A stretch of 64,000 bases of DNA, taken from positions 4,509,501 through 4,573,500 of the forward strand of contig NZ_CP049199.1 in the NCBI RefSeq assembly GCF_011045195.1, written 5' to 3'. Below, piece by piece: positions 1-64,000 of the stretch (the stretch's first letter is position 1; each line of letters starts with the position of its first letter). This DNA is from Caulobacter soli. GTDB lineage: Bacteria; Pseudomonadota; Alphaproteobacteria; Caulobacterales; Caulobacteraceae. A model generated the notes under the pieces. That model ran no database searches. It was not told where the DNA came from and saw only the letters and a list, made by a program, of their open reading frames with translations. A program made the position numbers and the translations under genes.

Positions 1-716
1 CTCTGCGGATCCTGGAGATCGGGGCCAATCCCTATTTCCTGACCTATCTGCTGAAGCTGTTCCGCCCCTCGGCCGAGGTGACCCTGGTCAACTATTTCGG
101 CGCCGGCGACAGCGGCGGCGTGTCCCGCCAATCGCTCCGCGCGCGCCATCCCGGCGGCGAGTGGGACGACGTGCTGAGCCTCGACTTCCACATCGTCAAC
201 ATCGAGGACGCCGAGCTTCCGTTCGCGGACGCCTCGTTCGACCTGGTGCTCTATTGCGAGGTCATCGAGCACATGACCCGCGATCCCCTGTCGACGATCC
301 TCAAGCTGAAGAAGACGCTGAAGCCGGAGGGGCGGATCATCGTGACCACGCCGAACGTGGCGCGGCTGGAAAACGTGGCGCGCCTGATCGCCGGCGCCAA
401 CCTGTACGATCCCTATTCCGGGTACGGACCGTATGGGCGTCATAACCGCGAATACACCCGGCACGAGCTGCACCATCTGCTGAAATACTGCGGCTTCGTC
501 GAGGAGGCGTTCTTCACCGCCGACGTCCACGACAATCACGCCGGCCATTTCTCGGACGTGTCGAAATTCGCCGACCTGTTGAGGGGTCGGGCCCACGACC
601 TGGGCCAGTACCTGTTCACCCGCTGCGTCAACGCCGGGCCGGCGCCGACACGGCTGCCAACCTGGCTCTATCGCAGCTACGCGCCCGACAGGCTGGATGA
701 TCGCCACGGCGCATAG
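1..716 (+). CDS. class I SAM-dependent methyltransferase (5' truncated)
   Basis: The reading frame is open from base 3, so the true start lies outside the window. The first visible residues (LRILEIGANPYFLTYLL) match motif I, the SAM-binding glycine loop of class I methyltransferases. About 75 residues later comes DLVLYCEVIEHM, the usual post-motif-III segment of the Methyltransf_11/UbiE-like group, followed by a PEGRIIVTTPN strand. The C-terminal part (HNREYTRHELHHLLKYCGF) resembles methyltransferases of polysaccharide and glycan clusters, but the substrate cannot be read from the sequence. A GTG at 78 is an internal codon and not the start, because motif I lies upstream of it. The fold is clear; the function beyond methyl transfer is unknown. 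Confidence 0.85.
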   Translation, partial: LRILEIGANPYFLTYLLKLFRPSAEVTLVNYFGAGDSGGVSRQSLRARHPGGEWDDVLSLDFHIVNIEDAELPFADASFDLVLYCEVIEHMTRDPLSTILKLKKTLKPEGRIIVTTPNVARLENVARLIAGANLYDPYSGYGPYGRHNREYTRHELHHLLKYCGFVEEAFFTADVHDNHAGHFSDVSKFADLLRGRAHDLGQYLFTRCVNAGPAPTRLPTWLYRSYAPDRLDDRHGA

Positions 717-733
717 CCGGTCCTCGCCCGCCC

Positions 734-1330
734 CTACTCCCCCCGCTTCAACCGCTCGCGATACGCGCCCGAGCTGGCCACATAGCCCTCGGCGTCGCCA
801 TAGGCCTGGAAGGCGCGATAGCGCTCGTGCACGCCCTTGACCTTCAGGGCGTGCTTGATCGGGCACCAGTACTGCTCGGTGCGGGCGGTGATCTCGCGGG
901 CGTAGGCGATGACGCCGTTGCCGTAGCCGCAGAACACGCAGTTGAGCTTCTGCACCGGGTTCAGATAGCCCAGCCGGTGGCGGTCGATGACCACGTATTC
1001 GGACCGCTTGACCCGGGCGATGCCCCAGGCGGTGAAGCAGCCCAGCTGGTAGAGGCTGACGCTGAGGTCGAGGATCATCAGCGGCAGGGCCATGCCGTAG
1101 ATCAGCGGCATGGTCAGCAGGGTGGGCCACGGGGTGCGGGCCACGTTCATGCCCTTGCGATGGGCTTTCTGGCGGCGCAGGGCGTCGGCCTTGAAGCAGG
1201 GCTTGCCGGCCTCGATCACCAGCCCGGCCTCGGCCGCCTTGGCGGCGTCCCGCGCGGCGAAGGCCGCCTCGATCTGCGCCTCCACGGCGCGCAGGCGGTC
1301 GATCAGCTGTTCGAGGGTTTCGTCGGCCAT
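734..1330 (-). CDS. conserved hypothetical membrane protein with Cys pairs
   Basis: A 198-residue protein I cannot name. The N-terminal ~50 residues are an Ala/Glu-rich helix, probably a coiled coil (MADETLEQLIDRLRAVEAQI). A hydrophobic stretch at about residues 70-105 could form one or two membrane helices. The C-terminal half carries CVFCGYGNG and, about 20 residues later, YWCPIKHA; the CxxC and the later Cys/His could bind a metal or form a redox centre. The ATG start is preceded by AGGAG with 6-base spacing. It is convergent with the methyltransferase gene, 17 bases away. The function is not known; metal binding is inference. Confidence 0.7.
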   Translation of the reverse strand: MADETLEQLIDRLRAVEAQIEAAFAARDAAKAAEAGLVIEAGKPCFKADALRRQKAHRKGMNVARTPWPTLLTMPLIYGMALPLMILDLSVSLYQLGCFTAWGIARVKRSEYVVIDRHRLGYLNPVQKLNCVFCGYGNGVIAYAREITARTEQYWCPIKHALKVKGVHERYRAFQAYGDAEGYVASSGAYRERLKRGE

Positions 1331-1365
1331 GGGGGTCTCCTGGCCGAAGCATGGCGCGAGTCGCG

Positions 1366-1488
1366 ACTTGCCCCCACCTGGCGGCTTCGCCGCCTGTCCG
1401 CCCCCTTAGGGGGCGGAGGACGAACGCACGACGCCCTCTTCCCCCTATGGGGGAAGACGACCGCGAAGCGGTCCGTAGGGGGCAAGTG
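1366..1488 (-). repeat. dispersed palindromic intergenic repeat, family A (inverted copy)
   Basis: About 120 bases made of nested GC-rich hairpins, bounded by CTTGCCCCC at one end and GGGGGCAAG at the other. Recognisable parts are a gaagcggtcc/cgcttcgcgg hairpin, a CTTCCCCC...GGGGGAAG hairpin and a CCGCCCC..GGGGCGG hairpin. The same element in the other orientation lies at 21595-21715, 26077-26183 and 29221-29327. It fills the gap between the divergent hypothetical gene and the bactofilin gene. Confidence 0.8.
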
Positions 1489-1556
1489 CTCGCCGCACGG
1501 CCCAGCTCTTGCTCAGCTCCACTCACAACGCACCATTTCGAGACAAGGCCGCCGCC

Positions 1557-2063
1557 ATGTTCGCCAAGAAGAAAGACACCGCTCCCGCCCCGGCCTTCAC
1601 GCCGTTGGCCATGGAGCCCGCCCCGCAAGCCGCTCAAGCCCCGACGCCCGCCCCGCCGCCGCGTCCCAAGCCGGCCTCGATGATCGCCCAGGGCGTCGCC
1701 ATCAAGGGCGACGTGATGGGCGACGGCGAGGTGCACCTGGACTGCGTGCTGCAGGGCGACATCCGCGTGGGCAAGCTGGTCCTGGGTCCCAACGCCCGGG
1801 TCGAGGGCGCGCTCCAGGCCCAGGTCATCGAGATCCACGGCCGGGTGACCGGCACGGTCTGCGCCAAGCAGGTGCGTCTTTATGGGACGGCCGTGGTCGA
1901 TGGCGACATCACCCACGAGCAGCTGGCCATGGAGACCGGCGCCCAGTTCCAGGGCCGCAGCCTGAAGTTCCAGCGTCCGGTGGCGGCGCCCGTGGCGACC
2001 CCGGCGCCTGTTCCGGCGGCGCCCGCCGCCCACGCGCCCGCCATGGCCGTCTATCCGGGCTGA
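1557..2063 (+). CDS. bactofilin (polymer-forming cytoskeletal protein)
   Basis: A 168-residue bactofilin. These proteins polymerise without nucleotide into membrane-associated filaments; in Caulobacter, BacA and BacB localise cell-wall enzymes at the stalk base. The N-terminus is short, basic and Pro/Ala-rich (MFAKKKD, then PAPPPRPKPAS), as expected for a membrane-targeting tail. The central right-handed beta-helix core runs from about residue 45 to 135, with strand repeats such as IKGDVMGDGEVHLDCVLQGD and VRLYGTAVVDGDITHEQLAM. The C-terminus is Ala/Pro-rich. I chose ATG 1557 because upstream residues in the frame (TTG 1509) do not look like the family. I cannot tell from sequence alone whether this is the BacA or the BacB orthologue. 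Confidence 0.88.
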   Translation: MFAKKKDTAPAPAFTPLAMEPAPQAAQAPTPAPPPRPKPASMIAQGVAIKGDVMGDGEVHLDCVLQGDIRVGKLVLGPNARVEGALQAQVIEIHGRVTGTVCAKQVRLYGTAVVDGDITHEQLAMETGAQFQGRSLKFQRPVAAPVATPAPVPAAPAAHAPAMAVYPG

Positions 2064-2145
2064 TCGCGCGTTCTGAATGTTCGCAAGCGGCGCGGGGACG
2101 GCAAGGGGCCTTTCCCGCCGGCCGCCGAGCGCGCTAGGATTTCGC

Positions 2146-2679
2146 ATGCGTCACGTGGTTCCCAGTCCCCGCCTCCTCCTGGTTCCAGTCCTGCTGCTTG
2201 GCCTGGCCGCCTGTTCGCGGACCGACGACCGGGCCAATGATCCGGCGGCGGGCGCCAGCGCGGCCCAGGCCACCGGCCAGGACGCGGCCCCGGTCGCGGG
2301 CGGGCCCACCACGCTGAAGCCCGGCCTGTGGAAGACGGTCACCCAGACCCCGGCCGGTCCCCAGGACTCGACGCAGTGCGTGGGCGACGGCGTCGACCCC
2401 GGCGCCGAGGCGGCCCGCAAGGTCTCGCCCTGCGGCAAGCCCGAGATGACCCGCACCGTCGACGGCTTCCGCCTCGACCAGGCTTGCGAGAAGGATCACA
2501 TCAACTACGTGCTGTCGGGCACGGTGAAGGGCGACTTCGTCACCACCGCCAAGACCGACCTGCAACTGGTCGTCTCGGCCTTTGGACGCCGCCAGACCCT
2601 GCGGGCCGGCGCGGTCAGCACCTATCAGGGCCCGTGCGAACCGGGCGCCCAAACCGCGAGCCAAACGCCCGCCAAATAG
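2146..2679 (+). CDS. DUF3617-like lipoprotein
   Basis: A 177-residue predicted lipoprotein. A signal peptide of about 22 residues ends in the lipobox LAAC, so Cys23 should be lipidated. An Ala/Gly-rich linker follows, then a domain starting LKPGLWKTVTQTPAGP with later paired cysteines (TQCVGDG, SPCGKPEM, DQACEKD, GPCEPG). The 'PGLWK' opening and spaced cysteines fit DUF3617, a family of secreted proteins of unknown function common in Caulobacterales and Sphingomonadales. The ATG at 2146 is chosen because it gives the signal peptide directly. Export to the periplasm is well supported; the role is unknown. Confidence 0.75.
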   Translation: MRHVVPSPRLLLVPVLLLGLAACSRTDDRANDPAAGASAAQATGQDAAPVAGGPTTLKPGLWKTVTQTPAGPQDSTQCVGDGVDPGAEAARKVSPCGKPEMTRTVDGFRLDQACEKDHINYVLSGTVKGDFVTTAKTDLQLVVSAFGRRQTLRAGAVSTYQGPCEPGAQTASQTPAK

Positions 2680-2838
2680 GCGCTTGGCCTTGCTCTCGCC
2701 CCAAGCTGTGGCTTGGGAGACACTTAACCCGACCGATCGCACGAACCGTCGGAAACCCGGGGAACGGTCCGCCGCGACGCCGCCTTGTATTTCCGAGGGC
2801 CGCGCCGCGTTTGGACGCCGCCCGAGGAGCGACGAGCC

Positions 2839-3150
2839 ATGAACGGTCCGCTTTTGACGGTCGTCCCCGACCAGGCCGATGCGGTCGAGGTCTACAATCT
2901 CAGCCGGGGTCCGGAGACCACCACCCAGCGCGTGCGACGCCTGCAGACCGAGGCGCGGCTGCTGGCCCGCGAGCAGATCGAGGCCATGGGCCGCGACCTG
3001 GACGACCTGGCGACGCGGGCCCACGAGATCGCCGAGGGCGGCGACGCCTATGCCGTCGGGGTGCGGGAAATGGCCTCGCGCCTGGCCGCCGACCTGCCGC
3101 AGAAGGCCCAGAGCCTGCGGGCCATCCTGAACCGCCAGGGCAAGGACTAG
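2839..3150 (+). CDS. hypothetical helical protein
   Basis: A 103-residue soluble protein with no recognised family. After about 30 residues (MNGPLLTVVPDQADAVEVYN) it is nearly all helix: TTQRVRRLQTEARLLAREQI and DDLATRAHEIAEGG have strong heptad character, suggesting a coiled-coil or helical bundle. The ATG at 2839 is preceded by GGAGCGACGAGCC. It stands alone between the DUF3617 lipoprotein and a hairpin at 3174-3207. Codon use is like its neighbours, which supports a real gene. Function unknown. Confidence 0.6.
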   Translation: MNGPLLTVVPDQADAVEVYNLSRGPETTTQRVRRLQTEARLLAREQIEAMGRDLDDLATRAHEIAEGGDAYAVGVREMASRLAADLPQKAQSLRAILNRQGKD

Positions 3151-3173
3151 GGGAAGGCCTGGAGCGCCAAGGT

Positions 3174-3207
3174 CCTTCCGCCTCCGACGGGGGAGGGAGG
3201 CGGAAGG
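3174..3207. terminator. GC-rich inverted repeat, possible terminator
   Basis: Arms CCTTCCGCCTCC (3174-3185) and GGAGGCGGAAGG (3196-3207) are perfectly complementary around a 10-base loop. No T-tract follows, so it could equally be a fragment of the dispersed 'cctccgacggggga' type repeat seen elsewhere. It lies 24 bases after the hypothetical gene ending at 3150. The remaining bases to 3419 show no gene. Confidence 0.4.
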
Positions 3208-3419
3208 AACCCCGGCTTGCCCGCCGGTCAGGTGGGGGACGGGACGACGGGCTCACGAAGGACGCCCCGCGAAAACGGTACGAGAACGGGTCATCCGCGA
3301 GCAGCTACGCGCCGCCTTCCGCTCCGGATGCAGGCTCGCTGAAAAAAGTTCGGGCAGGCGCCGGGATCGACCGCGCGAGGCGGCGATGGGCTGGTCAAAC
3401 CGTCACATCGGCGCGCTAG

Positions 3420-4502
3420 ATGGCCGCCATGACCCTGCTGACCCGACGCGCCCTCACGACCGCCGCCCTGGCCGGAACCCTGGCCCCGGGCCTGAGCTTC
3501 GCCCGGGCGCCGAAGAAGCCGATCGTCATCGCCCACCGCGGCGCCTCGGGCCTGCGGCCGGAGCACACGGAGCTCTCCTACAACCTGGCCATCGACCAGG
3601 GCTGCGACTTCATCGAGCCTGACCTGGTGCCGACCAAGGACGGCCACCTGATCGCCCGGCACGAGAACGAGATCGGCGGCACGACCGACGTCGGCTCGCG
3701 CGCCGAGTTCGCCGACCGCAAGGCCACCAAGACCATCGACGGCCAGGCGATCACCGGCTGGTTCACCGAAGACTTCACCCTGGCCGAGATCAAGACCCTG
3801 CGGGCCCGCGAGCGGCTGCCGCAACTGCGTCCGGCCAACGCCAAGTACGACGGCCAGGCCTCGCTGCTGACCTTCGACGAGGTGGTCACCATCGCCAAGG
3901 CGGGCAGCCAGCGCACGGGTCGGACGATCGGAGTCTATCCCGAGATGAAGCACCCCAGCTACTTCGCGAGCATCGGCCTGCCGATCGAGGATCGCCTGGT
4001 GGCCCTGCTGAAGAAGAACGAGCTGGATTCGGCCACCGCGCCGGTCTTCGTCCAGTGCTTCGAGGTCACGCCGCTGAAGACCATCCGCGCCAAGACCAAG
4101 GCCCGGCTGGTGCTGCTGACCGCCAGCGAGGGCGGCCCGGCCGACCTGCCGAACGTCACCTACGCCCAGCTCTGCACCGCCTCGGGCCTGAAGGAGGTCG
4201 CGCTCTACGCCGATGGCCTGGGACCGGAAAAGACCCAGATCATCCCACAGGACGCGACCAACCTGCTGCCGGCCACGTCGCTGGTGAAGGACGCCCACGC
4301 CGCCGGCCTGGTCGTCCACCCCTGGACGGTGCGGGCCGAGAACTACTTCCTGCCCTCGAGCCTGCGCCGGGGCGACGCGGCCGCCGCCGACTATCTGGCC
4401 CAGCCGGGCGACGTGACGCCGGTGTTCAAGGCCCTCTACGCCGCCGGCGTCGACGGCCTGTTCAGCGACTTCCCGGGCCTGGCGGTCGCCGCGCGGGGAT
4501 AG
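3420..4502 (+). CDS. glpQ: secreted glycerophosphodiester phosphodiesterase
   Basis: Hydrolyses glycerophosphodiesters to glycerol-3-phosphate and an alcohol, in the periplasm. The mature part opens with IVIAHRGASGLRPEHT (catalytic His-Arg and Glu), followed by GCDFIEPDLVPTKDGHLIARH, which holds the Glu/Asp metal ligands and second catalytic His of the GDPD family. The late FVQCFEVTPLK and VDGLFSDFPGLA segments are also typical of GlpQ. At 360 residues it matches the periplasmic GlpQ length. The N-terminus (TRRALTTAALAGTLAPGLSF) is a signal peptide with a twin-Arg start, possibly Tat. ATG 3420 or ATG 3429 could start it. No glpT neighbour is present. Confidence 0.92.
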   Translation: MAAMTLLTRRALTTAALAGTLAPGLSFARAPKKPIVIAHRGASGLRPEHTELSYNLAIDQGCDFIEPDLVPTKDGHLIARHENEIGGTTDVGSRAEFADRKATKTIDGQAITGWFTEDFTLAEIKTLRARERLPQLRPANAKYDGQASLLTFDEVVTIAKAGSQRTGRTIGVYPEMKHPSYFASIGLPIEDRLVALLKKNELDSATAPVFVQCFEVTPLKTIRAKTKARLVLLTASEGGPADLPNVTYAQLCTASGLKEVALYADGLGPEKTQIIPQDATNLLPATSLVKDAHAAGLVVHPWTVRAENYFLPSSLRRGDAAAADYLAQPGDVTPVFKALYAAGVDGLFSDFPGLAVAARG

Positions 4503-4568
4503 CAGCGCTCTTGCGATGAGCGACGGCGCGGGGCAGCGTGCGCGTCTTCTTCGCTTCGAGACGCCTCC

Positions 4569-5861
4569 ATGATCCTCCGCCTCGCCGCCGCGACCGCCGC
4601 CCTCGCCCTGCTCGCCACGCCGGCCTTCGCCGCGCCCGAGGGCGCCAAGCTGGACGCCATCGCCCAGGACTTCGTGCGCCTGACGCTGGAGGCCGGCGTG
4701 CGCGAGCCGGGCTATGTCGACGCCTATTACGGCCCCGCCGAATGGGCGAGCGTCGCCAAGGCCAAGCCGCGCGACGTGCCGGCCCTGCGCGCCGAGGCCG
4801 ACCGGCTGGCCGGCGCGCTGAAGGCCGTCGACGGCAAGGCGCTGGATCCCGACGAAATCCGCCGCAAGGCCTTCCTGGCCGGCCAGGTCAAGGCGGCCCA
4901 GACGCGCCTGGCCATGCTGGCCGGCGTCAAGTTCAGCTTCCAGGACGAGGCCGAGGGCCTGTTCGGCGTGCGCCCGCCGATCAAGCCGCTCAGCGCCTAC
5001 GACCCCGTCCTGGCCAGGATCGACAAGCTGGTCCCTGGCGAGGGCGACCTGGCGACCCGCGTCACCGCCTTCCAGGCCCGCTACACGATCCCGACCGACC
5101 GGCTGGAACCGGTGATGAAGGCGGCGATCGCCGAGTGCAAGGCGCGCACGCAGGCCCACATCGCCCTGCCCGCCAACGAGCGCTTCGACCTGGCGTTCGT
5201 CACCAAGAAGCCCTGGAGCGGCTACAACTGGTACAAGGGCGACGCCCACAGCCTGATCGAGGTCAACACCGACCTGCCCACCCCGATCAGCCGCGCCGTC
5301 GACCTGGGCTGCCACGAGGGCTATCCGGGCCACCACGTGCTCAACACCCTGCTGGAAGAAAAGCTGACCAAGGCCAGGGGCTGGGTCGAGTTCAGCGTCT
5401 ATCCGCTGTTCTCGCCGCAGTCGCTGATCGCCGAGGGCTCGGCCAACTACGGGATCAAGCTGGCCTTCCCGGGCGAGGAGAAGGTCGCGTTCGAGCGCAA
5501 GGTCCTCTACCCGCTGGCGGGCCTGGACCCGGCCACGGCCGACACCTACGACGCCCTGAGCAACGCCACGGCCGAACTGGCCAGCGTCCAGAACACCGTC
5601 GCCGACCTCTACCTATCGGGAAAGCTGGACAAGGCCGCCGCCGTCGACGCCCTGGCCAAATATACCCTGGCCACCCGCGCCAAGGCCGAGAAATCGCTGA
5701 GCTTTATCGAGACCTACCGGAGCTACGTGATCAACTACAACCTGGGCCAGGACATGGTCCGCGCCCACGTCGAACGGGCCGGCCCGTCGCAGGACGTGCG
5801 CTGGAAGCGGATGGAGGCGGTGATCTCGCAGCCGACCACGCCGGCGGACTTGACGAAGTAG
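4569..5861 (+). CDS. DUF885 family secreted protein, putative metallopeptidase
   Basis: A 430-residue member of the DUF885 family. The first ~20 residues (MILRLAAATAALALLATPAF) are a signal peptide with an AFA-A cleavage site, so it is probably periplasmic. The family hallmark is HEGYPGHH at about residues 253-260, which resembles the zinc-binding motif of gluzincin-like peptidases; a likely glutamate ligand is in AEGSANYG further on. Members are usually annotated as putative lipoproteins or carboxypeptidase-like enzymes; the activity of this one is unproven. It follows glpQ by 66 bases on the same strand and may be co-transcribed. Confidence 0.82.
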   Translation: MILRLAAATAALALLATPAFAAPEGAKLDAIAQDFVRLTLEAGVREPGYVDAYYGPAEWASVAKAKPRDVPALRAEADRLAGALKAVDGKALDPDEIRRKAFLAGQVKAAQTRLAMLAGVKFSFQDEAEGLFGVRPPIKPLSAYDPVLARIDKLVPGEGDLATRVTAFQARYTIPTDRLEPVMKAAIAECKARTQAHIALPANERFDLAFVTKKPWSGYNWYKGDAHSLIEVNTDLPTPISRAVDLGCHEGYPGHHVLNTLLEEKLTKARGWVEFSVYPLFSPQSLIAEGSANYGIKLAFPGEEKVAFERKVLYPLAGLDPATADTYDALSNATAELASVQNTVADLYLSGKLDKAAAVDALAKYTLATRAKAEKSLSFIETYRSYVINYNLGQDMVRAHVERAGPSQDVRWKRMEAVISQPTTPADLTK

Positions 5862-5931
5862 CCGCCAACGTCCGCCGCTTGACGGCCACATTGGCGCGGT
5901 CACTTTAGGCGAAGCCGTTGGAGGACAGGCG

Positions 5932-6738
5932 ATGATACGGCAAGCATTGGCGGGCTTGGTCCTGTTGGCGCTGACGGCTCCCGCCGTGGCGTCGGCGCAG
6001 GCTCCGGCGCTGAGCAAGATGCAGGCGCGCGCCCTGCCGCCCGCCGAGCTGACCCAGCGGGTGATGGACCAGGTCGCCGACCTGCTGATCCCGGCGCCGC
6101 AGCCCTCTTCCGGCCGCAAGCCCCTGCGGCCCCTGCGCGACCTGGACTTCGCCACCGCGCCGCGCGCCACCTACGTGCCCGGCGTCTGCGCCCGCGACGA
6201 GGTGATCGTCACCTTCGCCCCGGTCGGCGACACGGCCCAGGGCCCAGACACCCCGGTGCGGGCCTCCAGCCTCTCGGCCCACAGCCGTTACCGCCTGCTG
6301 GGACCGCCGGCCCGGGAGATCGACAACTACGGCGCGCCGCCGCCGGCCTCGGCCCAGCAAGACTGCGGCCGGCTGGTCCAGGACCCCGCCCCCTTCTTCA
6401 GCGCCCCTACCGCCGAGGTCGCGCTGAGCGGCGCCTGGTGGCTGACCCGCCTGGCCGCCGCGCCGAACCAGGCGCCGATCGACTGCAAGCCGGCCGGCGC
6501 CGAGCCCCTGGCCTGCGCGGACATCCTGGGCGACCTGACCCTGGACGACCTGAAGGCCGTCGAGCCCTGTTTCGACGACCACCGCGGCCCGGCCCCGCTG
6601 AACTGCTGGGCGCTGTCGGTCTGGCCCCAGAGCGGACCCTACGCCCTGCGGATCCTGACCACCCGGGGACAGGCCCCCGTCATCGCCCGCGTGGAGATGG
6701 TCGAGGAGACCTACGCCGCCGACGCCGTCGCGGACTAG
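5932..6738 (+). CDS. hypothetical secreted protein
   Basis: A 268-residue protein with a clean signal peptide (MIRQALAGLVLLALTAPAVASAQA) and no recognised domain. The start is well supported: GGAGGACAGGCG precedes the ATG. The mature part has six or so cysteines (GVCARDE, QQDCGRL, DCKPAG, LACADI, EPCFDD, LNCWAL), consistent with disulfides in the periplasm. It lies 70 bases downstream of the DUF885 gene on the same strand. Codon use is typical for the region. Function unknown. Confidence 0.65.
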   Translation: MIRQALAGLVLLALTAPAVASAQAPALSKMQARALPPAELTQRVMDQVADLLIPAPQPSSGRKPLRPLRDLDFATAPRATYVPGVCARDEVIVTFAPVGDTAQGPDTPVRASSLSAHSRYRLLGPPAREIDNYGAPPPASAQQDCGRLVQDPAPFFSAPTAEVALSGAWWLTRLAAAPNQAPIDCKPAGAEPLACADILGDLTLDDLKAVEPCFDDHRGPAPLNCWALSVWPQSGPYALRILTTRGQAPVIARVEMVEETYAADAVAD

Positions 6739-6756
6739 GAATCGCTGGGGAGGCGC

Positions 6757-6870
6757 CCTCGTCCCCCGACTTCATCTTGGCGACAAGCTCAGGATGAGGG
6801 CTACTTTTAGGGCGGTTGAACTCGAATTCCTCATCCTGAGCCTGTCGAAGGACGAGGAATTCGCTCACTG
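6757..6870. repeat. inverted repeat of 'cctcgtcc...ggacgagg' type, family F
   Basis: Two inverted segments, ctcaggatgagggc and ctcatcctgagcctgtcgaa, are enclosed by CCTCGTCC/GGACGAGG-like ends. A single arm of the same element is at 14556-14588. This is a dispersed intergenic repeat and not a gene; it fills most of the gap before the EamA transporter. Confidence 0.65.
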
Positions 6871-6958
6871 GCGAGGCAAGCGCTTCCAGACCGCAAGCCG
6901 CCATGGCGCAGCTGGCGCTTAGGGCCTAGACACGGCGCGATCCGTCCGGAGTCCGCCG

Positions 6959-7846
6959 ATGTCCCTGCCGCTGCGCCACTTCCTGCTCGCCCTGGCCGTG
7001 GTGGCGGTGTGGGGGACCAATTTCGTGGTCATCAAGGTGGCGCTGGACCATCTGCCGCCGCTGCTGCTGGCCACGCTGCGCTTCACCCTGGTGCTGTTGC
7101 CGATGGCCTTCTTCATCAAGCGGCCGGCGGTCTCGTGGAAGAACCTGGCGGCCTATGGCCTGCTGATCGGGGCGGGTCAGTTCGGCCTGCTGTTCGTGGC
7201 CATGAAGGGCCACATCTCGCCGGGCCTGGCCTCGCTGGTCGTGCAGACCCAGGTGTTCTTCACCATCGGCATGGCCATGAAGATCAGCGGCGAGCGGGTG
7301 AAGGGCTTCCAGATCGTGGCCCTGCTGCTGTCGGTGGCCGGCATCGTGCTGATCGCCGCCCATGGCGGCGGGGCGGCGACCCCGCTGGGCGTGGCCCTGA
7401 TCCTGGGCGCGGCCGCCAGCTGGGCCGGCGGCAACATCGTCGCCCGCCAGGCCGGGACGGTGAACATGCTGGCCTATGTGGTCTGGGCCAGCCTGTTCTC
7501 GATCCCGCCGCTGTTTTTGATGTCGCTGTGGCTGGAAGGCTGGCCGGCCATGGTCGCGGGCGTGCGCCACGCCGACGCCCTGACCTGGGCCGCCGTGGCC
7601 TGGCAGGCGGTGGGCAACACCATGTTCGGCTACGCCGCCTGGGGCTGGCTGCTGGCCCGCTATCCCGCCGCGACGATCACGCCGATGGCCCTGCTGGTGC
7701 CGGTGTTCGGCATGGGCGCCTCGGCGATCCTGCTGGGCGAGAGCCTCCCCCTGTGGAAGCTGAGCGCGGCGGTGCTGGTGCTGGCGGGCCTGGCGGTGAA
7801 CATGCTGTGGCCGAAGGTGCGGGTGCGGTTTTTGGCGGCGACTTGA
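6959..7846 (+). CDS. EamA/DMT-family transporter
   Basis: A 295-residue inner-membrane protein with about ten hydrophobic helices in two internal repeats, the layout of the drug/metabolite transporter superfamily (EamA domains at about residues 8-135 and 147-285). Visible family features are VWGTNFVVIKVAL near the start and the second-repeat AAASWAGGNIVARQ. The final segment (AILLGESLPLWKLSAAVLVL) matches the usual GE..... pattern. Members export amino acids or metabolites; this substrate is unknown. ATG 6959 fits the first helix. It stands alone between two repeat elements. Confidence 0.88.
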   Translation: MSLPLRHFLLALAVVAVWGTNFVVIKVALDHLPPLLLATLRFTLVLLPMAFFIKRPAVSWKNLAAYGLLIGAGQFGLLFVAMKGHISPGLASLVVQTQVFFTIGMAMKISGERVKGFQIVALLLSVAGIVLIAAHGGGAATPLGVALILGAAASWAGGNIVARQAGTVNMLAYVVWASLFSIPPLFLMSLWLEGWPAMVAGVRHADALTWAAVAWQAVGNTMFGYAAWGWLLARYPAATITPMALLVPVFGMGASAILLGESLPLWKLSAAVLVLAGLAVNMLWPKVRVRFLAAT

Positions 7847-7863
7847 GCCCCTTCTCACGCCAA

Positions 7864-7980
7864 CATCCCGGCGAAGGCCGGGACCCAGATGGAATGGCTT
7901 TGAGGTGGGCTCCTTGAGCTCAGAGCCGATCCAACCCGATTCACCGCCATGGGATCTGGGTCCCGGCATTCGCCGGGATG
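7864..7980. repeat. inverted-repeat intergenic element, family E
   Basis: Two arms of about 27 bases, atcccggcgaaggccggga (7864 on) and tcccggcattcgccgggat (ending near 7979), flank a central segment of about 65 bases. Each arm also forms a small hairpin on its own. This is a common class of dispersed palindromic repeat in GC-rich Proteobacteria. It separates the transporter gene from dnaG. Confidence 0.65.
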
Positions 7981-8082
7981 AGCGGATCATTTTATCCACA
8001 AAGCCCGATCCAGCTCTGGACGAACCGACCATCTAACGTGCGCAATACGAACATTAAGCCTATGTTGGCCGCTTAACCCGCC

Positions 8083-10005
8083 ATGCGTTTCGACGACCAT
8101 TTCCTCGATGAACTGAAGACCCGTCTTCGCCCTTCCGACGTGATCGGAAAGTCGGTGAAGCTGCGGCGGCAGGGGCGCGAGTACGCCGGTCTCTCGCCGT
8201 TCACCAAGGAAAAGAGCCCCTCGTTCTTCGTCAATGACGACAAGGGCTTCTATCACTGCTTCTCCAGCGGCAAGCACGGCGACATCATCTCCTATCTGCA
8301 GGAGACCGAGCGGCTGACCTTCACCGAGGCGGTGGAGCGGCTGGCGGCCGAGGCGGGCATGGCCCTGCCCGAGCCCGACGCCCGCGCCGCCCAGGAAGAC
8401 AAGAAGCGCGCCGGTCTGGGCGACTGGATGGAGCTGGCCTCGGCCTGGTTCGAGAGCGAGCTGCGCCGCCCGGTCGGCCAGGCCGCCCGCGACTACCTGG
8501 CCCGCCGCGCCCTGCCCGAGGACCAGTGGAGCCGCTTCCGCATCGGCTTCTCGCCCAATGGCCGCACGGCGCTGAAGGATTACCTGATCGCCAAGGGCGC
8601 CAAGCCGGCCGAGCTGGTCGACGCCGGCCTGCTGATCGCGCCCGAGGACGGCGGCCAGCCCTATGACCGTTTCCGCGACCGGATCATCTTCCCGATCACC
8701 GACACCCGGGGCCGGGTGGTCTCGTTCGGCGGCCGAGCCATGGATCCCGCCGCCCGCGCCAAGTACCTGAACGGGCCGGAGACCACGCTCTTCCACAAGG
8801 GCCGGCTGCTGTATGGTCTGTACGAGGCCCGCAAGCTGCTGCACGCCGCTCAGGCCGCCGCCCCCACCGAGCAGACGCCGATGCTGGTGGTCGAAGGCTA
8901 TATGGACGTCATCGCCTGCCAGCGCGCGGGCCTGCCGGCCGTCGCGCCGATGGGCACGGCCATGACCGAGGAGCAGATGGAGGTGCTGTGGCGCCTGCAT
9001 CCGGAACCCACCCTCAGCTTCGACGGCGACAAGGCCGGCCAGCGCGCCGCCGCCCGGGCCATCGACCGCGCCCTGCCGCTGCTCAAGCCCGGCCGCTCGT
9101 TCAAGTTCTCGATCGTGGTCGGCGGCAAGGATCCCGACGACGTGCTGCGCGAGCAGGGCCCGGCGGCGCTGAAGAGCCAGCTGACCCAGACCACGCCGTT
9201 CGTCGAGGCGCTGTTCGTCCGCGAGCGCGACCTGGAGCCGCTCGACACCCCCGAGCGCAAGGCCGGCCTCAAGCAGCGGCTGCGCGCCGCGGCCGGGACC
9301 ATCGCCGACAAGGACCTGGCCGCCGCCTATCGCGACGACCTCTACGCCAAGCTGGACGCGCTCTTCCCGAAGCCCGCCTTCGGCGATGGGGGCTCCAATG
9401 GCGGCGGCTATGGCGGCGGGCGGCCCTTCGTCCCGCGCGGCCAGTGGAAGGGCGGTCGCGATCGCGGTCCGCCCGATCCCGGCATCCGCGGCGTGGCCCG
9501 CGCCGAGATCGGCACGCGGCTGAAGCCCTTCCACGCCGCCGTGGCCATCGCGGCGCTGGACCATCCGGCCTGGGCCCGGCCTTATGACGAGGCCATCGAG
9601 CGCATCGGCTTCGGCGACCCGCGCCTGGCCCCGCTGGCGGCCGAGCTGTTCGACGCCCTGTCCGACGGCATCGGCGACGACACCCCGTTCCGCGCCATCC
9701 TCGACCGCAAGGGCCTGGGCGGCCAGGTCGCCGAGGTCGAGCGCGTGGCCGGGGCGATCACCGTCCCGTTCCTCGACCCCAAGATGGACCCGCATCGCGC
9801 CAAGGCCCTGTGGTCGGCCTGCTACGAGGCCCTGGTCGAGATCGGCGACAGCGAACGCGCCCTGGAGGCCCTGCGCCGCGAAGCCGTCACCGCCGGCACG
9901 CTGGCGGCCACCCGCGACCTGCGCACCCGGATCGGCGTGCTGGAGCGCCAGATCAGCGGCCTGGAGTTCTGGGAAGCCCCGCCGACGAGCGTGGCGATTA
10001 CCTGA
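8083..10005 (+). CDS. dnaG: DNA primase DnaG
   Basis: Makes RNA primers at the replication fork and works with DnaB helicase. The protein is 640 residues, normal for the family. The N-terminal CHC2-like domain (residues 1-100) keeps the fold signature SPFTKEKSPSFFV and FYHCFSSGKHGDII but has lost three of four zinc ligands: Ser38, Thr41 and Ser62 stand where Cys, His and Cys normally are, and only Cys59 remains. The TOPRIM catalytic region follows (VVEGYMDVIA with the catalytic Glu, later SFDGDKAG). A Gly-rich linker near residues 430-470 leads to the helicase-binding C-terminal domain. It is followed by rpoD, the usual macromolecular-synthesis order, with a 480-base gap. Confidence 0.97.
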   Translation: MRFDDHFLDELKTRLRPSDVIGKSVKLRRQGREYAGLSPFTKEKSPSFFVNDDKGFYHCFSSGKHGDIISYLQETERLTFTEAVERLAAEAGMALPEPDARAAQEDKKRAGLGDWMELASAWFESELRRPVGQAARDYLARRALPEDQWSRFRIGFSPNGRTALKDYLIAKGAKPAELVDAGLLIAPEDGGQPYDRFRDRIIFPITDTRGRVVSFGGRAMDPAARAKYLNGPETTLFHKGRLLYGLYEARKLLHAAQAAAPTEQTPMLVVEGYMDVIACQRAGLPAVAPMGTAMTEEQMEVLWRLHPEPTLSFDGDKAGQRAAARAIDRALPLLKPGRSFKFSIVVGGKDPDDVLREQGPAALKSQLTQTTPFVEALFVRERDLEPLDTPERKAGLKQRLRAAAGTIADKDLAAAYRDDLYAKLDALFPKPAFGDGGSNGGGYGGGRPFVPRGQWKGGRDRGPPDPGIRGVARAEIGTRLKPFHAAVAIAALDHPAWARPYDEAIERIGFGDPRLAPLAAELFDALSDGIGDDTPFRAILDRKGLGGQVAEVERVAGAITVPFLDPKMDPHRAKALWSACYEALVEIGDSERALEALRREAVTAGTLAATRDLRTRIGVLERQISGLEFWEAPPTSVAIT

Positions 10006-10485
10006 GGTCGTAACCTCGAGGCCGTCATTCCCGCGGCAAGTCCTAGGATGACGGGCGTTTTTGCCATGAGCGGAAATCGGCGCGATGGCACGCTGCCATC
10101 TTGACTCGCGCGTCATGCGACGCCATCTGGCGACTCAAGGATTTGCCACGCTGCTGATTGACATCGCTCGGGCCGCCATTTTCATGCGCGCGCCCTCCTT
10201 GAAACAGGATGTCACCCTCGCCGCCGCCAGGTCCCAGTGGCTGCCGAAACCTCCCAAGGGTCGACGCTGATCGCGCGCGAAGACAACGCCTCCGCAAAGA
10301 GCCCAGCTCGCGGAGCGTTCGGTCATGGCTCTTCGGCGTGTGTCAGGCGTTTATCTTGAGAATTTTTTCAGCGGTTCACTGGACAGCTTGCACGGACGAC
10401 AGGGCGCGAAGCGCAGGCGACCCACCACGGACACATTTTTCGACGCGCGCCACGACTTCGGCGCCGCGTCGTTTCGGAGACCTGA
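10006..10485. other. dnaG-rpoD intergenic region, no gene seen
   Basis: 480 bases without a convincing gene. The first ~50 bases hold a partial 'gtcattcccgcgg...' repeat arm (about 10023-10055). The rest probably contains the rpoD promoters and leader. I can see no canonical -35/-10 pair, and small open frames in it lack ribosome-binding sites and do not use codons like the neighbours. Confidence 0.5.
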
Positions 10486-12438
<1,953 letters not shown>

Positions 12439-12464
12439 GGGTTCGAAGATCGCACAGACGTCAA

Positions 12465-12503
12465 CGCCCGCCTCGGTCAGCCGAGGCGGGCGTTTTCGTT
12501 TTT
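12465..12503 (+). terminator. intrinsic terminator of rpoD
   Basis: A perfect 12-base stem (CGCCCGCCTCGG, loop TCAG, CCGAGGCGGGCG) is followed by TTTTCGTTTTT, 26 bases after the rpoD stop. It also lies just past the 3' end of the convergent gene at 12522-13052 and could serve both. Confidence 0.92.
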
Positions 12504-12521
12504 AGTCGTGATGACCAAGTC

Positions 12522-13052
12522 TTAGTTGCCGGGCTTGGCCGCCGCCGAGCCGTTGGCGCCCACGCCGACCGAAGCGCCGTCACGCGTGGCCGAACCGGAC
12601 ACGCCGAGCGAGCCGCCGCCATTGGCCCCGCCGCGATTGGTGGCCGCGCCGGTCGCCGTCGAACCGTTCACCGATCCGGACACGCCGTTGCTGGACAGGT
12701 CGCCGGCCGCGTTGGCCGCGCCCGAGGTGTTGGCCGTGGCCGAGCCGGCCGTGTCGGTCGCCGAGCCGACGACGGCGCCGGCGGTCGAGCGGCCCTTGCG
12801 GACGGTCTGGCCGGCCGCGCCGCGCGTGCGCTGGGTCGTGCTCTGCAGGTGCGAGGTCAGGTCGTCGGTCCCGGGATTGACCTGGCCGGCGCCGGTCAAC
12901 GAGCCGCCGGCCTGGCCGGTGATCCCGCCGAAGGTTCCGCCCAGTCCGCCCGAGGCGCCGCCCGATCCGCCGAGGATCTGGGCCTGAGCCATGGGGGCCG
13001 ACAGCAGGACGGCCGCCGTGGCGGCGGTCATGAGAAATGAGGTCTTGCGCAT
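12522..13052 (-). CDS. secreted Gly/Ala/Ser-rich low-complexity protein
   Basis: A 176-residue protein with a signal peptide (MRKTSFLMTAATAAVLLSAP, cleavage after AQA). The mature part is almost all Gly, Ala, Ser, Thr and Asn, in loose repeats such as GSATDTAGSATANTSG and GNGSAAA-like units, with one basic patch (TVRKGRST) near the middle. There is no recognised domain. It should be exported and may be unstructured; a cell-surface or adhesin-like role is possible but unsupported. The start follows AGGAGAAGACC. It is convergent with rpoD and shares the terminator region. Confidence 0.65.
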   Translation of the reverse strand: MRKTSFLMTAATAAVLLSAPMAQAQILGGSGGASGGLGGTFGGITGQAGGSLTGAGQVNPGTDDLTSHLQSTTQRTRGAAGQTVRKGRSTAGAVVGSATDTAGSATANTSGAANAAGDLSSNGVSGSVNGSTATGAATNRGGANGGGSLGVSGSATRDGASVGVGANGSAAAKPGN

Positions 13053-13334
13053 GGTCTTCTCCTATCGATTGACAAGATCCGGACGGTTTCCGTGACCGCC
13101 TCTCGACCGGTGAAAACGCGGCTGGAGCCGTTTGCTTCCGTGCGGCGGCGATTATTTTCACTCGCGCGGAGGCGATTTCCTTTGAAATTCAATCCTGAGT
13201 CACGGACGACGGCCCTTGTGCCGACGGCCGGAAACGCTCGCGCGCCCTTGCGAAAACGTCGTCTTCCAAGCGACAAACTGGCGCGTGGCCCCGCCTCGCG
13301 GCTAGAGTGCGTCCAGCGACCAAGGAGCCCCGCC

Positions 13335-14114
13335 ATGACCGTCCCGGACGAAGAGGTGTTCGCCTTTGTCGACGGCGAGTTGCCGCCCGAGGCGATGGCG
13401 CGCATCGAGGCGGCCATGGCCACCGATCCGCAGCTGGCCCTGAGGGTCGAGACCCAGCGCGCGCTGCGCCGCCTGCTGTCGGGCGCCCATGCCGGCGCCA
13501 TGCGCGGGACCCCGCCTGGAGCCGCGACCGGAGCCCTGGGCGCGACGGCCGCCGCCACGCCGCCGCCCACGTCCAAACCGGCCGAGGTCATCGCCTTTCC
13601 CGGCGCCAAGGCGAAGTCCAAGGCCAAGGAAAAGGCCAAGCCGCGCGAACCCAGGCCGCCCAAGCCGGCCGGTGCGCCGGGGCGCGGCCTGCCCGCCTGG
13701 ATCGGCCTGGCCGCCTGCCTGCTGATCGGACTGGCCGCCGGTCGCCTGGCCGCGCCGCCGCCGGTCACCCTCAGCGGAGCCGACGACCCGCCGCCGATCG
13801 CCGCCGGGCCGCTGGCCCAGGCCCTGAACACCCAAGCCTCGGGCCCCGGCGCGGGACCGGTGCGCATCGCCCTGTCGTTCGTGAGCCGGTCGGGCGCCTA
13901 TTGCCGGGTCTTCCAGGCCTCGGGGCGCGCGCCGCTGGCCGGGGTGGCCTGCCGCGAGGCCGACGCCTGGCGCGTGCGGGCCTCGGGCCCCGCCGCGTCC
14001 GGCTCGACCGCCGCCGTCCAGGCGATGATCGTGGGTCCGCCGCTGGACGCCGCCGCCGAGGCCAAGGCCAAGGCCGACGGCTGGAAGCCTCTAAAGGGGG
14101 CCGCCCCCCGGTAG
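13335..14114 (+). CDS. putative transmembrane anti-sigma factor
   Basis: A 259-residue protein whose N-terminus (VFAFVDGELPPEAMARIEAA, then MATDPQLALRVETQRALRRL) has the 'DGEL' opening and helix pattern of alphaproteobacterial anti-sigma factors that sit in the inner membrane. A Lys/Pro/Ala-rich linker (about residues 75-120) leads to one membrane helix at about 123-142 (WIGLAACLLIGLAAGRLAA), then a periplasmic domain with two cysteines (AYCRVFQ, VACREAD). AAGGAG stands 7 bases before the ATG. No sigma-factor gene is adjacent, which is unusual because such genes normally pair with an ECF sigma. The assignment is by N-terminal pattern only. Confidence 0.6.
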   Translation: MTVPDEEVFAFVDGELPPEAMARIEAAMATDPQLALRVETQRALRRLLSGAHAGAMRGTPPGAATGALGATAAATPPPTSKPAEVIAFPGAKAKSKAKEKAKPREPRPPKPAGAPGRGLPAWIGLAACLLIGLAAGRLAAPPPVTLSGADDPPPIAAGPLAQALNTQASGPGAGPVRIALSFVSRSGAYCRVFQASGRAPLAGVACREADAWRVRASGPAASGSTAAVQAMIVGPPLDAAAEAKAKADGWKPLKGAAPR

Positions 14115-14209
14115 CACCGGAGGGCGGCGGGTCCGAACCCGCGCAGGGGGGAATGCGATAGGGGCCCGGACCAGCTCGAACCGGCGCGATGAGACGCGCG
14201 GGCGGGGTC

Positions 14210-14464
14210 CTAGGCGATAATGTCCAGAAGCGCGCCCGTCATCTCGTCGGCGGTCTTGATGACGGCGGCGTTGGCCGCGAAGTCGGTCTTGGCGGAGATC
14301 TGCTCGACGGCCTCGTGGCCCAGGTCGACGTCCGGCCCGGCCTGGCTCTTGTCCACGCCGCCCTTGTCCACGCCCCAGGACACGGTGCGCTGAGCGCTGG
14401 CGTTGAGACGGTTGGTCGCGGCGGACATGCCCGCGACGGCGGTGTTGAAGACCTGCACGACCAT
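14210..14464 (-). CDS. miniature flagellar rod/axial-type protein
   Basis: An 84-residue protein made of just the two terminal helices of a flagellar axial protein. The N-terminal part (TAVAGMSAATNRLNASAQR) resembles the D0 helix of FlgC/FlgE-type proteins, where 'N' and 'SANNIAN' residues are typical. The C-terminal part (FAANAAVIKTADEMTGALLD) matches the conserved C-terminal helix of rod and hook proteins. The central domain of the full-length proteins (130 residues or more) is replaced by about 25 residues. The start is preceded by GGGAGAT. It may be a small rod-associated or regulatory homologue; no other flagellar structural gene is in the window. Function is inference from the two helices. 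Confidence 0.65.
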   Translation of the reverse strand: MVVQVFNTAVAGMSAATNRLNASAQRTVSWGVDKGGVDKSQAGPDVDLGHEAVEQISAKTDFAANAAVIKTADEMTGALLDIIA

Positions 14465-14555
14465 CTCCCTGGTTGCCAGGCCAATCTGGTGCGCGCCGGT
14501 TAATCCGCCTTCAGCAAAGACGGTGAAGTTACGCGGTTAACTGTCGAGGGACCGC

Positions 14556-14588
14556 CCTCGTCCTTCGACAGGCTCAGGATGAGGGCTA
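14556..14588. repeat. single arm of family F repeat
   Basis: The stretch cctcgtccttcgacaggctc followed by aggatgagggc matches, in part inverted, the element at 6757-6870. It sits between two small minus-strand genes. Confidence 0.6.
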
Positions 14589-14641
14589 CTGAAAGTCGGC
14601 ATTCGTTCCTGGGCGGCGGACGCCCACAACGGGATTGGCGT

Positions 14642-14830
14642 CTAGACGCTGATGTTGACGACCGTACCCGTCAGTTCGGCGGTGGCCTGGCCGAGAGCAG
14701 CGCCGGCGGCGGCGGTCATCTTGGCGTTGGTCTGAGCCACGGCCAGCTGGGTCAGATCGACCGGCGGCGGCGCCTGGACCGGAGCGGGCTGACGCTGGAT
14801 GGCGGCGCTGGAGCTGGCGGCGATCTGCAC
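14642..14830 (-). CDS. small protein, possibly YjfB-like
   Basis: A 62-residue open frame that looks real: it starts at GTG 14830 with AGGA 9 bases upstream, and its length and codon use fit. The C-terminal two thirds (DLTQLAVAQTNAKMTAAAGA, then LGQATAELTGTVVNISV) is amphipathic helix and loosely recalls the YjfB family of small motility-associated proteins. Pro/Gln-rich residues (RQPAPVQAPPP) sit before it. It lies 177 bases upstream of the mini axial-protein gene on the same strand, so both may be motility-related. The family assignment is tentative. Confidence 0.45.
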   Translation of the reverse strand: MQIAASSSAAIQRQPAPVQAPPPVDLTQLAVAQTNAKMTAAAGAALGQATAELTGTVVNISV

Positions 14831-15127
14831 GGAGTCATCCTGTCGGAGCGCCCCTTTCTGGGGCCGCCGCCAACCTCGTCGCGAACCGTTAAGCGCGGCT
14901 GACCAAACACGGTAAACGCCGGCCCACCCAGGATAACGCGTTCTTTCGACGCGGCTTTTCCGTGAAGATTACAAAACGTTCAGGTTACGAAATCTCGACA
15001 AGCCGCGCCGCTCTGGCCAAGGTTCGCCCCTTCGCGGGCTCGCCCCGTATAGCCTTTTGTTTTGGCGCGTTTTCTTCACGCGAACCGGTATCCACTTCGC
15101 TCGAAAACGCTTTAGGAGCCTGCCTAG

Positions 15128-16777
15128 ATGCCGTTCTCCCGTCGCGCCGCCCTCGCCGGCGTCGCCCTGCTGTTGACCGTTCAACCCACCTTCGCCGCCA
15201 CCGCCAAGCCCGCGGCCAAGCCCGCGGCTTCGGCCTTCACACCGTCGGCCGGCGCGATCAAGGCGCACATGGGCTTCCTGGCCGACGACCTATTGGAAGG
15301 CCGCGAGGCCGGCACGCGCGGCTACGACATCGCCGCCAACTACGTGGCCGCCCAGTACGCGTTGATGCATGTGAAGCCGGCCGGCGACAACGGGACCTAC
15401 CTGCAGCAGGTGCCGCTGACCGCCTATCGCTCGACCAACGAGGGCGGTGTTTCCTACACCGGCGCCGACGGCAAGTCGGGCGCCCTGACTTTCGGCGAGG
15501 ACTACCTGCCCTCGGCCCAGGCCCGCCAGGCCGAGACCAAGATCACCGCGCCGCTGGTCTTCGTCGGCTACGGTATCGTCGCCCCCGAGCGCGGCCGCGA
15601 CGACTACGCCGGCCTGGACGTGAAGGGCAAGATCGTCGTCGTCCTGAACGGCGCACCCACCGGCCTGCAGACCGAGATCCGCGCCCACTACAGCAACCTC
15701 AACACCAAGCGGGTCGAGGCGGCCAAGCGCGGCGCGGTCGGCGTGCTGACCCTGCCGACCACCACCTCCGAGAAGAACCGTCCGTTCGCGCGCGGCATCC
15801 CCAACTACCAGGAATGGCGGATGACCTGGAACGACGCCCAGGGCGCGGCCAATGTGCGCGGCGCCGAGGCCCCCGGCCTGGCCACCCTGAGCCTAAAGGG
15901 CGGCGCCAAGCTGTTCGCCGGCGCCCCGACCTCGCTGGACGCCGTGCTGGCCGCGGCCGACACGCCCGATGGCCTGGTCAAGGGCTTCGACCTGCCGACC
16001 AACGTCACGATCCAGCTGACGACCGAGATCGAAAAGCGCCGGAGCAGCAACGTGGTCGGCCTGATCGAGGGCTCGGACCCGACGCTGAAGGCCCAGACGA
16101 TCATCCTGTCCGCCCACCTCGACCATCTGGGCATCCACGGCAAGGACGCCGACAAGATCAACAACGGCGCCCTGGACAACGCCTCGGGCGTGGCCACCCT
16201 GCTTGAGGTGGCGCGCGGCTTCAAGGAAGCCCCGACCAAACCCAAGCGCTCGATCGTGCTGCTGGCGGTCACGGCCGAGGAGAAGGGTCTGATCGGCTCG
16301 GACTACTTCGCCAACAACCCGACCGTGCCCAAGGGCGGCATCGCCGCCGACGTCAATCTGGACATGCCGATCCTGCTGTACGACTTCCAGGACGTGATCG
16401 CCTTCGGCGCCGATCGCTCGACGATCGGCCCAGCCGTGGCCCGCGCCGCCGGCCGCGTCGGCATCGGCCTGTCGGCCGACCCGCTGCCGGAAGAAGGCCT
16501 GTTCACCCGCTCGGACCACTACCGCTTCGTCGAGCAAGGCGTGCCGTCGGTGTTCCTGATGACCGGCTTCAAGAACGGCGGCGAGAAGGGCTTCAAGGAC
16601 TTCCTGGCCACCCACTACCACAAGCCCAACGACGACCTGAACCAGCCGATCAATTACGAGGCCGGGGCCCGCTTCGCCCTGGTCAACTACGAGATCGCCC
16701 GCGAACTGGCCGACGCCCCGGCCCGCCCGGCCTGGAACCAGGGCGACTTCTTCGGGACCCTGTTCGGGAAGAAGTAG
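15128..16777 (+). CDS. secreted M28-family aminopeptidase with PA domain
   Basis: A 549-residue periplasmic or secreted zinc peptidase. The signal peptide covers the first ~24 residues (RRAALAGVALLLTVQPTFAA). A protease-associated (PA) domain with VFVGYGIVAPERGRDDYAGL lies at about residues 140-250. The M28 catalytic domain follows: AHLDHLG (first zinc ligand His, then Asp), ALDNASGVATLLE (bridging Asp), AVTAEEKGLIGSDYF (catalytic Glu and Glu ligand), NLDMP (Asp) and the late RSDHYRFVEQGVPSV (His). All expected ligands are visible. It probably trims peptides at the N-terminus. The ATG lies 6 bases after TTTAGGAGCC. Confidence 0.92.
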   Translation: MPFSRRAALAGVALLLTVQPTFAATAKPAAKPAASAFTPSAGAIKAHMGFLADDLLEGREAGTRGYDIAANYVAAQYALMHVKPAGDNGTYLQQVPLTAYRSTNEGGVSYTGADGKSGALTFGEDYLPSAQARQAETKITAPLVFVGYGIVAPERGRDDYAGLDVKGKIVVVLNGAPTGLQTEIRAHYSNLNTKRVEAAKRGAVGVLTLPTTTSEKNRPFARGIPNYQEWRMTWNDAQGAANVRGAEAPGLATLSLKGGAKLFAGAPTSLDAVLAAADTPDGLVKGFDLPTNVTIQLTTEIEKRRSSNVVGLIEGSDPTLKAQTIILSAHLDHLGIHGKDADKINNGALDNASGVATLLEVARGFKEAPTKPKRSIVLLAVTAEEKGLIGSDYFANNPTVPKGGIAADVNLDMPILLYDFQDVIAFGADRSTIGPAVARAAGRVGIGLSADPLPEEGLFTRSDHYRFVEQGVPSVFLMTGFKNGGEKGFKDFLATHYHKPNDDLNQPINYEAGARFALVNYEIARELADAPARPAWNQGDFFGTLFGKK

Positions 16778-16790
16778 GGGACCGGCTGGA

Positions 16791-16915
16791 CGCCCCCTCC
16801 GTCACGAGGCTTCGCCTCGCGCCACCTCCCCCGCTACGCGGGTGAGGAGGAAGCGGACGGACCTCTCCTCCCCCGTGAAACGGGGGAGGTGGCGGCGAAG
16901 CCGACGGAGGGGGCG
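16791..16915. repeat. dispersed palindromic repeat, family B
   Basis: Outer arms CGCCCCCTCCGTC and GACGGAGGGGGCG are inverted; inside are further hairpins (gaggcttcgcctc; cccccgctacgcgggtg; cctcccccgtgaaacggggg). A related copy is at 58708-58841. It may end transcription after the M28 peptidase gene. Confidence 0.7.
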
Positions 16916-16992
16916 TCCCGCCACAGCATCCATCCTTGACCCCGCCTCCGCGCGGCGCGATCTGTACCCCGAACCAGCCGGAGACGGGACGA

Positions 16993-17652
16993 GTGAAAAG
17001 CGTTGGCGCCCTGCTGAGGATCGGCCTGATCGTTCCGGCGATCATGGTGGCCGACGTCCTGGTGGCCCAGCGGATGTTCCCGGGCTTCAACGCCGGCGCG
17101 CAGTTCATCAGCGAGCTGGGCGGGCCCAAGGCGCCCCTGCCGCAAATCTTCAACATCGGCATGGTCCTGGCCGGGCTGGCGGGGATGGCGGCCGGAGCCG
17201 GCTTCGCCCACGCCCTGGAGCACGCCGGCGGCCGTCGCCGGGTCTCGGCCTTCGCGGGGCTGTGGGTGGCGATGACCGGGCTGGGCGCCCTGTTCGCCGG
17301 CCTGTTCCACTGGCCCGACCCCATGCACCGGGCCTGCGGCGTGGGCCTGGCCATCCAGTTCGCCCCGCTGTTCACCGCCTGGGCCCTGTGGGGCAAGGCC
17401 GAGCATCGCCGCCTGGCGCGGTTCTCGCTGGGCTGGTTCTTCTTCCTGCTGCTGGTCCTGGCCCTGCTGACCGGGGTCTGGAACGTGCGGACCGGCAACG
17501 ATGTCGGCTTCTGGCAGCGCGGCCATGCGTTCCTGGGCCTGCTGTGGCTGGCGATCGCCGCCTTCTGCCTGGACCGCCACTGGCGCGCGCGGCCCTCGGA
17601 GCCCGAACCCGAAGCCCCCGCCGAACCCGACTACGCCCCCGCCGCCTCGTAG
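16993..17652 (+). CDS. DUF998 family membrane protein
   Basis: A 219-residue inner-membrane protein with about six hydrophobic helices. Features of DUF998 are visible: an early FNAGAQFISELGGP segment with the conserved 'xxSELG' sequence, and HWPDPMHRACGVG after the third or fourth helix. The C-terminal tail is Pro/Glu-rich (SEPEPEAPAEPDY). The GTG at 16993 is chosen because GGAGACGGGACGA precedes it and the first helix starts soon after. Its 3' end overlaps the convergent PEBP gene by 22 bases. The function of the family is not known. Confidence 0.8.
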   Translation: MKSVGALLRIGLIVPAIMVADVLVAQRMFPGFNAGAQFISELGGPKAPLPQIFNIGMVLAGLAGMAAGAGFAHALEHAGGRRRVSAFAGLWVAMTGLGALFAGLFHWPDPMHRACGVGLAIQFAPLFTAWALWGKAEHRRLARFSLGWFFFLLLVLALLTGVWNVRTGNDVGFWQRGHAFLGLLWLAIAAFCLDRHWRARPSEPEPEAPAEPDYAPAAS

Positions 17653-18182
17653 GTGACGATCAGGTCGTCGGACGCCAGGGCGTCGCCCTTCAGCGCGTTG
17701 ACGAGATCGGCCAGGGGCGTCTTCTCGTCGAACGGCAGCCGCTCGACCAGGGCGAAGATCTGAAAGTGATAGTGGTGCACGCCATGTCCGACCGGCGGTC
17801 GGGGCCCGAAATAGCCGACCGTGCCGTTGTCGTTGGTTCCCTGGACAGCGCCGCCGATCAGACCCAGGCTGGCCTCGTTCGCCAGGCCCTCGGGCAGGCT
17901 GGTGGCCTCGCCCGGGATATTCCAGATCAGCCAGTGCACGAACGGTCGCTCGCGCGGAGCATCGGGATCCTCGACGATGATGGCGTAGACCGCCGCGCCC
18001 TTGACCGGCGTCCAGATCAGCGGCGGCGAGAGGTTGTCGTGATAGGCGCTGTGGCGATCGGCGAGGCGGCCGTCCTGGTCGGTCGCCGGGGTGGTCAGCA
18101 CCAGGCTGTCCTCGCCATAGGGCTGGACCTTCTGCATGGTGATCGCTTGCCCGGAATGGTCGGGAGACGAGGCGTGGGGCAT
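17631..18182 (-). CDS. YbhB/YbcL family PEBP-like protein
   Basis: A 183-residue phosphatidylethanolamine-binding-protein homologue of the bacterial YbhB/YbcL type. The anion-binding pocket motifs are present: IVEDPDAPRERPFVHWLIWN in the first half and GYFGPRPPVGHGVHHYHFQI in the second. No signal peptide is apparent, so it is probably cytoplasmic. Bacterial ligands are unknown. I chose ATG 18182 because AGGAGCCGTCC lies just upstream; a longer frame exists but has no ribosome-binding site. It is convergent with the DUF998 gene and divergent from the small gene at 18290. Confidence 0.92.
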   Translation of the reverse strand: MPHASSPDHSGQAITMQKVQPYGEDSLVLTTPATDQDGRLADRHSAYHDNLSPPLIWTPVKGAAVYAIIVEDPDAPRERPFVHWLIWNIPGEATSLPEGLANEASLGLIGGAVQGTNDNGTVGYFGPRPPVGHGVHHYHFQIFALVERLPFDEKTPLADLVNALKGDALASDDLIVTYEAAGA

Positions 18183-18289
18183 GGACGGCTCCTGGCTTTG
18201 GGAGCTAAACCCGCCCGGCGTCCGCAAGGTTCATGGCCAAGGTTCTGGGGCGCGCTGGACAGGCCCTTGGCGACCGCTAAGGTGGAGCC

Positions 18290-18439
18290 ATGCTGAAGAA
18301 GATCCTGATCGTCGTCGGTTGCGTCGTCTTGGCCCTGGGGGCCTATTCGGCCTGGTCCGCCTATAGCGCCAAGCAGCGCTTCAACGCCGTCCTCGCCGAG
18401 CACGACAAGGCGCCCAAGGTCACCGCCACGCGTAATTGA
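18290..18439 (+). CDS. 49-residue single-pass membrane protein
   Basis: A small open frame with good supporting signals: AAGGTGGAGCC stands directly before the ATG, and the codons are typical of the genome. The product starts MLKKILIVVGCVVLALGAYS, one membrane helix with a basic N-terminus, followed by a short charged tail (AKQRFNAVLAEHDKAPKV). The last 20 bases overlap the 3' end of the convergent 2OG-oxygenase gene. It has no recognised family. The helix may act as a signal anchor with the tail in the periplasm. Confidence 0.6.
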   Translation: MLKKILIVVGCVVLALGAYSAWSAYSAKQRFNAVLAEHDKAPKVTATRN

Positions 18440-19052
18440 AGCTGAGGCTGATCCGCTGTTCCTCGGCCTGGTTGGGCGTCACCTCGTGGCGCAGCCAGCT
18501 CTCCCACATCAGGATCGAGCCCGGCGCGGGCTGGACATAGACGAACGGCTGCAGCGTTTCGGGCGCGTCGGCCTGGCGCGTCGGCGCGGCCATCATCATC
18601 GGCAGGCGCGGATCCTCGAACTTCAGGGCCGAGGCGCCGGGCGGGATGGTCACATAGACCGTGCCGGAGATGACGCTGTGGGGGTGGATGTGACCGGTGT
18701 GCTGGCCGCCCGGGTCGAGGATGTTGATCCAGAAGCTGTCCATCACCAGCTTGCCGCCGGCCAGGTCGAAATGCAGGGCCTTGGCGAAGGTCGCCGCGTG
18801 CTTGTCGAGCTTCTTCTTGAGGTCGGCGAACAGGCTGTCGCGCTGGGCCAGGTCGTCCAGCGAGGCATAGGAGGTGTAGCCCAGATAGCCCTTCTTCTCG
18901 GCCCAGGCCTGTCCGGCCTCGTCGTCCTCGGCCACGCCGATACAGGCGTCGTGCAGGTCGTCGATGAAGGTCTCGAAGCCCTTCTCGCCAGCCAGGCTGG
19001 CCTCATAGAGCGGCGTGACGAAGAGCGGGCGCGTGGTCATGGGGCGGGTCAT
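18420..19052 (-). CDS. TIGR02466-type 2OG-Fe(II) oxygenase-like protein
   Basis: About 210 residues of the putative 2-oxoglutarate/Fe(II)-dependent oxygenase group often found with cyanophage and alphaproteobacterial genes. Visible elements are DSFWINILDPGGQHTGHIHP with the metal-binding His region, SGTVYVTIPPGASALKFEDP, and near the end GSILMWESWLRHEVTPNQ and RISLSFNYAW, the distal His and the Arg that binds 2-oxoglutarate. The substrate is unknown; relatives hydroxylate proteins or small molecules. Starts at 19052 and 19040 (MTTRPLF) are both possible. It is divergent from the toxin-antitoxin operon. Confidence 0.8.
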   Translation of the reverse strand: MTRPMTTRPLFVTPLYEASLAGEKGFETFIDDLHDACIGVAEDDEAGQAWAEKKGYLGYTSYASLDDLAQRDSLFADLKKKLDKHAATFAKALHFDLAGGKLVMDSFWINILDPGGQHTGHIHPHSVISGTVYVTIPPGASALKFEDPRLPMMMAAPTRQADAPETLQPFVYVQPAPGSILMWESWLRHEVTPNQAEEQRISLSFNYAWR

Positions 19053-19101
19053 ACAGCCCCGCCGCGTTGACGACAAACCGGGATGGGAGGATCATCTCAA
19101 C

Positions 19102-19362
19102 ATGGCCGACGGCGAAATCACTCTAAAGATCGATCGCACCCGCGCCGAGCGGTTGCGGGCGGCCGCCGACCTGGCTGGCAAGAGCGTCGAGGACTACGCC
19201 TTGGCCGTGCTCGATAACAATCTCGACGACGATTGGGATTGGGACGCCATCGAGCGGATTTGCGACGAGACCGAACGCGACGGCACGGGTGTCTCGTGGA
19301 AGGACGCCAAGGCCTGGATGCATGGCTTGGGCAAGCCCGACGGCCCGCCTCGCCCCCGCTGA
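19102..19362 (+). CDS. ParD-like antitoxin
   Basis: An 86-residue protein of antitoxin type. The first half (EITLKIDRTRAERLRAAADL, then AGKSVEDYALAVLDN) looks like a ribbon-helix-helix DNA-binding domain, with a beta strand followed by two helices. The second half is acidic and Trp-rich (DDDWDWDAIERICDETERDG), a likely toxin-wrapping tail. GGGAGG lies 11 bases before the ATG. The stop codon overlaps the start of the ParE-like toxin gene by one base (TGATG), the classical toxin-antitoxin order. It probably represses its own promoter. Confidence 0.85.
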   Translation: MADGEITLKIDRTRAERLRAAADLAGKSVEDYALAVLDNNLDDDWDWDAIERICDETERDGTGVSWKDAKAWMHGLGKPDGPPRPR

Positions 19363-19640
19363 TGCGGATTATCGTCGCGCCACGCGCGTTGGACGACATC
19401 GAACGGTTGGTCCAATGGCTGCTGGATGTCGACGCGGAGCAGGCCGCCGCGCGAGCCAAGCACACGATCGAGGCCGCCATCGACTCTCTAGAGGAATTTC
19501 CCGAGCGGGGCGCGTCACGCGGACGCGGAATGCGTGAGCTGTTTGCGCCGTTCGGCAACGGCGCCTATGTGCTGCGATATCGCGTGGGGCCAAATTCTGT
19601 CCTGATCGCGCGCATCCGCCACAGCCGCGAACTCGGCTAG
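19362..19640 (+). CDS. ParE/RelE-superfamily toxin
   Basis: A 92-residue toxin of the ParE/RelE fold, translationally coupled to the antitoxin by the TGATG overlap. Family features are the start [20 protein letters not shown], the middle [20 protein letters not shown] (the 'P..G......R.l' pattern) and the C-terminal strands [20 protein letters not shown]. The last part with R.RH fits ParE-type rather than RelE catalytic residues, so gyrase poisoning is more likely than mRNA cleavage, but this is inference. The stop is 38 bases before uvrC. Confidence 0.87.
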
Positions 19641-19678
19641 GGGCGCCACACCGGCTCAGACTCGCCTATATCTCCCCC

Positions 19679-21580
19679 GTGAACGACGCGACGACCGACA
19701 TCCCGCCCGCCAACGCCCTGAAGGGCGCCGCCCTGATCAAGGACGAGGTCTCGCGCCTGCCCGATGCGCCGGGCGTCTACCGGATGATCGGCGAGAACGA
19801 AGAAGTCCTCTACGTCGGCAAGGCCAAGAGCCTGAAGAAGCGGGTGGTCCAGTACGCCCAGGGCCGCTTCCACACCAACCGCATCGCCCACATGGTCGAC
19901 GCCACGCGGTCGATGGAGTTCGTCACCACCCGCACCGAAGCCGACGCCCTGCTGCTGGAAATCAACCTGATCAAGCAGCTGAAGCCGCGCTTCAACGTGC
20001 TGCTGCGCGACGACAAGAGCTTCCCCGAGATCGTCATCCGCCGCGACCACGACGCCCCGCAACTGCGCAAGCATCGCGGCGCCCACACGATCAAGGGCGA
20101 CTATTTCGGACCGTTCGCCAGCGCCGGGGCGGTGAACCGCACGCTCAACACCCTGCAGAAGGCGTTCCTGCTGCGCTCGTGCAGCGACAGCGTCTACGAC
20201 ACCCGCTCGCGGCCCTGCATGCTGCACCAGATCAAGCGCTGCGCCGCCCCCTGCACCGGCCTGATCGGCAAGGACGACTACCAGGCCCTGGTCGACCAGG
20301 CCGAGGCTTTCCTGCGCGGCAAGTCCCGCGCGGTCATGGCCAGCATCGCCCAGCAGATGGAAGCGGCGTCCGAGGAGCTGGAGTTCGAGCGCGCCGCCCG
20401 CCTGCGCGACCGCATCCGCGCCCTGGCCGCCGTGGCCCAGGAAAGCCAGATCAATCCCGAGACCGTGGAGGAGGCCGACGTCGTGGCCCTACACGTCGAG
20501 GGCGGCCAAGCCTGCGTGCAGGTGTTCTTCTTCCGGGCCGGCCAGAACTGGGGCAACCGCGCCTACTTCCCGCGCGTGACCGGCAACGCCGAGGAGACCG
20601 ACGAGAACACCACCGAGGAGCAGCGGATCCTCACCGCCTTCCTGGGCCAGTTCTACGACGACAAGCCGATCCCGCGCCTGATCCTGACCAACATCGAGCC
20701 GGCCGACCGCGACCTGCTGGCCGAGGCCTTCGCCCTGAAGAGCGGCCGCAAGGTCGAGATCGCCACCCCCAAGCGCGGCGAGAAGGCCGACCTGGTCGGC
20801 CACGCCCTGACCAACGCCCGCGAGGCCCTGGGCCGGAAGATGGCGGAAGGCTCGGCCCAGACCAAGCTGCTGGCCGGGGTCTGCGAGGCGTTCGGCCTGG
20901 AGGCCCCGCCCGAGCGGATCGAGGTCTACGACAACAGCCACATCCAGGGCACCAACGCCGTCGGCGGCATGATCGTGGCCGGCCCCGAGGGCTTCATGAA
21001 GGGCCAGTACCGCAAGTTCAACATCAAGAGCACCGAGCTGACGCCCGGCGACGACTACGGGATGATGAAGGAGGTGCTGAAGCGCCGCTTCTCGCGCCTG
21101 GTCAAGGAAGAGGAAGAGGGCGACAGCGAAAACCGTCCGGACCTGGTGCTGGTCGACGGCGGCAAGGGCCAGCTGGACGCGGCGCTGGAGATCATGGCCG
21201 ACCTGGGCGTCGACGACATCGCCGTGGTCGGCGTGGCCAAGGGCCCGGACCGCGACGCCGGGCTGGAGCGGTTCTTCATGCCCGACAAGACGCCGTTCAT
21301 GCTCGAGCCCAAGTCGCCGGTGCTCTACTACCTGCAGCGCCTGCGCGACGAGGCCCACCGCTTCGCGATCGGCGCCCACCGCACGCGGCGCTCGATGGAC
21401 CTGAAGAAGAACCCGCTCGACGAGATCGAGGGCGTCGGTCCGGGCCGGAAGAAGGCCCTGCTGCACGCCTTCGGCTCGGCCAAGGGCGTGAGCCGGGCGG
21501 GCGTCGAGGACCTGATGAAGGTGGACGGCGTCAGCCAGCCGCTGGCCGAACGGATCCACGCGTTCTTCCGGAAGGGGTAG
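19679..21580 (+). CDS. uvrC: UvrABC excinuclease subunit C
   Basis: Makes both incisions in nucleotide excision repair after UvrA/UvrB locate the lesion. The 633-residue protein has the full set of domains: GIY-YIG nuclease at about residues 30-110 ([20 protein letters not shown]), a Cys-rich region ([18 protein letters not shown]), the UvrB-interacting UVR motif ([20 protein letters not shown]), the RNase-H-like C-terminal nuclease ([20 protein letters not shown] and [15 protein letters not shown]) and tandem helix-hairpin-helix motifs at the end ([20 protein letters not shown]). The start codon is GTG. Its usual neighbour pgsA lies 7 kb downstream in this genome. Confidence 0.97.
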
Positions 21581-21594
21581 AGCGGCCAATACTT

Positions 21595-21715
21595 GCTTGC
21601 CCCCTACGGACCGCTTCGCGGTCGGCTTCCCCCACAAGGGGAAGAGGGCGTCGCGCCTTCGTCCTCCGCCCCTAAGGGGGCGGACAGGCGGCGAAGCCGC
21701 CAGGTGGGGCAAGTG
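21595..21715 (+). repeat. dispersed palindromic intergenic repeat, family A
   Basis: Starts TTGCCCCCTACGGACCGC and ends CCAGGTGGGGCAAGT. Nested hairpins are gaccgcttcgcggtc, cttcccccacaaggggaag, ccgcccctaagggggcgg and ggcggcgaagccgcc. It lies between the convergent ends of uvrC and the antiporter gene. Other copies are at 1366-1488 (inverted), 26077-26183 and 29221-29327. Confidence 0.85.
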
Positions 21716-21730
21716 GGTGCGCCTCTGCGC

Positions 21731-23263
21731 CTACTCCCGCGCCGACAGCTCCAGCCAGTCGAACTCTTCTTCCAGCGCCCGATAGGCGTCGTCGCCGATC
21801 TCGCCGCGCTGGCGCAGGTCGGAGATCGCGGCGCGCGACACCGCCACCGCCCGCCGGCGCAAGGCGTTCTCGGTGGAGGCGCGCGCGTTGCGGCCCTGCC
21901 GGGTCTGGTTCAAGGCGTCGCCATATTCACGGCGCAGGGCCTCGGCGGCGGGCGAGCCGTCGCCGTCCAGCTCGGCCAGCACCGCCTTGGCGGCCTTGGC
22001 CCGCGCCAGTTTCAGCTCCTTGCGCACCGGATCGTCGTCGGGCATCCGCAGCAGCTTCATCAGCGGCTTCAGCGTCAGCCCCTGCAGCACCAGCGTGCCC
22101 AGCACCACCGTGAAGGCGGTCAGCAGGATGAAGCCGCGATAGGGAAACCCCTCGGGCAGGGCCAGGGCGGCCGCCAGGGTGACCATGCCGCGCATGCCGC
22201 ACCACGCCACCAGAAGCCCGCCCCGCGCGGACGGGGCGGCCATGCTGGACCGGGCCACGTGCATCCCGAACCAGTGGTTCTTCAGCCGCACGCCGGTGTT
22301 GTAGGTCATCACCCAGGCGACCCGCACGGCGATCACCGTGGCCAGGATCACCAGCGCCGCGCGCAGATAGTCCAGGCGCTCGTGCGGCGACAGGGCCTCC
22401 AGGATCGGCCGGATCTGCAGGCCGATGAGGGTGAAGGCCAGGACGTTCAGCACCACCGTCACCGACTCCCAGACCGCGAAGGACGGGATGCGCAGCCGCG
22501 CCGACAGCTGGGCCCCCGGTCGCCAGGCCACGGTCACGCCGTAGACCACGATCGTCACCACCCCCGACAGCCCCAGCCGCTCGGCCACGATCCACACCCC
22601 GAAGGTCGAGACGAACTGGACGATCACCGAACTGGGCACGTCGGTGATGCGGTGGAAGAACAGGCCGCTCACCCGCGCCAGGCCGTAGCCCACCACCACG
22701 CTGCCCACCGCCACCAGGGCCAGGGTGGGCGCCGCGTGGGCCAGGCTGAAGCCGCCGCCGACCGCCCCCACCGCCAGGCGATAGATCAGCAGGGCCGAGG
22801 CGTCGTTGAGCAGGCTTTCGCCCTCCAGGATCTTCAGCACCCGGTGCGGCGGCTGGATCTGGCGCAGCACGGCCAGGGCCGCCACGGCGTCCGGCGGGGC
22901 GACGATAGCCCCCAGGGCGATGGCGGCCGGCCAGGGCATGTCCGGAAACAGCCAGCGCGCCGCGCAGGCCACGCCCAGGGTCGTCAGGCTGACGGCGACC
23001 AGCACCAGCGACGACACCGGCCGCCAGTTGTCCCTCAGGTCGCGCAGCGAGGAGTCGTAGGCCGCGTCCAGCAGCACCGGGGCGATGAACAGCGCCAGGA
23101 TCAGCTCCGGCTGCAGCTCCAGCCGGGGCGCGCCGGGGATCAGGGCCACGGCCGCGCCGCCCAATGCCAGCAGGGCCGGATAGGGCGCGCCGATCCGCCG
23201 GGCCAGGCCCGACAGCACCACCGCCCCGAGCAGCAGGGCCAGGATCCATTCGAAGATCAGCAT
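21731..23263 (-). CDS. CPA1-family Na+/H+ (cation/proton) antiporter
   Basis: A 510-residue inner-membrane exchanger with about twelve hydrophobic helices and a cytoplasmic C-terminal tail of about 100 residues. CPA1 features are visible: ALGAIVAPPDAVAALAVLRQ, with the paired acidic/unwound helix region, and KILEGESLLNDASALLIYRL, the conserved 'GESLxNDxxA' segment. A late GMRGMVTLAAALALP matches the conserved Arg-containing helix. It should swap Na+ or K+ for protons and help pH homeostasis. ATG 23263 is chosen, with GGAG upstream; residues further upstream in the frame do not look like this family. The C-terminal tail is helical and may regulate activity. Confidence 0.93.
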   Translation of the reverse strand: MLIFEWILALLLGAVVLSGLARRIGAPYPALLALGGAAVALIPGAPRLELQPELILALFIAPVLLDAAYDSSLRDLRDNWRPVSSLVLVAVSLTTLGVACAARWLFPDMPWPAAIALGAIVAPPDAVAALAVLRQIQPPHRVLKILEGESLLNDASALLIYRLAVGAVGGGFSLAHAAPTLALVAVGSVVVGYGLARVSGLFFHRITDVPSSVIVQFVSTFGVWIVAERLGLSGVVTIVVYGVTVAWRPGAQLSARLRIPSFAVWESVTVVLNVLAFTLIGLQIRPILEALSPHERLDYLRAALVILATVIAVRVAWVMTYNTGVRLKNHWFGMHVARSSMAAPSARGGLLVAWCGMRGMVTLAAALALPEGFPYRGFILLTAFTVVLGTLVLQGLTLKPLMKLLRMPDDDPVRKELKLARAKAAKAVLAELDGDGSPAAEALRREYGDALNQTRQGRNARASTENALRRRAVAVSRAAISDLRQRGEIGDDAYRALEEEFDWLELSARE

Positions 23264-23454
23264 GCGGTTTGGAGCTCCGGCCTCCCGACCGGCGTAGCAG
23301 AGCCGGCGCGGCCCGGGCAACGCCTCCGGACCAAGATTGACAACGCCGTTCGGCGAACACACAACCTTCGCGCGGACTTTCGGATCACACCACTTTTGAG
23401 CGCTACGCCAGCGCATCCGGTCGGCCGCCAAAGCACAGCCGGGGAAACGCCGAC

Positions 23455-24792
23455 ATGTCTCTTTCGATACCGCAACGCGGACGCGGCGCCAGCCGCGCCC
23501 TGGCCGCTTCCCAGGGGATCCAGCCCAAGGCCGCCGACGGCCCCATCCCGGTTCCCGCCGCCCTGTCGGGCATCCACATGCCCGCCGATCACTACATGCA
23601 TCGGGGCGCGCCGACCGAGTGGTGGTGGAATATCGGAACCTTGACCTGCGGCGACCGTATCTTCGGCTTCGAGATCAACGCCGCGGCCTTCCGCGACCGC
23701 AACTTCGCGTTCAGCCAGATCATGCTGAGCGACGTCGCCAACCAGAAGCACTACCAGCGCACCACCAGCTATATCCCGCCCGCCGGCGTCGATTTCGACA
23801 CCTGGGCGCAGTCCGACCCCACCCGCGACTGGCACGTGGGCCTGGGCCGGATCGACAACCAGCTGTCGACCATCGACGTCGTGACCGGCGGCTCGGGCTA
23901 TGACGACAAGACCACGGTGGTGGTGTCGGGCGGCGGCGGCTCTCAGGCCATCGCCTATCCCATCGTCGTGGGCGGGGTGGTCACCGCGATCCAGCTGACC
24001 AATCCGGGCCGGGGCTACACCTCGCGCCCCACCGTCACCGTCGTCGGCAAGGGCTCCGGCGCCACGGCCAAGGCCGTCCACAGCTACGTGACCATGGACG
24101 CGGCCTGGGGCGACCCGACCAAGAACATCGCCATCGTCGCCAAGCTGAACGACCGGGTCACCGGAACCGAGGCGCTGTTCGACCTGATGCTGTCGCAGGA
24201 GGGCTCGCCGTTCATCGTCTGGGGCGTGGGCGTGGGACCGATCAAGCCGCCGGCCAGCGGCCCGCCCCTGCAGACCAACAATTTCTACTATTCCCTGACC
24301 AACCTGAAGGCGGCCGGCACGATCACCCTGGACGGCGAGGTCCACGCGGTGACCGGCGTCACCTGGATGGACCACGAGTACGGCTTCTTCGGCACGGCGG
24401 CCTCGCCGACCAAATGGCTGCTGCAGGACGCCCAGCTGAGCAACGGCTGGACCCTGTCCAACTTCTGCGTCCTGCCCGGCACGGCGTCGCCGCCGGAAGG
24501 CAAGCCGTCGGCCAGCTTCGTCACCCTGCGCGACCCGAGCGGCCAGATGTACGTCCACCCCTCGACCATGACCCCGACGGTCAAGTGGATCAGTCCCCAC
24601 ACCGGGGTCGAGTATTTCCTCCAGTACGAGGTGAAGATCGGCGACTTCGCCGACCTCACCGTCAAGTCCCTGCTGCCCGACCAGGAGTTCGTGCTCGACA
24701 CGGGCTCGGTCTACGAGGGCGTGGCCAGCGTGACGGGCACGTTCAAGGGCGCGGCGGTGTCGGGGACCGGCTGGATCGAGCAGGCGATCTAG
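23455..24792 (+). CDS. AttH/CrtC-like lipocalin-fold protein with inserted GSGY repeats
   Basis: A 445-residue protein related to AttH and carotenoid hydratase CrtC (hydroxyneurosporene synthase family). The diagnostic segments are PTEWWWNIGTLTCGDRIFGF (residues 53-72) and GVTWMDHEYGFFG (about 303-315). Between them, at about residues 141-209, is an insert of two repeat units (GGSGYDDKTTVVVSGGGGSQ and NPGRGYTSRPTVTVVGKGSG) of a kind seen in phage and surface proteins. No obvious signal peptide is visible. Enzymatic activity, if any, is unknown; relatives act on isoprenoids or lipids. GGGGAAACGCCGAC precedes the ATG. Confidence 0.8.
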   Translation: MSLSIPQRGRGASRALAASQGIQPKAADGPIPVPAALSGIHMPADHYMHRGAPTEWWWNIGTLTCGDRIFGFEINAAAFRDRNFAFSQIMLSDVANQKHYQRTTSYIPPAGVDFDTWAQSDPTRDWHVGLGRIDNQLSTIDVVTGGSGYDDKTTVVVSGGGGSQAIAYPIVVGGVVTAIQLTNPGRGYTSRPTVTVVGKGSGATAKAVHSYVTMDAAWGDPTKNIAIVAKLNDRVTGTEALFDLMLSQEGSPFIVWGVGVGPIKPPASGPPLQTNNFYYSLTNLKAAGTITLDGEVHAVTGVTWMDHEYGFFGTAASPTKWLLQDAQLSNGWTLSNFCVLPGTASPPEGKPSASFVTLRDPSGQMYVHPSTMTPTVKWISPHTGVEYFLQYEVKIGDFADLTVKSLLPDQEFVLDTGSVYEGVASVTGTFKGAAVSGTGWIEQAI

Positions 24793-24824
24793 AGGCGCAC
24801 ACCCCTCTCCCCATGTGGGAGGCG

Positions 24825-25991
24825 CTATTCCACCGCGAACTTTAGCCCCGCCTTGGCCTCCAGACGCTCCACCAGCTTGCCTCGCAGGGCCGCGCCCGGC
24901 GTCCAGATCCCGCCCGCCACGTCCGGCGAGCCGATCAGGCACAGGGCCGTCTCGGCGATCATCTTGCTGGTCGAGCCGTAGCCGGGATCCTTGTCGCCCT
25001 TGACGCTGGCGCGCACCTGGCGGCCGTCTTCGGCCAGGGCGACGAACAGCAGGTCGTAGAAACCCGCCTCGCGCTCGGCCAGGCTTGGGCCTTCGCCGGG
25101 CTTGGGACCGCCCTCGGCGCCCATGCTGGCGTTGGCGGCGGTGACGGCCTTGGCGGCGGCCTCGCCCGCCTCGCCGGGGCCGGTCAGCACCATCTCGTCA
25201 TAGACGAACTCGGCCCCGTAGGGCTGGTCCATCAGCCAGTTGGAGCGGTGGACGTTGCGGGTGTTGATCGCCGCCATCACGAACGGCGCGGTCCAGGCGT
25301 CCAGGGCCTCGTCGAAGGCGACGGCCGCGCCGTGCGGCTGCTTGGGGCCGGCGAAGTCGGGCGTCAGGGCGAAGGGGTCCTTCAGATAGTCCAGCACCTG
25401 CGGGTCGCGGGCCGCCGCGGCCAGGGTGGCCTTGAGGCTGGCCGCCGTGCCGCCCGAGAACGTGCCGCGCATGGCCCGCACCCGGCCCTTCACGCGGGCG
25501 GACGGCGCGCCGAACCGGCGGGCGGCCTCCTGCTGCACGAACCAGACCCCCAGCTCGAACGGGATGGAGTCGAAGCCGCAGGAGAACAGGATCCGCGCCC
25601 CGCTGTCCCGGGCCGCCCGTTCGTGGGCGTCGATCATCTGGCGCATCCAGGCCGGCTCGCCGCAGAGGTCCAGATAGTCGGTCCCGACCTGCGCGCAGGC
25701 GGCCACCAGGTCGGAGCCGTAGAGCTGGTAGGGGCCGACGGTCGTCAAAACCGCCTTGGTCCGCTGGACCATGGCCCGCAGCGAGGCCGGGTCGTCGGCG
25801 TCGGCGACGATCAGCGGGGTGTCGGCGGGAGCCCCGATCTCGTCGCGGACGGCGGCCAGCTTGTCGGCGTTGCGGCCCGACATCGCCCACTTGGCTTCTG
25901 GATGATGCTTGGCGAAATGCTCGGCCACCAGCCGGCCGGTGAAGCCGGTCGCGCCGTGGACGATGACGTCGAATTCGGCGTTGGGGTTCAT
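24825..25991 (-). CDS. saccharopine dehydrogenase-like NAD(P)-binding oxidoreductase
   Basis: A 388-residue protein of the saccharopine-dehydrogenase-like / trans-acting enoyl reductase family. The Rossmann start is FDVIVHGATGFTGRLVAEHF, with GATGFTG as the nucleotide-binding loop; other family segments are AVLTTVGPYQLYGSDLVAAC, TDYLDLCGEPAWMRQMIDAH and ILFSCGFDSIPFELGVW. Length is typical. Relatives include mycobacterial enoyl reductases for complex lipids and eukaryotic SCCPDH, so a lipid substrate is possible; it is unlikely to be a true lysine-pathway enzyme. The start is ATG 25991. It is convergent with the AttH-like gene, 32 bases away. Confidence 0.88.
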   Translation of the reverse strand: MNPNAEFDVIVHGATGFTGRLVAEHFAKHHPEAKWAMSGRNADKLAAVRDEIGAPADTPLIVADADDPASLRAMVQRTKAVLTTVGPYQLYGSDLVAACAQVGTDYLDLCGEPAWMRQMIDAHERAARDSGARILFSCGFDSIPFELGVWFVQQEAARRFGAPSARVKGRVRAMRGTFSGGTAASLKATLAAAARDPQVLDYLKDPFALTPDFAGPKQPHGAAVAFDEALDAWTAPFVMAAINTRNVHRSNWLMDQPYGAEFVYDEMVLTGPGEAGEAAAKAVTAANASMGAEGGPKPGEGPSLAEREAGFYDLLFVALAEDGRQVRASVKGDKDPGYGSTSKMIAETALCLIGSPDVAGGIWTPGAALRGKLVERLEAKAGLKFAVE

Positions 25992-26076
25992 GGGTGCGCC
26001 TCCCGAGTTTTTATCGTTGGGAAGCAGAGTGGCGCGGATGAAGGGCTAAGGCAAACAAGCGTTCGTGAGGCTAGCG

Positions 26077-26183
26077 CTTGCCCCCTACGGGTCGCTTCGC
26101 GACCGTCTTCCCCCGGAGGGGGAAGAGCGCTCCGCCCCCTATGGGGGCGGACAGACGGCGGAGCCGTCAGGTGGGGGTAAGTG
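26077..26183 (+). repeat. dispersed palindromic intergenic repeat, family A
   Basis: Shares the ends CTTGCCCCCTACGG and CAGGTGGGGGTAAGTG and the internal hairpins of the copy at 21595. It is a few bases shorter, with a reduced ccgcccc...ggggcgg hairpin. It lies between two minus-strand genes. Confidence 0.85.
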
Positions 26184-26201
26184 TTCGCCGCACCGAGCGA
26201 A

Positions 26202-27506
26202 CTAGGCGGCCTTCGGCTTCAACGCCAGCAGCCCCACGAAGCTCAGCCCCGCCGCCACGGCCAGGTAGATCCCCACCGGGACCAGGCCGCCCTTGCTGGC
26301 CAGGGCCTGGGCGATCGTCGGTGCCAGGCCGCCGCCCAGGATGCCGCCGAGGTTGAAGGCGGCCGAGGCCCCGGTGTAGCGCACCCGGGCCGGGAACAGG
26401 TCGGGCAGGAAAGACCCCAGCGGGCCGTAGACGAAGCCCATGATCGACAGGCCGATGATCAGGAACAGGCCGATGGTCGGCAACGATCCGGCCACCATCA
26501 TCAGCGGCAGCAGGGCGCCGACGCCCACGGTCATGGCGCAGCCGGCCATCAGCACACGGCGCGGGCTGGTCGCGTCGGCCCAATAGCCGGCTGCGACGAT
26601 GCCGACGGCCATGAACAGGATGGCGATCAGCTGGGCGCTGAGCATGGCGGTGCGGCCATAGGCCAGGTCCTTGGCGCCGTAACCGAGCGCGAAGGCGGTC
26701 ATCAGGTAGTAGACGGCGAAGCAGCAGATCGCCGCCAGGGTGCCGCACAGGGTGGCCTTCCAGTGGTCGCGCAGCAGTTCGCCCAGCGGCACGGCCGGCG
26801 GCGGCTCGTGGGCGATGGCGGCGGCGAAGGCCGGCGTCTCGGTCAGCTTCAGGCGAACCCACAGCCCCACCCCGACCAGCACCACGCTGCCCAGGAACGG
26901 CAGACGCCAGCCCCAGGCCAGGAACTGCTCGGGCGTCAGGGCCAGACCCAGGACCAGGAACAGGCCGTTGGCGGCGATGAAGCCGACCGGCGCGCCCAGC
27001 TGCGGGAACATGCCGAACCGCGACCGCCAGCCGGGCGGCGCGTTCTCGACGGCCAGCAACGCCGCTCCGCCCCACTCGCCGCCCAGGCCGAAGCCCTGGC
27101 CGAACCGCAGCAGGCACAGCAGGGCCGGGGCCAGCCAGCCGGCCATGGCGTAGGTGGGCAGGAAGGCGATGGCCAGGGTCGAGCCGCCCATCAGCACCAG
27201 TGACGCCACCAGGGTCGACTTACGCCCCACCCGGTCGCCGAAATGCCCGAAGGCGATCGCGCCCAGCGGCCGGGCCAGGAACGCCACGCCCAGGCTGGCG
27301 AAGGCGGCCATCTGCTGCAGGCTGGCCGACTTGGACGGGAAGAACAGCGACCCGAACACCAGCGAGGCGGCCGTGGCGTAGATGTAGAAGTCGTAGAACT
27401 CGACCGCCGTGCCGACGAGGCTGGCGGTCAGCACGCGGCGGTTGGAGTTGGTCGCGATCGGTTGTGCGGCGGTGCTGGCCATGACGCCCTCGAAGAACTT
27501 GACCAT
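26202..27506 (-). CDS. MFS transporter, metabolite:H+ symporter (MHS) type
   Basis: A 434-residue inner-membrane transporter with twelve predicted helices. MHS-family features near the start are LVGTAVEFYDFYIYATAASL, FASLGVAFLARPLGAIAFGH, FGDRVGRKSTL (loop 2-3 motif A) and GQGFGLGGEWGGAALLAVEN. The family carries proline/betaine, shikimate, alpha-ketoglutarate and similar organic acids with protons. The exact substrate cannot be assigned. ATG 27506 and the internal ATG 27482 (MASTAAQ) are both possible starts. It is divergent from the secreted hypothetical gene at 27722. Confidence 0.92.
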   Translation of the reverse strand: MVKFFEGVMASTAAQPIATNSNRRVLTASLVGTAVEFYDFYIYATAASLVFGSLFFPSKSASLQQMAAFASLGVAFLARPLGAIAFGHFGDRVGRKSTLVASLVLMGGSTLAIAFLPTYAMAGWLAPALLCLLRFGQGFGLGGEWGGAALLAVENAPPGWRSRFGMFPQLGAPVGFIAANGLFLVLGLALTPEQFLAWGWRLPFLGSVVLVGVGLWVRLKLTETPAFAAAIAHEPPPAVPLGELLRDHWKATLCGTLAAICCFAVYYLMTAFALGYGAKDLAYGRTAMLSAQLIAILFMAVGIVAAGYWADATSPRRVLMAGCAMTVGVGALLPLMMVAGSLPTIGLFLIIGLSIMGFVYGPLGSFLPDLFPARVRYTGASAAFNLGGILGGGLAPTIAQALASKGGLVPVGIYLAVAAGLSFVGLLALKPKAA

Positions 27507-27721
27507 GGCTTGGCGTCCTGCCGGCCAGACGTCAACCGTTCGCGCGAAAATCGACCCTTTTCGAGGCCATCGTCAGCTATCGAAGGTGCGTTTCATTCGA
27601 TTTTCGACCGATGCTCGCATGAAGCTTTCGCCAACGGCCGCACGACGCGCGCCGACTGGCGCCGAGCGGTGCCTATTCCTCAGGTTGATCGCGTCTGGTA
27701 TCCATCGCGCGGGGGAAGCCA

Positions 27722-28531
27722 ATGCACCGCACCGTCCGTTTCATCGCCTTGCTGGCGACCATGTCCTTGACGGCGCCCGGCCTGGCCGGCGCTCAGCTTT
27801 CGGGCAACCAGATCGCGCCGCAGCCGCCGATCGACATCCCCACCCTCGGGCCCACCGCGTTCGACCCCGCCGACGCCAAGGCGGCCTCGGCAAGGTCGTT
27901 CCGCCCCCGTCCAGGTCCGCCGCGTCGCCTGGCGGGCCCGCCTTCGTCGGTCTCGAGCCGGGTCAAGTCGGGTGAAACGATCGTGACCGAACCGTTCGCC
28001 TACAACCGCACCGCCGTGCTGACCAACGAGGTCACGGGCCACACCCTATTGGTCATGGGCCTGAAAATTCCGGCCGGCAGCCCGGGGTTCTACGCGGGCC
28101 AGTTCGGCACGGGACCCGGGCGCATGGTCAACACCTGGTGCTTCGTGCCCCCGCCCAGCAAGGGCCGCTTCAAGCCCACCTGCCTGATGTTGTACAGTGA
28201 CGAGGCCGCCGTGGTGCCGCGCGTGGTCAACGGCTACGCCTTCTCGCGATTCGGCATCCCGTCGTCGGGGCGCATGGACTACGCCAACAGCCCGACCTTC
28301 GTGGAGCAGCCGGTCGAGATTCCCGGCGACCTGCGCCTGGACTATCGCCTGCGTCGCTGGACCAAGACCTCCGTCGAGGTGGAGATCTGGGCCAATGGCG
28401 AGATCGCCGACGTCGACGTGGCGGCCAAGGGTCCCGACGGTCGCGCGCTGCTGCAGACCCTGAGCGGCGCCTACTGGCTCAGCCAACCCGCCGACGATCC
28501 CAAGGCCGCCCTGGTGGAGACCTCGACCTAG
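27722..28531 (+). CDS. hypothetical secreted protein
   Basis: A 269-residue protein with a signal peptide (MHRTVRFIALLATMSLTAPG, cleavage near AGA). After a Pro/Arg-rich linker (residues 58-75) a beta-rich domain begins; segments include VTGHTLLVMGLKIPAGSPGF, NTWCFVPPPSKGRFKPTCLM with a likely disulfide, and LRLDYRLRRWTKTSVEVEIW. No known family is recognised. GGGGGAAGCCA stands before the ATG. It is divergent from the MHS transporter and 54 bases upstream of pgsA. Function unknown. Confidence 0.65.
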   Translation: MHRTVRFIALLATMSLTAPGLAGAQLSGNQIAPQPPIDIPTLGPTAFDPADAKAASARSFRPRPGPPRRLAGPPSSVSSRVKSGETIVTEPFAYNRTAVLTNEVTGHTLLVMGLKIPAGSPGFYAGQFGTGPGRMVNTWCFVPPPSKGRFKPTCLMLYSDEAAVVPRVVNGYAFSRFGIPSSGRMDYANSPTFVEQPVEIPGDLRLDYRLRRWTKTSVEVEIWANGEIADVDVAAKGPDGRALLQTLSGAYWLSQPADDPKAALVETST

Positions 28532-28585
28532 CGCGCGCACCGCCCCCATAGCCCTTCGCCGCTTTCATGCGTTAGAACCTTCGCC

Positions 28586-29203
28586 ATGAAAGCCCTGCCC
28601 AACATCCTGACCTCCGCGCGTCTCGTCATCGCGCTGTTCATGTTCGTGGCCCTGACCGCGGCGGCCGGCGGCGTGCCATGGCTGAGCGATCAACTGACCG
28701 TGCCGCAACAGATGTCGCTGGAGCGCTGGGCGTTCTGGGCGTTCGTGGTGGCGGCGGTGACCGACTTCTTCGACGGCTGGCTGGCCCGCAAGCTGGACGC
28801 CGTCAGCATCTGGGGCGCGATCCTCGACCCGATCGGCGACAAGATCCTGGTCTGCGGGGCCCTGCTGGGCCTGATGGCCCTGGGTCCCAATCCGATGGTG
28901 ATCCTGCCGGCCGGCCTGATCCTGTTCCGCGAATTCGCCGTCAGCGCCCTGCGCGAGGTCGGGGCCGGCAAGGGGATCAAGCTGCCGGTCACCGTGCTGG
29001 CCAAGTGGAAGACCACGCTGCAGCTGGTGGCGATCGGGGCCGAGATGATCCTGGCCTCGTGGTCGGCCTTCCACCTGCCGACCGATCCCAGCGTGGTGAA
29101 CCCGGCCACCGTGGCGACTCACGCCCTGCTGTGGGTGGCCGCCGTGGTGACGCTGATCACCGGGGCGCAGTACTGGGAAGCAGCGCGCAAGGCGCTGGTT
29201 TAG
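28586..29203 (+). CDS. pgsA: CDP-diacylglycerol-glycerol-3-phosphate 3-phosphatidyltransferase
   Basis: Makes phosphatidylglycerophosphate from CDP-diacylglycerol and glycerol-3-phosphate, the committed step to phosphatidylglycerol and cardiolipin. The CDP-alcohol phosphatidyltransferase motif is complete: D60-x2-D63-G64-x2-A67-R68-x8-G77-x3-D81-x3-D85. The protein has 205 residues and about five membrane helices, normal for PgsA. The beginning MKALPNILTSARLVIALFMF is typical (PN.LT..R). It usually follows uvrC in related bacteria; here accessory genes lie between. Confidence 0.95.
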   Translation: MKALPNILTSARLVIALFMFVALTAAAGGVPWLSDQLTVPQQMSLERWAFWAFVVAAVTDFFDGWLARKLDAVSIWGAILDPIGDKILVCGALLGLMALGPNPMVILPAGLILFREFAVSALREVGAGKGIKLPVTVLAKWKTTLQLVAIGAEMILASWSAFHLPTDPSVVNPATVATHALLWVAAVVTLITGAQYWEAARKALV

Positions 29204-29220
29204 GGACTGAGCGGCTAACG

Positions 29221-29327
29221 CTTGCCCCCTACGGATCGCTTCGCGATCGTCTTCCCCCACAGGGGGAAGAGGCCTCCGCCCCCTTTGGGGGCGGACAGAC
29301 GGCGTAGCCGTCAGGTGGGCAAGTGGG
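29221..29327 (+). repeat. dispersed palindromic intergenic repeat, family A
   Basis: Starts CTTGCCCCCTACGGATCGC and ends GTCAGGTGGGCAAGTGG, with the same nested hairpins as the copies at 21595 and 26077. It lies between pgsA and the convergent 54-residue gene. Confidence 0.85.
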
Positions 29328-29336
29328 TGAGCCGCC

Positions 29337-29501
29337 CTACTCCGCCGCCAGCAACAGCGGCGGCGCGTCGTCCTCGTCGATCGCTTCGGAATCGGTCGGG
29401 CCGTGCAGCAGCCATTCCGTGTCGGGTTCGCGACCCGCGCGGGTCCGCTCCGCCCGCATCATCAGGGCCAGCCAGCCGGCCCCTGCCGTCAGAAACACCA
29501 T
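29337..29501 (-). CDS. 54-residue protein with N-terminal membrane helix, probably Fur-regulated
   Basis: A short gene supported by a strong ribosome-binding site: GGAGG lies 5 bases before the ATG. The product starts MVFLTAGAGWLALMMRAERT, a single short membrane helix, and ends in a very acidic/Leu tail (SEAIDEDDAPPLLLAAE). It does not resemble HemP or another family I know. A palindrome containing a Fur-box match (29530-29544) lies 29-43 bases upstream of the ATG, so the gene is probably repressed when iron is plentiful. Its 3' end touches a family A repeat. Function unknown; a small accessory protein of an iron-responsive process is possible. Confidence 0.65.
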   Translation of the reverse strand: MVFLTAGAGWLALMMRAERTRAGREPDTEWLLHGPTDSEAIDEDDAPPLLLAAE

Positions 29502-29517
29502 GATCGCCTCCGAAGCG

Positions 29518-29556
29518 CTCCGTCGTTATTGAGAATGACTATCAATAACGACGGAG
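29518..29556 (-). promoter_or_regulatory. 15-bp inverted repeat containing a Fur-box-like site
   Basis: Perfect arms CTCCGTCGTTATTGA (29518-29532) and TCAATAACGACGGAG (29542-29556) surround 9 bases. Inside, TGAGAATGACTATCA (29530-29544) matches the 7-1-7 Fur consensus TGATAAT-N-ATTATCA at 12 of 14 arm positions. It stands just before the 54-residue gene and after the 3' end of the gene at 29576. The long stem could also act as an RNA hairpin or terminator of the upstream gene, though no T-tract follows. Confidence 0.7.
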
Positions 29557-29575
29557 GCAAGGCGTCTTTGCGGTT

Positions 29576-29812
29576 TTAAGCGGCTTCGGCGGCCGCGGCC
29601 TTGCGCTTGGCGGCGGTGGCGCCGCGCTTCTTGGTCGCCGCTTCCAGGGTGGTCTGGCGGCGCTTGGAGGCTTCCAGCTCGAGAACGGGCAGAACTTCCG
29701 CCGCGGCCGTCCGCTGGGCGGGCGTGCCCACGATGTCCAGGCGACGGGCATTGGCCAGGAGGCTGACCAACTCCTGGTCGTTCAGCAGAGGAATCCGCTC
29801 GATCAGGGTCAT
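29576..29812 (-). CDS. hypothetical small basic-tailed protein
   Basis: A 78-residue protein. The first 45 residues (TLIERIPLLNDQELVSLLAN, then ARRLDIVGTPAQRTAAAEVL) form helices that read like a small conserved domain; the C-terminal 30 residues are Lys/Ala-rich (ATKKRGATAAKRKAAAAEAA), similar to tails that bind nucleic acid non-specifically. The ATG is preceded by GAGGAGTGAACC. It is divergent from the cold-shock gene. No family name is known to me; a nucleoid-associated or RNA-binding role is only a guess. Confidence 0.6.
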   Translation of the reverse strand: MTLIERIPLLNDQELVSLLANARRLDIVGTPAQRTAAAEVLPVLELEASKRRQTTLEAATKKRGATAAKRKAAAAEAA

Positions 29813-29869
29813 GGTTCACTCCTCGAAAGTCAAAAGCTCCCGCAGTAGCGCGAGAGAATTTGTTTAACG

Positions 29870-30101
29870 TTCAAGGCGGCGCTTGGGGTCCAAAACTATT
29901 TGCTTTTAAAGCCGATTCACGAATTCACTTGCCCTTGCCAGTTTCAAGGCCCATGGTGGTTTATCGAAATTCGCTGACGTTCGGCCTGCTTTTCCATGCT
30001 CTCTTCACGAGAGCGCCGGACGCGCCCACCGACCCCCAACGAAATTTGATCGCCGTGCGGAACGATTCCGCCGACGAATATTGACTGCAAGGACTACCAC
30101 T
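29870..30101 (+). promoter_or_regulatory. long leader region of the cold-shock gene
   Basis: The 290 bases between the divergent gene at 29812 and the cold-shock ATG hold no gene and are AT-richer than average. A hairpin gctctcttcacgagagc (near 29999-30015) and a second, cggaacgattccg (near 30058-30070), lie in the last 110 bases. Cold-shock mRNAs commonly have long structured leaders, so this is probably the promoter plus an untranslated leader. The transcription start is not identifiable. Confidence 0.4.
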
Positions 30102-30308
30102 ATGGCTACCGGCACCGTGAAATGGTTCAACGGCACCAAGGGCTTCGGCTTCATCCAACCTGACGACGGCGGCGCCGACGTTTTCGTGCACATCTCGGCC
30201 GTTGAACGCGCCGGTCTGCGCGGCCTGGACGAAGGTCAGAAGATCACCTACGAACTCGAGCGCGACAACCGCTCGGGCAAGATGTCGGCGGGCCAACTGC
30301 AGGCTTAA
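30102..30308 (+). CDS. cold-shock domain protein (CspA family)
   Basis: A 68-residue single cold-shock domain protein. It binds single-stranded RNA and DNA and melts secondary structure. RNP1 ([10 protein letters not shown]) and RNP2 (DVFVHISAV) are both intact after the standard [13 protein letters not shown] opening. ATG 30102 is chosen because AAGGA precedes it and it gives the family N-terminus; an in-frame upstream codon at 30081 only adds an unusual extension. A strong terminator follows at 30334. Several paralogues are normal in these bacteria, so I give no symbol. Confidence 0.95.
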
Positions 30309-30333
30309 TCGCCTCACGCTCACGAGATTTGGA

Positions 30334-30367
30334 ATGGGTCGGCGCCTGGCGCCGGCCCATTTTTCTT
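30334..30367 (+). terminator. intrinsic terminator of the cold-shock gene
   Basis: Arms ATGGGTCGGCGCC and GGCGCCGGCCCAT (one G-U pair) are followed by TTTTCTT, 26 bases after the stop codon. Confidence 0.85.
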
Positions 30368-30429
30368 GCGCGCTCCTCTCCAGCGCGTCACACGGTTTGG
30401 CAGGTTTCCGCAGCGAGCCTTCAGCCCCC

Positions 30430-31626
30430 ATGCGACCCGTCCGCCTTATCGCCCTCGTCCTGGTCGCGCTGAGCCTCTCGGCCTGCGGATCGCTGTCGCG
30501 CGACACCTACAGCGCCAAGGACCTGGCTGGGCCGCCGCCCAAGGGCCTGGCCGAGCTGCGGTTCAACGCCAGCGACAGCGACGCGGCCATCCGCTTCGCC
30601 GAACCGGCCCGCAAGCGCGCCTCGGCCCAGCGCACCTTCGACGTCCTGGCCCTGTCCGGCGGCGGCTCGAACGGCGCCTATGGGGCCGGCGTGCTGGCCG
30701 GCTGGACCAAGCGCGGCGAGCGGCCCGAGTTCGACATCGTCACCGGCGTCTCGACCGGCGCCCTGACCGCCCCCTACGCCTTCCTCGGCCCCACCTGGGA
30801 CGACCGCCTGACCGAGGCCTATACCGGCAAGGCGGCGGGCAAGATCCTGCGCGGCCGAGGCCTGGGCCTGCTGTTCCACACCAGCGTCTACAGCAACAGC
30901 GGCCTGCGGGCCCTGGTCGACGCCAACGTCACCGACGATCTGCTGCAGGCCATCGTCGCCGAGCACAAGCGCGGCCGCCGCCTGCTGATCGCCACCACCA
31001 ACCTGGACACCGAGGAGACGGTGATCTGGGACATGGGCGCGATCGCCAGCCGGGGCGACGAGGCCTCGCGCCAGCTGTTCAAGGACGTGCTGGTCGCCTC
31101 GGCCAGCATCCCGGGCGTCTTCCCGCCCACCCTGATCGAGGTCCAAGGTCCCGGCCGGCGGCTGTCGGAGATGCATGTCGACGGCGGGGTGACCATACCG
31201 TTCTTCGTGGCCCCGGAATCGCTGTTGCTCTGGACCGCCGCCAAGGGCCAGGCGCGGCCGGGCCGGCTTTACGTGATCGTCAACGGCAAGGTCGGCGGCA
31301 CCTTCGGCTTCACCAAGGGCAAGGCCGGGTCGATCGTCGGCCGCTCGTGGGACGCGATGAGCAAGGCCCTGATGCGCACCCACCTGGCGGCCAGCAGCGC
31401 GTTCGCCCGTCGCAACGGCGGCCAGCTGTTCTACGCGGCCATTCCCGACAGCGCGGATCTCGACACCTCGGGCCTGGATTTCGCCAACGACAACCGCGCG
31501 GCCCTGTTCCGCATGGGCTTCGAGCGGGCCGAGGCCGGCTGGGCCTGGAGCCTGACCGACGAGCCCGCCGACGTGCCCCCCGCCCAGCCCGCCGTGCCCG
31601 CGCCGCCGACGATCAGTGGTCCGTGA
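30430..31626 (+). CDS. patatin-like phospholipase lipoprotein
   Basis: A 398-residue predicted lipoprotein with a patatin-type acyl-hydrolase domain. The signal peptide ends at LSAC (Cys19 lipidated). The oxyanion-hole glycines are in SGGGSNGAYGAGVLAGW (from about residue 76), the nucleophile Ser108 in TGVSTGAL, and the second member of the Ser-Asp dyad in MHVDGGVTIPFF. All are intact, so it is probably an active phospholipase or lysophospholipase in the cell envelope. A Pro-rich tail (PAQPAVPAPPTISG) ends the protein. It starts 60 bases after the cold-shock terminator and is probably its own unit. Confidence 0.9.
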   Translation: MRPVRLIALVLVALSLSACGSLSRDTYSAKDLAGPPPKGLAELRFNASDSDAAIRFAEPARKRASAQRTFDVLALSGGGSNGAYGAGVLAGWTKRGERPEFDIVTGVSTGALTAPYAFLGPTWDDRLTEAYTGKAAGKILRGRGLGLLFHTSVYSNSGLRALVDANVTDDLLQAIVAEHKRGRRLLIATTNLDTEETVIWDMGAIASRGDEASRQLFKDVLVASASIPGVFPPTLIEVQGPGRRLSEMHVDGGVTIPFFVAPESLLLWTAAKGQARPGRLYVIVNGKVGGTFGFTKGKAGSIVGRSWDAMSKALMRTHLAASSAFARRNGGQLFYAAIPDSADLDTSGLDFANDNRAALFRMGFERAEAGWAWSLTDEPADVPPAQPAVPAPPTISGP

Positions 31627-31777
31627 AATCCCGTGATCACGCGGGGTTAGGGTGAACGCCGACTCCAGGGTTGCGCCAACCCGACTCCGTCTCTAAACGG
31701 GCGGCTTAACCTGCAAGATGGTCGGCAGCGGGCGCGCGGATGTGCGCGACCGTGTCTCTGCGCGCGAGTTTTCTCCT

Positions 31778-35071
<3,294 letters not shown>

Positions 35072-35137
35072 CGCCCTTCCTTCTCCCTTGCGGGAGAAGG
35101 TGGCGCGCGGCGCCGGATGAGGGGTCTGGAGACATCA

Positions 35138-35180
35138 CCGCCGCGATCCGCCGAAGGGCCGGTCGCGGCGGTTTTCGTTT
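35138..35180 (+). terminator. intrinsic terminator of carB
   Basis: A 9-base stem (CCGCCGCGA / TCGCGGCGG) with a 16-base loop is followed by TTTTCGTTT, 67 bases after the carB stop. A short 'ttctcccttgcgggagaa' repeat hairpin precedes it near 35081-35100. Confidence 0.75.
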
Positions 35181-35248
35181 GTGAGACCCCGTTGCGGCGC
35201 TCGGCTCGCCATGGTCAAGTTTCCGAGTAAGCGTACCCTGAGGATCCG

Positions 35249-35800
35249 ATGACCACATCGCGGCGGACTATCGGACTCTTCGCCCCGGCCGTCGTCGCGC
35301 TGGGGCTCCTGCTGTGCGCCTGCTCGCCTTCGCCGTCGCACAGGACGCCGCCGCCGCTGTCGGCCGCGCAACTGGCCCAGGCCCAGGCCGGGACCTTGCA
35401 GGGCCGCCCCGAGGACGCCGACCGGCTGTCGGACGACTATCTGGCCCACCGCCAACACGACCCCGACCGCCGCCGCTGGATGTCGCGGGCGGCCGCCACG
35501 GGATCCAGCCAGGCCATCCAGAACTATGTCGACCTGCTGTCGCGGATCCACGCGCCGGCCGACTGCGTGGAGGCCCGCGCGCTGATCACCAGGACCAAGA
35601 CCCGCTACAAGCTCGAGATCGCGGCCGCCACGACCCGCGCCGTGCGCGAAGCCCGGATGGAAGCCCTGGAAACCCTCCGCGCCCGCGAACGGCGGATGGC
35701 GGAAGACGGCTGCCGGACCCTCACGCGACCGGACCGTAAAGTTATCCACAGGGGCGTGATCGACACCCGTCCCCTGGCGGAGGTCGCGCGGAGCGACTGA
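35249..35800 (+). CDS. hypothetical lipoprotein
   Basis: A 183-residue predicted lipoprotein. The signal peptide (TTSRRTIGLFAPAVVALGLL) ends in a lipobox near LLCACSPS. The rest is mostly helical: SAAQLAQAQAGTLQGRPEDA, then a region with paired cysteines (PADCVEAR, DGCRTLTR) around a long charged helix (RYKLEIAAATTRAVREARME). No family is recognised. The ATG is preceded by GAGGATCCG. A hairpin directly after the stop (35802-35829) probably ends transcription. Function unknown. Confidence 0.65.
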   Translation: MTTSRRTIGLFAPAVVALGLLLCACSPSPSHRTPPPLSAAQLAQAQAGTLQGRPEDADRLSDDYLAHRQHDPDRRRWMSRAAATGSSQAIQNYVDLLSRIHAPADCVEARALITRTKTRYKLEIAAATTRAVREARMEALETLRARERRMAEDGCRTLTRPDRKVIHRGVIDTRPLAEVARSD

Positions 35801-35801
35801 G

Positions 35802-35829
35802 GAGGCCGCGGGTCGGCGGCCTCTTGGGC
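35802..35829 (+). terminator. putative terminator hairpin
   Basis: GAGGCCGC (35802-35809) pairs with GCGGCCTC (35816-35823) around a 6-base loop, followed by the weak T-run TTGGGCCTT, right after the lipoprotein stop. Confidence 0.55.
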
Positions 35830-35967
35830 CTTGTCCGGATGACAACCCTGGGGTGGGAGCGCTGTCTATCCCCGCTCGCCGCGCAACGGTCTCTCGTAAA
35901 TTCAATGCGTTACACGAAAACGCACGTTTCCTATCCTCACACTCCGGGGCGGCCGCACACTAGGGGC

Positions 35968-36354
35968 ATGACCCAAGCCCAAGACATCCCCACCCGGTGC
36001 CAGACCTTCCAGCTTCAACTGATGGCCGCCCTCGAAGCGGCCTGGAAGACCATCGAGGCCACCAACGATCCCGCCGCCATCCGCCAGGCCCGCGACCAGG
36101 CAAAAGCCATCGGCGAACTGGCGGCCATGGCTCGCAAGGTCGCCCTGATCCTCCCCACGCCGCGCGGCAAGCCCCAACTGGCCGAAACAGCCGCCGCCGG
36201 CCTACACGCCGCCCAGGGCGTGGCCAATGTCAGCGCGATGCTGATGACGCCACCGCCGGCGGACGCCCCCGTCGCGGCCCCAGTGGCCGCACAGGCCGAG
36301 CCTTCGCGGCGGGCGCTGGACAAGCTGAAGGGCGGGCGGCGCGGGCGGTTGTAG
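35968..36354 (+). CDS. hypothetical helical protein
   Basis: A 128-residue protein with no recognised family. It is almost all helix (FQLQLMAALEAAWKTIEATN, ARDQAKAIGELAAMARKVAL), ending with an Ala/Pro linker and a basic tail (DKLKGGRRGRL). The pattern recalls small helical regulators in alphaproteobacteria, but the match is too general to name. I chose ATG 35968; in-frame codons upstream to 35824 run through an AT-richer region and lack a ribosome-binding site. It is convergent with the membrane protein at 36431. Confidence 0.55.
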   Translation: MTQAQDIPTRCQTFQLQLMAALEAAWKTIEATNDPAAIRQARDQAKAIGELAAMARKVALILPTPRGKPQLAETAAAGLHAAQGVANVSAMLMTPPPADAPVAAPVAAQAEPSRRALDKLKGGRRGRL

Positions 36355-36430
36355 GCGCTCGAAGCCGCGCCCAGGCCAAAACAGCCACCGGCGATCCACG
36401 CCGATGGCCGTCGCTTGGCTCCGGGAAAGG

Positions 36431-36763
36431 CTAGGCCTCGCCCAGACAGCTGAGTCCCACGTTGCCGAGGTTCAACGCGATCAGCGTGGTGTTGAGCAAG
36501 ATCACCAGGATCTCCTCGCGACGCAGCTTCTCGGGCGAGACGCGGTGGAACAGCACGATCAGGATATGAAGCGCGGCGATCGAGGCGATCAGCGTGCTCT
36601 CGATGATCGTACGCCGCTGGTGAGCGGCCTCGGCCGCCCACACCACGGCCGACAAAGCGGCCGTCAAACCTTCCGCCCCAAGGCAGAAGAAGAAACCCAC
36701 GAACAGGTGGGCCAGCAGCACGCCAGCCAGGATGGCCGCATGCTTGGTCAGGGAGAGGCTCAT
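36431..36763 (-). CDS. hypothetical three-helix membrane protein
   Basis: A 110-residue protein with three hydrophobic helices (ILAGVLLAHLFVGFFFCLGA; STLIASIAALHILIVLF; ILVILLNTTLIALNLGNVGL) separated by short charged loops (AHQRRTIIE, RVSPEKLRREE). ATG 36763 is chosen because the upstream 12 residues in the frame are polar and lack a ribosome-binding site. It has no recognised domain and is followed, in transcription direction, by the convergent hypothetical gene. Upstream is a 730-base gene-poor stretch. Confidence 0.6.
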   Translation of the reverse strand: MSLSLTKHAAILAGVLLAHLFVGFFFCLGAEGLTAALSAVVWAAEAAHQRRTIIESTLIASIAALHILIVLFHRVSPEKLRREEILVILLNTTLIALNLGNVGLSCLGEA

Positions 36764-37496
36764 GGCGCAACACTCCGACGGACGGTGCTCTCGTCGCACC
36801 AGACGGTGAAGCTTGCGCAGTTTGTCAGGAACGTTGCGAGCTCACGAAAATATTAGGCCATCTGTTCGTGACAGATTGAAGTACCTAACGCCTAATTTTT
36901 CGGACGAAAATGTCGCCTTTACCTTCAAACCGGATTGATCATTTCCCACATTTAAGGCGTATATGACGCAGTCGGAGTCTCAACAATCACCTGTATTCGA
37001 AAGATACAGCATCTTATAATTTAAAGAAAAGTACGATACTTGGCTGCAGCAACGCTCAGCTATTGCAATCGACCTCCGAGGCGCATATGGTTTGAGGGTC
37101 AGGAACGTTGCGACAGCAGCTTCCGAAAAGGGGGTGGGATCCGTCTCACCCCCTTTTCACCTTCCCCCCGTCATTGCACCCTTCAAGATGGATCAGCACC
37201 TTCATGCATGGTGCTGCACATGACTACACTTAGGTGCATCTCACTCGACGGTGTCTGATGGCGCTGTGAATTCCACAACCGCGCTCTTGAAAACCCGCTC
37301 TCGCACGACCTGACATGCTGATGCGGCAAGGCCCCCTCGCCCGCTAGGGATAGGTGCGCCGAGAACAAGCAATGACGCGCCTGGATTGTCCTGCCGCAAG
37401 CCACTCGCTTGTCGTCGAATTAAGGCTGTGCAACAACCTTAGGCCAAGGGGAGCAACGCTGCGCACGATACTCGCCTTCGCACCTTGGGGGTTTCG
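36764..37496. other. AT-rich gene-poor stretch, possible small-RNA locus
   Basis: About 730 bases with no convincing protein gene. From about 36840 to 37060 the sequence is clearly AT-richer than the genome. A 16-base direct repeat, gtcaggaacgttgcga, occurs at 36824-36839 and 37098-37113 and brackets that part. A TATAAT lies near 37014, and a strong symmetrical hairpin at 37125-37158 looks like a terminator. Together these would fit a transcript of roughly 100-140 bases. I do not recognise 6S RNA, 4.5S RNA, tmRNA or RNase P RNA in it. Confidence 0.4.
37125..37158. terminator. symmetrical terminator-like hairpin
   Basis: GAAAAGGGGGTG pairs perfectly with CACCCCCTTTTC around a 10-base loop; A-run and T-run flank the GC stem, so it could end transcription from either side. 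There is no protein gene within 330 bases on either side. Confidence 0.65.
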
Positions 37497-38090
37497 ATGC
37501 CGGACGTAACCATTCCGAACAACCACTGGCTGAAGCTGCGCCGGTTCGGGAACTGCTACATCCCCCACCTCGTCGACGCCCTCAGCCTGAACAACATCAG
37601 CAGCACCGACGTGCGCAATCAGGCGGAAAAGGCCGGGGTCGAAAAGATCGCCCCGGCCTTGATGAGCAAGGTCATCGCGTTCGAAGGCATCACCCACAGC
37701 CGCGCGGCCGACATCCTGGCCTGCTACGCCGCGCTAAGGGAGACCAAGACGACCCTGCCCGAACTGAAGGTCGAAAACATCGTCTGCGCCGTCTTCGGCC
37801 TTCCGAAACTGGCCGTCGAGCTTCAGGAGCGCGGCATGACCGCCGCCCAGTTGGCGAGCGCCGCGGGCGTCAGCCACGAGGCCATCGCCCATGCCGTGAA
37901 CAAGGGTCGCGTGACGGGCGCGATCGCGCTGGCCGTGCATGGCGCGCTGGGCGGCAAGACGGACCTGGCTGACTCCGTCTCCACCAAACCGATCGAGAGC
38001 CACGGCAAGCTCAGCGTCGAGGGTTCGCCGTTCAGCAATTCCGACCTCCACCTGCCGCTTCCCGCGCACGCGCCCTCGACCTGGCCATAG
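37497..38090 (+). CDS. hypothetical protein with HTH-like repeats
   Basis: A 197-residue protein I cannot name. Two segments resemble helix-turn-helix domains: ISSTDVRNQAEKAGVEKIAP (about residues 33-60) and MTAAQLASAAGVSHEAIAHA, then VNKGR (about 111-135). The second reads like a Cro/XRE recognition unit. The last 40 residues are Ser/Pro-rich and probably unstructured. ATG 37497 follows a G-rich stretch (TTGGGGGTTTCG). It stands alone after the gene-poor region. DNA binding is inference from pattern only; sequence-specific targets are unknown. Confidence 0.55.
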   Translation: MPDVTIPNNHWLKLRRFGNCYIPHLVDALSLNNISSTDVRNQAEKAGVEKIAPALMSKVIAFEGITHSRAADILACYAALRETKTTLPELKVENIVCAVFGLPKLAVELQERGMTAAQLASAAGVSHEAIAHAVNKGRVTGAIALAVHGALGGKTDLADSVSTKPIESHGKLSVEGSPFSNSDLHLPLPAHAPSTWP

Positions 38091-38165
38091 GGCCAACGCC
38101 GAGGCGCCCCCAAGGCGGCTCCGGGGCGATTGAGCCCCACCCCGCGCCACGCTAAATCCTCCGCC

Positions 38166-38609
38166 ATGACCTACACCGACGCCGAAGTCGCCACCCTGGC
38201 CGCGCGCCTGCTCGACCGCTCCCTGCCCAAGGACCAGTGGACCCACGCCGCGCACCTGACCGCCACCCTGCGTCTCGTCCGCACCCGGAACGAGAACCTG
38301 GAACGCGACATGCCCGGCATCATCCGCACCTACAACGTCGCGGTCGGCGGGGTGAACGACGATACGAGCGGCTATCACGAGACCATCACCCAGGCCTATC
38401 TGGCCGCCATCCGCGCCTTTGTCGCGACCCTGCCGGCCGGGATTTCCGACGGCGAGGCGTGCGCGCGCCTGCTGGCCACGCCGATGGGCGACAAGGCCTG
38501 GCCGCTGGGCTTCTGGTCGCGCGAGCGGCTGTTCAGCGTGCAGGCGCGGCGGGGCTGGGTCGAGCCGGACCTGAAGCCGCTGGACGCGCCGGTGAAGGCG
38601 CCCGCGTGA
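38166..38609 (+). CDS. conserved hypothetical protein
   Basis: A 147-residue soluble protein. Typical segments are PKDQWTHAAHLTATLRLVRT, DMPGIIRTYNVAVGGVNDDT and YHETITQAYLAAIRAFVATL, which recur in a widespread uncharacterised family with a conserved W-H-x-x-H-L pattern; the two histidines could bind metal. The stop overlaps the GTG start of the DUF1294 gene (GTGA), so the two are translationally coupled. ATG 38166 is used, as upstream codons in frame have no support. Function unknown. Confidence 0.7.
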   Translation: MTYTDAEVATLAARLLDRSLPKDQWTHAAHLTATLRLVRTRNENLERDMPGIIRTYNVAVGGVNDDTSGYHETITQAYLAAIRAFVATLPAGISDGEACARLLATPMGDKAWPLGFWSRERLFSVQARRGWVEPDLKPLDAPVKAPA

Positions 38610-38896
38610 TCACCTTCCTCGGCGTCTATCTCGGCGTCCTGAACCTGCTGACCTTCACGATCTTCGGCTTCGACAAGGCCGCCGCCGCCGATCGGCGCTC
38701 GCGCGTGCCCGAGCGGGTGCTGCTGAGCCTGGCGGCCCTGGGCGGCAGTCCCGGCGCCCTGCTGGCCCGGCCGGTGTTCCGCCACAAGACCCGCAAGCAG
38801 CCGTTCAGCGCCTGGCTGGTGCTGATCGTCTTCGTGCAGGTCGCCGCGCTGGTGGCGGGCCTGGCGCTGTGGTGGGCGCGTCACGGCGACCGATAG
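38606..38896 (+). CDS. DUF1294 family small membrane protein
   Basis: A 96-residue protein with two hydrophobic helices ([20 protein letters not shown] and [20 protein letters not shown]). The family signature is visible: [20 protein letters not shown] followed by [20 protein letters not shown] and TRKQPF. The GTG start overlaps the stop of the upstream gene by four bases, so they form a two-gene operon. DUF1294 proteins are inner-membrane proteins of unknown role, sometimes fused to cold-shock domains in other bacteria. Confidence 0.85.
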
Positions 38897-38969
38897 CGAC
38901 AAGACCGTCGAACCCATCGCCGTCCAGGGTGTTCAAGGTTTCCCGCTCAGAGCACCCAAAGGATCGGCG

Positions 38970-40691
38970 ATGACGCACACAGCCGCCCACTTCATCGCCC
39001 AGACCCTGGAAGCCGCGGGGGTCAAGCGCATCTACGGCGTGGCCGGCGACTCGCTCAACGGCTTCACCGACGCGTTGCGGGCGCGCGGCAAGATCGACTG
39101 GGTGCACGTGCGCCACGAGGAGGCCGGGGCCTTCGCCGCCGGAGCCGAGGCCCAGCTGACCGGCCAGCTCGCCGTCTGCGCCGGCAGCTGCGGGCCGGGT
39201 AACCTGCACCTGATCAACGGCCTGTTCGACGCCCAGCGCAGCGGCGCGCCCGTGCTGGCCATCGCCGCCCACATCCCCAGCACCGAGATCGGCATCGACT
39301 ATTTCCAGGCCACCCATCCGGAGAGCCTGTTCAAGGACTGCAGCCACTATGTCGAGCTGGTCTCCCAGCCCGAGAACCTGCCTCAGGTGCTGGAGCGGGC
39401 CATGCGCGTGGCGATCGCCCGCAAGGGCGTGGCCGTGGTGGTGATCTCCGGCGACGTGGCGCTGCGGCCGCTGGACGTGGCCCCGCCGACCTGGATCGCG
39501 CCGTCGCCGCCCAAGATCGCGCCGCCCGAAGCCGACATCGCCGCCCTGGCCGACATCCTCAACGACGCCCAGCGCATCACCCTGCTGTGCGGCATAGGCT
39601 GCGCGGGGGCCCGCGAGCAGGTGCTGGCCCTGGCCCAGGCGCTGAAGGCCCCGATCGTCCACGCCCTGCGCGGCAAGGAGTCGATCGAGCACGACAACCC
39701 CTACGACGTGGGCATGACCGGCTTCATCGGCTTCTCGTCGGGCTACGCGGCCATGAAGAGCTGCGACACCCTGGTGATCCTGGGCTCGGGCTTCCCCTAC
39801 CGCCAGTTCTATCCGGACAAGGCCCGGGTGGTGCAGGTCGACGTCAGCCCCGAGGCTCTGGGCAACCGCAGCCGTCTCGACCTGGGCCTGCTGGGCGACG
39901 TGGGCCATACGCTGGACGCCCTGCTGCCTCGCCTGACCGCCAAGACCGACCGCCGCTTCCTGGACAAGGCCCTGGAGCACTACGCCAAGGCCCGCGAGGG
40001 CCTGGACGCCCTGGCCGCGATCCCCGACGGAGCGACCCAGATCCATCCGCAGCAGGTGTCGCGCGTGGTCAGCGACCTGGCGGCCCAGGACGCGATCTTC
40101 ACCTGCGACGTCGGCACGCCCACCGTCTGGGCCGCGCGCTACCTGAAACTGAACGGCAAGCGCCGGCTGCTGGGCTCGTTCAACCACGGCTCGATGGCCA
40201 ATGCGATGCTGCAGGCGATCGGCGCCCAGGCGGCCTTTCCGGGCCGGCAGGTGGTGTCGATGTCGGGCGACGGCGGCTTCTCGATGATGATGGGCGACTT
40301 CATCAGTCTGTCCCAGCTGGGCCTGCCGGTGAAGGTGATCGTGCTCAACAACGGCACGCTGGGCTTCGTGGAGATGGAGATGAAGGCCGGCGGCTTCCTC
40401 GACACCGCCGTCGACCTGGCCAATCCCAACTTCGCCGCCATGGCCCAGGCCATGGGCGTGGAGGGCTTCCGCGTGGAGAACCCGCACGACCTGGAACCGG
40501 CGATCGCCGCGGCCTTCGCCCATCCCGGGCCGGCCCTGGTCGACGTGGTCAGCGCCCGCCAGGAACTGGTCATGCCGCCGAAGATCAAGATGACCGAAGC
40601 CCACAACTTCGGCGTCTTCGCCCTGAAGGCGGTGCTGGACGGCCGGGCCGGCGAGCTGATCGACCTGGCCAAGGTCAATCTGCTGCGGTGA
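38970..40691 (+). CDS. poxB: pyruvate dehydrogenase (quinone), PoxB type
   Basis: A thiamine-diphosphate and FAD enzyme that oxidises pyruvate to acetate and CO2, passing electrons to quinone at the membrane. At 573 residues it is the length of E. coli PoxB. The first domain has [16 protein letters not shown] and [20 protein letters not shown] with the catalytic Glu. The middle FAD domain follows, and the ThDP motif is [15 protein letters not shown] ending in [14 protein letters not shown] (GDG...NN). The MEMKAGGF segment after it is characteristic of PoxB. The C-terminal tail should bind lipid. AAAGGATCGGCG precedes the ATG. It is monocistronic as far as can be seen. Confidence 0.92.
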
Positions 40692-40764
40692 GGGCGCGGC
40701 GCCGCTTGACTGACGCGGCCGTCACCCTGCCACCGTTCAGTTCAAGCCTCGGGGAGCCCGCGCC

Positions 40765-41427
40765 ATGATCGTCGTCCACCACCTGAACAATTCGCGATCG
40801 CAGCGCGTGCTGTGGCTGCTGGAGGAGCTGGGCGTTCCCTACGAGGTCAAGCGTTACGAGCGCAATCCGCAGACCATGCTGGCCCCGCCGGAGCTCTTGG
40901 CCATCCATCCGCTGGGCAAGTCGCCGGTCATCACCGACGGCGACAAGACGATCGCCGAGACCGGCGCGATCGTCGAGTACGTCATCGAGACCTATGGCCA
41001 GGGCCGGCTGATCCCGGCGGCGGGCACGGCCGAACGCCTGCGCTACACCTACTGGCTGCACTACGCCGAGGGCTCGGCCATGACGCCGCTGCTGCTGAAG
41101 CTGATCTTCACCGCCATGCCCGCCCGCGCCCCGGCCCTGATGCGCGGCCTGGTCAAGGCCGTGGCCGGCCGGGCCCAGAGCGGCTTCGTCGATCCACAGC
41201 TGAAGGCCCATGTCGACTACTGGGAGGCCGAGCTCAGCAAGGCCGCCTGGTTCGCCGGCCCTGACTTCACCGCCGCCGACATCATGATGAGCTTCCCCCT
41301 GGAAGCCGGCGCCCAACGGGCCGGAGCGGCCGCCAAGCCGCACATCAAGGCGTTCCTGGACCGCATCCACGCCCGCCCGGCCTACAAGCGCGCCCTGGAA
41401 CGCGGCGGGCCGTACGACTTCGCGTAG
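40765..41427 (+). CDS. glutathione S-transferase
   Basis: A 220-residue cytosolic GST. The N-terminal thioredoxin-like domain contains HHLNNSRSQRVLWLLEELGV, with Ser as the likely catalytic residue (SRSQR), HPLGKSPVITDGD with the cis-Pro, and IAETGAIVEYVIETYGQG (the glutathione-binding E-T/S). The all-helical C-terminal domain has FTAADIMMSFPLEAG, the usual N-capping motif. The substrate is unknown. GGGAGCCCGCGCC precedes the ATG. A palindromic terminator-like hairpin follows at 41443. Confidence 0.93.
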   Translation: MIVVHHLNNSRSQRVLWLLEELGVPYEVKRYERNPQTMLAPPELLAIHPLGKSPVITDGDKTIAETGAIVEYVIETYGQGRLIPAAGTAERLRYTYWLHYAEGSAMTPLLLKLIFTAMPARAPALMRGLVKAVAGRAQSGFVDPQLKAHVDYWEAELSKAAWFAGPDFTAADIMMSFPLEAGAQRAGAAAKPHIKAFLDRIHARPAYKRALERGGPYDFA

Positions 41428-41442
41428 GCTTCGCTCACGATC

Positions 41443-41468
41443 GGGGACAGGCCCATGGGCCTGTCCCC
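41443..41468. terminator. 26-bp perfect palindrome, terminator-like
   Basis: GGGGACAGGCCCA followed by its exact complement TGGGCCTGTCCCC, 16 bases after the GST stop. No T-tract follows. Confidence 0.55.
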
Positions 41469-41588
41469 AACCCTGCCCACCGCCCCCTGCGACACGGCGT
41501 CGCCGTTAAGCTTGGTTAAGGCTTCCCTCACCTCCGGACCGCATGCTCCCGGCCTGAAACGCCCCGCGCGGGCGCGCTGGAGCGTGTC

Positions 41589-41939
41589 TTGGACCAAGCT
41601 GGAACCCCGACGAAGGCAAGGACCTCGGCCGTGGGCATGGTCCTGGCCGTCGGCGCGACCATCCTCGTCACCCTGGGCGCCGCCGTCACGGCCGGCGCCG
41701 CGCCGCGTGATCCCGCCCGGGTCGCGGCGGTGTTCCCGCCGTGGTGGACCTCGTCCCGGGCCGTCTCGGCCGCCGCCTCGGTCGGCCAGATCGCCGGCGC
41801 CGGCGGCGCGCCCTTCATCCTGATCCTGCGCGGCGAGCCGGGCCAGCTGGAGCCCCGCGCCCGCGCGGCCGGCGCCTGGCTGCTGCTCGATCCCGACGCC
41901 GCCGGCCAATGTAATCCCCTCCCCCCGGAGCCCCGCTGA
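41589..41939 (+). CDS. hypothetical signal-anchored protein coupled to a chemoreceptor
   Basis: A 116-residue protein with one N-terminal hydrophobic helix (GMVLAVGATILVTLGAAVTA). The rest (VAAVFPPWWTSSRAVSAAAS and FILILRGEPGQLEPRARAAG) is probably outside the cytoplasm and ends with LLLDPDAAGQCNPLPP. The TTG at 41589 is chosen because GGAG lies 6 bases upstream; ATG 41637 is an alternative. Its stop (TGA) overlaps the ATG of the chemoreceptor (ATGA-type), so the two are translationally coupled and probably work together, for example as a small partner of the receptor. No family is recognised. Confidence 0.6.
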   Translation: MDQAGTPTKARTSAVGMVLAVGATILVTLGAAVTAGAAPRDPARVAAVFPPWWTSSRAVSAAASVGQIAGAGGAPFILILRGEPGQLEPRARAAGAWLLLDPDAAGQCNPLPPEPR

Positions 41940-43546
41940 TGCGCCTGATCTTCTCCAATCTCGACGCCCAGCGTCAGGCCGGCGCCCGGCTGATCGCCCT
42001 GCTGACGGCCCTGATGGTTCCGGTGGTGATCGCCGCCAAGCTGATCCTGGGCGCCTCGCCCCTCGGCCTGGGGATCGCCTCGGCGGCCGTCGCCGTGCTG
42101 GGGGGCCTGGCCCTGCGCATGGGATCCAGCGGCTCGACCGGCCGGGCCCTGTCGGGCGTGGCCCTGATGGCCCAGGTCTCGCTGCTGGTCGCCGCCGTCG
42201 ACGGCCACGCCTGGCAGATCGACATGCACATGGCCTATTTCGCCGCCCTGGCCCTGCTGGTGGTCTATTGCGACTGGACCGTGATCGCCGCCGCGGCCGC
42301 CACGGTCGCCGTGCACCATATGGGCCTCAGCTACATCCTGCCGGCCGCCGTGTTCCCGGGCTCGGCCAGCCTGGGCCGCGTCATCCTGCACGCCGTGATC
42401 CTGATCATCGAGGCCGGCGCGCTGATCGGCATCTGCGCCAGCGTCAACCACATCTTCGCCGTGGCCGACCGGGCCCGGACCAAGGCCGAGGCCGCCATGG
42501 CCGAGGCCCGCGAGGCCGACCAGGCCGCCGAACAGGCCCGCCGCGCCCAGGAGACCGACCGGGTTTCCCACGCCGCTGTCCAGGCCCAGTCCGAGCGCCA
42601 GCGGGCCGACATGGTCGACGCTCTTGCGGAAAGCCTGTCGCGCCTGGCCAAGGGCGACCTGTCGGTCCGCCTGATCGAGCGCTTCCACGAATCCTACGAG
42701 CAGCTGCGCGCCGACTTCAACCAGGCGGCTGGCAAGCTGTCGGACGCCCTGGTGGTGATCGACGACCGCGTGGCCGGCGTGCGCCGGGGCTCGGACCAGA
42801 TCGCCGAGGCCGCCTCCAACCTGTCGCGCCGCACCGAGCAGCAGGCCGCCAGCCTGCAGGAAACCGCCAGCGCCATGGACGAGATCACCGCCACCGTGGG
42901 CCAGACCGCCGACGGCGCGCGTCGCGCGGCCCAGGTGGTGGCCCAGGCCCGCGAGGACGCCCGCCGCTCGGGCGAGGTGGTCGACGAGGCGGTCGGGGCC
43001 ATGGGCGCGATCGAGACCTCGGCCACCCAGATCTCGCGGATCATCGGGGTGATCGACGAAATCGCCTTCCAGACCAACCTCTTGGCCCTGAACGCCGGCG
43101 TGGAAGCCGCCCGCGCCGGTGACGCCGGTCGCGGCTTCGCGGTCGTGGCGTCCGAAGTGCGGGGCCTGGCCCAGCGCTCGGCCGAGGCGGCCAAGGAAAT
43201 CAAGCAGCTGATCACCACCTCGACCAGCCAGGTCGGGACCGGGGTCGACCTGGTGGGTCGCACGGGCCAGGCGCTGGAGCGCATCGTGGTGCAGATCGCC
43301 GAGATCGACGGCCTGGTCAGCGAGATCGCCGCCAGCGCCGAGCACCAGGCCGAAGGGCTCAGCCAGATCAACACCGCCGTCAACCAGATGGACCAGGTGC
43401 TGCAGCAGAACGCGGCCATGGTCGAGCAGACCGCCGCCGCCACCCACACCCTCAACGACGACGCCGGCCAGCTGGCGGACCTGGTCGGGCAGTTCGAACT
43501 GCCCCGAGACGGGCATTCGGAACCAGCCGGGCGCAAGCGCGCTTGA
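41939..43546 (+). CDS. methyl-accepting chemotaxis protein
   Basis: A 535-residue chemoreceptor. The first ~185 residues hold about six hydrophobic helices with no large periplasmic domain, including HAWQIDMHMAYFAALALLVV and AAAATVAVHHMGLSYILP; the two histidines in the latter may bind a ligand or metal. A coiled-coil/HAMP-like region follows (SRLAKGDLSVRLIERFHESY). The signalling hairpin tip is intact: VIDEIAFQTNLLALNAGVEA and FAVVASEVRGLAQRSAEAAK. The C-terminus (GHSEPAGRKRA) has no CheR-docking pentapeptide. It signals to CheA/CheW elsewhere in the genome. The ligand is unknown. Confidence 0.95.
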   Translation: MRLIFSNLDAQRQAGARLIALLTALMVPVVIAAKLILGASPLGLGIASAAVAVLGGLALRMGSSGSTGRALSGVALMAQVSLLVAAVDGHAWQIDMHMAYFAALALLVVYCDWTVIAAAAATVAVHHMGLSYILPAAVFPGSASLGRVILHAVILIIEAGALIGICASVNHIFAVADRARTKAEAAMAEAREADQAAEQARRAQETDRVSHAAVQAQSERQRADMVDALAESLSRLAKGDLSVRLIERFHESYEQLRADFNQAAGKLSDALVVIDDRVAGVRRGSDQIAEAASNLSRRTEQQAASLQETASAMDEITATVGQTADGARRAAQVVAQAREDARRSGEVVDEAVGAMGAIETSATQISRIIGVIDEIAFQTNLLALNAGVEAARAGDAGRGFAVVASEVRGLAQRSAEAAKEIKQLITTSTSQVGTGVDLVGRTGQALERIVVQIAEIDGLVSEIAASAEHQAEGLSQINTAVNQMDQVLQQNAAMVEQTAAATHTLNDDAGQLADLVGQFELPRDGHSEPAGRKRA

Positions 43547-43691
43547 TCCTGACCGCCAACGCGGTCAAGCTTTGCTTTACGGGCGGGTACTTGCTTATCG
43601 CTAATGCGGCGCCTATCCTCTTAGCCCCCGGTCGTGCGCGCCAACGCCCGGGAGTCTTCCTCCCCTTGGGCGAACCGAGCTAAAATCCGCA

Positions 43692-44165
43692 ATGGAAAAA
43701 GTGCCGATGACCGCCGGGGGTTACCAAACCCTCGACGAAGAACTGAAGCGTTTGAAGACCATCGAACGGCCGGCCGTGATCGCCGCGATTTCCGAGGCGC
43801 GCCAGCATGGCGATCTGTCGGAAAACGCCGAGTATCACGCGGCCAAGGAACGTCAGGGCTGGATCGAGGGCCGGATCGCCGAGATCGAGGACAAGATCGC
43901 CCGCGCCCAGGTCATCGACGTGTCGAAACTGTCGGGCACCCAGGTGAAGTTCGGCGCGACGGTCAGCGTCGTGGACGAGGACACCGAGGAAGAGGCCCGC
44001 TACCAGATCGTCGGCGACCACGAAGCCGACGTGAAGGAAGGCCGCATCTCGCTGAGCTCGCCGCTGTCGCGCGCCATGATCGGCAAGGAAGTCGGCGAGG
44101 TGGTCGAGGTCAATACGCCCGGCGGCGTGAAGGCCTACGAGATCCTCAAGGTCGAGTGGGTCTAG
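43692..44165 (+). CDS. greA: transcription elongation factor GreA
   Basis: Rescues backtracked RNA polymerase by stimulating transcript cleavage. The 157-residue protein has the N-terminal coiled coil with the acidic tip ([20 protein letters not shown], the conserved DLSENAEY) and the C-terminal FKBP-like domain ([20 protein letters not shown] then [15 protein letters not shown]). All functional residues are present. In related genomes greA is close to carB; here 8.6 kb of accessory genes separate them. A hairpin follows at 44195. Confidence 0.98.
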
Positions 44166-44194
44166 CTTAAGCCCCATTCCAGGGACATTTGCGT

Positions 44195-44232
44195 GCGACG
44201 CGCCGAACAGCTTAGCTTGGTCGGCGCGTCGC
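44195..44232 (+). terminator. terminator-like hairpin between greA and the ELM1-like gene
   Basis: GCGACGCGCCGA (44195-44206) and TCGGCGCGTCGC (44221-44232) pair perfectly around a 14-base loop, followed by TTTGC. It ends only 6 bases before the next ATG, so it could also affect translation of the downstream gene. Confidence 0.6.
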
Positions 44233-44238
44233 TTTGCT

Positions 44239-45570
44239 ATGGCCGGGATCACCGACGTGGTTGAAAAGAACAAGAACGCAGCGGCTGAACCGAAGGCCCC
44301 CGCAGCCGCCAAGACGGCGCGCAAGGCTCCGGCCAAGGCCGCTCCGGCGGCGGCGAAGGCCCGCGCGCCCAGGGCCGCCGCCCCGAAAGCCGTCGACACG
44401 CCCAAGGTCGAAGCTCCGGTGGCGGCCAAGCCCACCAAGCCGAAGGTCGCCTCGCGGCCTGGCGACATCGCCCCGGAGGCCAAGGCTCCCGCCAAGCCCC
44501 GTCCCGCGCCGAAGCCCAAGCCAGAACCCAAAGCCATCCAGCCGGCGCCCGTCGCCGCCCCGCCCGAGCCTGAACCCGCGCCACCGCCCCGCGCGCCGAT
44601 CACCATCTGGGCCATTTCCGACGGCCGGGCCGGCATCGAGGCCCAGGCCGTGGGCCTGGCCGAGGCCGTGGCCCGTCAGGTCCCGGCCCAGATCGTTGTC
44701 AAGCGCGTGGGCTGGAGCGGCAGGACCGGCCGCCTGCCCTGGTGGGCCAACTGGCTGCCGCGCCGCTGGCTGACCCCCGAAAGCGGCATCGAGGCGCCTT
44801 GGCCCGACCTGTGGATCGCCGCCGGCCGCGCCACCCTGCCCCTGTCGATCCGCGCCAAGCGCTGGTCGGGCGGCAAGACCTATGTCGTGCAGATCCAGGA
44901 CCCGCGCGTCCCGGCCAACATGTTCGACCTGGTGATCCCGCCCAAGCACGACCGGCTGACCGGCGACAACGTGCTGCCGATCCTCGGCTCGCCGCACCGG
45001 GTGACGAGCCAGCGGCTCGAAACGGAATACGAAAAGTTCAAGGACCAGATCGACGCCCTGCCCCGGCCGCGCGTGGCCGTGCTGCTGGGCGGCAAGTCCA
45101 AGGCCTTCGACCTGTCGGCCGTGCGCGCCGCCGAGATGGCCCACCAGATCCAGCTGCCGCTGGAGCAGGAGGGCGGCAGCCTGCTGATGACCTTCTCGCG
45201 CCGCACCCCCGACCAGGCCAAGGCCCTGCTGACGGCCCGCCTGCGGCATCTGCCCGGGATGATCTGGGACGGCGAGGGGGCCAATCCCTATTTCGCCTTC
45301 CTGGCGGCGGCCGACTACATCCTGGTCACCGAGGACTCCACCAACATGGCCACCGAGGCGGCCTCGACGGGCAAGCCGGTGTTCATCCTGAAGATGGACG
45401 GGACGAGCCTGAAATTCCGTCTGCTGCACCAGGAACTGGAAGGCATGGGCGCGGCCCGCCCCTATGGCGGCGCCTTCCACGGCTGGACCTACGAGCCCGT
45501 CGACGAGACCGGCCGGGCGGCCGCCGAGGTGGTGGCGCGGATGGACGCGCGGAACGCGACAAACGGTTGA
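44239..45570 (+). CDS. mitochondrial-fission ELM1-like protein with Lys/Ala/Pro-rich N-terminal extension
   Basis: A 443-residue protein in two parts. Residues 1-122 are a low-complexity Lys/Ala/Pro tail (AKTARKAPAKAAPAAAKARA and similar), like histone H1 or DNA-binding tails. Residues 123-443 match the ELM1/GtrOC1 family, a GT-B glycosyltransferase-like fold: ITIWAISDGRAGIEAQAVGL, VQIQDPRVPANMFDLVIPPK, VTEDSTNMATEAASTGKPVF. In bacteria the function is unknown; some members are linked to envelope polysaccharides. The tail may begin to act on nucleic acid or simply be a linker. The start ATG 44239 lies right behind a hairpin. Confidence 0.85.
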   Translation: MAGITDVVEKNKNAAAEPKAPAAAKTARKAPAKAAPAAAKARAPRAAAPKAVDTPKVEAPVAAKPTKPKVASRPGDIAPEAKAPAKPRPAPKPKPEPKAIQPAPVAAPPEPEPAPPPRAPITIWAISDGRAGIEAQAVGLAEAVARQVPAQIVVKRVGWSGRTGRLPWWANWLPRRWLTPESGIEAPWPDLWIAAGRATLPLSIRAKRWSGGKTYVVQIQDPRVPANMFDLVIPPKHDRLTGDNVLPILGSPHRVTSQRLETEYEKFKDQIDALPRPRVAVLLGGKSKAFDLSAVRAAEMAHQIQLPLEQEGGSLLMTFSRRTPDQAKALLTARLRHLPGMIWDGEGANPYFAFLAAADYILVTEDSTNMATEAASTGKPVFILKMDGTSLKFRLLHQELEGMGAARPYGGAFHGWTYEPVDETGRAAAEVVARMDARNATNG

Positions 45571-45623
45571 GGCGAGTCGAGCGGCCTGTTGCGCGCACCG
45601 GTTGTTCTTGTTATGTTCACGAC

Positions 45624-45869
45624 ATGACCCCGCCGCTCCATTCCTTGCGCCGCCTTGGCCCGCCTCGTGCCGGAAAGGCCGCGCGTAACGAGACCCGCAA
45701 GGCGATCGCGACGACGGCCAACGCGCTGTCGATCACGCTGTTGGTGACGATCTGGCTGCAGCCGATAATGTCCGGCCGTCCGGTAGGACTGGCGGGCCCT
45801 GTCGCGGTCCTGGTCTTCGTTGCGCTGCAAGGGGCCGCGCATTATGTTTTGCGCAAGGTGGAGGACTAG
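45624..45869 (+). CDS. hypothetical small membrane protein, first of a tiny pair
   Basis: An 81-residue protein with a basic N-terminus (RRLGPPRAGKAARNETRK) and two hydrophobic helices (TANALSITLLVTIWLQPIMS; VGLAGPVAVLVFVALQGAAH) joined by a short loop. The stop is 4 bases before the ATG of a 31-residue membrane protein, so the two are likely co-translated. The ATG at 45624 is the only sensible start. No family is recognised; a small subunit of a membrane complex is possible. Confidence 0.6.
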   Translation: MTPPLHSLRRLGPPRAGKAARNETRKAIATTANALSITLLVTIWLQPIMSGRPVGLAGPVAVLVFVALQGAAHYVLRKVED

Positions 45870-45873
45870 AGCG

Positions 45874-45969
45874 ATGGATCCCCTCGTCTACATGTCCTTG
45901 CTGGCCCTTGGGGCCATGGCGCTGACGCTGGGGGTGTCCTGGGCCGTCGGCAAGTTCTTCGACCGCTGA
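45874..45969 (+). CDS. 31-residue single-helix membrane protein
   Basis: A very short gene well supported by context: GGAGG lies 9 bases before the ATG, 4 bases separate it from the upstream gene, and all its codons are typical. The product starts MDPLVYMSLLALGAMALTLG and is one membrane helix ending in KFFDR. Its size and shape recall the accessory subunits of membrane enzymes (for example CydX or AcrZ), but I see no sequence match to them. It ends 19 bases before the cytidylyltransferase gene. Confidence 0.6.
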   Translation: MDPLVYMSLLALGAMALTLGVSWAVGKFFDR

Positions 45970-45988
45970 CATCGCCCCCTCCTCGCCC

Positions 45989-46705
45989 TTGATCCTCGCC
46001 GTCCTCCAGGCCCGCATGGGTTCCGAACGCCTGCCGGGCCGGCCGTCGATGCCGCTGGTCCGGGCGCCGCTGATCGTGCGCCAGATCGAGCGGATGGCGC
46101 GGGCCCGGCGGGTGGACCGCCTGGTGGTCTCCACCACCACCGACCCCGCCGACGACGTCCTGGAGGCCGTGGTCCGCCGCGAGGCCATCGCCGTCCATCG
46201 CGGCCCGCCCCAGGACGAGCTGGCCCGGCTGGCCGGGGCGCTGGAGGCCCATCCGGCCGACCACGTGGTGCGGGTGGGCGACGACAGCCCGCTGATCGAT
46301 CCGGACCTGATCGACGCCACCATCGACCTGCACCTGGCCGAGCGCGCGGACCACACCACCAACCGCTCGCCCGGCGCGGCCTTTCCCGCCGGCCAGGGCG
46401 TGGAGGTGATCACCGCCGAGGGCCTGCGCCGCCTGGCGGCCGAGAGCGCGGCCTTGCGCTTACGGGCGGGCGATGCGCCCGAGACCCCGCCGGCGCCTAT
46501 CCGCTGGTCGTCCCTGGCCCTGCTGGCCCAGCCCGACCAGGGCGACGTCCGCTGGGCGGTCGAAAGCCCGGCCGACTACGCCTTCGTGGCGGCGGTCTAT
46601 GACGCGCTCTATCCGCTCAACCGCGCCTTCACCTCGGACGACGTGCGGGCGCTGCTGGCGACGCGCCCGGACCTGGCGACGTTTGGCGGGGCGAGGCGAC
46701 TGTGA
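45989..46705 (+). CDS. cytidylyltransferase/SpsF-type nucleotidyltransferase
   Basis: A 238-residue NTP transferase of the SpsF/CMP-NeuA-like group. The N-terminus ILAVLQARMGSERLPGRPSM carries the nucleotide-binding loop, so the TTG at 45989 must be the start, since the next ATG would cut the motif. VVSTTTDPADDVLEAVVRRE and HVVRVGDDSPLIDPDLIDAT (metal-binding DD) follow. It probably activates a sugar acid with CTP. It lies 190 bases upstream of pseG, with a family C repeat between, which suggests a role in nonulosonate (pseudaminic or legionaminic acid) synthesis, used to glycosylate flagellin in Caulobacter relatives. The exact sugar is not known. Confidence 0.8.
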   Translation: MILAVLQARMGSERLPGRPSMPLVRAPLIVRQIERMARARRVDRLVVSTTTDPADDVLEAVVRREAIAVHRGPPQDELARLAGALEAHPADHVVRVGDDSPLIDPDLIDATIDLHLAERADHTTNRSPGAAFPAGQGVEVITAEGLRRLAAESAALRLRAGDAPETPPAPIRWSSLALLAQPDQGDVRWAVESPADYAFVAAVYDALYPLNRAFTSDDVRALLATRPDLATFGGARRL

Positions 46706-46740
46706 TGGTCTTGGCCCACGATCTTCACCCACATTTTCAG

Positions 46741-46869
46741 CCGTCATTCCCGCCCTTGTGGCGGGAACCCCTCTGTCCGCCGCAGGTGCGGGAGGGTGGC
46801 GCGCCAGCGCGCCAGAGCGTCTCACCGTCGGCTGAACCAGGGGTTCCCGCCACAAGGGCGGGAATGACG
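46741..46869. repeat. dispersed inverted repeat, family C
   Basis: Ends cgtcattcccgcccttgtgg and ccacaagggcgggaatgacg are exact inverted copies. The middle contains smaller hairpins (gcgcgccagcgcgc). A decayed copy is at 52822-52941 and a fragment at about 55017-55047. Confidence 0.8.
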
Positions 46870-46895
46870 ATCCAGAAGCGGGCGGGTTTGTCGGC

Positions 46896-47951
46896 ATGAC
46901 CCCCTCCCCCCGCATCCTCTTCGTCGCCGACGCCGGCCCCCGCGTGGGCGGCGGGCACGTCATGCGCAGCCTGACCCTGGCGCGGGCCCTGGAGGAGGCG
47001 GGCGCGGCCTGCGCCTTCGTCGCCCCGCCCGCCGTCGCGGGGGTGCTGGACGCGTTCGGGGCCGGCGTCGCGCGGATCGAGACGGGCGAGGTCGCGCCCG
47101 CCGAACTGACCGCGTTCGCGGCGGAACGGGCTAAGGCCTTCGACGCCGTGGTCATAGACCACTACGGCCTCTCCGCCCCCGACCACCGCGCCATCGCCGG
47201 CGGCCGTCCGACCCTGGTCATCGACGACCTGGCCGACCGTCCCCTGGCCGCCGAGCTGGTGCTGGACTCCGGCCCGGCCCGGCAGGCGAGCGACTATGAC
47301 GGCCTGGTTCCGCCGCACGCCGAACTGCTGCTGGGCCCCAACCACGCCCCCGTCCGCCCCGCCTTCGCCGCGCTGCGTCGGGAAGCCCTGGCCCGCCGCG
47401 CCGGCGCCCCGCCCGTGCGCCGCGTCCTGGTCTCGCTGGGCCTGACCGACGTGGGCGGGATCACCGCGCGGACGGTCGATCAGACGCTTCCGCTCCTGGA
47501 CGGCCAGAGCGTCCTGGACGTCGTGCTCGGCGCCGGCGCCCCCAGCCTGCCGCGCCTTCGCGCCCTGGCCGAGCGCGAGCCCCGCCTGGTCCTGCACGTC
47601 GACAGCCAGGACATGCCGCGACTGACCCTGGAGGCCGACCTGGCCGTCGGGGCCGGCGGCTCGACCAGTTGGGAGCGCTGCGTGCTGGCCCTGCCGACCC
47701 TGCAGCTGGTGCTGGCCGCCAACCAGCGCGAGGCCAGTCAGGCCCTGGCCGAGGTCGACGCCGTCCTGGCCCTGGACGTCGCCGCGCCGGACTTCGAGAC
47801 CGCCTTCACCGACGCCTTGTCGCGCCTGCTGGCCCAGCCCCGGCTGCGCGACCGGCTGTCGGCCGCCTCGGCGGCGGTCTGCGACGGCCGCGGCGCGGCG
47901 CGGGTCGCTGAACGGTTCCTGGACGTCATCGCGCGCAAGCCGGCTGGATAA
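46896..47951 (+). CDS. pseG: UDP-2,4-diacetamido-2,4,6-trideoxy-L-altropyranose hydrolase-like (PseG)
   Basis: Removes UDP from the diacetamido-trideoxy hexose in the pseudaminic-acid pathway, the step before PseI condensation. The 351-residue GT-B fold protein opens with ILFVADAGPRVGGGHVMRSL, the PseG-type GxGHxxR/RS motif with the catalytic His. Further family segments are AKAFDAVVIDHYGLS, RPTLVIDDLADRPLAAELVL, VLVSLGLTDVGGITARTVDQ and AVGAGGSTSWERCVLALPTL. Length matches PseG. The start ATG 46896 directly follows a repeat element. The partner pseI is 10 kb away at 57577-58629. Confidence 0.85.
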   Translation: MTPSPRILFVADAGPRVGGGHVMRSLTLARALEEAGAACAFVAPPAVAGVLDAFGAGVARIETGEVAPAELTAFAAERAKAFDAVVIDHYGLSAPDHRAIAGGRPTLVIDDLADRPLAAELVLDSGPARQASDYDGLVPPHAELLLGPNHAPVRPAFAALRREALARRAGAPPVRRVLVSLGLTDVGGITARTVDQTLPLLDGQSVLDVVLGAGAPSLPRLRALAEREPRLVLHVDSQDMPRLTLEADLAVGAGGSTSWERCVLALPTLQLVLAANQREASQALAEVDAVLALDVAAPDFETAFTDALSRLLAQPRLRDRLSAASAAVCDGRGAARVAERFLDVIARKPAG

Positions 47952-47997
47952 CGCTGTTCACCTGCTCCATCTTGACCGTCATCAGGGGAGCGAACGC

Positions 47998-48852
47998 ATG
48001 ACCAAGTCCTCCATCGTCGTCACCGGCGTTTCCACCGGCATCGGCTGGGCCGTGACCAAGACCGCCACGGAGCGCGGCCTCCACGTGTTCGGCAGCGTGC
48101 GAAAGCGCGCCGACGCCGAGCGGCTGGTCGCGGCGTTCGGCGACGCGGTCACCCCGCTGGTCTTCGACGTCACCGACGAGGCCGCCGTGCGCGAAGCCGC
48201 CTTGCAAGTCGAGGCGGTGCTGGGCGGGCGTCCCCTGGCGGGCCTCGTCAACAACGCCGGGATCGCCGTGGCCGGCCCGCTGTTGCACCTGCCGATCGAC
48301 GAATGGCGCCAGCAGCTAGAGGTCAACCTGACCGGGGTGGTGATCGCCACCCAGGCCTTCGCGCCCCTTGTTGGGGCGCGGAAGCCGGCCGCTGGCCGGC
48401 CCGGCCGCATCGTCAACATCGGCTCGGTCGGCGGCCGCAACGCCAACCCGTTCATGGCCCCCTACTGCACCACCAAGTTCGGGCTGGAGGGCCTGTCGGA
48501 GTCCCTGCGCCGCGAGCTCCTGCCGTTCGGCGTCGACGTGATCGTGGTCGCCCCCGGCGCGGTGGCTACCCCCATCTGGGACAAGGCCGATGAAATCGAC
48601 ACCGCCGCCTATGCCGACACCGTCTACGCCCCGGCCCTGGACCGGCTGCGCGCCTACATGCTGTCGCTGGGCAAGTCGGGCCTGCCGCCCGAGCGGATCG
48701 GCGAGGTGGTGCACACGGCCCTGACCACCGCCCACCCCAAGGTCCGCTACACGGTCACGCCCCAGCCGATGCAGCTGATGATCGGCGGCCTGCTGCCCAA
48801 GCGGACGCTGGACCGGATCATCGGCAAGCGGCTGGGGTTGGTGGAGACGTAG
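47998..48852 (+). CDS. short-chain dehydrogenase/reductase
   Basis: A 284-residue SDR oxidoreductase. The cofactor loop is VVTGVSTGIGWAVTKTATER (TGxxxGxG), followed by LVNNAGIAVAGPLLHLPIDE (NNAG), IVNIGSVGGRNANPFMAPYC with the catalytic Ser, and Tyr-x3-Lys as YCTTKFG. All catalytic residues are present. It is of the classical type; the C-terminal end (KRTLDRIIGKRLGL) resembles retinol-dehydrogenase-like or unspecified SDRs. The substrate is unknown. AGGGGAGCGAACGC precedes the ATG. It sits 46 bases behind pseG on the same strand but is not a usual member of that pathway. Confidence 0.88.
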   Translation: MTKSSIVVTGVSTGIGWAVTKTATERGLHVFGSVRKRADAERLVAAFGDAVTPLVFDVTDEAAVREAALQVEAVLGGRPLAGLVNNAGIAVAGPLLHLPIDEWRQQLEVNLTGVVIATQAFAPLVGARKPAAGRPGRIVNIGSVGGRNANPFMAPYCTTKFGLEGLSESLRRELLPFGVDVIVVAPGAVATPIWDKADEIDTAAYADTVYAPALDRLRAYMLSLGKSGLPPERIGEVVHTALTTAHPKVRYTVTPQPMQLMIGGLLPKRTLDRIIGKRLGLVET

Positions 48853-48860
48853 GGGCCATT

Positions 48861-49102
48861 CCGAATCCCTCTCTCATAGAGAGAGGGAGGGGCCCGCCGC
48901 GAAGCGGTGGGAGGGTGAGAGGTTACAATCTCTCAGGACCAGATTCTGACTTAGACAGCGGTATTTGGCGGCTGCCTCAATGATTGAGGCCTGAACTACT
49001 CCTGGCGCTCGCCCCTGGGTTTGCCTGTAGGCGGTGAAACCTCTCACCCTCCCACCGCCTGCGGCGGCGGGCCCCTCCCTCTCTCAAAGAGAGAGGGATT
49101 CG
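48861..49102. repeat. large inverted repeat, family D
   Basis: The left arm (48862-48925) starts cgaatccctctctcatagag and the right arm (about 49038-49102) is its near-exact inverse, ending gagagagggattcg. Within each arm are smaller hairpins (ctctctcatagagagag; gcccgccgcgaagcggtggg). About 110 unrelated bases lie between the arms. This occupies half of the 500-base gap between the SDR gene and the TonB receptor; the rest (49103-49348) is the receptor's regulatory region. Confidence 0.75.
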
Positions 49103-49134
49103 AATGTGCGCTCCCCTCTCCCGCCCTGAAACAT

Positions 49135-49146
49135 TGAAACGTTTCA
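49135..49146. promoter_or_regulatory. LacI-type operator, distal site
   Basis: The perfect palindrome TGAAACGTTTCA has the central CG typical of LacI-family operators. It lies 203 bases before the receptor ATG and 151 bases from an identical site at 49286-49297; the pair could support DNA looping. A LacI-family gene follows the receptor. Confidence 0.75.
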
Positions 49147-49285
49147 TAATTCCGACGCCAAACGGTCGGATCGCCCGCCATGATCCCGCGCCAAAGAGCG
49201 GCGGCGACGGAATTTCCCAATCGATCCAGCGCGCCGTCACCCAAACCCAGCCCCAACGTGATGAAATCGTCATCGATCGTGAATA

Positions 49286-49297
49286 TGAAACGTTTCA
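49286..49297. promoter_or_regulatory. LacI-type operator, proximal site
   Basis: The second copy of TGAAACGTTTCA, 52 bases before the receptor ATG, placed where it would cover the start of transcription or the early transcribed region. Confidence 0.78.
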
Positions 49298-49348
49298 CTT
49301 AATCGAATTCGACGACCGCGACGCGGATCGCCTACACGGGGGCATGAC

Positions 49349-51712
49349 ATGAAGACGTCCATCTGGCTGGTTTCCAGCGCGCTTTGCCTGGTCCTCGCGA
49401 CCCCGGCCATAGCCCGGCAGGCCGCGCCGACCCCGGCCGCCGGCCAGACCCTCGACGAGGTGGTGGTGACCGCCGAGCGCTTCGGCTCGGGCCTGGCCCG
49501 CGCCACCTTCACCCTGGGCGCCGAAGACATCCAGGAGCGCCCGCTGGGCGCGGACGTCACCCAGGCGCTGGTCAAGGTTCCCGGCGTCCAGGTCTCGACC
49601 GGCGACGCGCGCGGCGGCAGCTTCTCGTTCGAGATCTACATGCGCGGCCTGACCGACGAGCAGATCGGCCTGACCCTGGACGGGATCCCGACCGGCGACA
49701 GCCGCTTCAACGGCGGCTCCCCGCCGCAACGCTTCGTCGAAAGCAGCAATATCGGCAAGATCACCGTCTCGCAGAGCGCCGGCGACATCGGCGCGCCGTC
49801 GCGCTTCGCCCTGGGCGGGTTCATCGACTTCGTCACCGACGCCCCGCGCCAGGACTTCGGCGCGACGATCGAGGCGGGCCTGGGCTCGTTCGACTTCCGC
49901 CGGATCTACGGCCGTGTCGACAGCGGCGAGATCGCGCCGGGCCTGTCGGGCTACCTGACCTATTCGCGCCAGGAGAACGACATCTGGGCCGGCCGCGACA
50001 GCCGCGGCTCCGAGCGCGACCACTACGAGCTGAAGGTCGTGAAGGACTTCGACAACGGCTCGTTCCTGAAGGCCCGCGTCTCGTACAACGACCAGACCGA
50101 CAACGACTTCAACATCGTCACCAAGGGCGAGTTCGAGGCCGCCCCGCGCAGCGACCGCGCCCTGGACGCCCTGACCGGGATCCCGGCCAAGGACATCGAC
50201 TTCGGCGGGGCCCTGGGCGGCTGGCGCAAGGACTGGCTGACCTATCTGAACGGCCACTTCAAGCTGAACGACACGCTGAGCCTGGACGTCAATCCATACT
50301 ACCAGACGCTGGACGGGGAATCCTTCCGCTACCAGGACCGCCAGCGCATCCTGGCCGGCGGCGACCCGCGCGCCGTGACCGGCTACAACGCCAACGGCGG
50401 CGCGATCCGTCCCGCCCTGACCACCCTGCGCAACAGCAACGTCGTGGGCGGTCCGGCCGACATGCGCGTCACCCCGCGCGACCGCGAACGCTACGGCGCG
50501 ACCGGCGAGCTGAAGGCCCTGTTCGGCGGCCACAGCGTCCGGGTCGGCGGCTGGTGGGAGGGCGGCGAGTCCTCGGAGAACCGCAACTTCTATCCGATCC
50601 TCAATTCGGCCCAGAGCATCGCCTACGACCGCTCCAAGCTGAACTATGTCGAGTACGCGCGCACGGCCTCGGTCGAGACGACGATGCTGTACGCCCAGGA
50701 CGAGTTCCACGCCCTCGACGACAAGCTGAAGGTCGACCTGGGCCTGACCTGGTACGACGTCAGATACGACGCCAGGTCGCCGCTGGAGTACAAGGCCAAC
50801 GTCAAGTTCTCGCAGCACTCCGACGTCAATCCGAAGCTCGGCGCGACCTATCGGCTGGCCCCGGCCTGGGAGCTGTTCGGCGGCTACGCCAAGAACTTCG
50901 CCGGCATCCCCGAGGACGCCTTCCTGGGCTCGACGGCGGTGATCAACCCGGGCGACCTGGACCCGGTCGAGACCGAGAACTTGGACCTGGGCCTGCGCTA
51001 CGTGAAGCCGAACCTGGCGTTCTCGATCCAGGCCTATGACGTGGACCTGAAGAACAATGTCGGCATCGTGCCGCGCGACCCGACCGCCGCCCTCGATCCC
51101 GACGAAGTCGTGCGGGGCAATGTCGCGACCAAGGCGGTCAACATCGCCGGGATCAAGACCAAGGGCGTGGAGCTGACCGGCTATTACGACTTCGGCCGGG
51201 TCGACCTCTACGGCTCATACTCGCGCCAAGACGCCAAGCACGACGATCCGGCGATCGGTAGCGCCGCGCGCCTGGCCCTGGCCTCGGTCGCGGTGATCGG
51301 CGGGGCCGGGGTGCGCGACATCCCCAAGAACAGCCTCTACGCCCAGATCGGCCTGACGCCGCTGGACGGCCTGAAGCTGACGGCCAATGTCCGCTATGTC
51401 GGCGAGCGGGTCGGCGGCCACATCGTCGCCCCCACCACCTTCCAGGAGATCGGGGTCGAGATGATCGACGGCTACACCCTGGCGGGCCTGACGGCGACTT
51501 ACGACCTCAAGAGAGCCGGGGTTCCGGACCTGCGGTTCCAGCTCAATGTCGACAACCTGTTCGACGAGAAATACATCGGCTCGGTCAGCGGCTCGACCGC
51601 CACCCAGCCGGAGTTCGGCTACACCGCCGCCACGCCGAACGCCCGCACCCTGGACCGCTATTTCGTCGGCGCGCCCCGCACCTGGACCCTGTCGGTGCGC
51701 GCGCGCTTCTGA
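49349..51712 (+). CDS. TonB-dependent receptor, probably for a carbohydrate
   Basis: A 787-residue outer-membrane receptor. The signal peptide (MKTSIWLVSSALCLVLATPA) is followed by the TonB box (TLDEVVVTAER) and the plug domain (VTQALVKVPGVQVSTGDARG, then YMRGLTDEQIGLTLDGIPTG). A 22-strand barrel follows and ends with the C-terminal signature TWTLSVRARF. Two LacI-type operators lie upstream and a LacI-type gene lies downstream, so the ligand is probably a sugar or sugar-derived compound imported under LacI control; the exact ligand cannot be read. No Fur or Zur site is visible before it. Confidence 0.93.
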   Translation: MKTSIWLVSSALCLVLATPAIARQAAPTPAAGQTLDEVVVTAERFGSGLARATFTLGAEDIQERPLGADVTQALVKVPGVQVSTGDARGGSFSFEIYMRGLTDEQIGLTLDGIPTGDSRFNGGSPPQRFVESSNIGKITVSQSAGDIGAPSRFALGGFIDFVTDAPRQDFGATIEAGLGSFDFRRIYGRVDSGEIAPGLSGYLTYSRQENDIWAGRDSRGSERDHYELKVVKDFDNGSFLKARVSYNDQTDNDFNIVTKGEFEAAPRSDRALDALTGIPAKDIDFGGALGGWRKDWLTYLNGHFKLNDTLSLDVNPYYQTLDGESFRYQDRQRILAGGDPRAVTGYNANGGAIRPALTTLRNSNVVGGPADMRVTPRDRERYGATGELKALFGGHSVRVGGWWEGGESSENRNFYPILNSAQSIAYDRSKLNYVEYARTASVETTMLYAQDEFHALDDKLKVDLGLTWYDVRYDARSPLEYKANVKFSQHSDVNPKLGATYRLAPAWELFGGYAKNFAGIPEDAFLGSTAVINPGDLDPVETENLDLGLRYVKPNLAFSIQAYDVDLKNNVGIVPRDPTAALDPDEVVRGNVATKAVNIAGIKTKGVELTGYYDFGRVDLYGSYSRQDAKHDDPAIGSAARLALASVAVIGGAGVRDIPKNSLYAQIGLTPLDGLKLTANVRYVGERVGGHIVAPTTFQEIGVEMIDGYTLAGLTATYDLKRAGVPDLRFQLNVDNLFDEKYIGSVSGSTATQPEFGYTAATPNARTLDRYFVGAPRTWTLSVRARF

Positions 51713-51728
51713 TCGAACCGCCCTTGAC

Positions 51729-51756
51729 GGCCCACGTGAAAGCTTTCACGTGGGCC
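51729..51756. promoter_or_regulatory. 28-bp perfect palindrome with LacI-type core, autoregulatory operator
   Basis: GGCCCACGTGAAAG is followed by its exact complement CTTTCACGTGGGCC. The core TGAAAGCTTTCA (51737-51748) differs from the receptor operators only in the central pairs. It lies 35 bases before the ATG of the LacI-type gene and 17 bases after the receptor stop, so it may be an operator for that gene, a terminator for the receptor, or both. Confidence 0.75.
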
Positions 51757-51790
51757 GCACGCCGGACTCCAGAACGGCCCGGAATCCCCA

Positions 51791-52804
51791 ATGCCCAAAA
51801 GCGATCCGCCCTCCGACCTGCCTAGGCGCGTGACCCTCAAGCAGGTGGCCCAGGCGGCCGGCGTGTCGCTGGCCAGCGCCTCCTACGCCCTCAACGGGGC
51901 CGGGTCGGTGGGCGAAGCGACGCGCGAGCACGTGCTGAAGATCGCCGCCCAGCTGGGCTACCGGCCCAACCAGAGCGCCAAGGCCATGAAGACCGGCCGG
52001 ACCGGCGCCATCGGCCTGATCCTGCCCGACCTGACCAATCCCTTCTTCCCCAGCCTGGCCCAGGGCGTGATCCAGGCCGCCCGCGCCCATGGCTACAGCG
52101 TGTTCCTGACCGACACCGGCGGTTCGGTCGAGGCCGAGGAGCGGGCCGTGGGCCTGATGATCGACCACGGGGTGGACGGGGTGGTCTGGTTCCCGATCGC
52201 CGACGACGTCGCGCCGGTGGAGCGGCTGATCGAGGGCGTGCCGACCGTCGTGATCGACCGCAACCTGCCGGGCTACGACGTCATCCAGGCCGACTACGCC
52301 GAGGGCGGACGGCTGGCCGCCGAGCACCTGATCGCGGCGGGGCATGTCGACATCGGCGTGATCTCCGGCCCCCACGCGGCCTCCAGCGCCCGCCAGCGCG
52401 CCGAGGCGGCCATCGCCGTGGTGCGCGAGCGCGGAGCCCTGGCCTGGCACGTGCACAACGCCTTCTCGCTGGACCTGGAACCGCCCGTCGTCGAGGCGCT
52501 GGAGCAGCGCCGCGCCACGGCGGTGATCGCCGGCGCCGACCTGATCGCCATCGGGGTGATGCGCCACGTCCGCGCGATGGGCCTGTCGACGCCCGACGAC
52601 GTCTCGGTGGTCGGCTTCGACGACATCCCCTGGGCCCAGCTGCACACGCCCGCCCTGACCACCATCGACATGCCGGTCGAGGACATGGCGGCCGCGGCCG
52701 TGGAAACCCTGGTCCGCCGCATGGCCCACCGGGGCGAGCCGCGCCGCCGGGTGGTGTTCAACGTCGAGCTGGTGGCGCGGGACTCGGTGAAGGCGCCGCG
52801 CTGA
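51791..52804 (+). CDS. LacI-family transcriptional regulator
   Basis: A 337-residue sugar-responsive repressor. The N-terminal HTH is VTLKQVAQAAGVSLASASYA with the hinge helix GYRPNQSAKAMKTGRTGAIG. The C-terminal periplasmic-binding-protein-like domain begins IGLILPDLTNPFFPSLAQGV and includes RNLPGYDVIQADYAEGGRLA and VVGFDDIPWAQLHTPALTTI. It resembles RbsR/PurR-type members. Palindromes with the TGAAAnnTTTCA core lie upstream of its own gene and of the neighbouring receptor gene, which suggests it controls both. The inducer is unknown. Confidence 0.93.
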   Translation: MPKSDPPSDLPRRVTLKQVAQAAGVSLASASYALNGAGSVGEATREHVLKIAAQLGYRPNQSAKAMKTGRTGAIGLILPDLTNPFFPSLAQGVIQAARAHGYSVFLTDTGGSVEAEERAVGLMIDHGVDGVVWFPIADDVAPVERLIEGVPTVVIDRNLPGYDVIQADYAEGGRLAAEHLIAAGHVDIGVISGPHAASSARQRAEAAIAVVRERGALAWHVHNAFSLDLEPPVVEALEQRRATAVIAGADLIAIGVMRHVRAMGLSTPDDVSVVGFDDIPWAQLHTPALTTIDMPVEDMAAAAVETLVRRMAHRGEPRRRVVFNVELVARDSVKAPR

Positions 52805-52821
52805 GCCTTCTCCCCCTAACA

Positions 52822-52941
52822 GCCGTCATTCCCGCCCTTGTGGCGGAAACCCCTGGTTCAGCTGACAGTGAAGTGAAATGGCGCGCTGGCGCCCCCCCTC
52901 CGCACCTGCGGCGGACAGAGGGGCTCCGGCTACAAGGGCGT
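52822..52941. repeat. decayed family C repeat
   Basis: The left end (gccgtcattcccgcccttgt) is intact; the right end (ggctccggctacaagggcgtg) has changed. It marks the left side of the low-GC insert. The stretch 52942-53093 after it shows no gene. Confidence 0.65.
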
Positions 52942-53093
52942 GTGTTGATCTAGAGCGACACTTGTTGGCGGTAGCGATTTGAGGGTCTGTCGCTAGCCTT
53001 GGCGCCAAAGGCCGCTTTCGCCCCTTCTCGGACACCAGTTTGGTCGGCTCCTAGGCGGATAGGTTCGCGCTCGCGCGAGTCATCGCCGTCTTC

Positions 53094-53702
53094 TCACGTC
53101 ACCAAGCCGGCGATTGACCTACCGCACCGCAAGACGAAATCCGATGCATCGCTAACCGTTTGTTCGTCGATCGGCGTCTTGGCGTTCGTCAGTGGATGCA
53201 TGTCCGCCTCGTGAACAATGGCGTTTCGGCGGGTTACGTAGAGCCGCATCTGAGTGGTGACCGCTTCGCCGGTGGAGCCCATGGCTTGCCCGATCACCGC
53301 CCACTTATGCTTCATTGTCCAGATCAACGACAGCGCCTCAGCCACCTTGTCTGGGTCTTGGAATGAAAGGTGCGAGTGTCTGCGAACGATCTCCTGCTGA
53401 AAGATGAACTCACGCGGCGGCATTGTCGCTGTGGACATATCTCGATGGAGTTGGAGAGAGATCGTCTCGGCTTGGTAGCGGGCCGTTGGCGCACGAGTCC
53501 CGTTAAATGTCTCCATCATTCCAATGCGAACCAGATCGTGGATCAGTTTGTCGAACGCGCTTATTGAATATACGAGCTGCGATCTTAGCAAGTCGTCGTA
53601 GTTTACAGGTGTCTTTAAATGCGCGACGAGATACCCGTGTAGCGTCGATAGTTGTCGAGCCTCCTGCATTGCGCTTTCAAAAATCGCAAGCGCGTTAAGC
53701 AT
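53094..53702 (-). CDS. HEPN-domain protein (RiboL-PSP-HEPN type), second gene of a ParA-HEPN pair
   Basis: A 202-residue helical protein with the HEPN RNase signature: R159-x4-H164 in [15 protein letters not shown], the R-N-x3-H-x-A-D pattern of the RiboL-PSP-HEPN group. The N-terminal helices ([20 protein letters not shown]) also match that group, where 'S.sAFd.fih.l' recurs. HEPN proteins with this motif are often toxins or defence effectors that cut RNA; this activity is inferred. The ATG overlaps the end of the ParA-like gene by 8 bases (ATGCTTAA), so translation is coupled. GC content and codon use are clearly lower than the surrounding genome, a sign of horizontal transfer. Confidence 0.8.
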
Positions 53703-54723
53703 AGCCTAATTCAACCGCGATGCTGTCAGAGATAGATTCAAACTGTCCGTAGAACGAATCTCGCTTGTCTCTAAATCCCGTAAAAATGGGGCCCGTTTCA
53801 CCTATCTCTTGATCCGTGAGTTCAAAAACAGGCACGCCTGCATCGTGCGACTTAGGAAGAAGTCCCTGGAAATCAGGAATTTCCCCCAGACAATAACCGT
53901 TGGCCGAGATGTCATTGTAAGCAGCATCCGGTAGCGTTAAACCGAATATGGCAAAAGTAGAGAATACATCATTGCCAATTTTATTCTTAATGTCTGAAAT
54001 ATTATCCCTATACGGGCGAGCAGCTCGCCCTTTCCTAATGTTGAAACGCTGGATAAGCGTTCCCAAAAACTTTGGCACGCCAGCAGGGAGCGGGTAGGCG
54101 GAGTTTGCAAAAAGCGAAACGGAAGACAGCTTCCATGCAACCCATCGTGGTAGCGCCACCTTAAGTGTATCTAGCGCCATGATCGAAAATGGATCGGGGT
54201 TGGTCGGAATGATGAACGCATCCGATATGAGGAAGAGATTTTGATTGATCGCACTTAGGCTGGGATTCAAATCTATTATTGTATATTCGATGTTGTATTT
54301 TTCTTCCGTCAACCTAAGTAATTCTGCGAACGCTCCTGGCAGATTTTGGAGGGTAACCAGTGCGTTGTTGGCCGTCTGGGCGAATGTCAACGCTGCGTCA
54401 TATTCGGAAAGATTCGCGTGGCCAGCTAGAAGGCGCAGGTTGGGGGCTCGCGCAGGGGCTACACAATCAACGGCCGTGATGGGTATCGGTCGACCATCGA
54501 AGGTAGCCGACACGCCGTCTTTGATGTTTTGCGTTCGGGTCGGCTCATCGGTGTAATATTTCTCGAAATCGTCGCCCAAGACTAACCCAGAAAGATTACA
54601 TTGGGGGTCAGCGTCCACGAGTAAGACGCGGCTCTTCTTAGATAACATCCATCCGATATTGTAGGCCGACGTGGTCTTGCTCACTCCACCTTTGTGATTG
54701 AATACGACCAGTCGCTTAGCCAT
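53695..54723 (-). CDS. ParA/MinD-like ATPase, first gene of a ParA-HEPN pair
   Basis: A 342-residue deviant-Walker ATPase. The P-loop is [15 protein letters not shown] (residues 8-22; signature Lys11 and Lys16), the Walker A' region is [14 protein letters not shown] (Asp37, Asp39), and the switch/Walker B strand is [20 protein letters not shown]. The remainder, about 150 residues longer than a minimal ParA, has segments such as [20 protein letters not shown]. No ParB gene or parS sites lie nearby and the position is chromosomal, so plasmid partition is unlikely. It is coupled to a HEPN gene and has foreign base composition. The start ATG 54723 is well placed before [13 protein letters not shown]. 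Confidence 0.85.
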
Positions 54724-55245
54724 CACACTGCCTGCCTCAGTTGACCTACACGCAAGATAACTACCGCAAGTGGCCAGTTCGCGCGAACTGGAATATTGCG
54801 CCTTCCCTGGCGCGTCGCGAGGTAGTCGCCGCACAGATGCGGGTGCCACGGTCCAGTAAATGGGTCCGAATTCATCCGTTGGGGCTGGTTCAAGCCGCAT
54901 GCGTGAGGCTCTTGGTGGAGAACTGAGGCGGTTGGTCAACACCACGCGATGGCGTCCGCCCACCCTTTGCCTACACCAAGTCCGTCCGTTTTGAATGGAT
55001 TGTCGGTAGCGGTGGAGGTCTCCATCACAACGGCGGGAATGATGGGCAAATTGAGAGATCGGGCGGAATATCGGCCACCCGCCCTGTCCCAGCCTCGCGG
55101 CTCGTCGAGCGCCGGGTCCACGCGCCTGCCCCATGAGCAAAAATGCATCACCCGCACCGTCTTCGCATCCTCTCCCCAATGATCCGCTTGAATGACGTTA
55201 TGATATAACATACACGGCCGAGGTTCGCTTTTTTGGGAGAGCCTC
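54724..55245. other. gene-poor right flank of the ParA-HEPN insert
   Basis: About 520 bases with no convincing gene. A fragment of the family C repeat (ggtctccatcacaacggcgg, about 55022-55047, inverted) lies in it. Open frames exist on both strands but lack good starts or family resemblance. The last 50 bases hold the Zur-type box and the start region of the ZnuD-like gene. Remnants of a decayed gene are possible. Confidence 0.45.
55197..55209. promoter_or_regulatory. Zur-box-like palindrome
   Basis: GTTAT-GAT-ATAAC is a perfect palindrome around three bases and matches the GTTATnnTATAAC-type Zur boxes known from alphaproteobacteria. It lies 37 bases before the ATG of a ZnuD-like receptor gene, where zinc-bound Zur would block transcription. 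Confidence 0.75.
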
Positions 55246-57243
55246 ATGCGGCTGCGTTCGATGTTGTTGACGGCGTCCAGCGCCGGGATCCTTCTGGCCT
55301 GCGCCTCGGCGTCCCAGGCCCAGGATCTGGGCCATTCCGCCGTATCCGAGGTGGTGGTCACCGCCTCGCCGCTCAGCGGCGATCCGGACCGTTTCGCGAC
55401 GATCGTCGAGCAGGTGAGCCGCGATCAGGTGCTCGGCAACGGCGGCGCCAGCATCGCCGACGCGCTGCGCAACATCCCGGGCGTGGCGGGCACGGGCTTC
55501 GCCGCCGGGGCCAGCCGGCCGGTGATCCGCGGCATGGACGCCCAGCGCGTCAAGGTGACCGAGAACGGCCTGTCCAGCTCGGACGTCTCGGACGTCGGCC
55601 CCGACCACGGCGTGCCGATCGATCCGCTGGCCGCCCAAGACATCGAGGTGGTGCGCGGCGCGGCCACCCTGCGCTACGGCAGCCAGGCGATCGGCGGCGT
55701 GGTCAACGTGATCAACAACCGCATTCCGATGAAGCCCATCGACGGGATCCAGGGCGAGGCCACCACCGCCTATTCGTCCGCCGCCTCGACCGGCGAAGGC
55801 ACTGTCAGCGTCGACGCGGGGCAAGGCCCCTTCGCCGTCCACCTGGACGGTTTCGGCCGGCGGGCCAGCAACTACGACACGCCCGACGGCGTACAGCCCA
55901 ACTCGTGGTTCAAGGGCAACGGCTACTCCGGCGGCGCCTCGTACTTCTTCGGCGACGACAGCCGCGTCGGCGCCAGCGGCACCCACTACGAGGCCAAGTA
56001 CGGCATCCCGTCCGACGACACCTTCATCCGCATGAAGCAAGACAAGGGCGCGTTCGGCGGCTCGTTCAAGGTCGACCAGGGCGCTCTGCAGCGCATCAAT
56101 GTCGACGCCGGCTACGCCGACTACACCCACAGCGAGATCGACCCGGAGACCAACGAGGTTCTCTCGACCTTCAACAACAAGGAGTGGGACGGCCGGGCCG
56201 AGGCGCTGTTCGGCGCGACCGGTCCGCTGTCGGCCTCGGCGCTGGGCGTCCAGTTCCAGGATCGCAAGTTCAGCGCCCTGGGCGAGGGCGCCGACTATCT
56301 GCTGCCCACCCACACCCAGAGCGTGGCGGGCTTCGCGTTCGTCGAGGCGCCGGTCGGCCCCCTGCAGTTCCAGGGCGCGGCGCGCGTGGAACAGGTGCGG
56401 ATCGACGGCACCCCAGCCTCGGGGATCGAGACGCGGCGTAAATACACCCCGGTCAGCGTCTCGGGCGGCTTCACCTACCAGGCGTCCGACGCCCTGCGGC
56501 TGGGCCTGACCGCCTCGTCGGCCGCCCGGGCTCCGGCCCAGACCGAGCTGTTCGCCATCGGCCCGCACGACGGGCCGGCCACCTTCGAGACCGGCGATCC
56601 GGGCCTGAAGATCGAGCGGGCCAACTCCCTGGAGGCGACGGCGCGCTACAAGATCGGCTCGGAAGGCCGCATCGAGGCGTCGGTCTGGGGCGCGCGGTTC
56701 GACAACTACATCTATGGGGCTCTGACCGGCCGGATGTGCGACGACGACGGCGTCTGCGAAGCTGGCGGGACCGGCGGGCTGAAGGAACTGAACTACGGCC
56801 AGCGCGACGCCCAATTCTGGGGCGCGGAGGCCAAGGCCTTCTTCCCGCTGACCACGGTGGGCGGCGGCAAGCTGTCGGGCCAGGTGCTGGGCGACTATGT
56901 CCGCGCCAAGTTCACCGGCGGCGGCGGCGACGTGCCGCGCATCCAGCCCGGACGTTTCGGCGGCGGCCTGGACTGGGACAACGAGGTCATCGACGCCAGC
57001 TTCCTGGTGCTGGCGGTTTCGGCCCAGAACCATGTCGGCGTCGCTGACTCCACCACGGACGGCTATACCTCGGTCGACGCCCAGATCCGCTGGAAGCCCT
57101 TCGCGGCCAAGCCGGGGATCGCGCTGACCCTGGTCGGCCACAACCTGGCCGACGAGACGATCCGCAACGCCACGGCGCTCAACAAGGACGATGTCGTGAT
57201 GCCGGGCCGCGACGTGCGCCTGGTGCTGAGCGCCAAGTTCTGA
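55246..57243 (+). CDS. ZnuD-like TonB-dependent zinc receptor
   Basis: A 665-residue outer-membrane receptor. A signal peptide (LLTASSAGILLACASASQAQ) is followed by the TonB box (SEVVVTASPLS) and a plug with PVIRGMDAQRVKVTENG, then SDVGPDHGVPIDPLAAQDIE and VVRGAATLRYGSQAIGGVVN. This resembles ZnuD zinc receptors, as does the barrel segment ELFAIGPHDGPATFETGDPG before KIERANSLE. An extracellular loop holds a Cys pair (MCDDDGVCEAG). The C-terminus is VRLVLSAKF. A Zur-type box lies just upstream. Zinc uptake under zinc shortage is therefore likely. It differs in plug and regulation from the receptor at 49349. Confidence 0.9.
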   Translation: MRLRSMLLTASSAGILLACASASQAQDLGHSAVSEVVVTASPLSGDPDRFATIVEQVSRDQVLGNGGASIADALRNIPGVAGTGFAAGASRPVIRGMDAQRVKVTENGLSSSDVSDVGPDHGVPIDPLAAQDIEVVRGAATLRYGSQAIGGVVNVINNRIPMKPIDGIQGEATTAYSSAASTGEGTVSVDAGQGPFAVHLDGFGRRASNYDTPDGVQPNSWFKGNGYSGGASYFFGDDSRVGASGTHYEAKYGIPSDDTFIRMKQDKGAFGGSFKVDQGALQRINVDAGYADYTHSEIDPETNEVLSTFNNKEWDGRAEALFGATGPLSASALGVQFQDRKFSALGEGADYLLPTHTQSVAGFAFVEAPVGPLQFQGAARVEQVRIDGTPASGIETRRKYTPVSVSGGFTYQASDALRLGLTASSAARAPAQTELFAIGPHDGPATFETGDPGLKIERANSLEATARYKIGSEGRIEASVWGARFDNYIYGALTGRMCDDDGVCEAGGTGGLKELNYGQRDAQFWGAEAKAFFPLTTVGGGKLSGQVLGDYVRAKFTGGGGDVPRIQPGRFGGGLDWDNEVIDASFLVLAVSAQNHVGVADSTTDGYTSVDAQIRWKPFAAKPGIALTLVGHNLADETIRNATALNKDDVVMPGRDVRLVLSAKF

Positions 57244-57250
57244 CGGACAG

Positions 57251-57280
57251 CGTCACGGGCCGGTCCGCCGGCCCGTGACG
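57251..57280 (+). terminator. terminator-like hairpin after the zinc receptor gene
   Basis: CGTCACGGGCCGG and CCGGCCCGTGACG form a perfect 13-base stem with a TCCG loop, 7 bases after the stop. There is no T-tract. Confidence 0.6.
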
Positions 57281-57303
57281 CGGCTTCGACGACGGAGTCC
57301 CGA

Positions 57304-57573
57304 TTGGAACGGCGTGTGCGGCGTTTCGGACCCGAGGAACAGACCCGGGCCGTCGACGGGCTGCAGGCGGCGGTGTGGCGCGGCGTGGTCGCCCGCTTCG
57401 AACATCTGAAGGCGGCCGAGGGGCTGCGCCAGGCCGACCTGGCGGCGGCGCTGGGCGTCTCGCGCCCCCAGATCCACGAATGGCTGTCGGACCCGCGCAA
57501 CATGACCCTGAAGGCGGCGGGCCGGCTGCTCCTGGCCATGGGCGCCGAGGCCCATGTCGAGGTCCAGGCCTGA
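57304..57573 (+). CDS. XRE-type helix-turn-helix protein
   Basis: An 89-residue protein with one Cro/CI-type HTH at about residues 37-70: EGLRQADLAAALGVSRPQIH then EWLSDPRNMTLKAAGRLLLA. The N-terminal 35 residues (RFGPEEQTRAVDGLQAAVWR) are helical. This resembles small HTH proteins of antitoxin or regulator type, but no toxin gene is adjacent. The TTG at 57304 is the likely start; upstream is the zinc-receptor hairpin. It is convergent with pseI, 3 bases away. Targets unknown. Confidence 0.7.
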   Translation: MERRVRRFGPEEQTRAVDGLQAAVWRGVVARFEHLKAAEGLRQADLAAALGVSRPQIHEWLSDPRNMTLKAAGRLLLAMGAEAHVEVQA

Positions 57574-57576
57574 TCC

Positions 57577-58629
57577 CTACCCCACCATGTCCCAGGCCAG
57601 CGGCTCGCCGCGCTTGAGGGCGCGCGCCGCCGGCTTGCCCAGCACGGCCTCGTAGTCGGCGGGGGGCAAACCGTTACCGGGGCGCACCGAACGGACATTG
57701 GCCTTGGTCAGGGGCTCGCCGGCCGCGACGTCGGCGGTGACGTAGAGCGAGCGGCGGAACTGGCGGTTGCCGCGCTCCGAACCCAGCAGGTCGTAATTGA
57801 CCCCGCCCAGGGCCTTCCAGGCGTTCTTGGTGTCGTCGACCAGGGCGCGGAACTCGGCCGGCTCCAGGCTGAAGGCGGCGTCCGGGCCACCGTCGGCGCG
57901 GGCCAGGGTGAAGTGCTTCTCCACCGCGCAGGCGCCCAGCGACACGGCCGCCACCGAGGCCGCCGTGCCCGGGGTGTGGTCCGACAGGCCGATCGGCACG
58001 CCGAAGCGGGCGGCCATGTCGACGATGGTGCGGACGTTGGCGTCCTCGAAGCTGGCCGGATAGCTGGAGACGCAGTGCAGCAGCAGCACCCCGGCCGCGC
58101 CGGCCTGCAGGGCGGTGTCGAGGGCGGTCTGCATCTCGGCCAGGTTGGCCATGCCGGTCGAGATGATCAGCGGCTTGCCCTGACGGGCGGCGTAGCGGAT
58201 CAGCGGCAGGTCCACGGCCTCGAACGAGGCGATCTTGTAGGCGGGGGCGCCCAGGCCGCTCAGCAGGTCGACGGCGGTCTCGTCGAACGGGCTGGAGAAG
58301 ATCGTCACCCCCCGCTTGGCCGCCCGCTCGAAGATCGGCCCGTGCCAGTCGTAGGGGGTCTGGGCCTCTTGGTAGAGCTCGTGCAGGCTGCGCCCGTCCC
58401 ACAGGCCGCCGTGGATCTTGAACTCCGGGCGATCGACGTCGAGCGTGATGGTGTCGGCGGTGTAGGTCTGCAGCTTGATCGCGTCAGCCCCGGTGTCGGC
58501 GGCGGCGTCGACCATCTCCAGCGCGCGCTCCAGGCTGCCGTTGTGATTGCCCGACAGCTCGCAGATCACATAGGGCTCGAAATCAGCCCCGATCTTGCGG
58601 CCGGCGATCTCGATGAAGGGGGCGGTCAT
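57577..58629 (-). CDS. pseI: pseudaminic acid synthase-type NeuB-family enzyme
   Basis: Condenses phosphoenolpyruvate with a diacetamido-trideoxy hexose to give the nine-carbon sugar acid. The 350-residue protein has the NeuB TIM barrel: PYVICELSGNHNGSLERALE, GADAIKLQTYTADTITLDVD, TIFSSPFDETAVDLLSGLGA, SDHTPGTAASVAAVSLGACA. The segment ADGGPDAAFSLEPAEFRALV is typical of PseI rather than NeuB. A SAF (antifreeze-like) domain at the C-terminus (SLYVTADVAAGEPLTKANVR) is also complete. Together with pseG and the cytidylyltransferase at 46-48 kb it fits a pseudaminic-acid pathway for flagellin glycosylation. The start is ATG 58629. Confidence 0.92.
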   Translation of the reverse strand: MTAPFIEIAGRKIGADFEPYVICELSGNHNGSLERALEMVDAAADTGADAIKLQTYTADTITLDVDRPEFKIHGGLWDGRSLHELYQEAQTPYDWHGPIFERAAKRGVTIFSSPFDETAVDLLSGLGAPAYKIASFEAVDLPLIRYAARQGKPLIISTGMANLAEMQTALDTALQAGAAGVLLLHCVSSYPASFEDANVRTIVDMAARFGVPIGLSDHTPGTAASVAAVSLGACAVEKHFTLARADGGPDAAFSLEPAEFRALVDDTKNAWKALGGVNYDLLGSERGNRQFRRSLYVTADVAAGEPLTKANVRSVRPGNGLPPADYEAVLGKPAARALKRGEPLAWDMVG

Positions 58630-58707
58630 GGGCGCGTTCTTCTGGGGCGGCTCGTGGTGCTTTGGCCCATATTAACCCTGAAATCGTGGACGAGGCGTCA
58701 ACTCAAA

Positions 58708-58841
58708 CCCTCTCCCCGTGGGGGAGGCGATCGCGCAGCGATCGGTGGGGGGAGTCTTGAGATCGTCGATCCGGGTTGTGGTCGCTTGCCGATCACTCCC
58801 CCCTCCGTCGGCTTCGCCGACACCTCCCCCACAGGGGGAGG
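58708..58841. repeat. dispersed palindromic repeat, family B-like pair
   Basis: Two halves, ccctctccccgtgggggagg with gatcgcgcagcgatc and ctccgtcggcttcgccgaca with cctcccccacagggggagg, lie about 40 bases apart. Related to the element at 16791-16915. It fills the gap between the divergent pseI and trxB genes. Confidence 0.65.
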
Positions 58842-58898
58842 ATCTTCAGCGCCCTCCCGGAGTCGCGCACAACCGGAATCGGCCCTATATCTGCGCCT

Positions 58899-59906
58899 AT
58901 GTCGACTCTCGAACCCCGCCACACCCGCTGCCTGATCATCGGCTCAGGCCCCGCCGGCTACACCGCCGCCATCTATGCCGCGCGCGCGCTGCTCAAGCCC
59001 GTGCTGATCGCCGGCATCCAGCCCGGCGGCCAGCTGACGATCACGACCGACGTCGAGAACTATCCCGGCTTCGCCGACGTCATCCAGGGCCCCTGGCTGA
59101 TGGACCAGATGAAGGCCCAGGCCGAGCACGTGGGCACCGAGTTCGTCAGCGACATCGTGCTGTCGGCCGACCTCTCCAAGCGCCCGTTCCACATCAAGAC
59201 CGACAGCGGCCAGGACTGGTTCGCCGAGACCCTGATCATCGCCACCGGCGCCCAGGCCAAGTGGCTGGGTCTGGAGAGCGAGGCCAGGTTCCAGGGCTTC
59301 GGCGTCAGCGCCTGCGCCACCTGCGACGGCTTCTTCTATCGCAACAAGGACGTGGTGGTGGTCGGCGGCGGCAACACGGCCGTCGAGGAAGCCCTGTTCC
59401 TGACCAGCTTCGCCAGCAAGGTCACGCTGGTGCACCGCAAGGACGAGCTGCGGGCCGAGATGATCCTGCAGGAACGCCTGCTGGCCCATCCCAAGATCGA
59501 GGTGATCTGGGACAGCGCCATCGACGAGGTCCTGGGCGACTCCAATCCGGCCGGCGTCACCGGCGTGCGGCTGAAGAACGTCAAGACCGGCGAGACGCAA
59601 GAGGTGAAGTGCGACGGCGTGTTCATCGCCATCGGCCACGCCCCGTCGTCGGAGCTGTTCAAGGACCAGCTGGAAACCCACGCCGGCGGCTATCTGTCGG
59701 TCAAGCCGGGCACGACCTCGACCGCCGTTCCGGGCGTCTACGCGGCCGGCGACGTCACCGACGACGTCTACCGCCAGGCCGTCACCGCGGCCGGCATGGG
59801 CTGCATGGCCGCCCTGGAAGCCGTGCGCTTCCTGGCCGAGGAGGACCACAAGAAGGCTCACCACCCGATCACCCACCACGAGGCCGAGAAGATCGGGGTT
59901 TGGTAG
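58899..59906 (+). CDS. trxB: thioredoxin-disulfide reductase
   Basis: Uses NADPH and FAD to reduce thioredoxin. The 335-residue protein has the FAD site CLIIGSGPAGYTAAIYAARA near its start, the active-site Cys139-Ala-Thr-Cys142 in SACATCDGFFYRNKDV, the NADPH site VVVVGGGNTAVEEALFL, and the second FAD segment PGVYAAGDVTDDVYRQAVTA near the end. Everything is intact and normal in length. ATG 58899 gives the family N-terminus; in-frame codons upstream lie inside the repeat element. Confidence 0.97.
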   Translation: MSTLEPRHTRCLIIGSGPAGYTAAIYAARALLKPVLIAGIQPGGQLTITTDVENYPGFADVIQGPWLMDQMKAQAEHVGTEFVSDIVLSADLSKRPFHIKTDSGQDWFAETLIIATGAQAKWLGLESEARFQGFGVSACATCDGFFYRNKDVVVVGGGNTAVEEALFLTSFASKVTLVHRKDELRAEMILQERLLAHPKIEVIWDSAIDEVLGDSNPAGVTGVRLKNVKTGETQEVKCDGVFIAIGHAPSSELFKDQLETHAGGYLSVKPGTTSTAVPGVYAAGDVTDDVYRQAVTAAGMGCMAALEAVRFLAEEDHKKAHHPITHHEAEKIGVW

Positions 59907-60055
59907 GGGGAGTGTATCATTCCTTCAGAGCGTCACTTTGAACGTCCGACCTGATGCAACTTTTCCGCAAGGCTGCAGAAGGCGAGTTTGTGTTCAAGCT
60001 TAGCAATCAATGCTAGGTGGTGCCTATCCAATTCTACATGCGCGCGGGAGTGATC

Positions 60056-60706
60056 GTGGGGGAAGCAAAGAGGAGACGCGATAAGGGCGAAATGCCCTAC
60101 CAGCAGCCTCAACCAAAAGGTTGGCCTTCAAGGGTCGACAAAGGAAGAGCGCTCGCTGCGTTCGTCCGTTGTTCCCAATCCGCCCCGACCACTCCCAAGC
60201 ATCCGCTTTCAGAAAGGGTCGAAGACTTTTGCGGACGACTTAGCTCATCTCCACCTGTACTGCTTCAGCTCACTGAGACTACAGAAAACTACAAAGCCGG
60301 ATTCTGCCATGCGAACGTGCTCCATCAGGTTAAACACCATGGCGGACATCAAGTTTACGGATGGATGATCTGGGAAGGTACGAACTTTGTTGAAGCCGAG
60401 TTCCATAGCGTTTGGCAAAGCGGCGAAAATAGCGAACTTCTAGACATTACGCCGCGTATAGATGGCGAATTCGAAGTCCTTTTTCTCCCGGACCCGACAA
60501 CCCGACTGACCAGAGTCGGCGAGGTGGACTACGGAATCGCAAACAGGACGGATATTCCCGAGTGCCCTTACACAGCGGCAAGACAGCCTTATCCGACCCC
60601 GACCTACCCCATGGACTACAGTCTCGATCGCGAAATGATCGTGGAGATGCGACGGCTAGGATTTTCAAAACTGTCGCAGGCAATTGGACTAGACGCCTTC
60701 GACTAG
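60056..60706 (+). CDS. hypothetical protein with a possible Cys-His-Asp triad
   Basis: A 216-residue protein of lower GC content than its neighbours. The GTG start at 60056 gives the N-terminus VGEAKRRRDKG, matching the common 'MGEAKRR' opening of many uncharacterised proteins, and GGGAG lies 5 bases upstream. The central region has Cys84 (KAGFCHANV), then GGHQVYGWMIWE, His117 (EAEFHSVW) and Asp130 (ELLDITPR), an order seen in papain-like and transglutaminase-like enzymes. A short VLFLPDPTT strand follows. Activity is inference; no family name is known to me. Composition suggests transfer into the trxB-SleB interval. Confidence 0.65.
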   Translation: MGEAKRRRDKGEMPYQQPQPKGWPSRVDKGRALAAFVRCSQSAPTTPKHPLSERVEDFCGRLSSSPPVLLQLTETTENYKAGFCHANVLHQVKHHGGHQVYGWMIWEGTNFVEAEFHSVWQSGENSELLDITPRIDGEFEVLFLPDPTTRLTRVGEVDYGIANRTDIPECPYTAARQPYPTPTYPMDYSLDREMIVEMRRLGFSKLSQAIGLDAFD

Positions 60707-60860
60707 TCTGACTGCCGTTTGTTGACGTGAAAATGCCTTCCCCGATTATGAGAAACCTCCACCCCACGCAGCTGCGACATTCAATGACTGGCGGTACACC
60801 AACATACACGTCGCTAGCCGTGTCCATTGGCTAGACGTTGAGCTTTGGGGAGATAGCCCC

Positions 60861-62087
60861 CTAGTTCAACGGGTCCAGCAGGCTCGGCGGCCGCTGCCTG
60901 GGCGGCGGCGGGGGTGGAGGCGGCGGGGGCGCGGCTTCGACGGTCTTGACCGTCGTATCCACCACGGGCGCCTCGATCGCGCCCAGGGCCTTGTTGATCT
61001 TGGCGATCTCCTCGGCCGTGGGCAGGCGGCGGCCGCCGCGCATGGCGGCGGCGGGGTCACCGGTCATCGGCGGCAGGATCTCGACCACGCCCTCGGGGCT
61101 GACGATCTTGGCCGGCTCGCCGGTCGCGGCGGGGACCAGGCCGGCGCCGCCGGCCGCCACGGCCGCCAGGGAGCCCGGCGGCGCGGCTTCCAGGGTGCGG
61201 GGATCCGCCCCCATCAGGATCTCGGCCGACAGCGTCTCGTTGCCCGAATAGCGTCCCTTGAACGCCGCCTGCGTGCCCGACGGTCCGGTCCAGCGATAGA
61301 AGATGTGCGCCCCCAGGGTGCGCAGCTTGACCAGGGTTGGCGCCCAGTACGGATAGACGTAGTTGGCGTGGTAGTGGGTGGCCGCCCCGACGTCCCTCAT
61401 CACGTAGCCGGACAGGGCCCGCTTGGCGACGATCTCGGCGTTGGTCCAGATCGTGGGACTGATCGCCCGCTCCAGAGAACCGTCGCAAGTGAAGCTGAAC
61501 TGGCAGCCCGTGCCCCGCGCCGCGCCCTCGTAGACGACGCCGCAGATCGACTTGGGATAGCCTGGGTGGCGCACCCGGTTGATCACGGTCTGGGCCACGG
61601 CCTGCTGCCCCTCGATCGGCTCGAAGCCGGCCTCGAAATAGACCGCCTGGGTCATGCAGTGCAGGGCCTGGTCGCGCACGGCCTGCGAGCCGGTCAGCAT
61701 GAACGGCCGCGAGGGCTCCAGCGCCAGGGGCGAGGCGGGCTTGTAGCTGTTGATCAGCCGTGCTTCGTCGAAGTCGGCGTCGCGGTCGCCCAGGCGCGGT
61801 ATCCGGTGCAGGTCCAGCTTTTCCCAGCCGGGCACGCGGCCCCAATAGTCCTTGTGCGGCCGGGGATCGTGCCGCCGGGCCAGGGCCAGCATGGCCGGGT
61901 CCATGTCGGCCGTGTAGCGGGCCAGGCCCGCGTCGGACAGGCTGCCGGCCAGCCGGGCCACGCCCGCCGCCCGCCCCGCGCCCGCCGGCATGTAGTAGGT
62001 GGCGCACGCGGAAAGGCCGCCGAGGGCGACGAGCGCGCCCCCGACGACCTTGACGGCCTTAACGGTGTATCGGTCTAGACCGGGCAC
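60861..62087 (-). CDS. SleB-type cell-wall hydrolase
   Basis: A 408-residue peptidoglycan hydrolase of the Hydrolase_2 (SleB/CwlJ) family. The N-terminus has a hydrophobic helix with Cys (VVGGALVALGGLSACATYY), a probable lipoprotein signal (LSAC). The catalytic domain is at about residues 145-255: CMTQAVYFEAGFEPIEGQQA (with the catalytic Glu in YFEA), VAQTVINRVRHPGYPKSICG, GCQFSFTCDG and ATHYHANYVYPYWAPTL. The C-terminal third is low complexity, ending in a poly-Pro run. It should act on peptidoglycan in the periplasm. Start ATG 62087; it ends next to a gap of about 150 bases with no gene. Confidence 0.9.
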   Translation of the reverse strand: MPGLDRYTVKAVKVVGGALVALGGLSACATYYMPAGAGRAAGVARLAGSLSDAGLARYTADMDPAMLALARRHDPRPHKDYWGRVPGWEKLDLHRIPRLGDRDADFDEARLINSYKPASPLALEPSRPFMLTGSQAVRDQALHCMTQAVYFEAGFEPIEGQQAVAQTVINRVRHPGYPKSICGVVYEGAARGTGCQFSFTCDGSLERAISPTIWTNAEIVAKRALSGYVMRDVGAATHYHANYVYPYWAPTLVKLRTLGAHIFYRWTGPSGTQAAFKGRYSGNETLSAEILMGADPRTLEAAPPGSLAAVAAGGAGLVPAATGEPAKIVSPEGVVEILPPMTGDPAAAMRGGRRLPTAEEIAKINKALGAIEAPVVDTTVKTVEAAPPPPPPPPPPRQRPPSLLDPLN

Positions 62088-62103
62088 GCGGCCTCCCGGA
62101 CGA

Positions 62104-62583
62104 TCACTTCCCGCCGAGCGTGGAGCGGATCATCCAGGCGTGCTTTTCGTGGGCGGCCAGGCGCTGGGTGTAGAGGTCGGCGGTGGCCTCGTCGCCAGCT
62201 TCGTCGGCGGCTTCGAAGGCGCCCCGCAGGGTGGCGATCACGGTCTCGTTGTCGGTCAGCAGTTCCTTGAACATGCCTTCCCACTCCTTCTCGGCGTCAC
62301 CGTCCTTGATGCTGGAGAGGTTGCCGAAAGCGCCGTAGCCCATGGGGGCCAGCTCGCCCAGGCCGCGAATGCGCTCGGCGATGGCGTCCAGCGCCGTCCA
62401 CTGCTCGGTGTACTGGCCTTCCAGCAGCACGTGGAGGGCTGCGAAGTTCGCGCCGCGCACGTTCCAGTGATAACCATGGGTCTTGAGGTACAACGCGTAG
62501 CTGTCGGCCAGAACCTTGTTCAGGCCCGCCACGACATCGGCGCGCTGTTTCGCGGTGAAGCCGGTGTTCAGGTTCGCAGCCAT
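62104..62583 (-). CDS. dps: Dps-family ferritin-like DNA-protection protein
   Basis: A 159-residue ferritin-like protein that oxidises and stores iron and protects DNA. The ferroxidase residues are visible: His36 and His39 (THGYHWNVRGANF), His51 (ALHVLLEGQY), Asp66 and Glu70 (LDAIAERIRGLGELA). The N-terminal tail is short and not very basic. I chose the second of two consecutive ATG codons (62583) because GGGAG then lies at the normal 6-base spacing. It is 16 bases upstream of the SleB-type gene on the same strand and could be co-transcribed with it. Confidence 0.93.
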   Translation of the reverse strand: MAANLNTGFTAKQRADVVAGLNKVLADSYALYLKTHGYHWNVRGANFAALHVLLEGQYTEQWTALDAIAERIRGLGELAPMGYGAFGNLSSIKDGDAEKEWEGMFKELLTDNETVIATLRGAFEAADEAGDEATADLYTQRLAAHEKHAWMIRSTLGGK

Positions 62584-62659
62584 CATAATCTCCCGTGTTG
62601 CGTGTCCTAGGTAAGCGTGTCCATGCTCTAGGCAAGCGGTTATGTGCGCATGGAGTCCC

Positions 62660-64000
62660 ATGAAGATTGAAGATCCGCACGCAAAAGCGCGGGGACGCGC
62701 TTCGCCTGACGCCATAAGCGCGTGGCTGATCCCGGAGATCCCGCCTCCGGCCTGGCGGGCGGCCCTGGTGACCGTGGCGGCGATTCTGGGAGCGGTCGGC
62801 CTCAGGGTCGTTCTGCTGGGCCTGAGCAGCGGCGTCGGCGCGACCCTGCCGTTCTTCCCCGCCATGATTCTCGTCACCCTCTACGCTGGGTGGCGCTGGG
62901 GCGTGCTGCCCACCCTGGCCGGCTCGGCCTTCGCCTGGTGGCTGTGGGGCGGCCTGCGCGGCGAGGGACTGGACGACGGCGAGATCGCCACCCTGGTGCT
63001 GTTCCTGCTGTCGGCCGCGTTCACCACGGCCGTGACCGCGGGCCTGCGCGGCAGCGTCATCGGCCTGGCCGACGCCCGCCGCCGCCAGATCGCCGCCGAG
63101 GCCCGCCTGGAGGTCACCCAGACCTCGGCCGGAGTCGGTCCCTGGGAATGGGAAGTGGCGACCAACAGCCTGGAGCTGTCGCCCACGGCCCGCAAGAACC
63201 TGGGCGTCGCCACCGAGGGTCCCATCGATCTGGAGGTCCTGCTCGAGCAGGTCCATCCCGACGACCGCGCCCTGATCCGTCAGAGGATCCGCGAGGCGGT
63301 CAAGACCGGGCCCTACTACGAGGTCGAGTACCGGCTGCCCAACCATCCGGACGGCGAGCGCTGGATCCACGGCCGCGGCCAGGTGGTGCGCGACGCGGAC
63401 GGCCGCGCCCTGCGCATCCTGGGCGTCAATTTCGAGGTCACCCAGCGCCGCCGCGCCGAGGAGAGCCTGCGCGAGAGCGAGGCCCGCTTCCGCGCCCTGG
63501 CCGACAGCGCCCCGGCCCTGATGTGGATCAGCGGCGAGGACGGCGTGCGGATCTTCGTCAACGCCGCCTATGTCGACTTCGCCGGCGTCAGCTATGCCGA
63601 CGCCCTGGTGTTGGACTGGCGCTCGCGCCTGCACGCCGACGACCTGGGCGCGATCCTCAAGGCCCAGATCGCCGGCGAGGCGTCGCGCAAGCCGTTCAAC
63701 CTGGAGGGCCGCTATCGCCGGGCCGACGGCGAGATGCGCTGGCTGAAGTCATTCTCCCAGCCGCGCCACGGCCCGGGCGGCGAGTTCATCGGCTTCATCG
63801 GCATCGCCTTCGACATCACCGAGACCAAGGACGCCGAGGTCAAGCTGACGGGCCTGAACGAACTGCTGGCCGACCGCGTGCAGGAGGCCCTGTCCGAGCG
63901 CGACGAGGCCCAGGCCGCCCTGACCCAGTCGCAGAAGCTGGAGGCGATCGGCCAGCTGACCGGCGGGGTCGCCCACGACTTCAACAACCTGCTGACCGTG
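62660..64000 (+). CDS. PAS-domain sensor histidine kinase (3' truncated)
   Basis: The frame opens at ATG 62660 and runs off the window end. The first ~130 residues contain about four hydrophobic helices (ALVTVAAILGAVGLRVVLLG; LPFFPAMILVTLYAGWRWGV) of the DUF4118/MASE type. Two PAS/PAC domains follow: one with WEWEVATNSLELSPTARKNL and EVEYRLPNHPDGERWIHGRG, the second from ESEARFRALADSAPALMWIS to FIGFIGIAFDITETKDAE. A coiled-coil then leads into the phosphoacceptor region QKLEAIGQLTGGVAHDFNNL with the His in AHDFNN. The ATPase domain and any receiver lie outside. It is divergent from dps. Confidence 0.9.
   Translation, partial: MKIEDPHAKARGRASPDAISAWLIPEIPPPAWRAALVTVAAILGAVGLRVVLLGLSSGVGATLPFFPAMILVTLYAGWRWGVLPTLAGSAFAWWLWGGLRGEGLDDGEIATLVLFLLSAAFTTAVTAGLRGSVIGLADARRRQIAAEARLEVTQTSAGVGPWEWEVATNSLELSPTARKNLGVATEGPIDLEVLLEQVHPDDRALIRQRIREAVKTGPYYEVEYRLPNHPDGERWIHGRGQVVRDADGRALRILGVNFEVTQRRRAEESLRESEARFRALADSAPALMWISGEDGVRIFVNAAYVDFAGVSYADALVLDWRSRLHADDLGAILKAQIAGEASRKPFNLEGRYRRADGEMRWLKSFSQPRHGPGGEFIGFIGIAFDITETKDAEVKLTGLNELLADRVQEALSERDEAQAALTQSQKLEAIGQLTGGVAHDFNNLLTV

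Follow-up and report, generated by a model that had tools for sequence, protein, structure and literature searches.

What does a ParA-like ATPase do when its gene overlaps that of a HEPN-domain protein and no partition partner is at hand? The question is raised by two minus-strand genes of Caulobacter soli, found in the 64,000-nucleotide stretch of contig NZ_CP049199.1 that we analyzed as a whole and refer to as the window. The features on which the argument draws are the following, in window positions.

53695..54723, minus strand: leading gene of the pair, encoding a 342-aa ParA-like ATPase with a deviant Walker A, start ATG at 54723
53094..53702, minus strand: following gene of the pair, encoding a 202-aa HEPN-domain protein that matches PF18735 (RiboL-PSP-HEPN) and is predicted to be an RNase
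53695..53702, minus strand: 8-base reading-frame overlap ATGCTTAA of the ATPase and HEPN genes
54670..54696, minus strand: HKGGVSKTT, deviant Walker A loop of the ATPase, residues 10-18, from the sequence and an alignment of relatives
54034..54036, minus strand: ATPase codon R230, aligned with the DNA-binding arginine of the chromosomal ParA
53211..53228, minus strand: R159-x4-H164 HEPN motif
54774..54791, no strand: perfect 18-base palindrome CCAGTTCGCGCGAACTGG that may be an operator, lying 51-68 bases upstream of the ATPase ATG
52941..55181, no strand: low-GC block containing the pair, bounded on the left by the repeat and on the right by right-flank homology with a relative
52809..52940, no strand: dispersed palindromic repeat bordering the low-GC block
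55017..55045, no strand: inverted partial copy of that repeat

A coupled gene pair in a foreign block

A preliminary description of this DNA had read the two genes as a single, translationally coupled module. Its coordinates, strands, and overlap ATGCTTAA were exact on recheck, and the module is borne out by that overlap, which recurs in 30 of 96 related pairs, together with the fixed gene order and linked histories described below. No fused ATPase-HEPN protein was present among the loci read. Promoter scanning returned none (1.6 expected) and terminator scanning four (3.0 expected). The palindrome upstream of the ATPase gene is real, but perfect palindromes (arms of at least 8, up to 250 bases upstream) occur in just 4 of 100 relatives, so we rejected it as a shared operator; one comparison palindrome was found in control stretches further upstream, a count given without the number of stretches.

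The insert is as foreign in base composition as had been claimed. The block has 53.6% GC against 68.5% for the whole window, a value as low being reached in 1 of 248 sliding windows of 2,241 nt, and the GC3 of the two genes is 52% and 66% compared with 96% and 93% in the two flanking genes. A second GC dip, to 56%, lies at 60001-61000. The pair does sit between two repeat sequences: on the left a stretch matching a repeat that is present many times over in this genome and its relatives, on the right an inverted partial copy of it. Among the genomes examined, none showed both flanks; relatives share one flank each. The genome measures 5.68 Mb in two contigs, and the neighbors of the pair in the window are a LacI-type regulator and TonB receptors.

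An orphan ParA and the partition question

The ATPase belongs to the ParA/MinD (SIMIBI) class by its deviant Walker A loop, which is intact (KGGVSKTT) as first reported, and by its ParA fold, and Pfam assigns it to AAA_31/ParA. Residues K11, K16, D37, D39, and D151 are invariant in all 103 HEPN-paired copies; invariance within the Walker loop is partly ascertainment because the scan pattern used to find relatives included the loop. S15 is present in 101 of 103 paired copies and in 60 of 68 unpaired relatives and therefore marks a wider clade rather than HEPN pairing. R230, kept in 101/103 paired and 50/68 unpaired copies, falls opposite R198 when aligned to the chromosomal ParA of this genome, a position that we take, by numbering offset, to be the counterpart of R195 of Caulobacter and R189 of Bacillus subtilis. 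Changing the arginine of those two proteins to E is reported to abolish DNA binding (PMC10120649), and from the alignment we would expect the ATPase to bind DNA.

The genome carries a separate parA-parB locus elsewhere (genes named from open reading frames), which makes the ATPase of the insert a second, orphan ParA. In the window, tblastn with the genome's own ParB gave no ParB (best E 0.78), and there was no convincing parS (one match with three mismatches, 0.45 expected). Nor did ParB appear in the flanks of any of 80 relatives searched with one ParB query, so that the circumstance named beforehand as fatal to the defense reading, ATPase homologs usually neighboring parB or parS, did not materialize for ParB. 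We therefore reject a partition locus (ParABS), which the preliminary description had already considered unlikely. Against PADLOC-DB 2.0.0, the sole match of the ATPase covers 38 residues at the Walker loop (candidate PDC-M28B, E 5.8e-4), and none of its 18 NCBIfam rows at E 1 reaches a cut-off.

A PF18735-type HEPN protein

The second protein carries an intact HEPN motif, R159-N-A-I-V-H164, as claimed. All 97 sequences compared, query included, share L39, R40, D51, H55, R159, H164, and D167; the loci of this set were picked by the ATPase, and its HEPN members had to match the profile at 1e-15 and to reach 165 aa. PF18735 is matched by all 73 members scanned, whereas PF18737 (MAE_28990/MAE_18760-like) is matched by 4 of 73 relatives at E 0.01 and not by the query at E 1. 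The R-x4-6-H motif, the family profile, and the all-helical HEPN fold of a structure model all place the protein in the HEPN superfamily. The best structural neighbors of that model include HepT; Foldseek returned no match at E 0.001, and a second structural look, VIA, ranked HEPN chains first. A sequence search of the PDB gave nothing meaningful, PADLOC-DB 2.0.0 gave no match at E 1, and NCBIfam gave one row at E 0.088 that is not a real match; with the ATPase below NCBIfam cut-offs, the pair was rejected as a catalogued PADLOC or NCBIfam system. The HEPN protein is likely an RNase, predicted to act as a dimer.

Distribution and linked history of the two genes

The preliminary description had proposed a search for the adjacent gene pair in other genomes. 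When one genome from each of 84,980 species was scanned, 433 pattern matches resulted, 406 of them ATPase relatives, and among the best 80 of these 406 (at least 46% identity) a HEPN gene follows the ATPase in 78 by profile. In the same order, the pair occurs in at least nine bacterial phyla as well as in phages and plasmids. By record title (many being metagenome-assembled genomes), the 80 loci come from Alpha-, Beta-, and Gammaproteobacteria, "Deltaproteobacteria," Desulfobacterota, Campylobacterota, Cyanobacteria, Bacteroidota, Firmicutes, Spirochaetes, Chloroflexota, and Acidobacteria.

Starting from the HEPN side, the ATPase adjoins in 2/2 phage records, 3/3 viral contigs, 13/13 plasmid records (12 from B. 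glumae; in one of the 13, HEPN matched only to residue 128), 2/2 hit genomes of a 385-genome class sample, and 4/5 of a 398-genome phylum sample, the own genome being included in both samples. Homologs without the motif residues and without the ATPase had been named as evidence against the module: the residues are never lost in the set of 97, and an ATPase-less HEPN does exist, the distant exception (L211) in the phylum sample. At L211:4659-5922, this PF18735-type HEPN without ParA is followed by a RidA/endoRNase L-PSP-like open reading frame (PADLOC PD-T4-2_B, 4.7e-20), an association that agrees with the Pfam name RiboL-PSP-HEPN. Within the genus, an ATPase relative at E 1e-30 was found in 2 of 75 genomes, the own one and another at 44% identity, also with HEPN. 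Near-constant adjacency combined with this scarcity indicates a tightly linked but sporadic pair.

Viral ATPases extend beyond the pair. In the viral set, HEPN lies downstream in 7/7 cases at 45% ATPase identity or more, in 13/20 at 35-45%, and in 0/53 below 35%; 36 of these 53 have no downstream open reading frame of 60 aa at all, so members of the wider ATPase clade function without HEPN as well. This clade, at less than 35% identity, includes ParA-like proteins on viral contigs L126-L180, without HEPN downstream, and search matches in Salmonella P22-like phage records (H26-H31). At L118:8314-10958, an ATPase frame with a 229-residue N-terminal extension overlaps by 4 bases a 310-residue protein with no Pfam match. 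A HEPN-like partner for the divergent phage ATPases of L118 and L120 was rejected (hhalign probability 0.2% each).

Where the two genes occur together, their histories agree. The correlation between ATPase and HEPN distances is 0.80 against a maximum of 0.24 in 999 permutations (97 sequence pairs, namely 96 relatives and the query, with a few viral duplicates), and the trees of 74 of these pairs share 39 of 71 splits, compared with at most 2 in 100 shuffles. Phylum changes on the ATPase tree number 14 versus at least 37 in 200 shuffles, with labels assigned from titles. The module thus seems to have crossed from one phylum to another at times but to have remained largely inside them. The pair is real and conserved, and it is not a partition system.

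Carriage by mobile elements

Mobile carriage of the pair is shown by a Pf1 prophage record, phage WX-TY, the plasmid records, and viral contigs. In the Pf1 record (AY324828), the pair lies between Orf71 and att2; the ATPase is annotated as Orf317, Soj-like, and the HEPN gene (L010:9741-10265), which encodes 175 aa and is about 27 residues shorter at the end than the query, is unannotated. Phage WX-TY carries both genes. Baseplate genes are present on contigs L102 and L103 (L102 also with an integrase), portal and head genes on L106, and an integrase on L114. Pf5 of strain PA14 is reported to carry a ParA-domain gene unique to it (PMC7379572) as well as the three additional genes PA14_49010-49030 (PMC3820363), and these are likely the ATPase-HEPN pair. 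A survey of 181 inovirus genomes counted 15 sets of putative toxin-antitoxin families, the word HEPN being absent from its main text, and of the 10 inovirus proteins that it assayed, 2 strongly curbed infection with other phages (Roux et al. 2019, PMC6813254).

Two other functions have to be weighed against this background. The pair might regulate lysogeny or superinfection in filamentous phages with HEPN as the effector, given that the ATPase is described as a putative regulatory protein in the Pf1 record, that the pair occupies the variable accessory part of Pf-type phages, and that KKP, another Pf accessory module, does both jobs (PMC11341870). Against it stands equal conservation on genome contigs of Cyanobacteria, Bacteroidota, and Firmicutes, and we consider such a role highly improbable. 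Alternatively, it might be an addiction system, that is, a toxin-antitoxin pair that stabilizes its own plasmid or prophage and has no part in defense. Its presence on Burkholderia plasmids and in prophages and the ParA fold, which is that of partition proteins, would suit maintenance, which we nevertheless regard as unlikely because ParB was found in 0/80 flanks, the window copy resides on a contig of >5.2 Mb, and many of the 80 relatives are on contigs of >100 kb, which may include plasmids.

Co-occurrence with defense islands, a check put forward with the preliminary description, was supported in part: PADLOC models are enriched near the 80 relatives, and no conserved defense island was seen around the window's own pair. 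The nearest open reading frames of the 80 loci (274/278 taken, those above 1,200 aa dropped, frames called greedily) match 247 and 315 PADLOC models in two batches, while 134 frames of ten arbitrary class-mate stretches match 17, a contrast in models and not proteins, since one methylase or Cas protein matches many. The matches include type I-D CRISPR, type I restriction, type II methylase, and viperin models, and the type II methylase neighbors also match Druantia and DISARM models. The mad2, mad3, mad8, and HEC-01A models match the control as well, whose genomes are all of the window's own class, and the commonest Pfam neighbors are mixed, many of them housekeeping, along with Uma2 (6/138) and phage integrase (4/136). 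For these reasons, we claim an enrichment and not a rule.

Proposed function

What the data show is the 8-base overlap, fixed order, broad conservation, intact catalytic motifs, agreeing trees, and mobile carriage. As the function we favor, with a probability of about 0.6, a toxin-antitoxin-type defense module of phages, plasmids, and chromosomes in which the ATPase would restrain the HEPN protein, a likely RNase toxin, and free it upon disturbance by a phage or rival element. The HEPN protein would be a toxin that requires dimerization, and the ATPase would serve as antitoxin and sensor rather than as a required activator. When bound to ATP and DNA on the nucleoid, the ATPase may signal that "all is well" and keep HEPN inactive; loss of the nucleoid, phage DNA, or a drop in ATP could then abolish the bound state and free the toxin, the trigger being the weakest step of this scheme.

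The most serious rival is the opposite arrangement, in which the ATPase is an obligate activator or targeting subunit, each protein by itself is harmless, and RNA is cut by the complex once phage is sensed and not before. A comparable part has been proposed for ABC ATPases in RloC/PrrC-type HEPN nucleases. The close coupling and shared history of the two genes suit a complex no less than a toxin-antitoxin pair, and the invariant L39, R40, D51, and H55, sequence-distant from the motif, could form a docking surface. Against this arrangement, the regulator gene comes first, as it does in most toxin-antitoxin pairs. Decay of the module has a weak lean in the same direction. Both genes are intact at 73 of the 80 loci, HEPN is broken beside an intact ATPase in four (L037, L042, L057, L093), the reverse holds in one (L053), and two are cut by a contig end (L043, L100); HEPN as the broken partner in 4 of 5 decayed copies leans weakly to a toxin, but an asymmetry of 4:1 is too small to weigh and may reflect draft-assembly error. 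In the Crocosphaera copy (L037:9710-9880), the ATPase is intact and the middle of HEPN is gone in frame, motif included, leaving residues 1-42 and 188-202 in one frame. On balance, we consider an activating ATPase rather unlikely and retain the restraining one.

If a partition-type ATPase controls an RNase, toxin release would be tied to chromosome state or ATP, a kind of sensing for which we found no precedent among HEPN systems in the passages of literature consulted.

A possible second effector of related ATPases

A related ParA precedes a RelA/SpoT-type gene in three places (L178:831-2647, L225:1498-3207, and L224:1467-3157). In L178, a divergent viral ATPase (32% identical, KGGVGKTT) overlaps by 4 bases the gene of a RelA/SpoT protein (PF04607, 7e-13); L225, a genome in which RelA/SpoT follows the ATPase, gave the single match at 1e-60 among 299 genomes; and L224, a Caballeronia plasmid found from the RelA/SpoT side, has the same order, although its ATPase frame as listed opens after the Walker loop, so that the start is uncertain. 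In L225 and L178, the ATPase is immediately preceded by a further open reading frame of about 200 aa. The second RelA/SpoT match among plasmids, in Geobacillus, lacks a neighboring ParA, and for six viral ATPases that share 29-39% identity with the one of L178, the surrounding DNA examined contains no RelA/SpoT match. Neither the L178 nor the L225 RelA/SpoT protein matches a PADLOC model at E 0.01.

These three cases suggest that such ParAs can have more than a single toxin under their control, the second pairing fitting toxSAS-type toxins. Taken further, a ParA-like clade may have been diverted from partition to a general toxin gate, a nucleoid-integrity guard with swappable effectors, whose nucleoid- and ATP-bound state would silence the co-encoded effector and whose loss would free a HEPN RNase or a RelA/SpoT-type synthetase. 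We offer this generalization tentatively and think it rather unlikely. Through the RelA/SpoT pairing, the proposed logic of the ATPase could be tested a second time and independently.

Comparison with known systems

The preliminary description knew of no named system of this form, which has to be corrected. In 2013, a dyad was described in which the gene of a ParA/Soj-like ATPase accompanies that of a HEPN protein of the MAE_18760 family, with the postulate that the ATPase is the antitoxin, acting through a nucleotide-dependent conformational change or phosphorylation, and HEPN the RNase toxin (Anantharaman et al. 2013, PMC3710099). The layout is the same, a ParA/Soj-like ATPase gene adjoining an active-type HEPN gene, but the HEPN there is of the MAE_18760 family, whereas here, by Pfam profile only, it is PF18735 (73/73, with PF18737 in 4/73). 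RiboL-PSP-HEPN is a separate family in that account, in an operon with ParB (PMC3710099). Among the papers examined, mainly open-access journal articles, we found neither another description of a ParA/Soj-HEPN pair nor experiments on the activity, toxicity, or phage response of this pair or the 2013 dyad.

HEPN-MNT (HepT-MntA) resembles the pair in placing an R-x4-6-H HEPN RNase beside a nucleotide-using controlling partner, and HepT is among the structural neighbors. It differs in that its partner is a nucleotidyltransferase that AMPylates the toxin (PMC7641770), whereas the partner here is a P-loop ATPase of ParA/MinD type (AAA_31/ParA) and the HEPN protein is about 70 residues longer. The ATPases of ParABS systems (Soj/ParA, McdA) share the fold, deviant Walker A, catalytic-type aspartate, and DNA-binding arginine; here S replaces G in the Walker loop, the partner is HEPN, no ParB or parS was found, and the ATPase exceeds the chromosomal ParA of this genome by about 70 residues. 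The toxSAS systems (CapRel, PhRel) are approached by the three ParA-RelA/SpoT loci; in one toxSAS paper that also contains the term "Para," it denotes a promoter. KKP and other Pf accessory modules are likewise carried by Pf filamentous prophages and have toxin-antitoxin character, but KKP consists of two kinases and a phosphatase, proteins unrelated to the ATPase and HEPN. A pair of this kind was thus foreseen in 2013 with a HEPN of a sister family, a prediction that its occurrence in many phyla and in Pf-type phages that can be grown in laboratory hosts makes directly testable, and what is new here, as far as we found, is the PF18735-type version.
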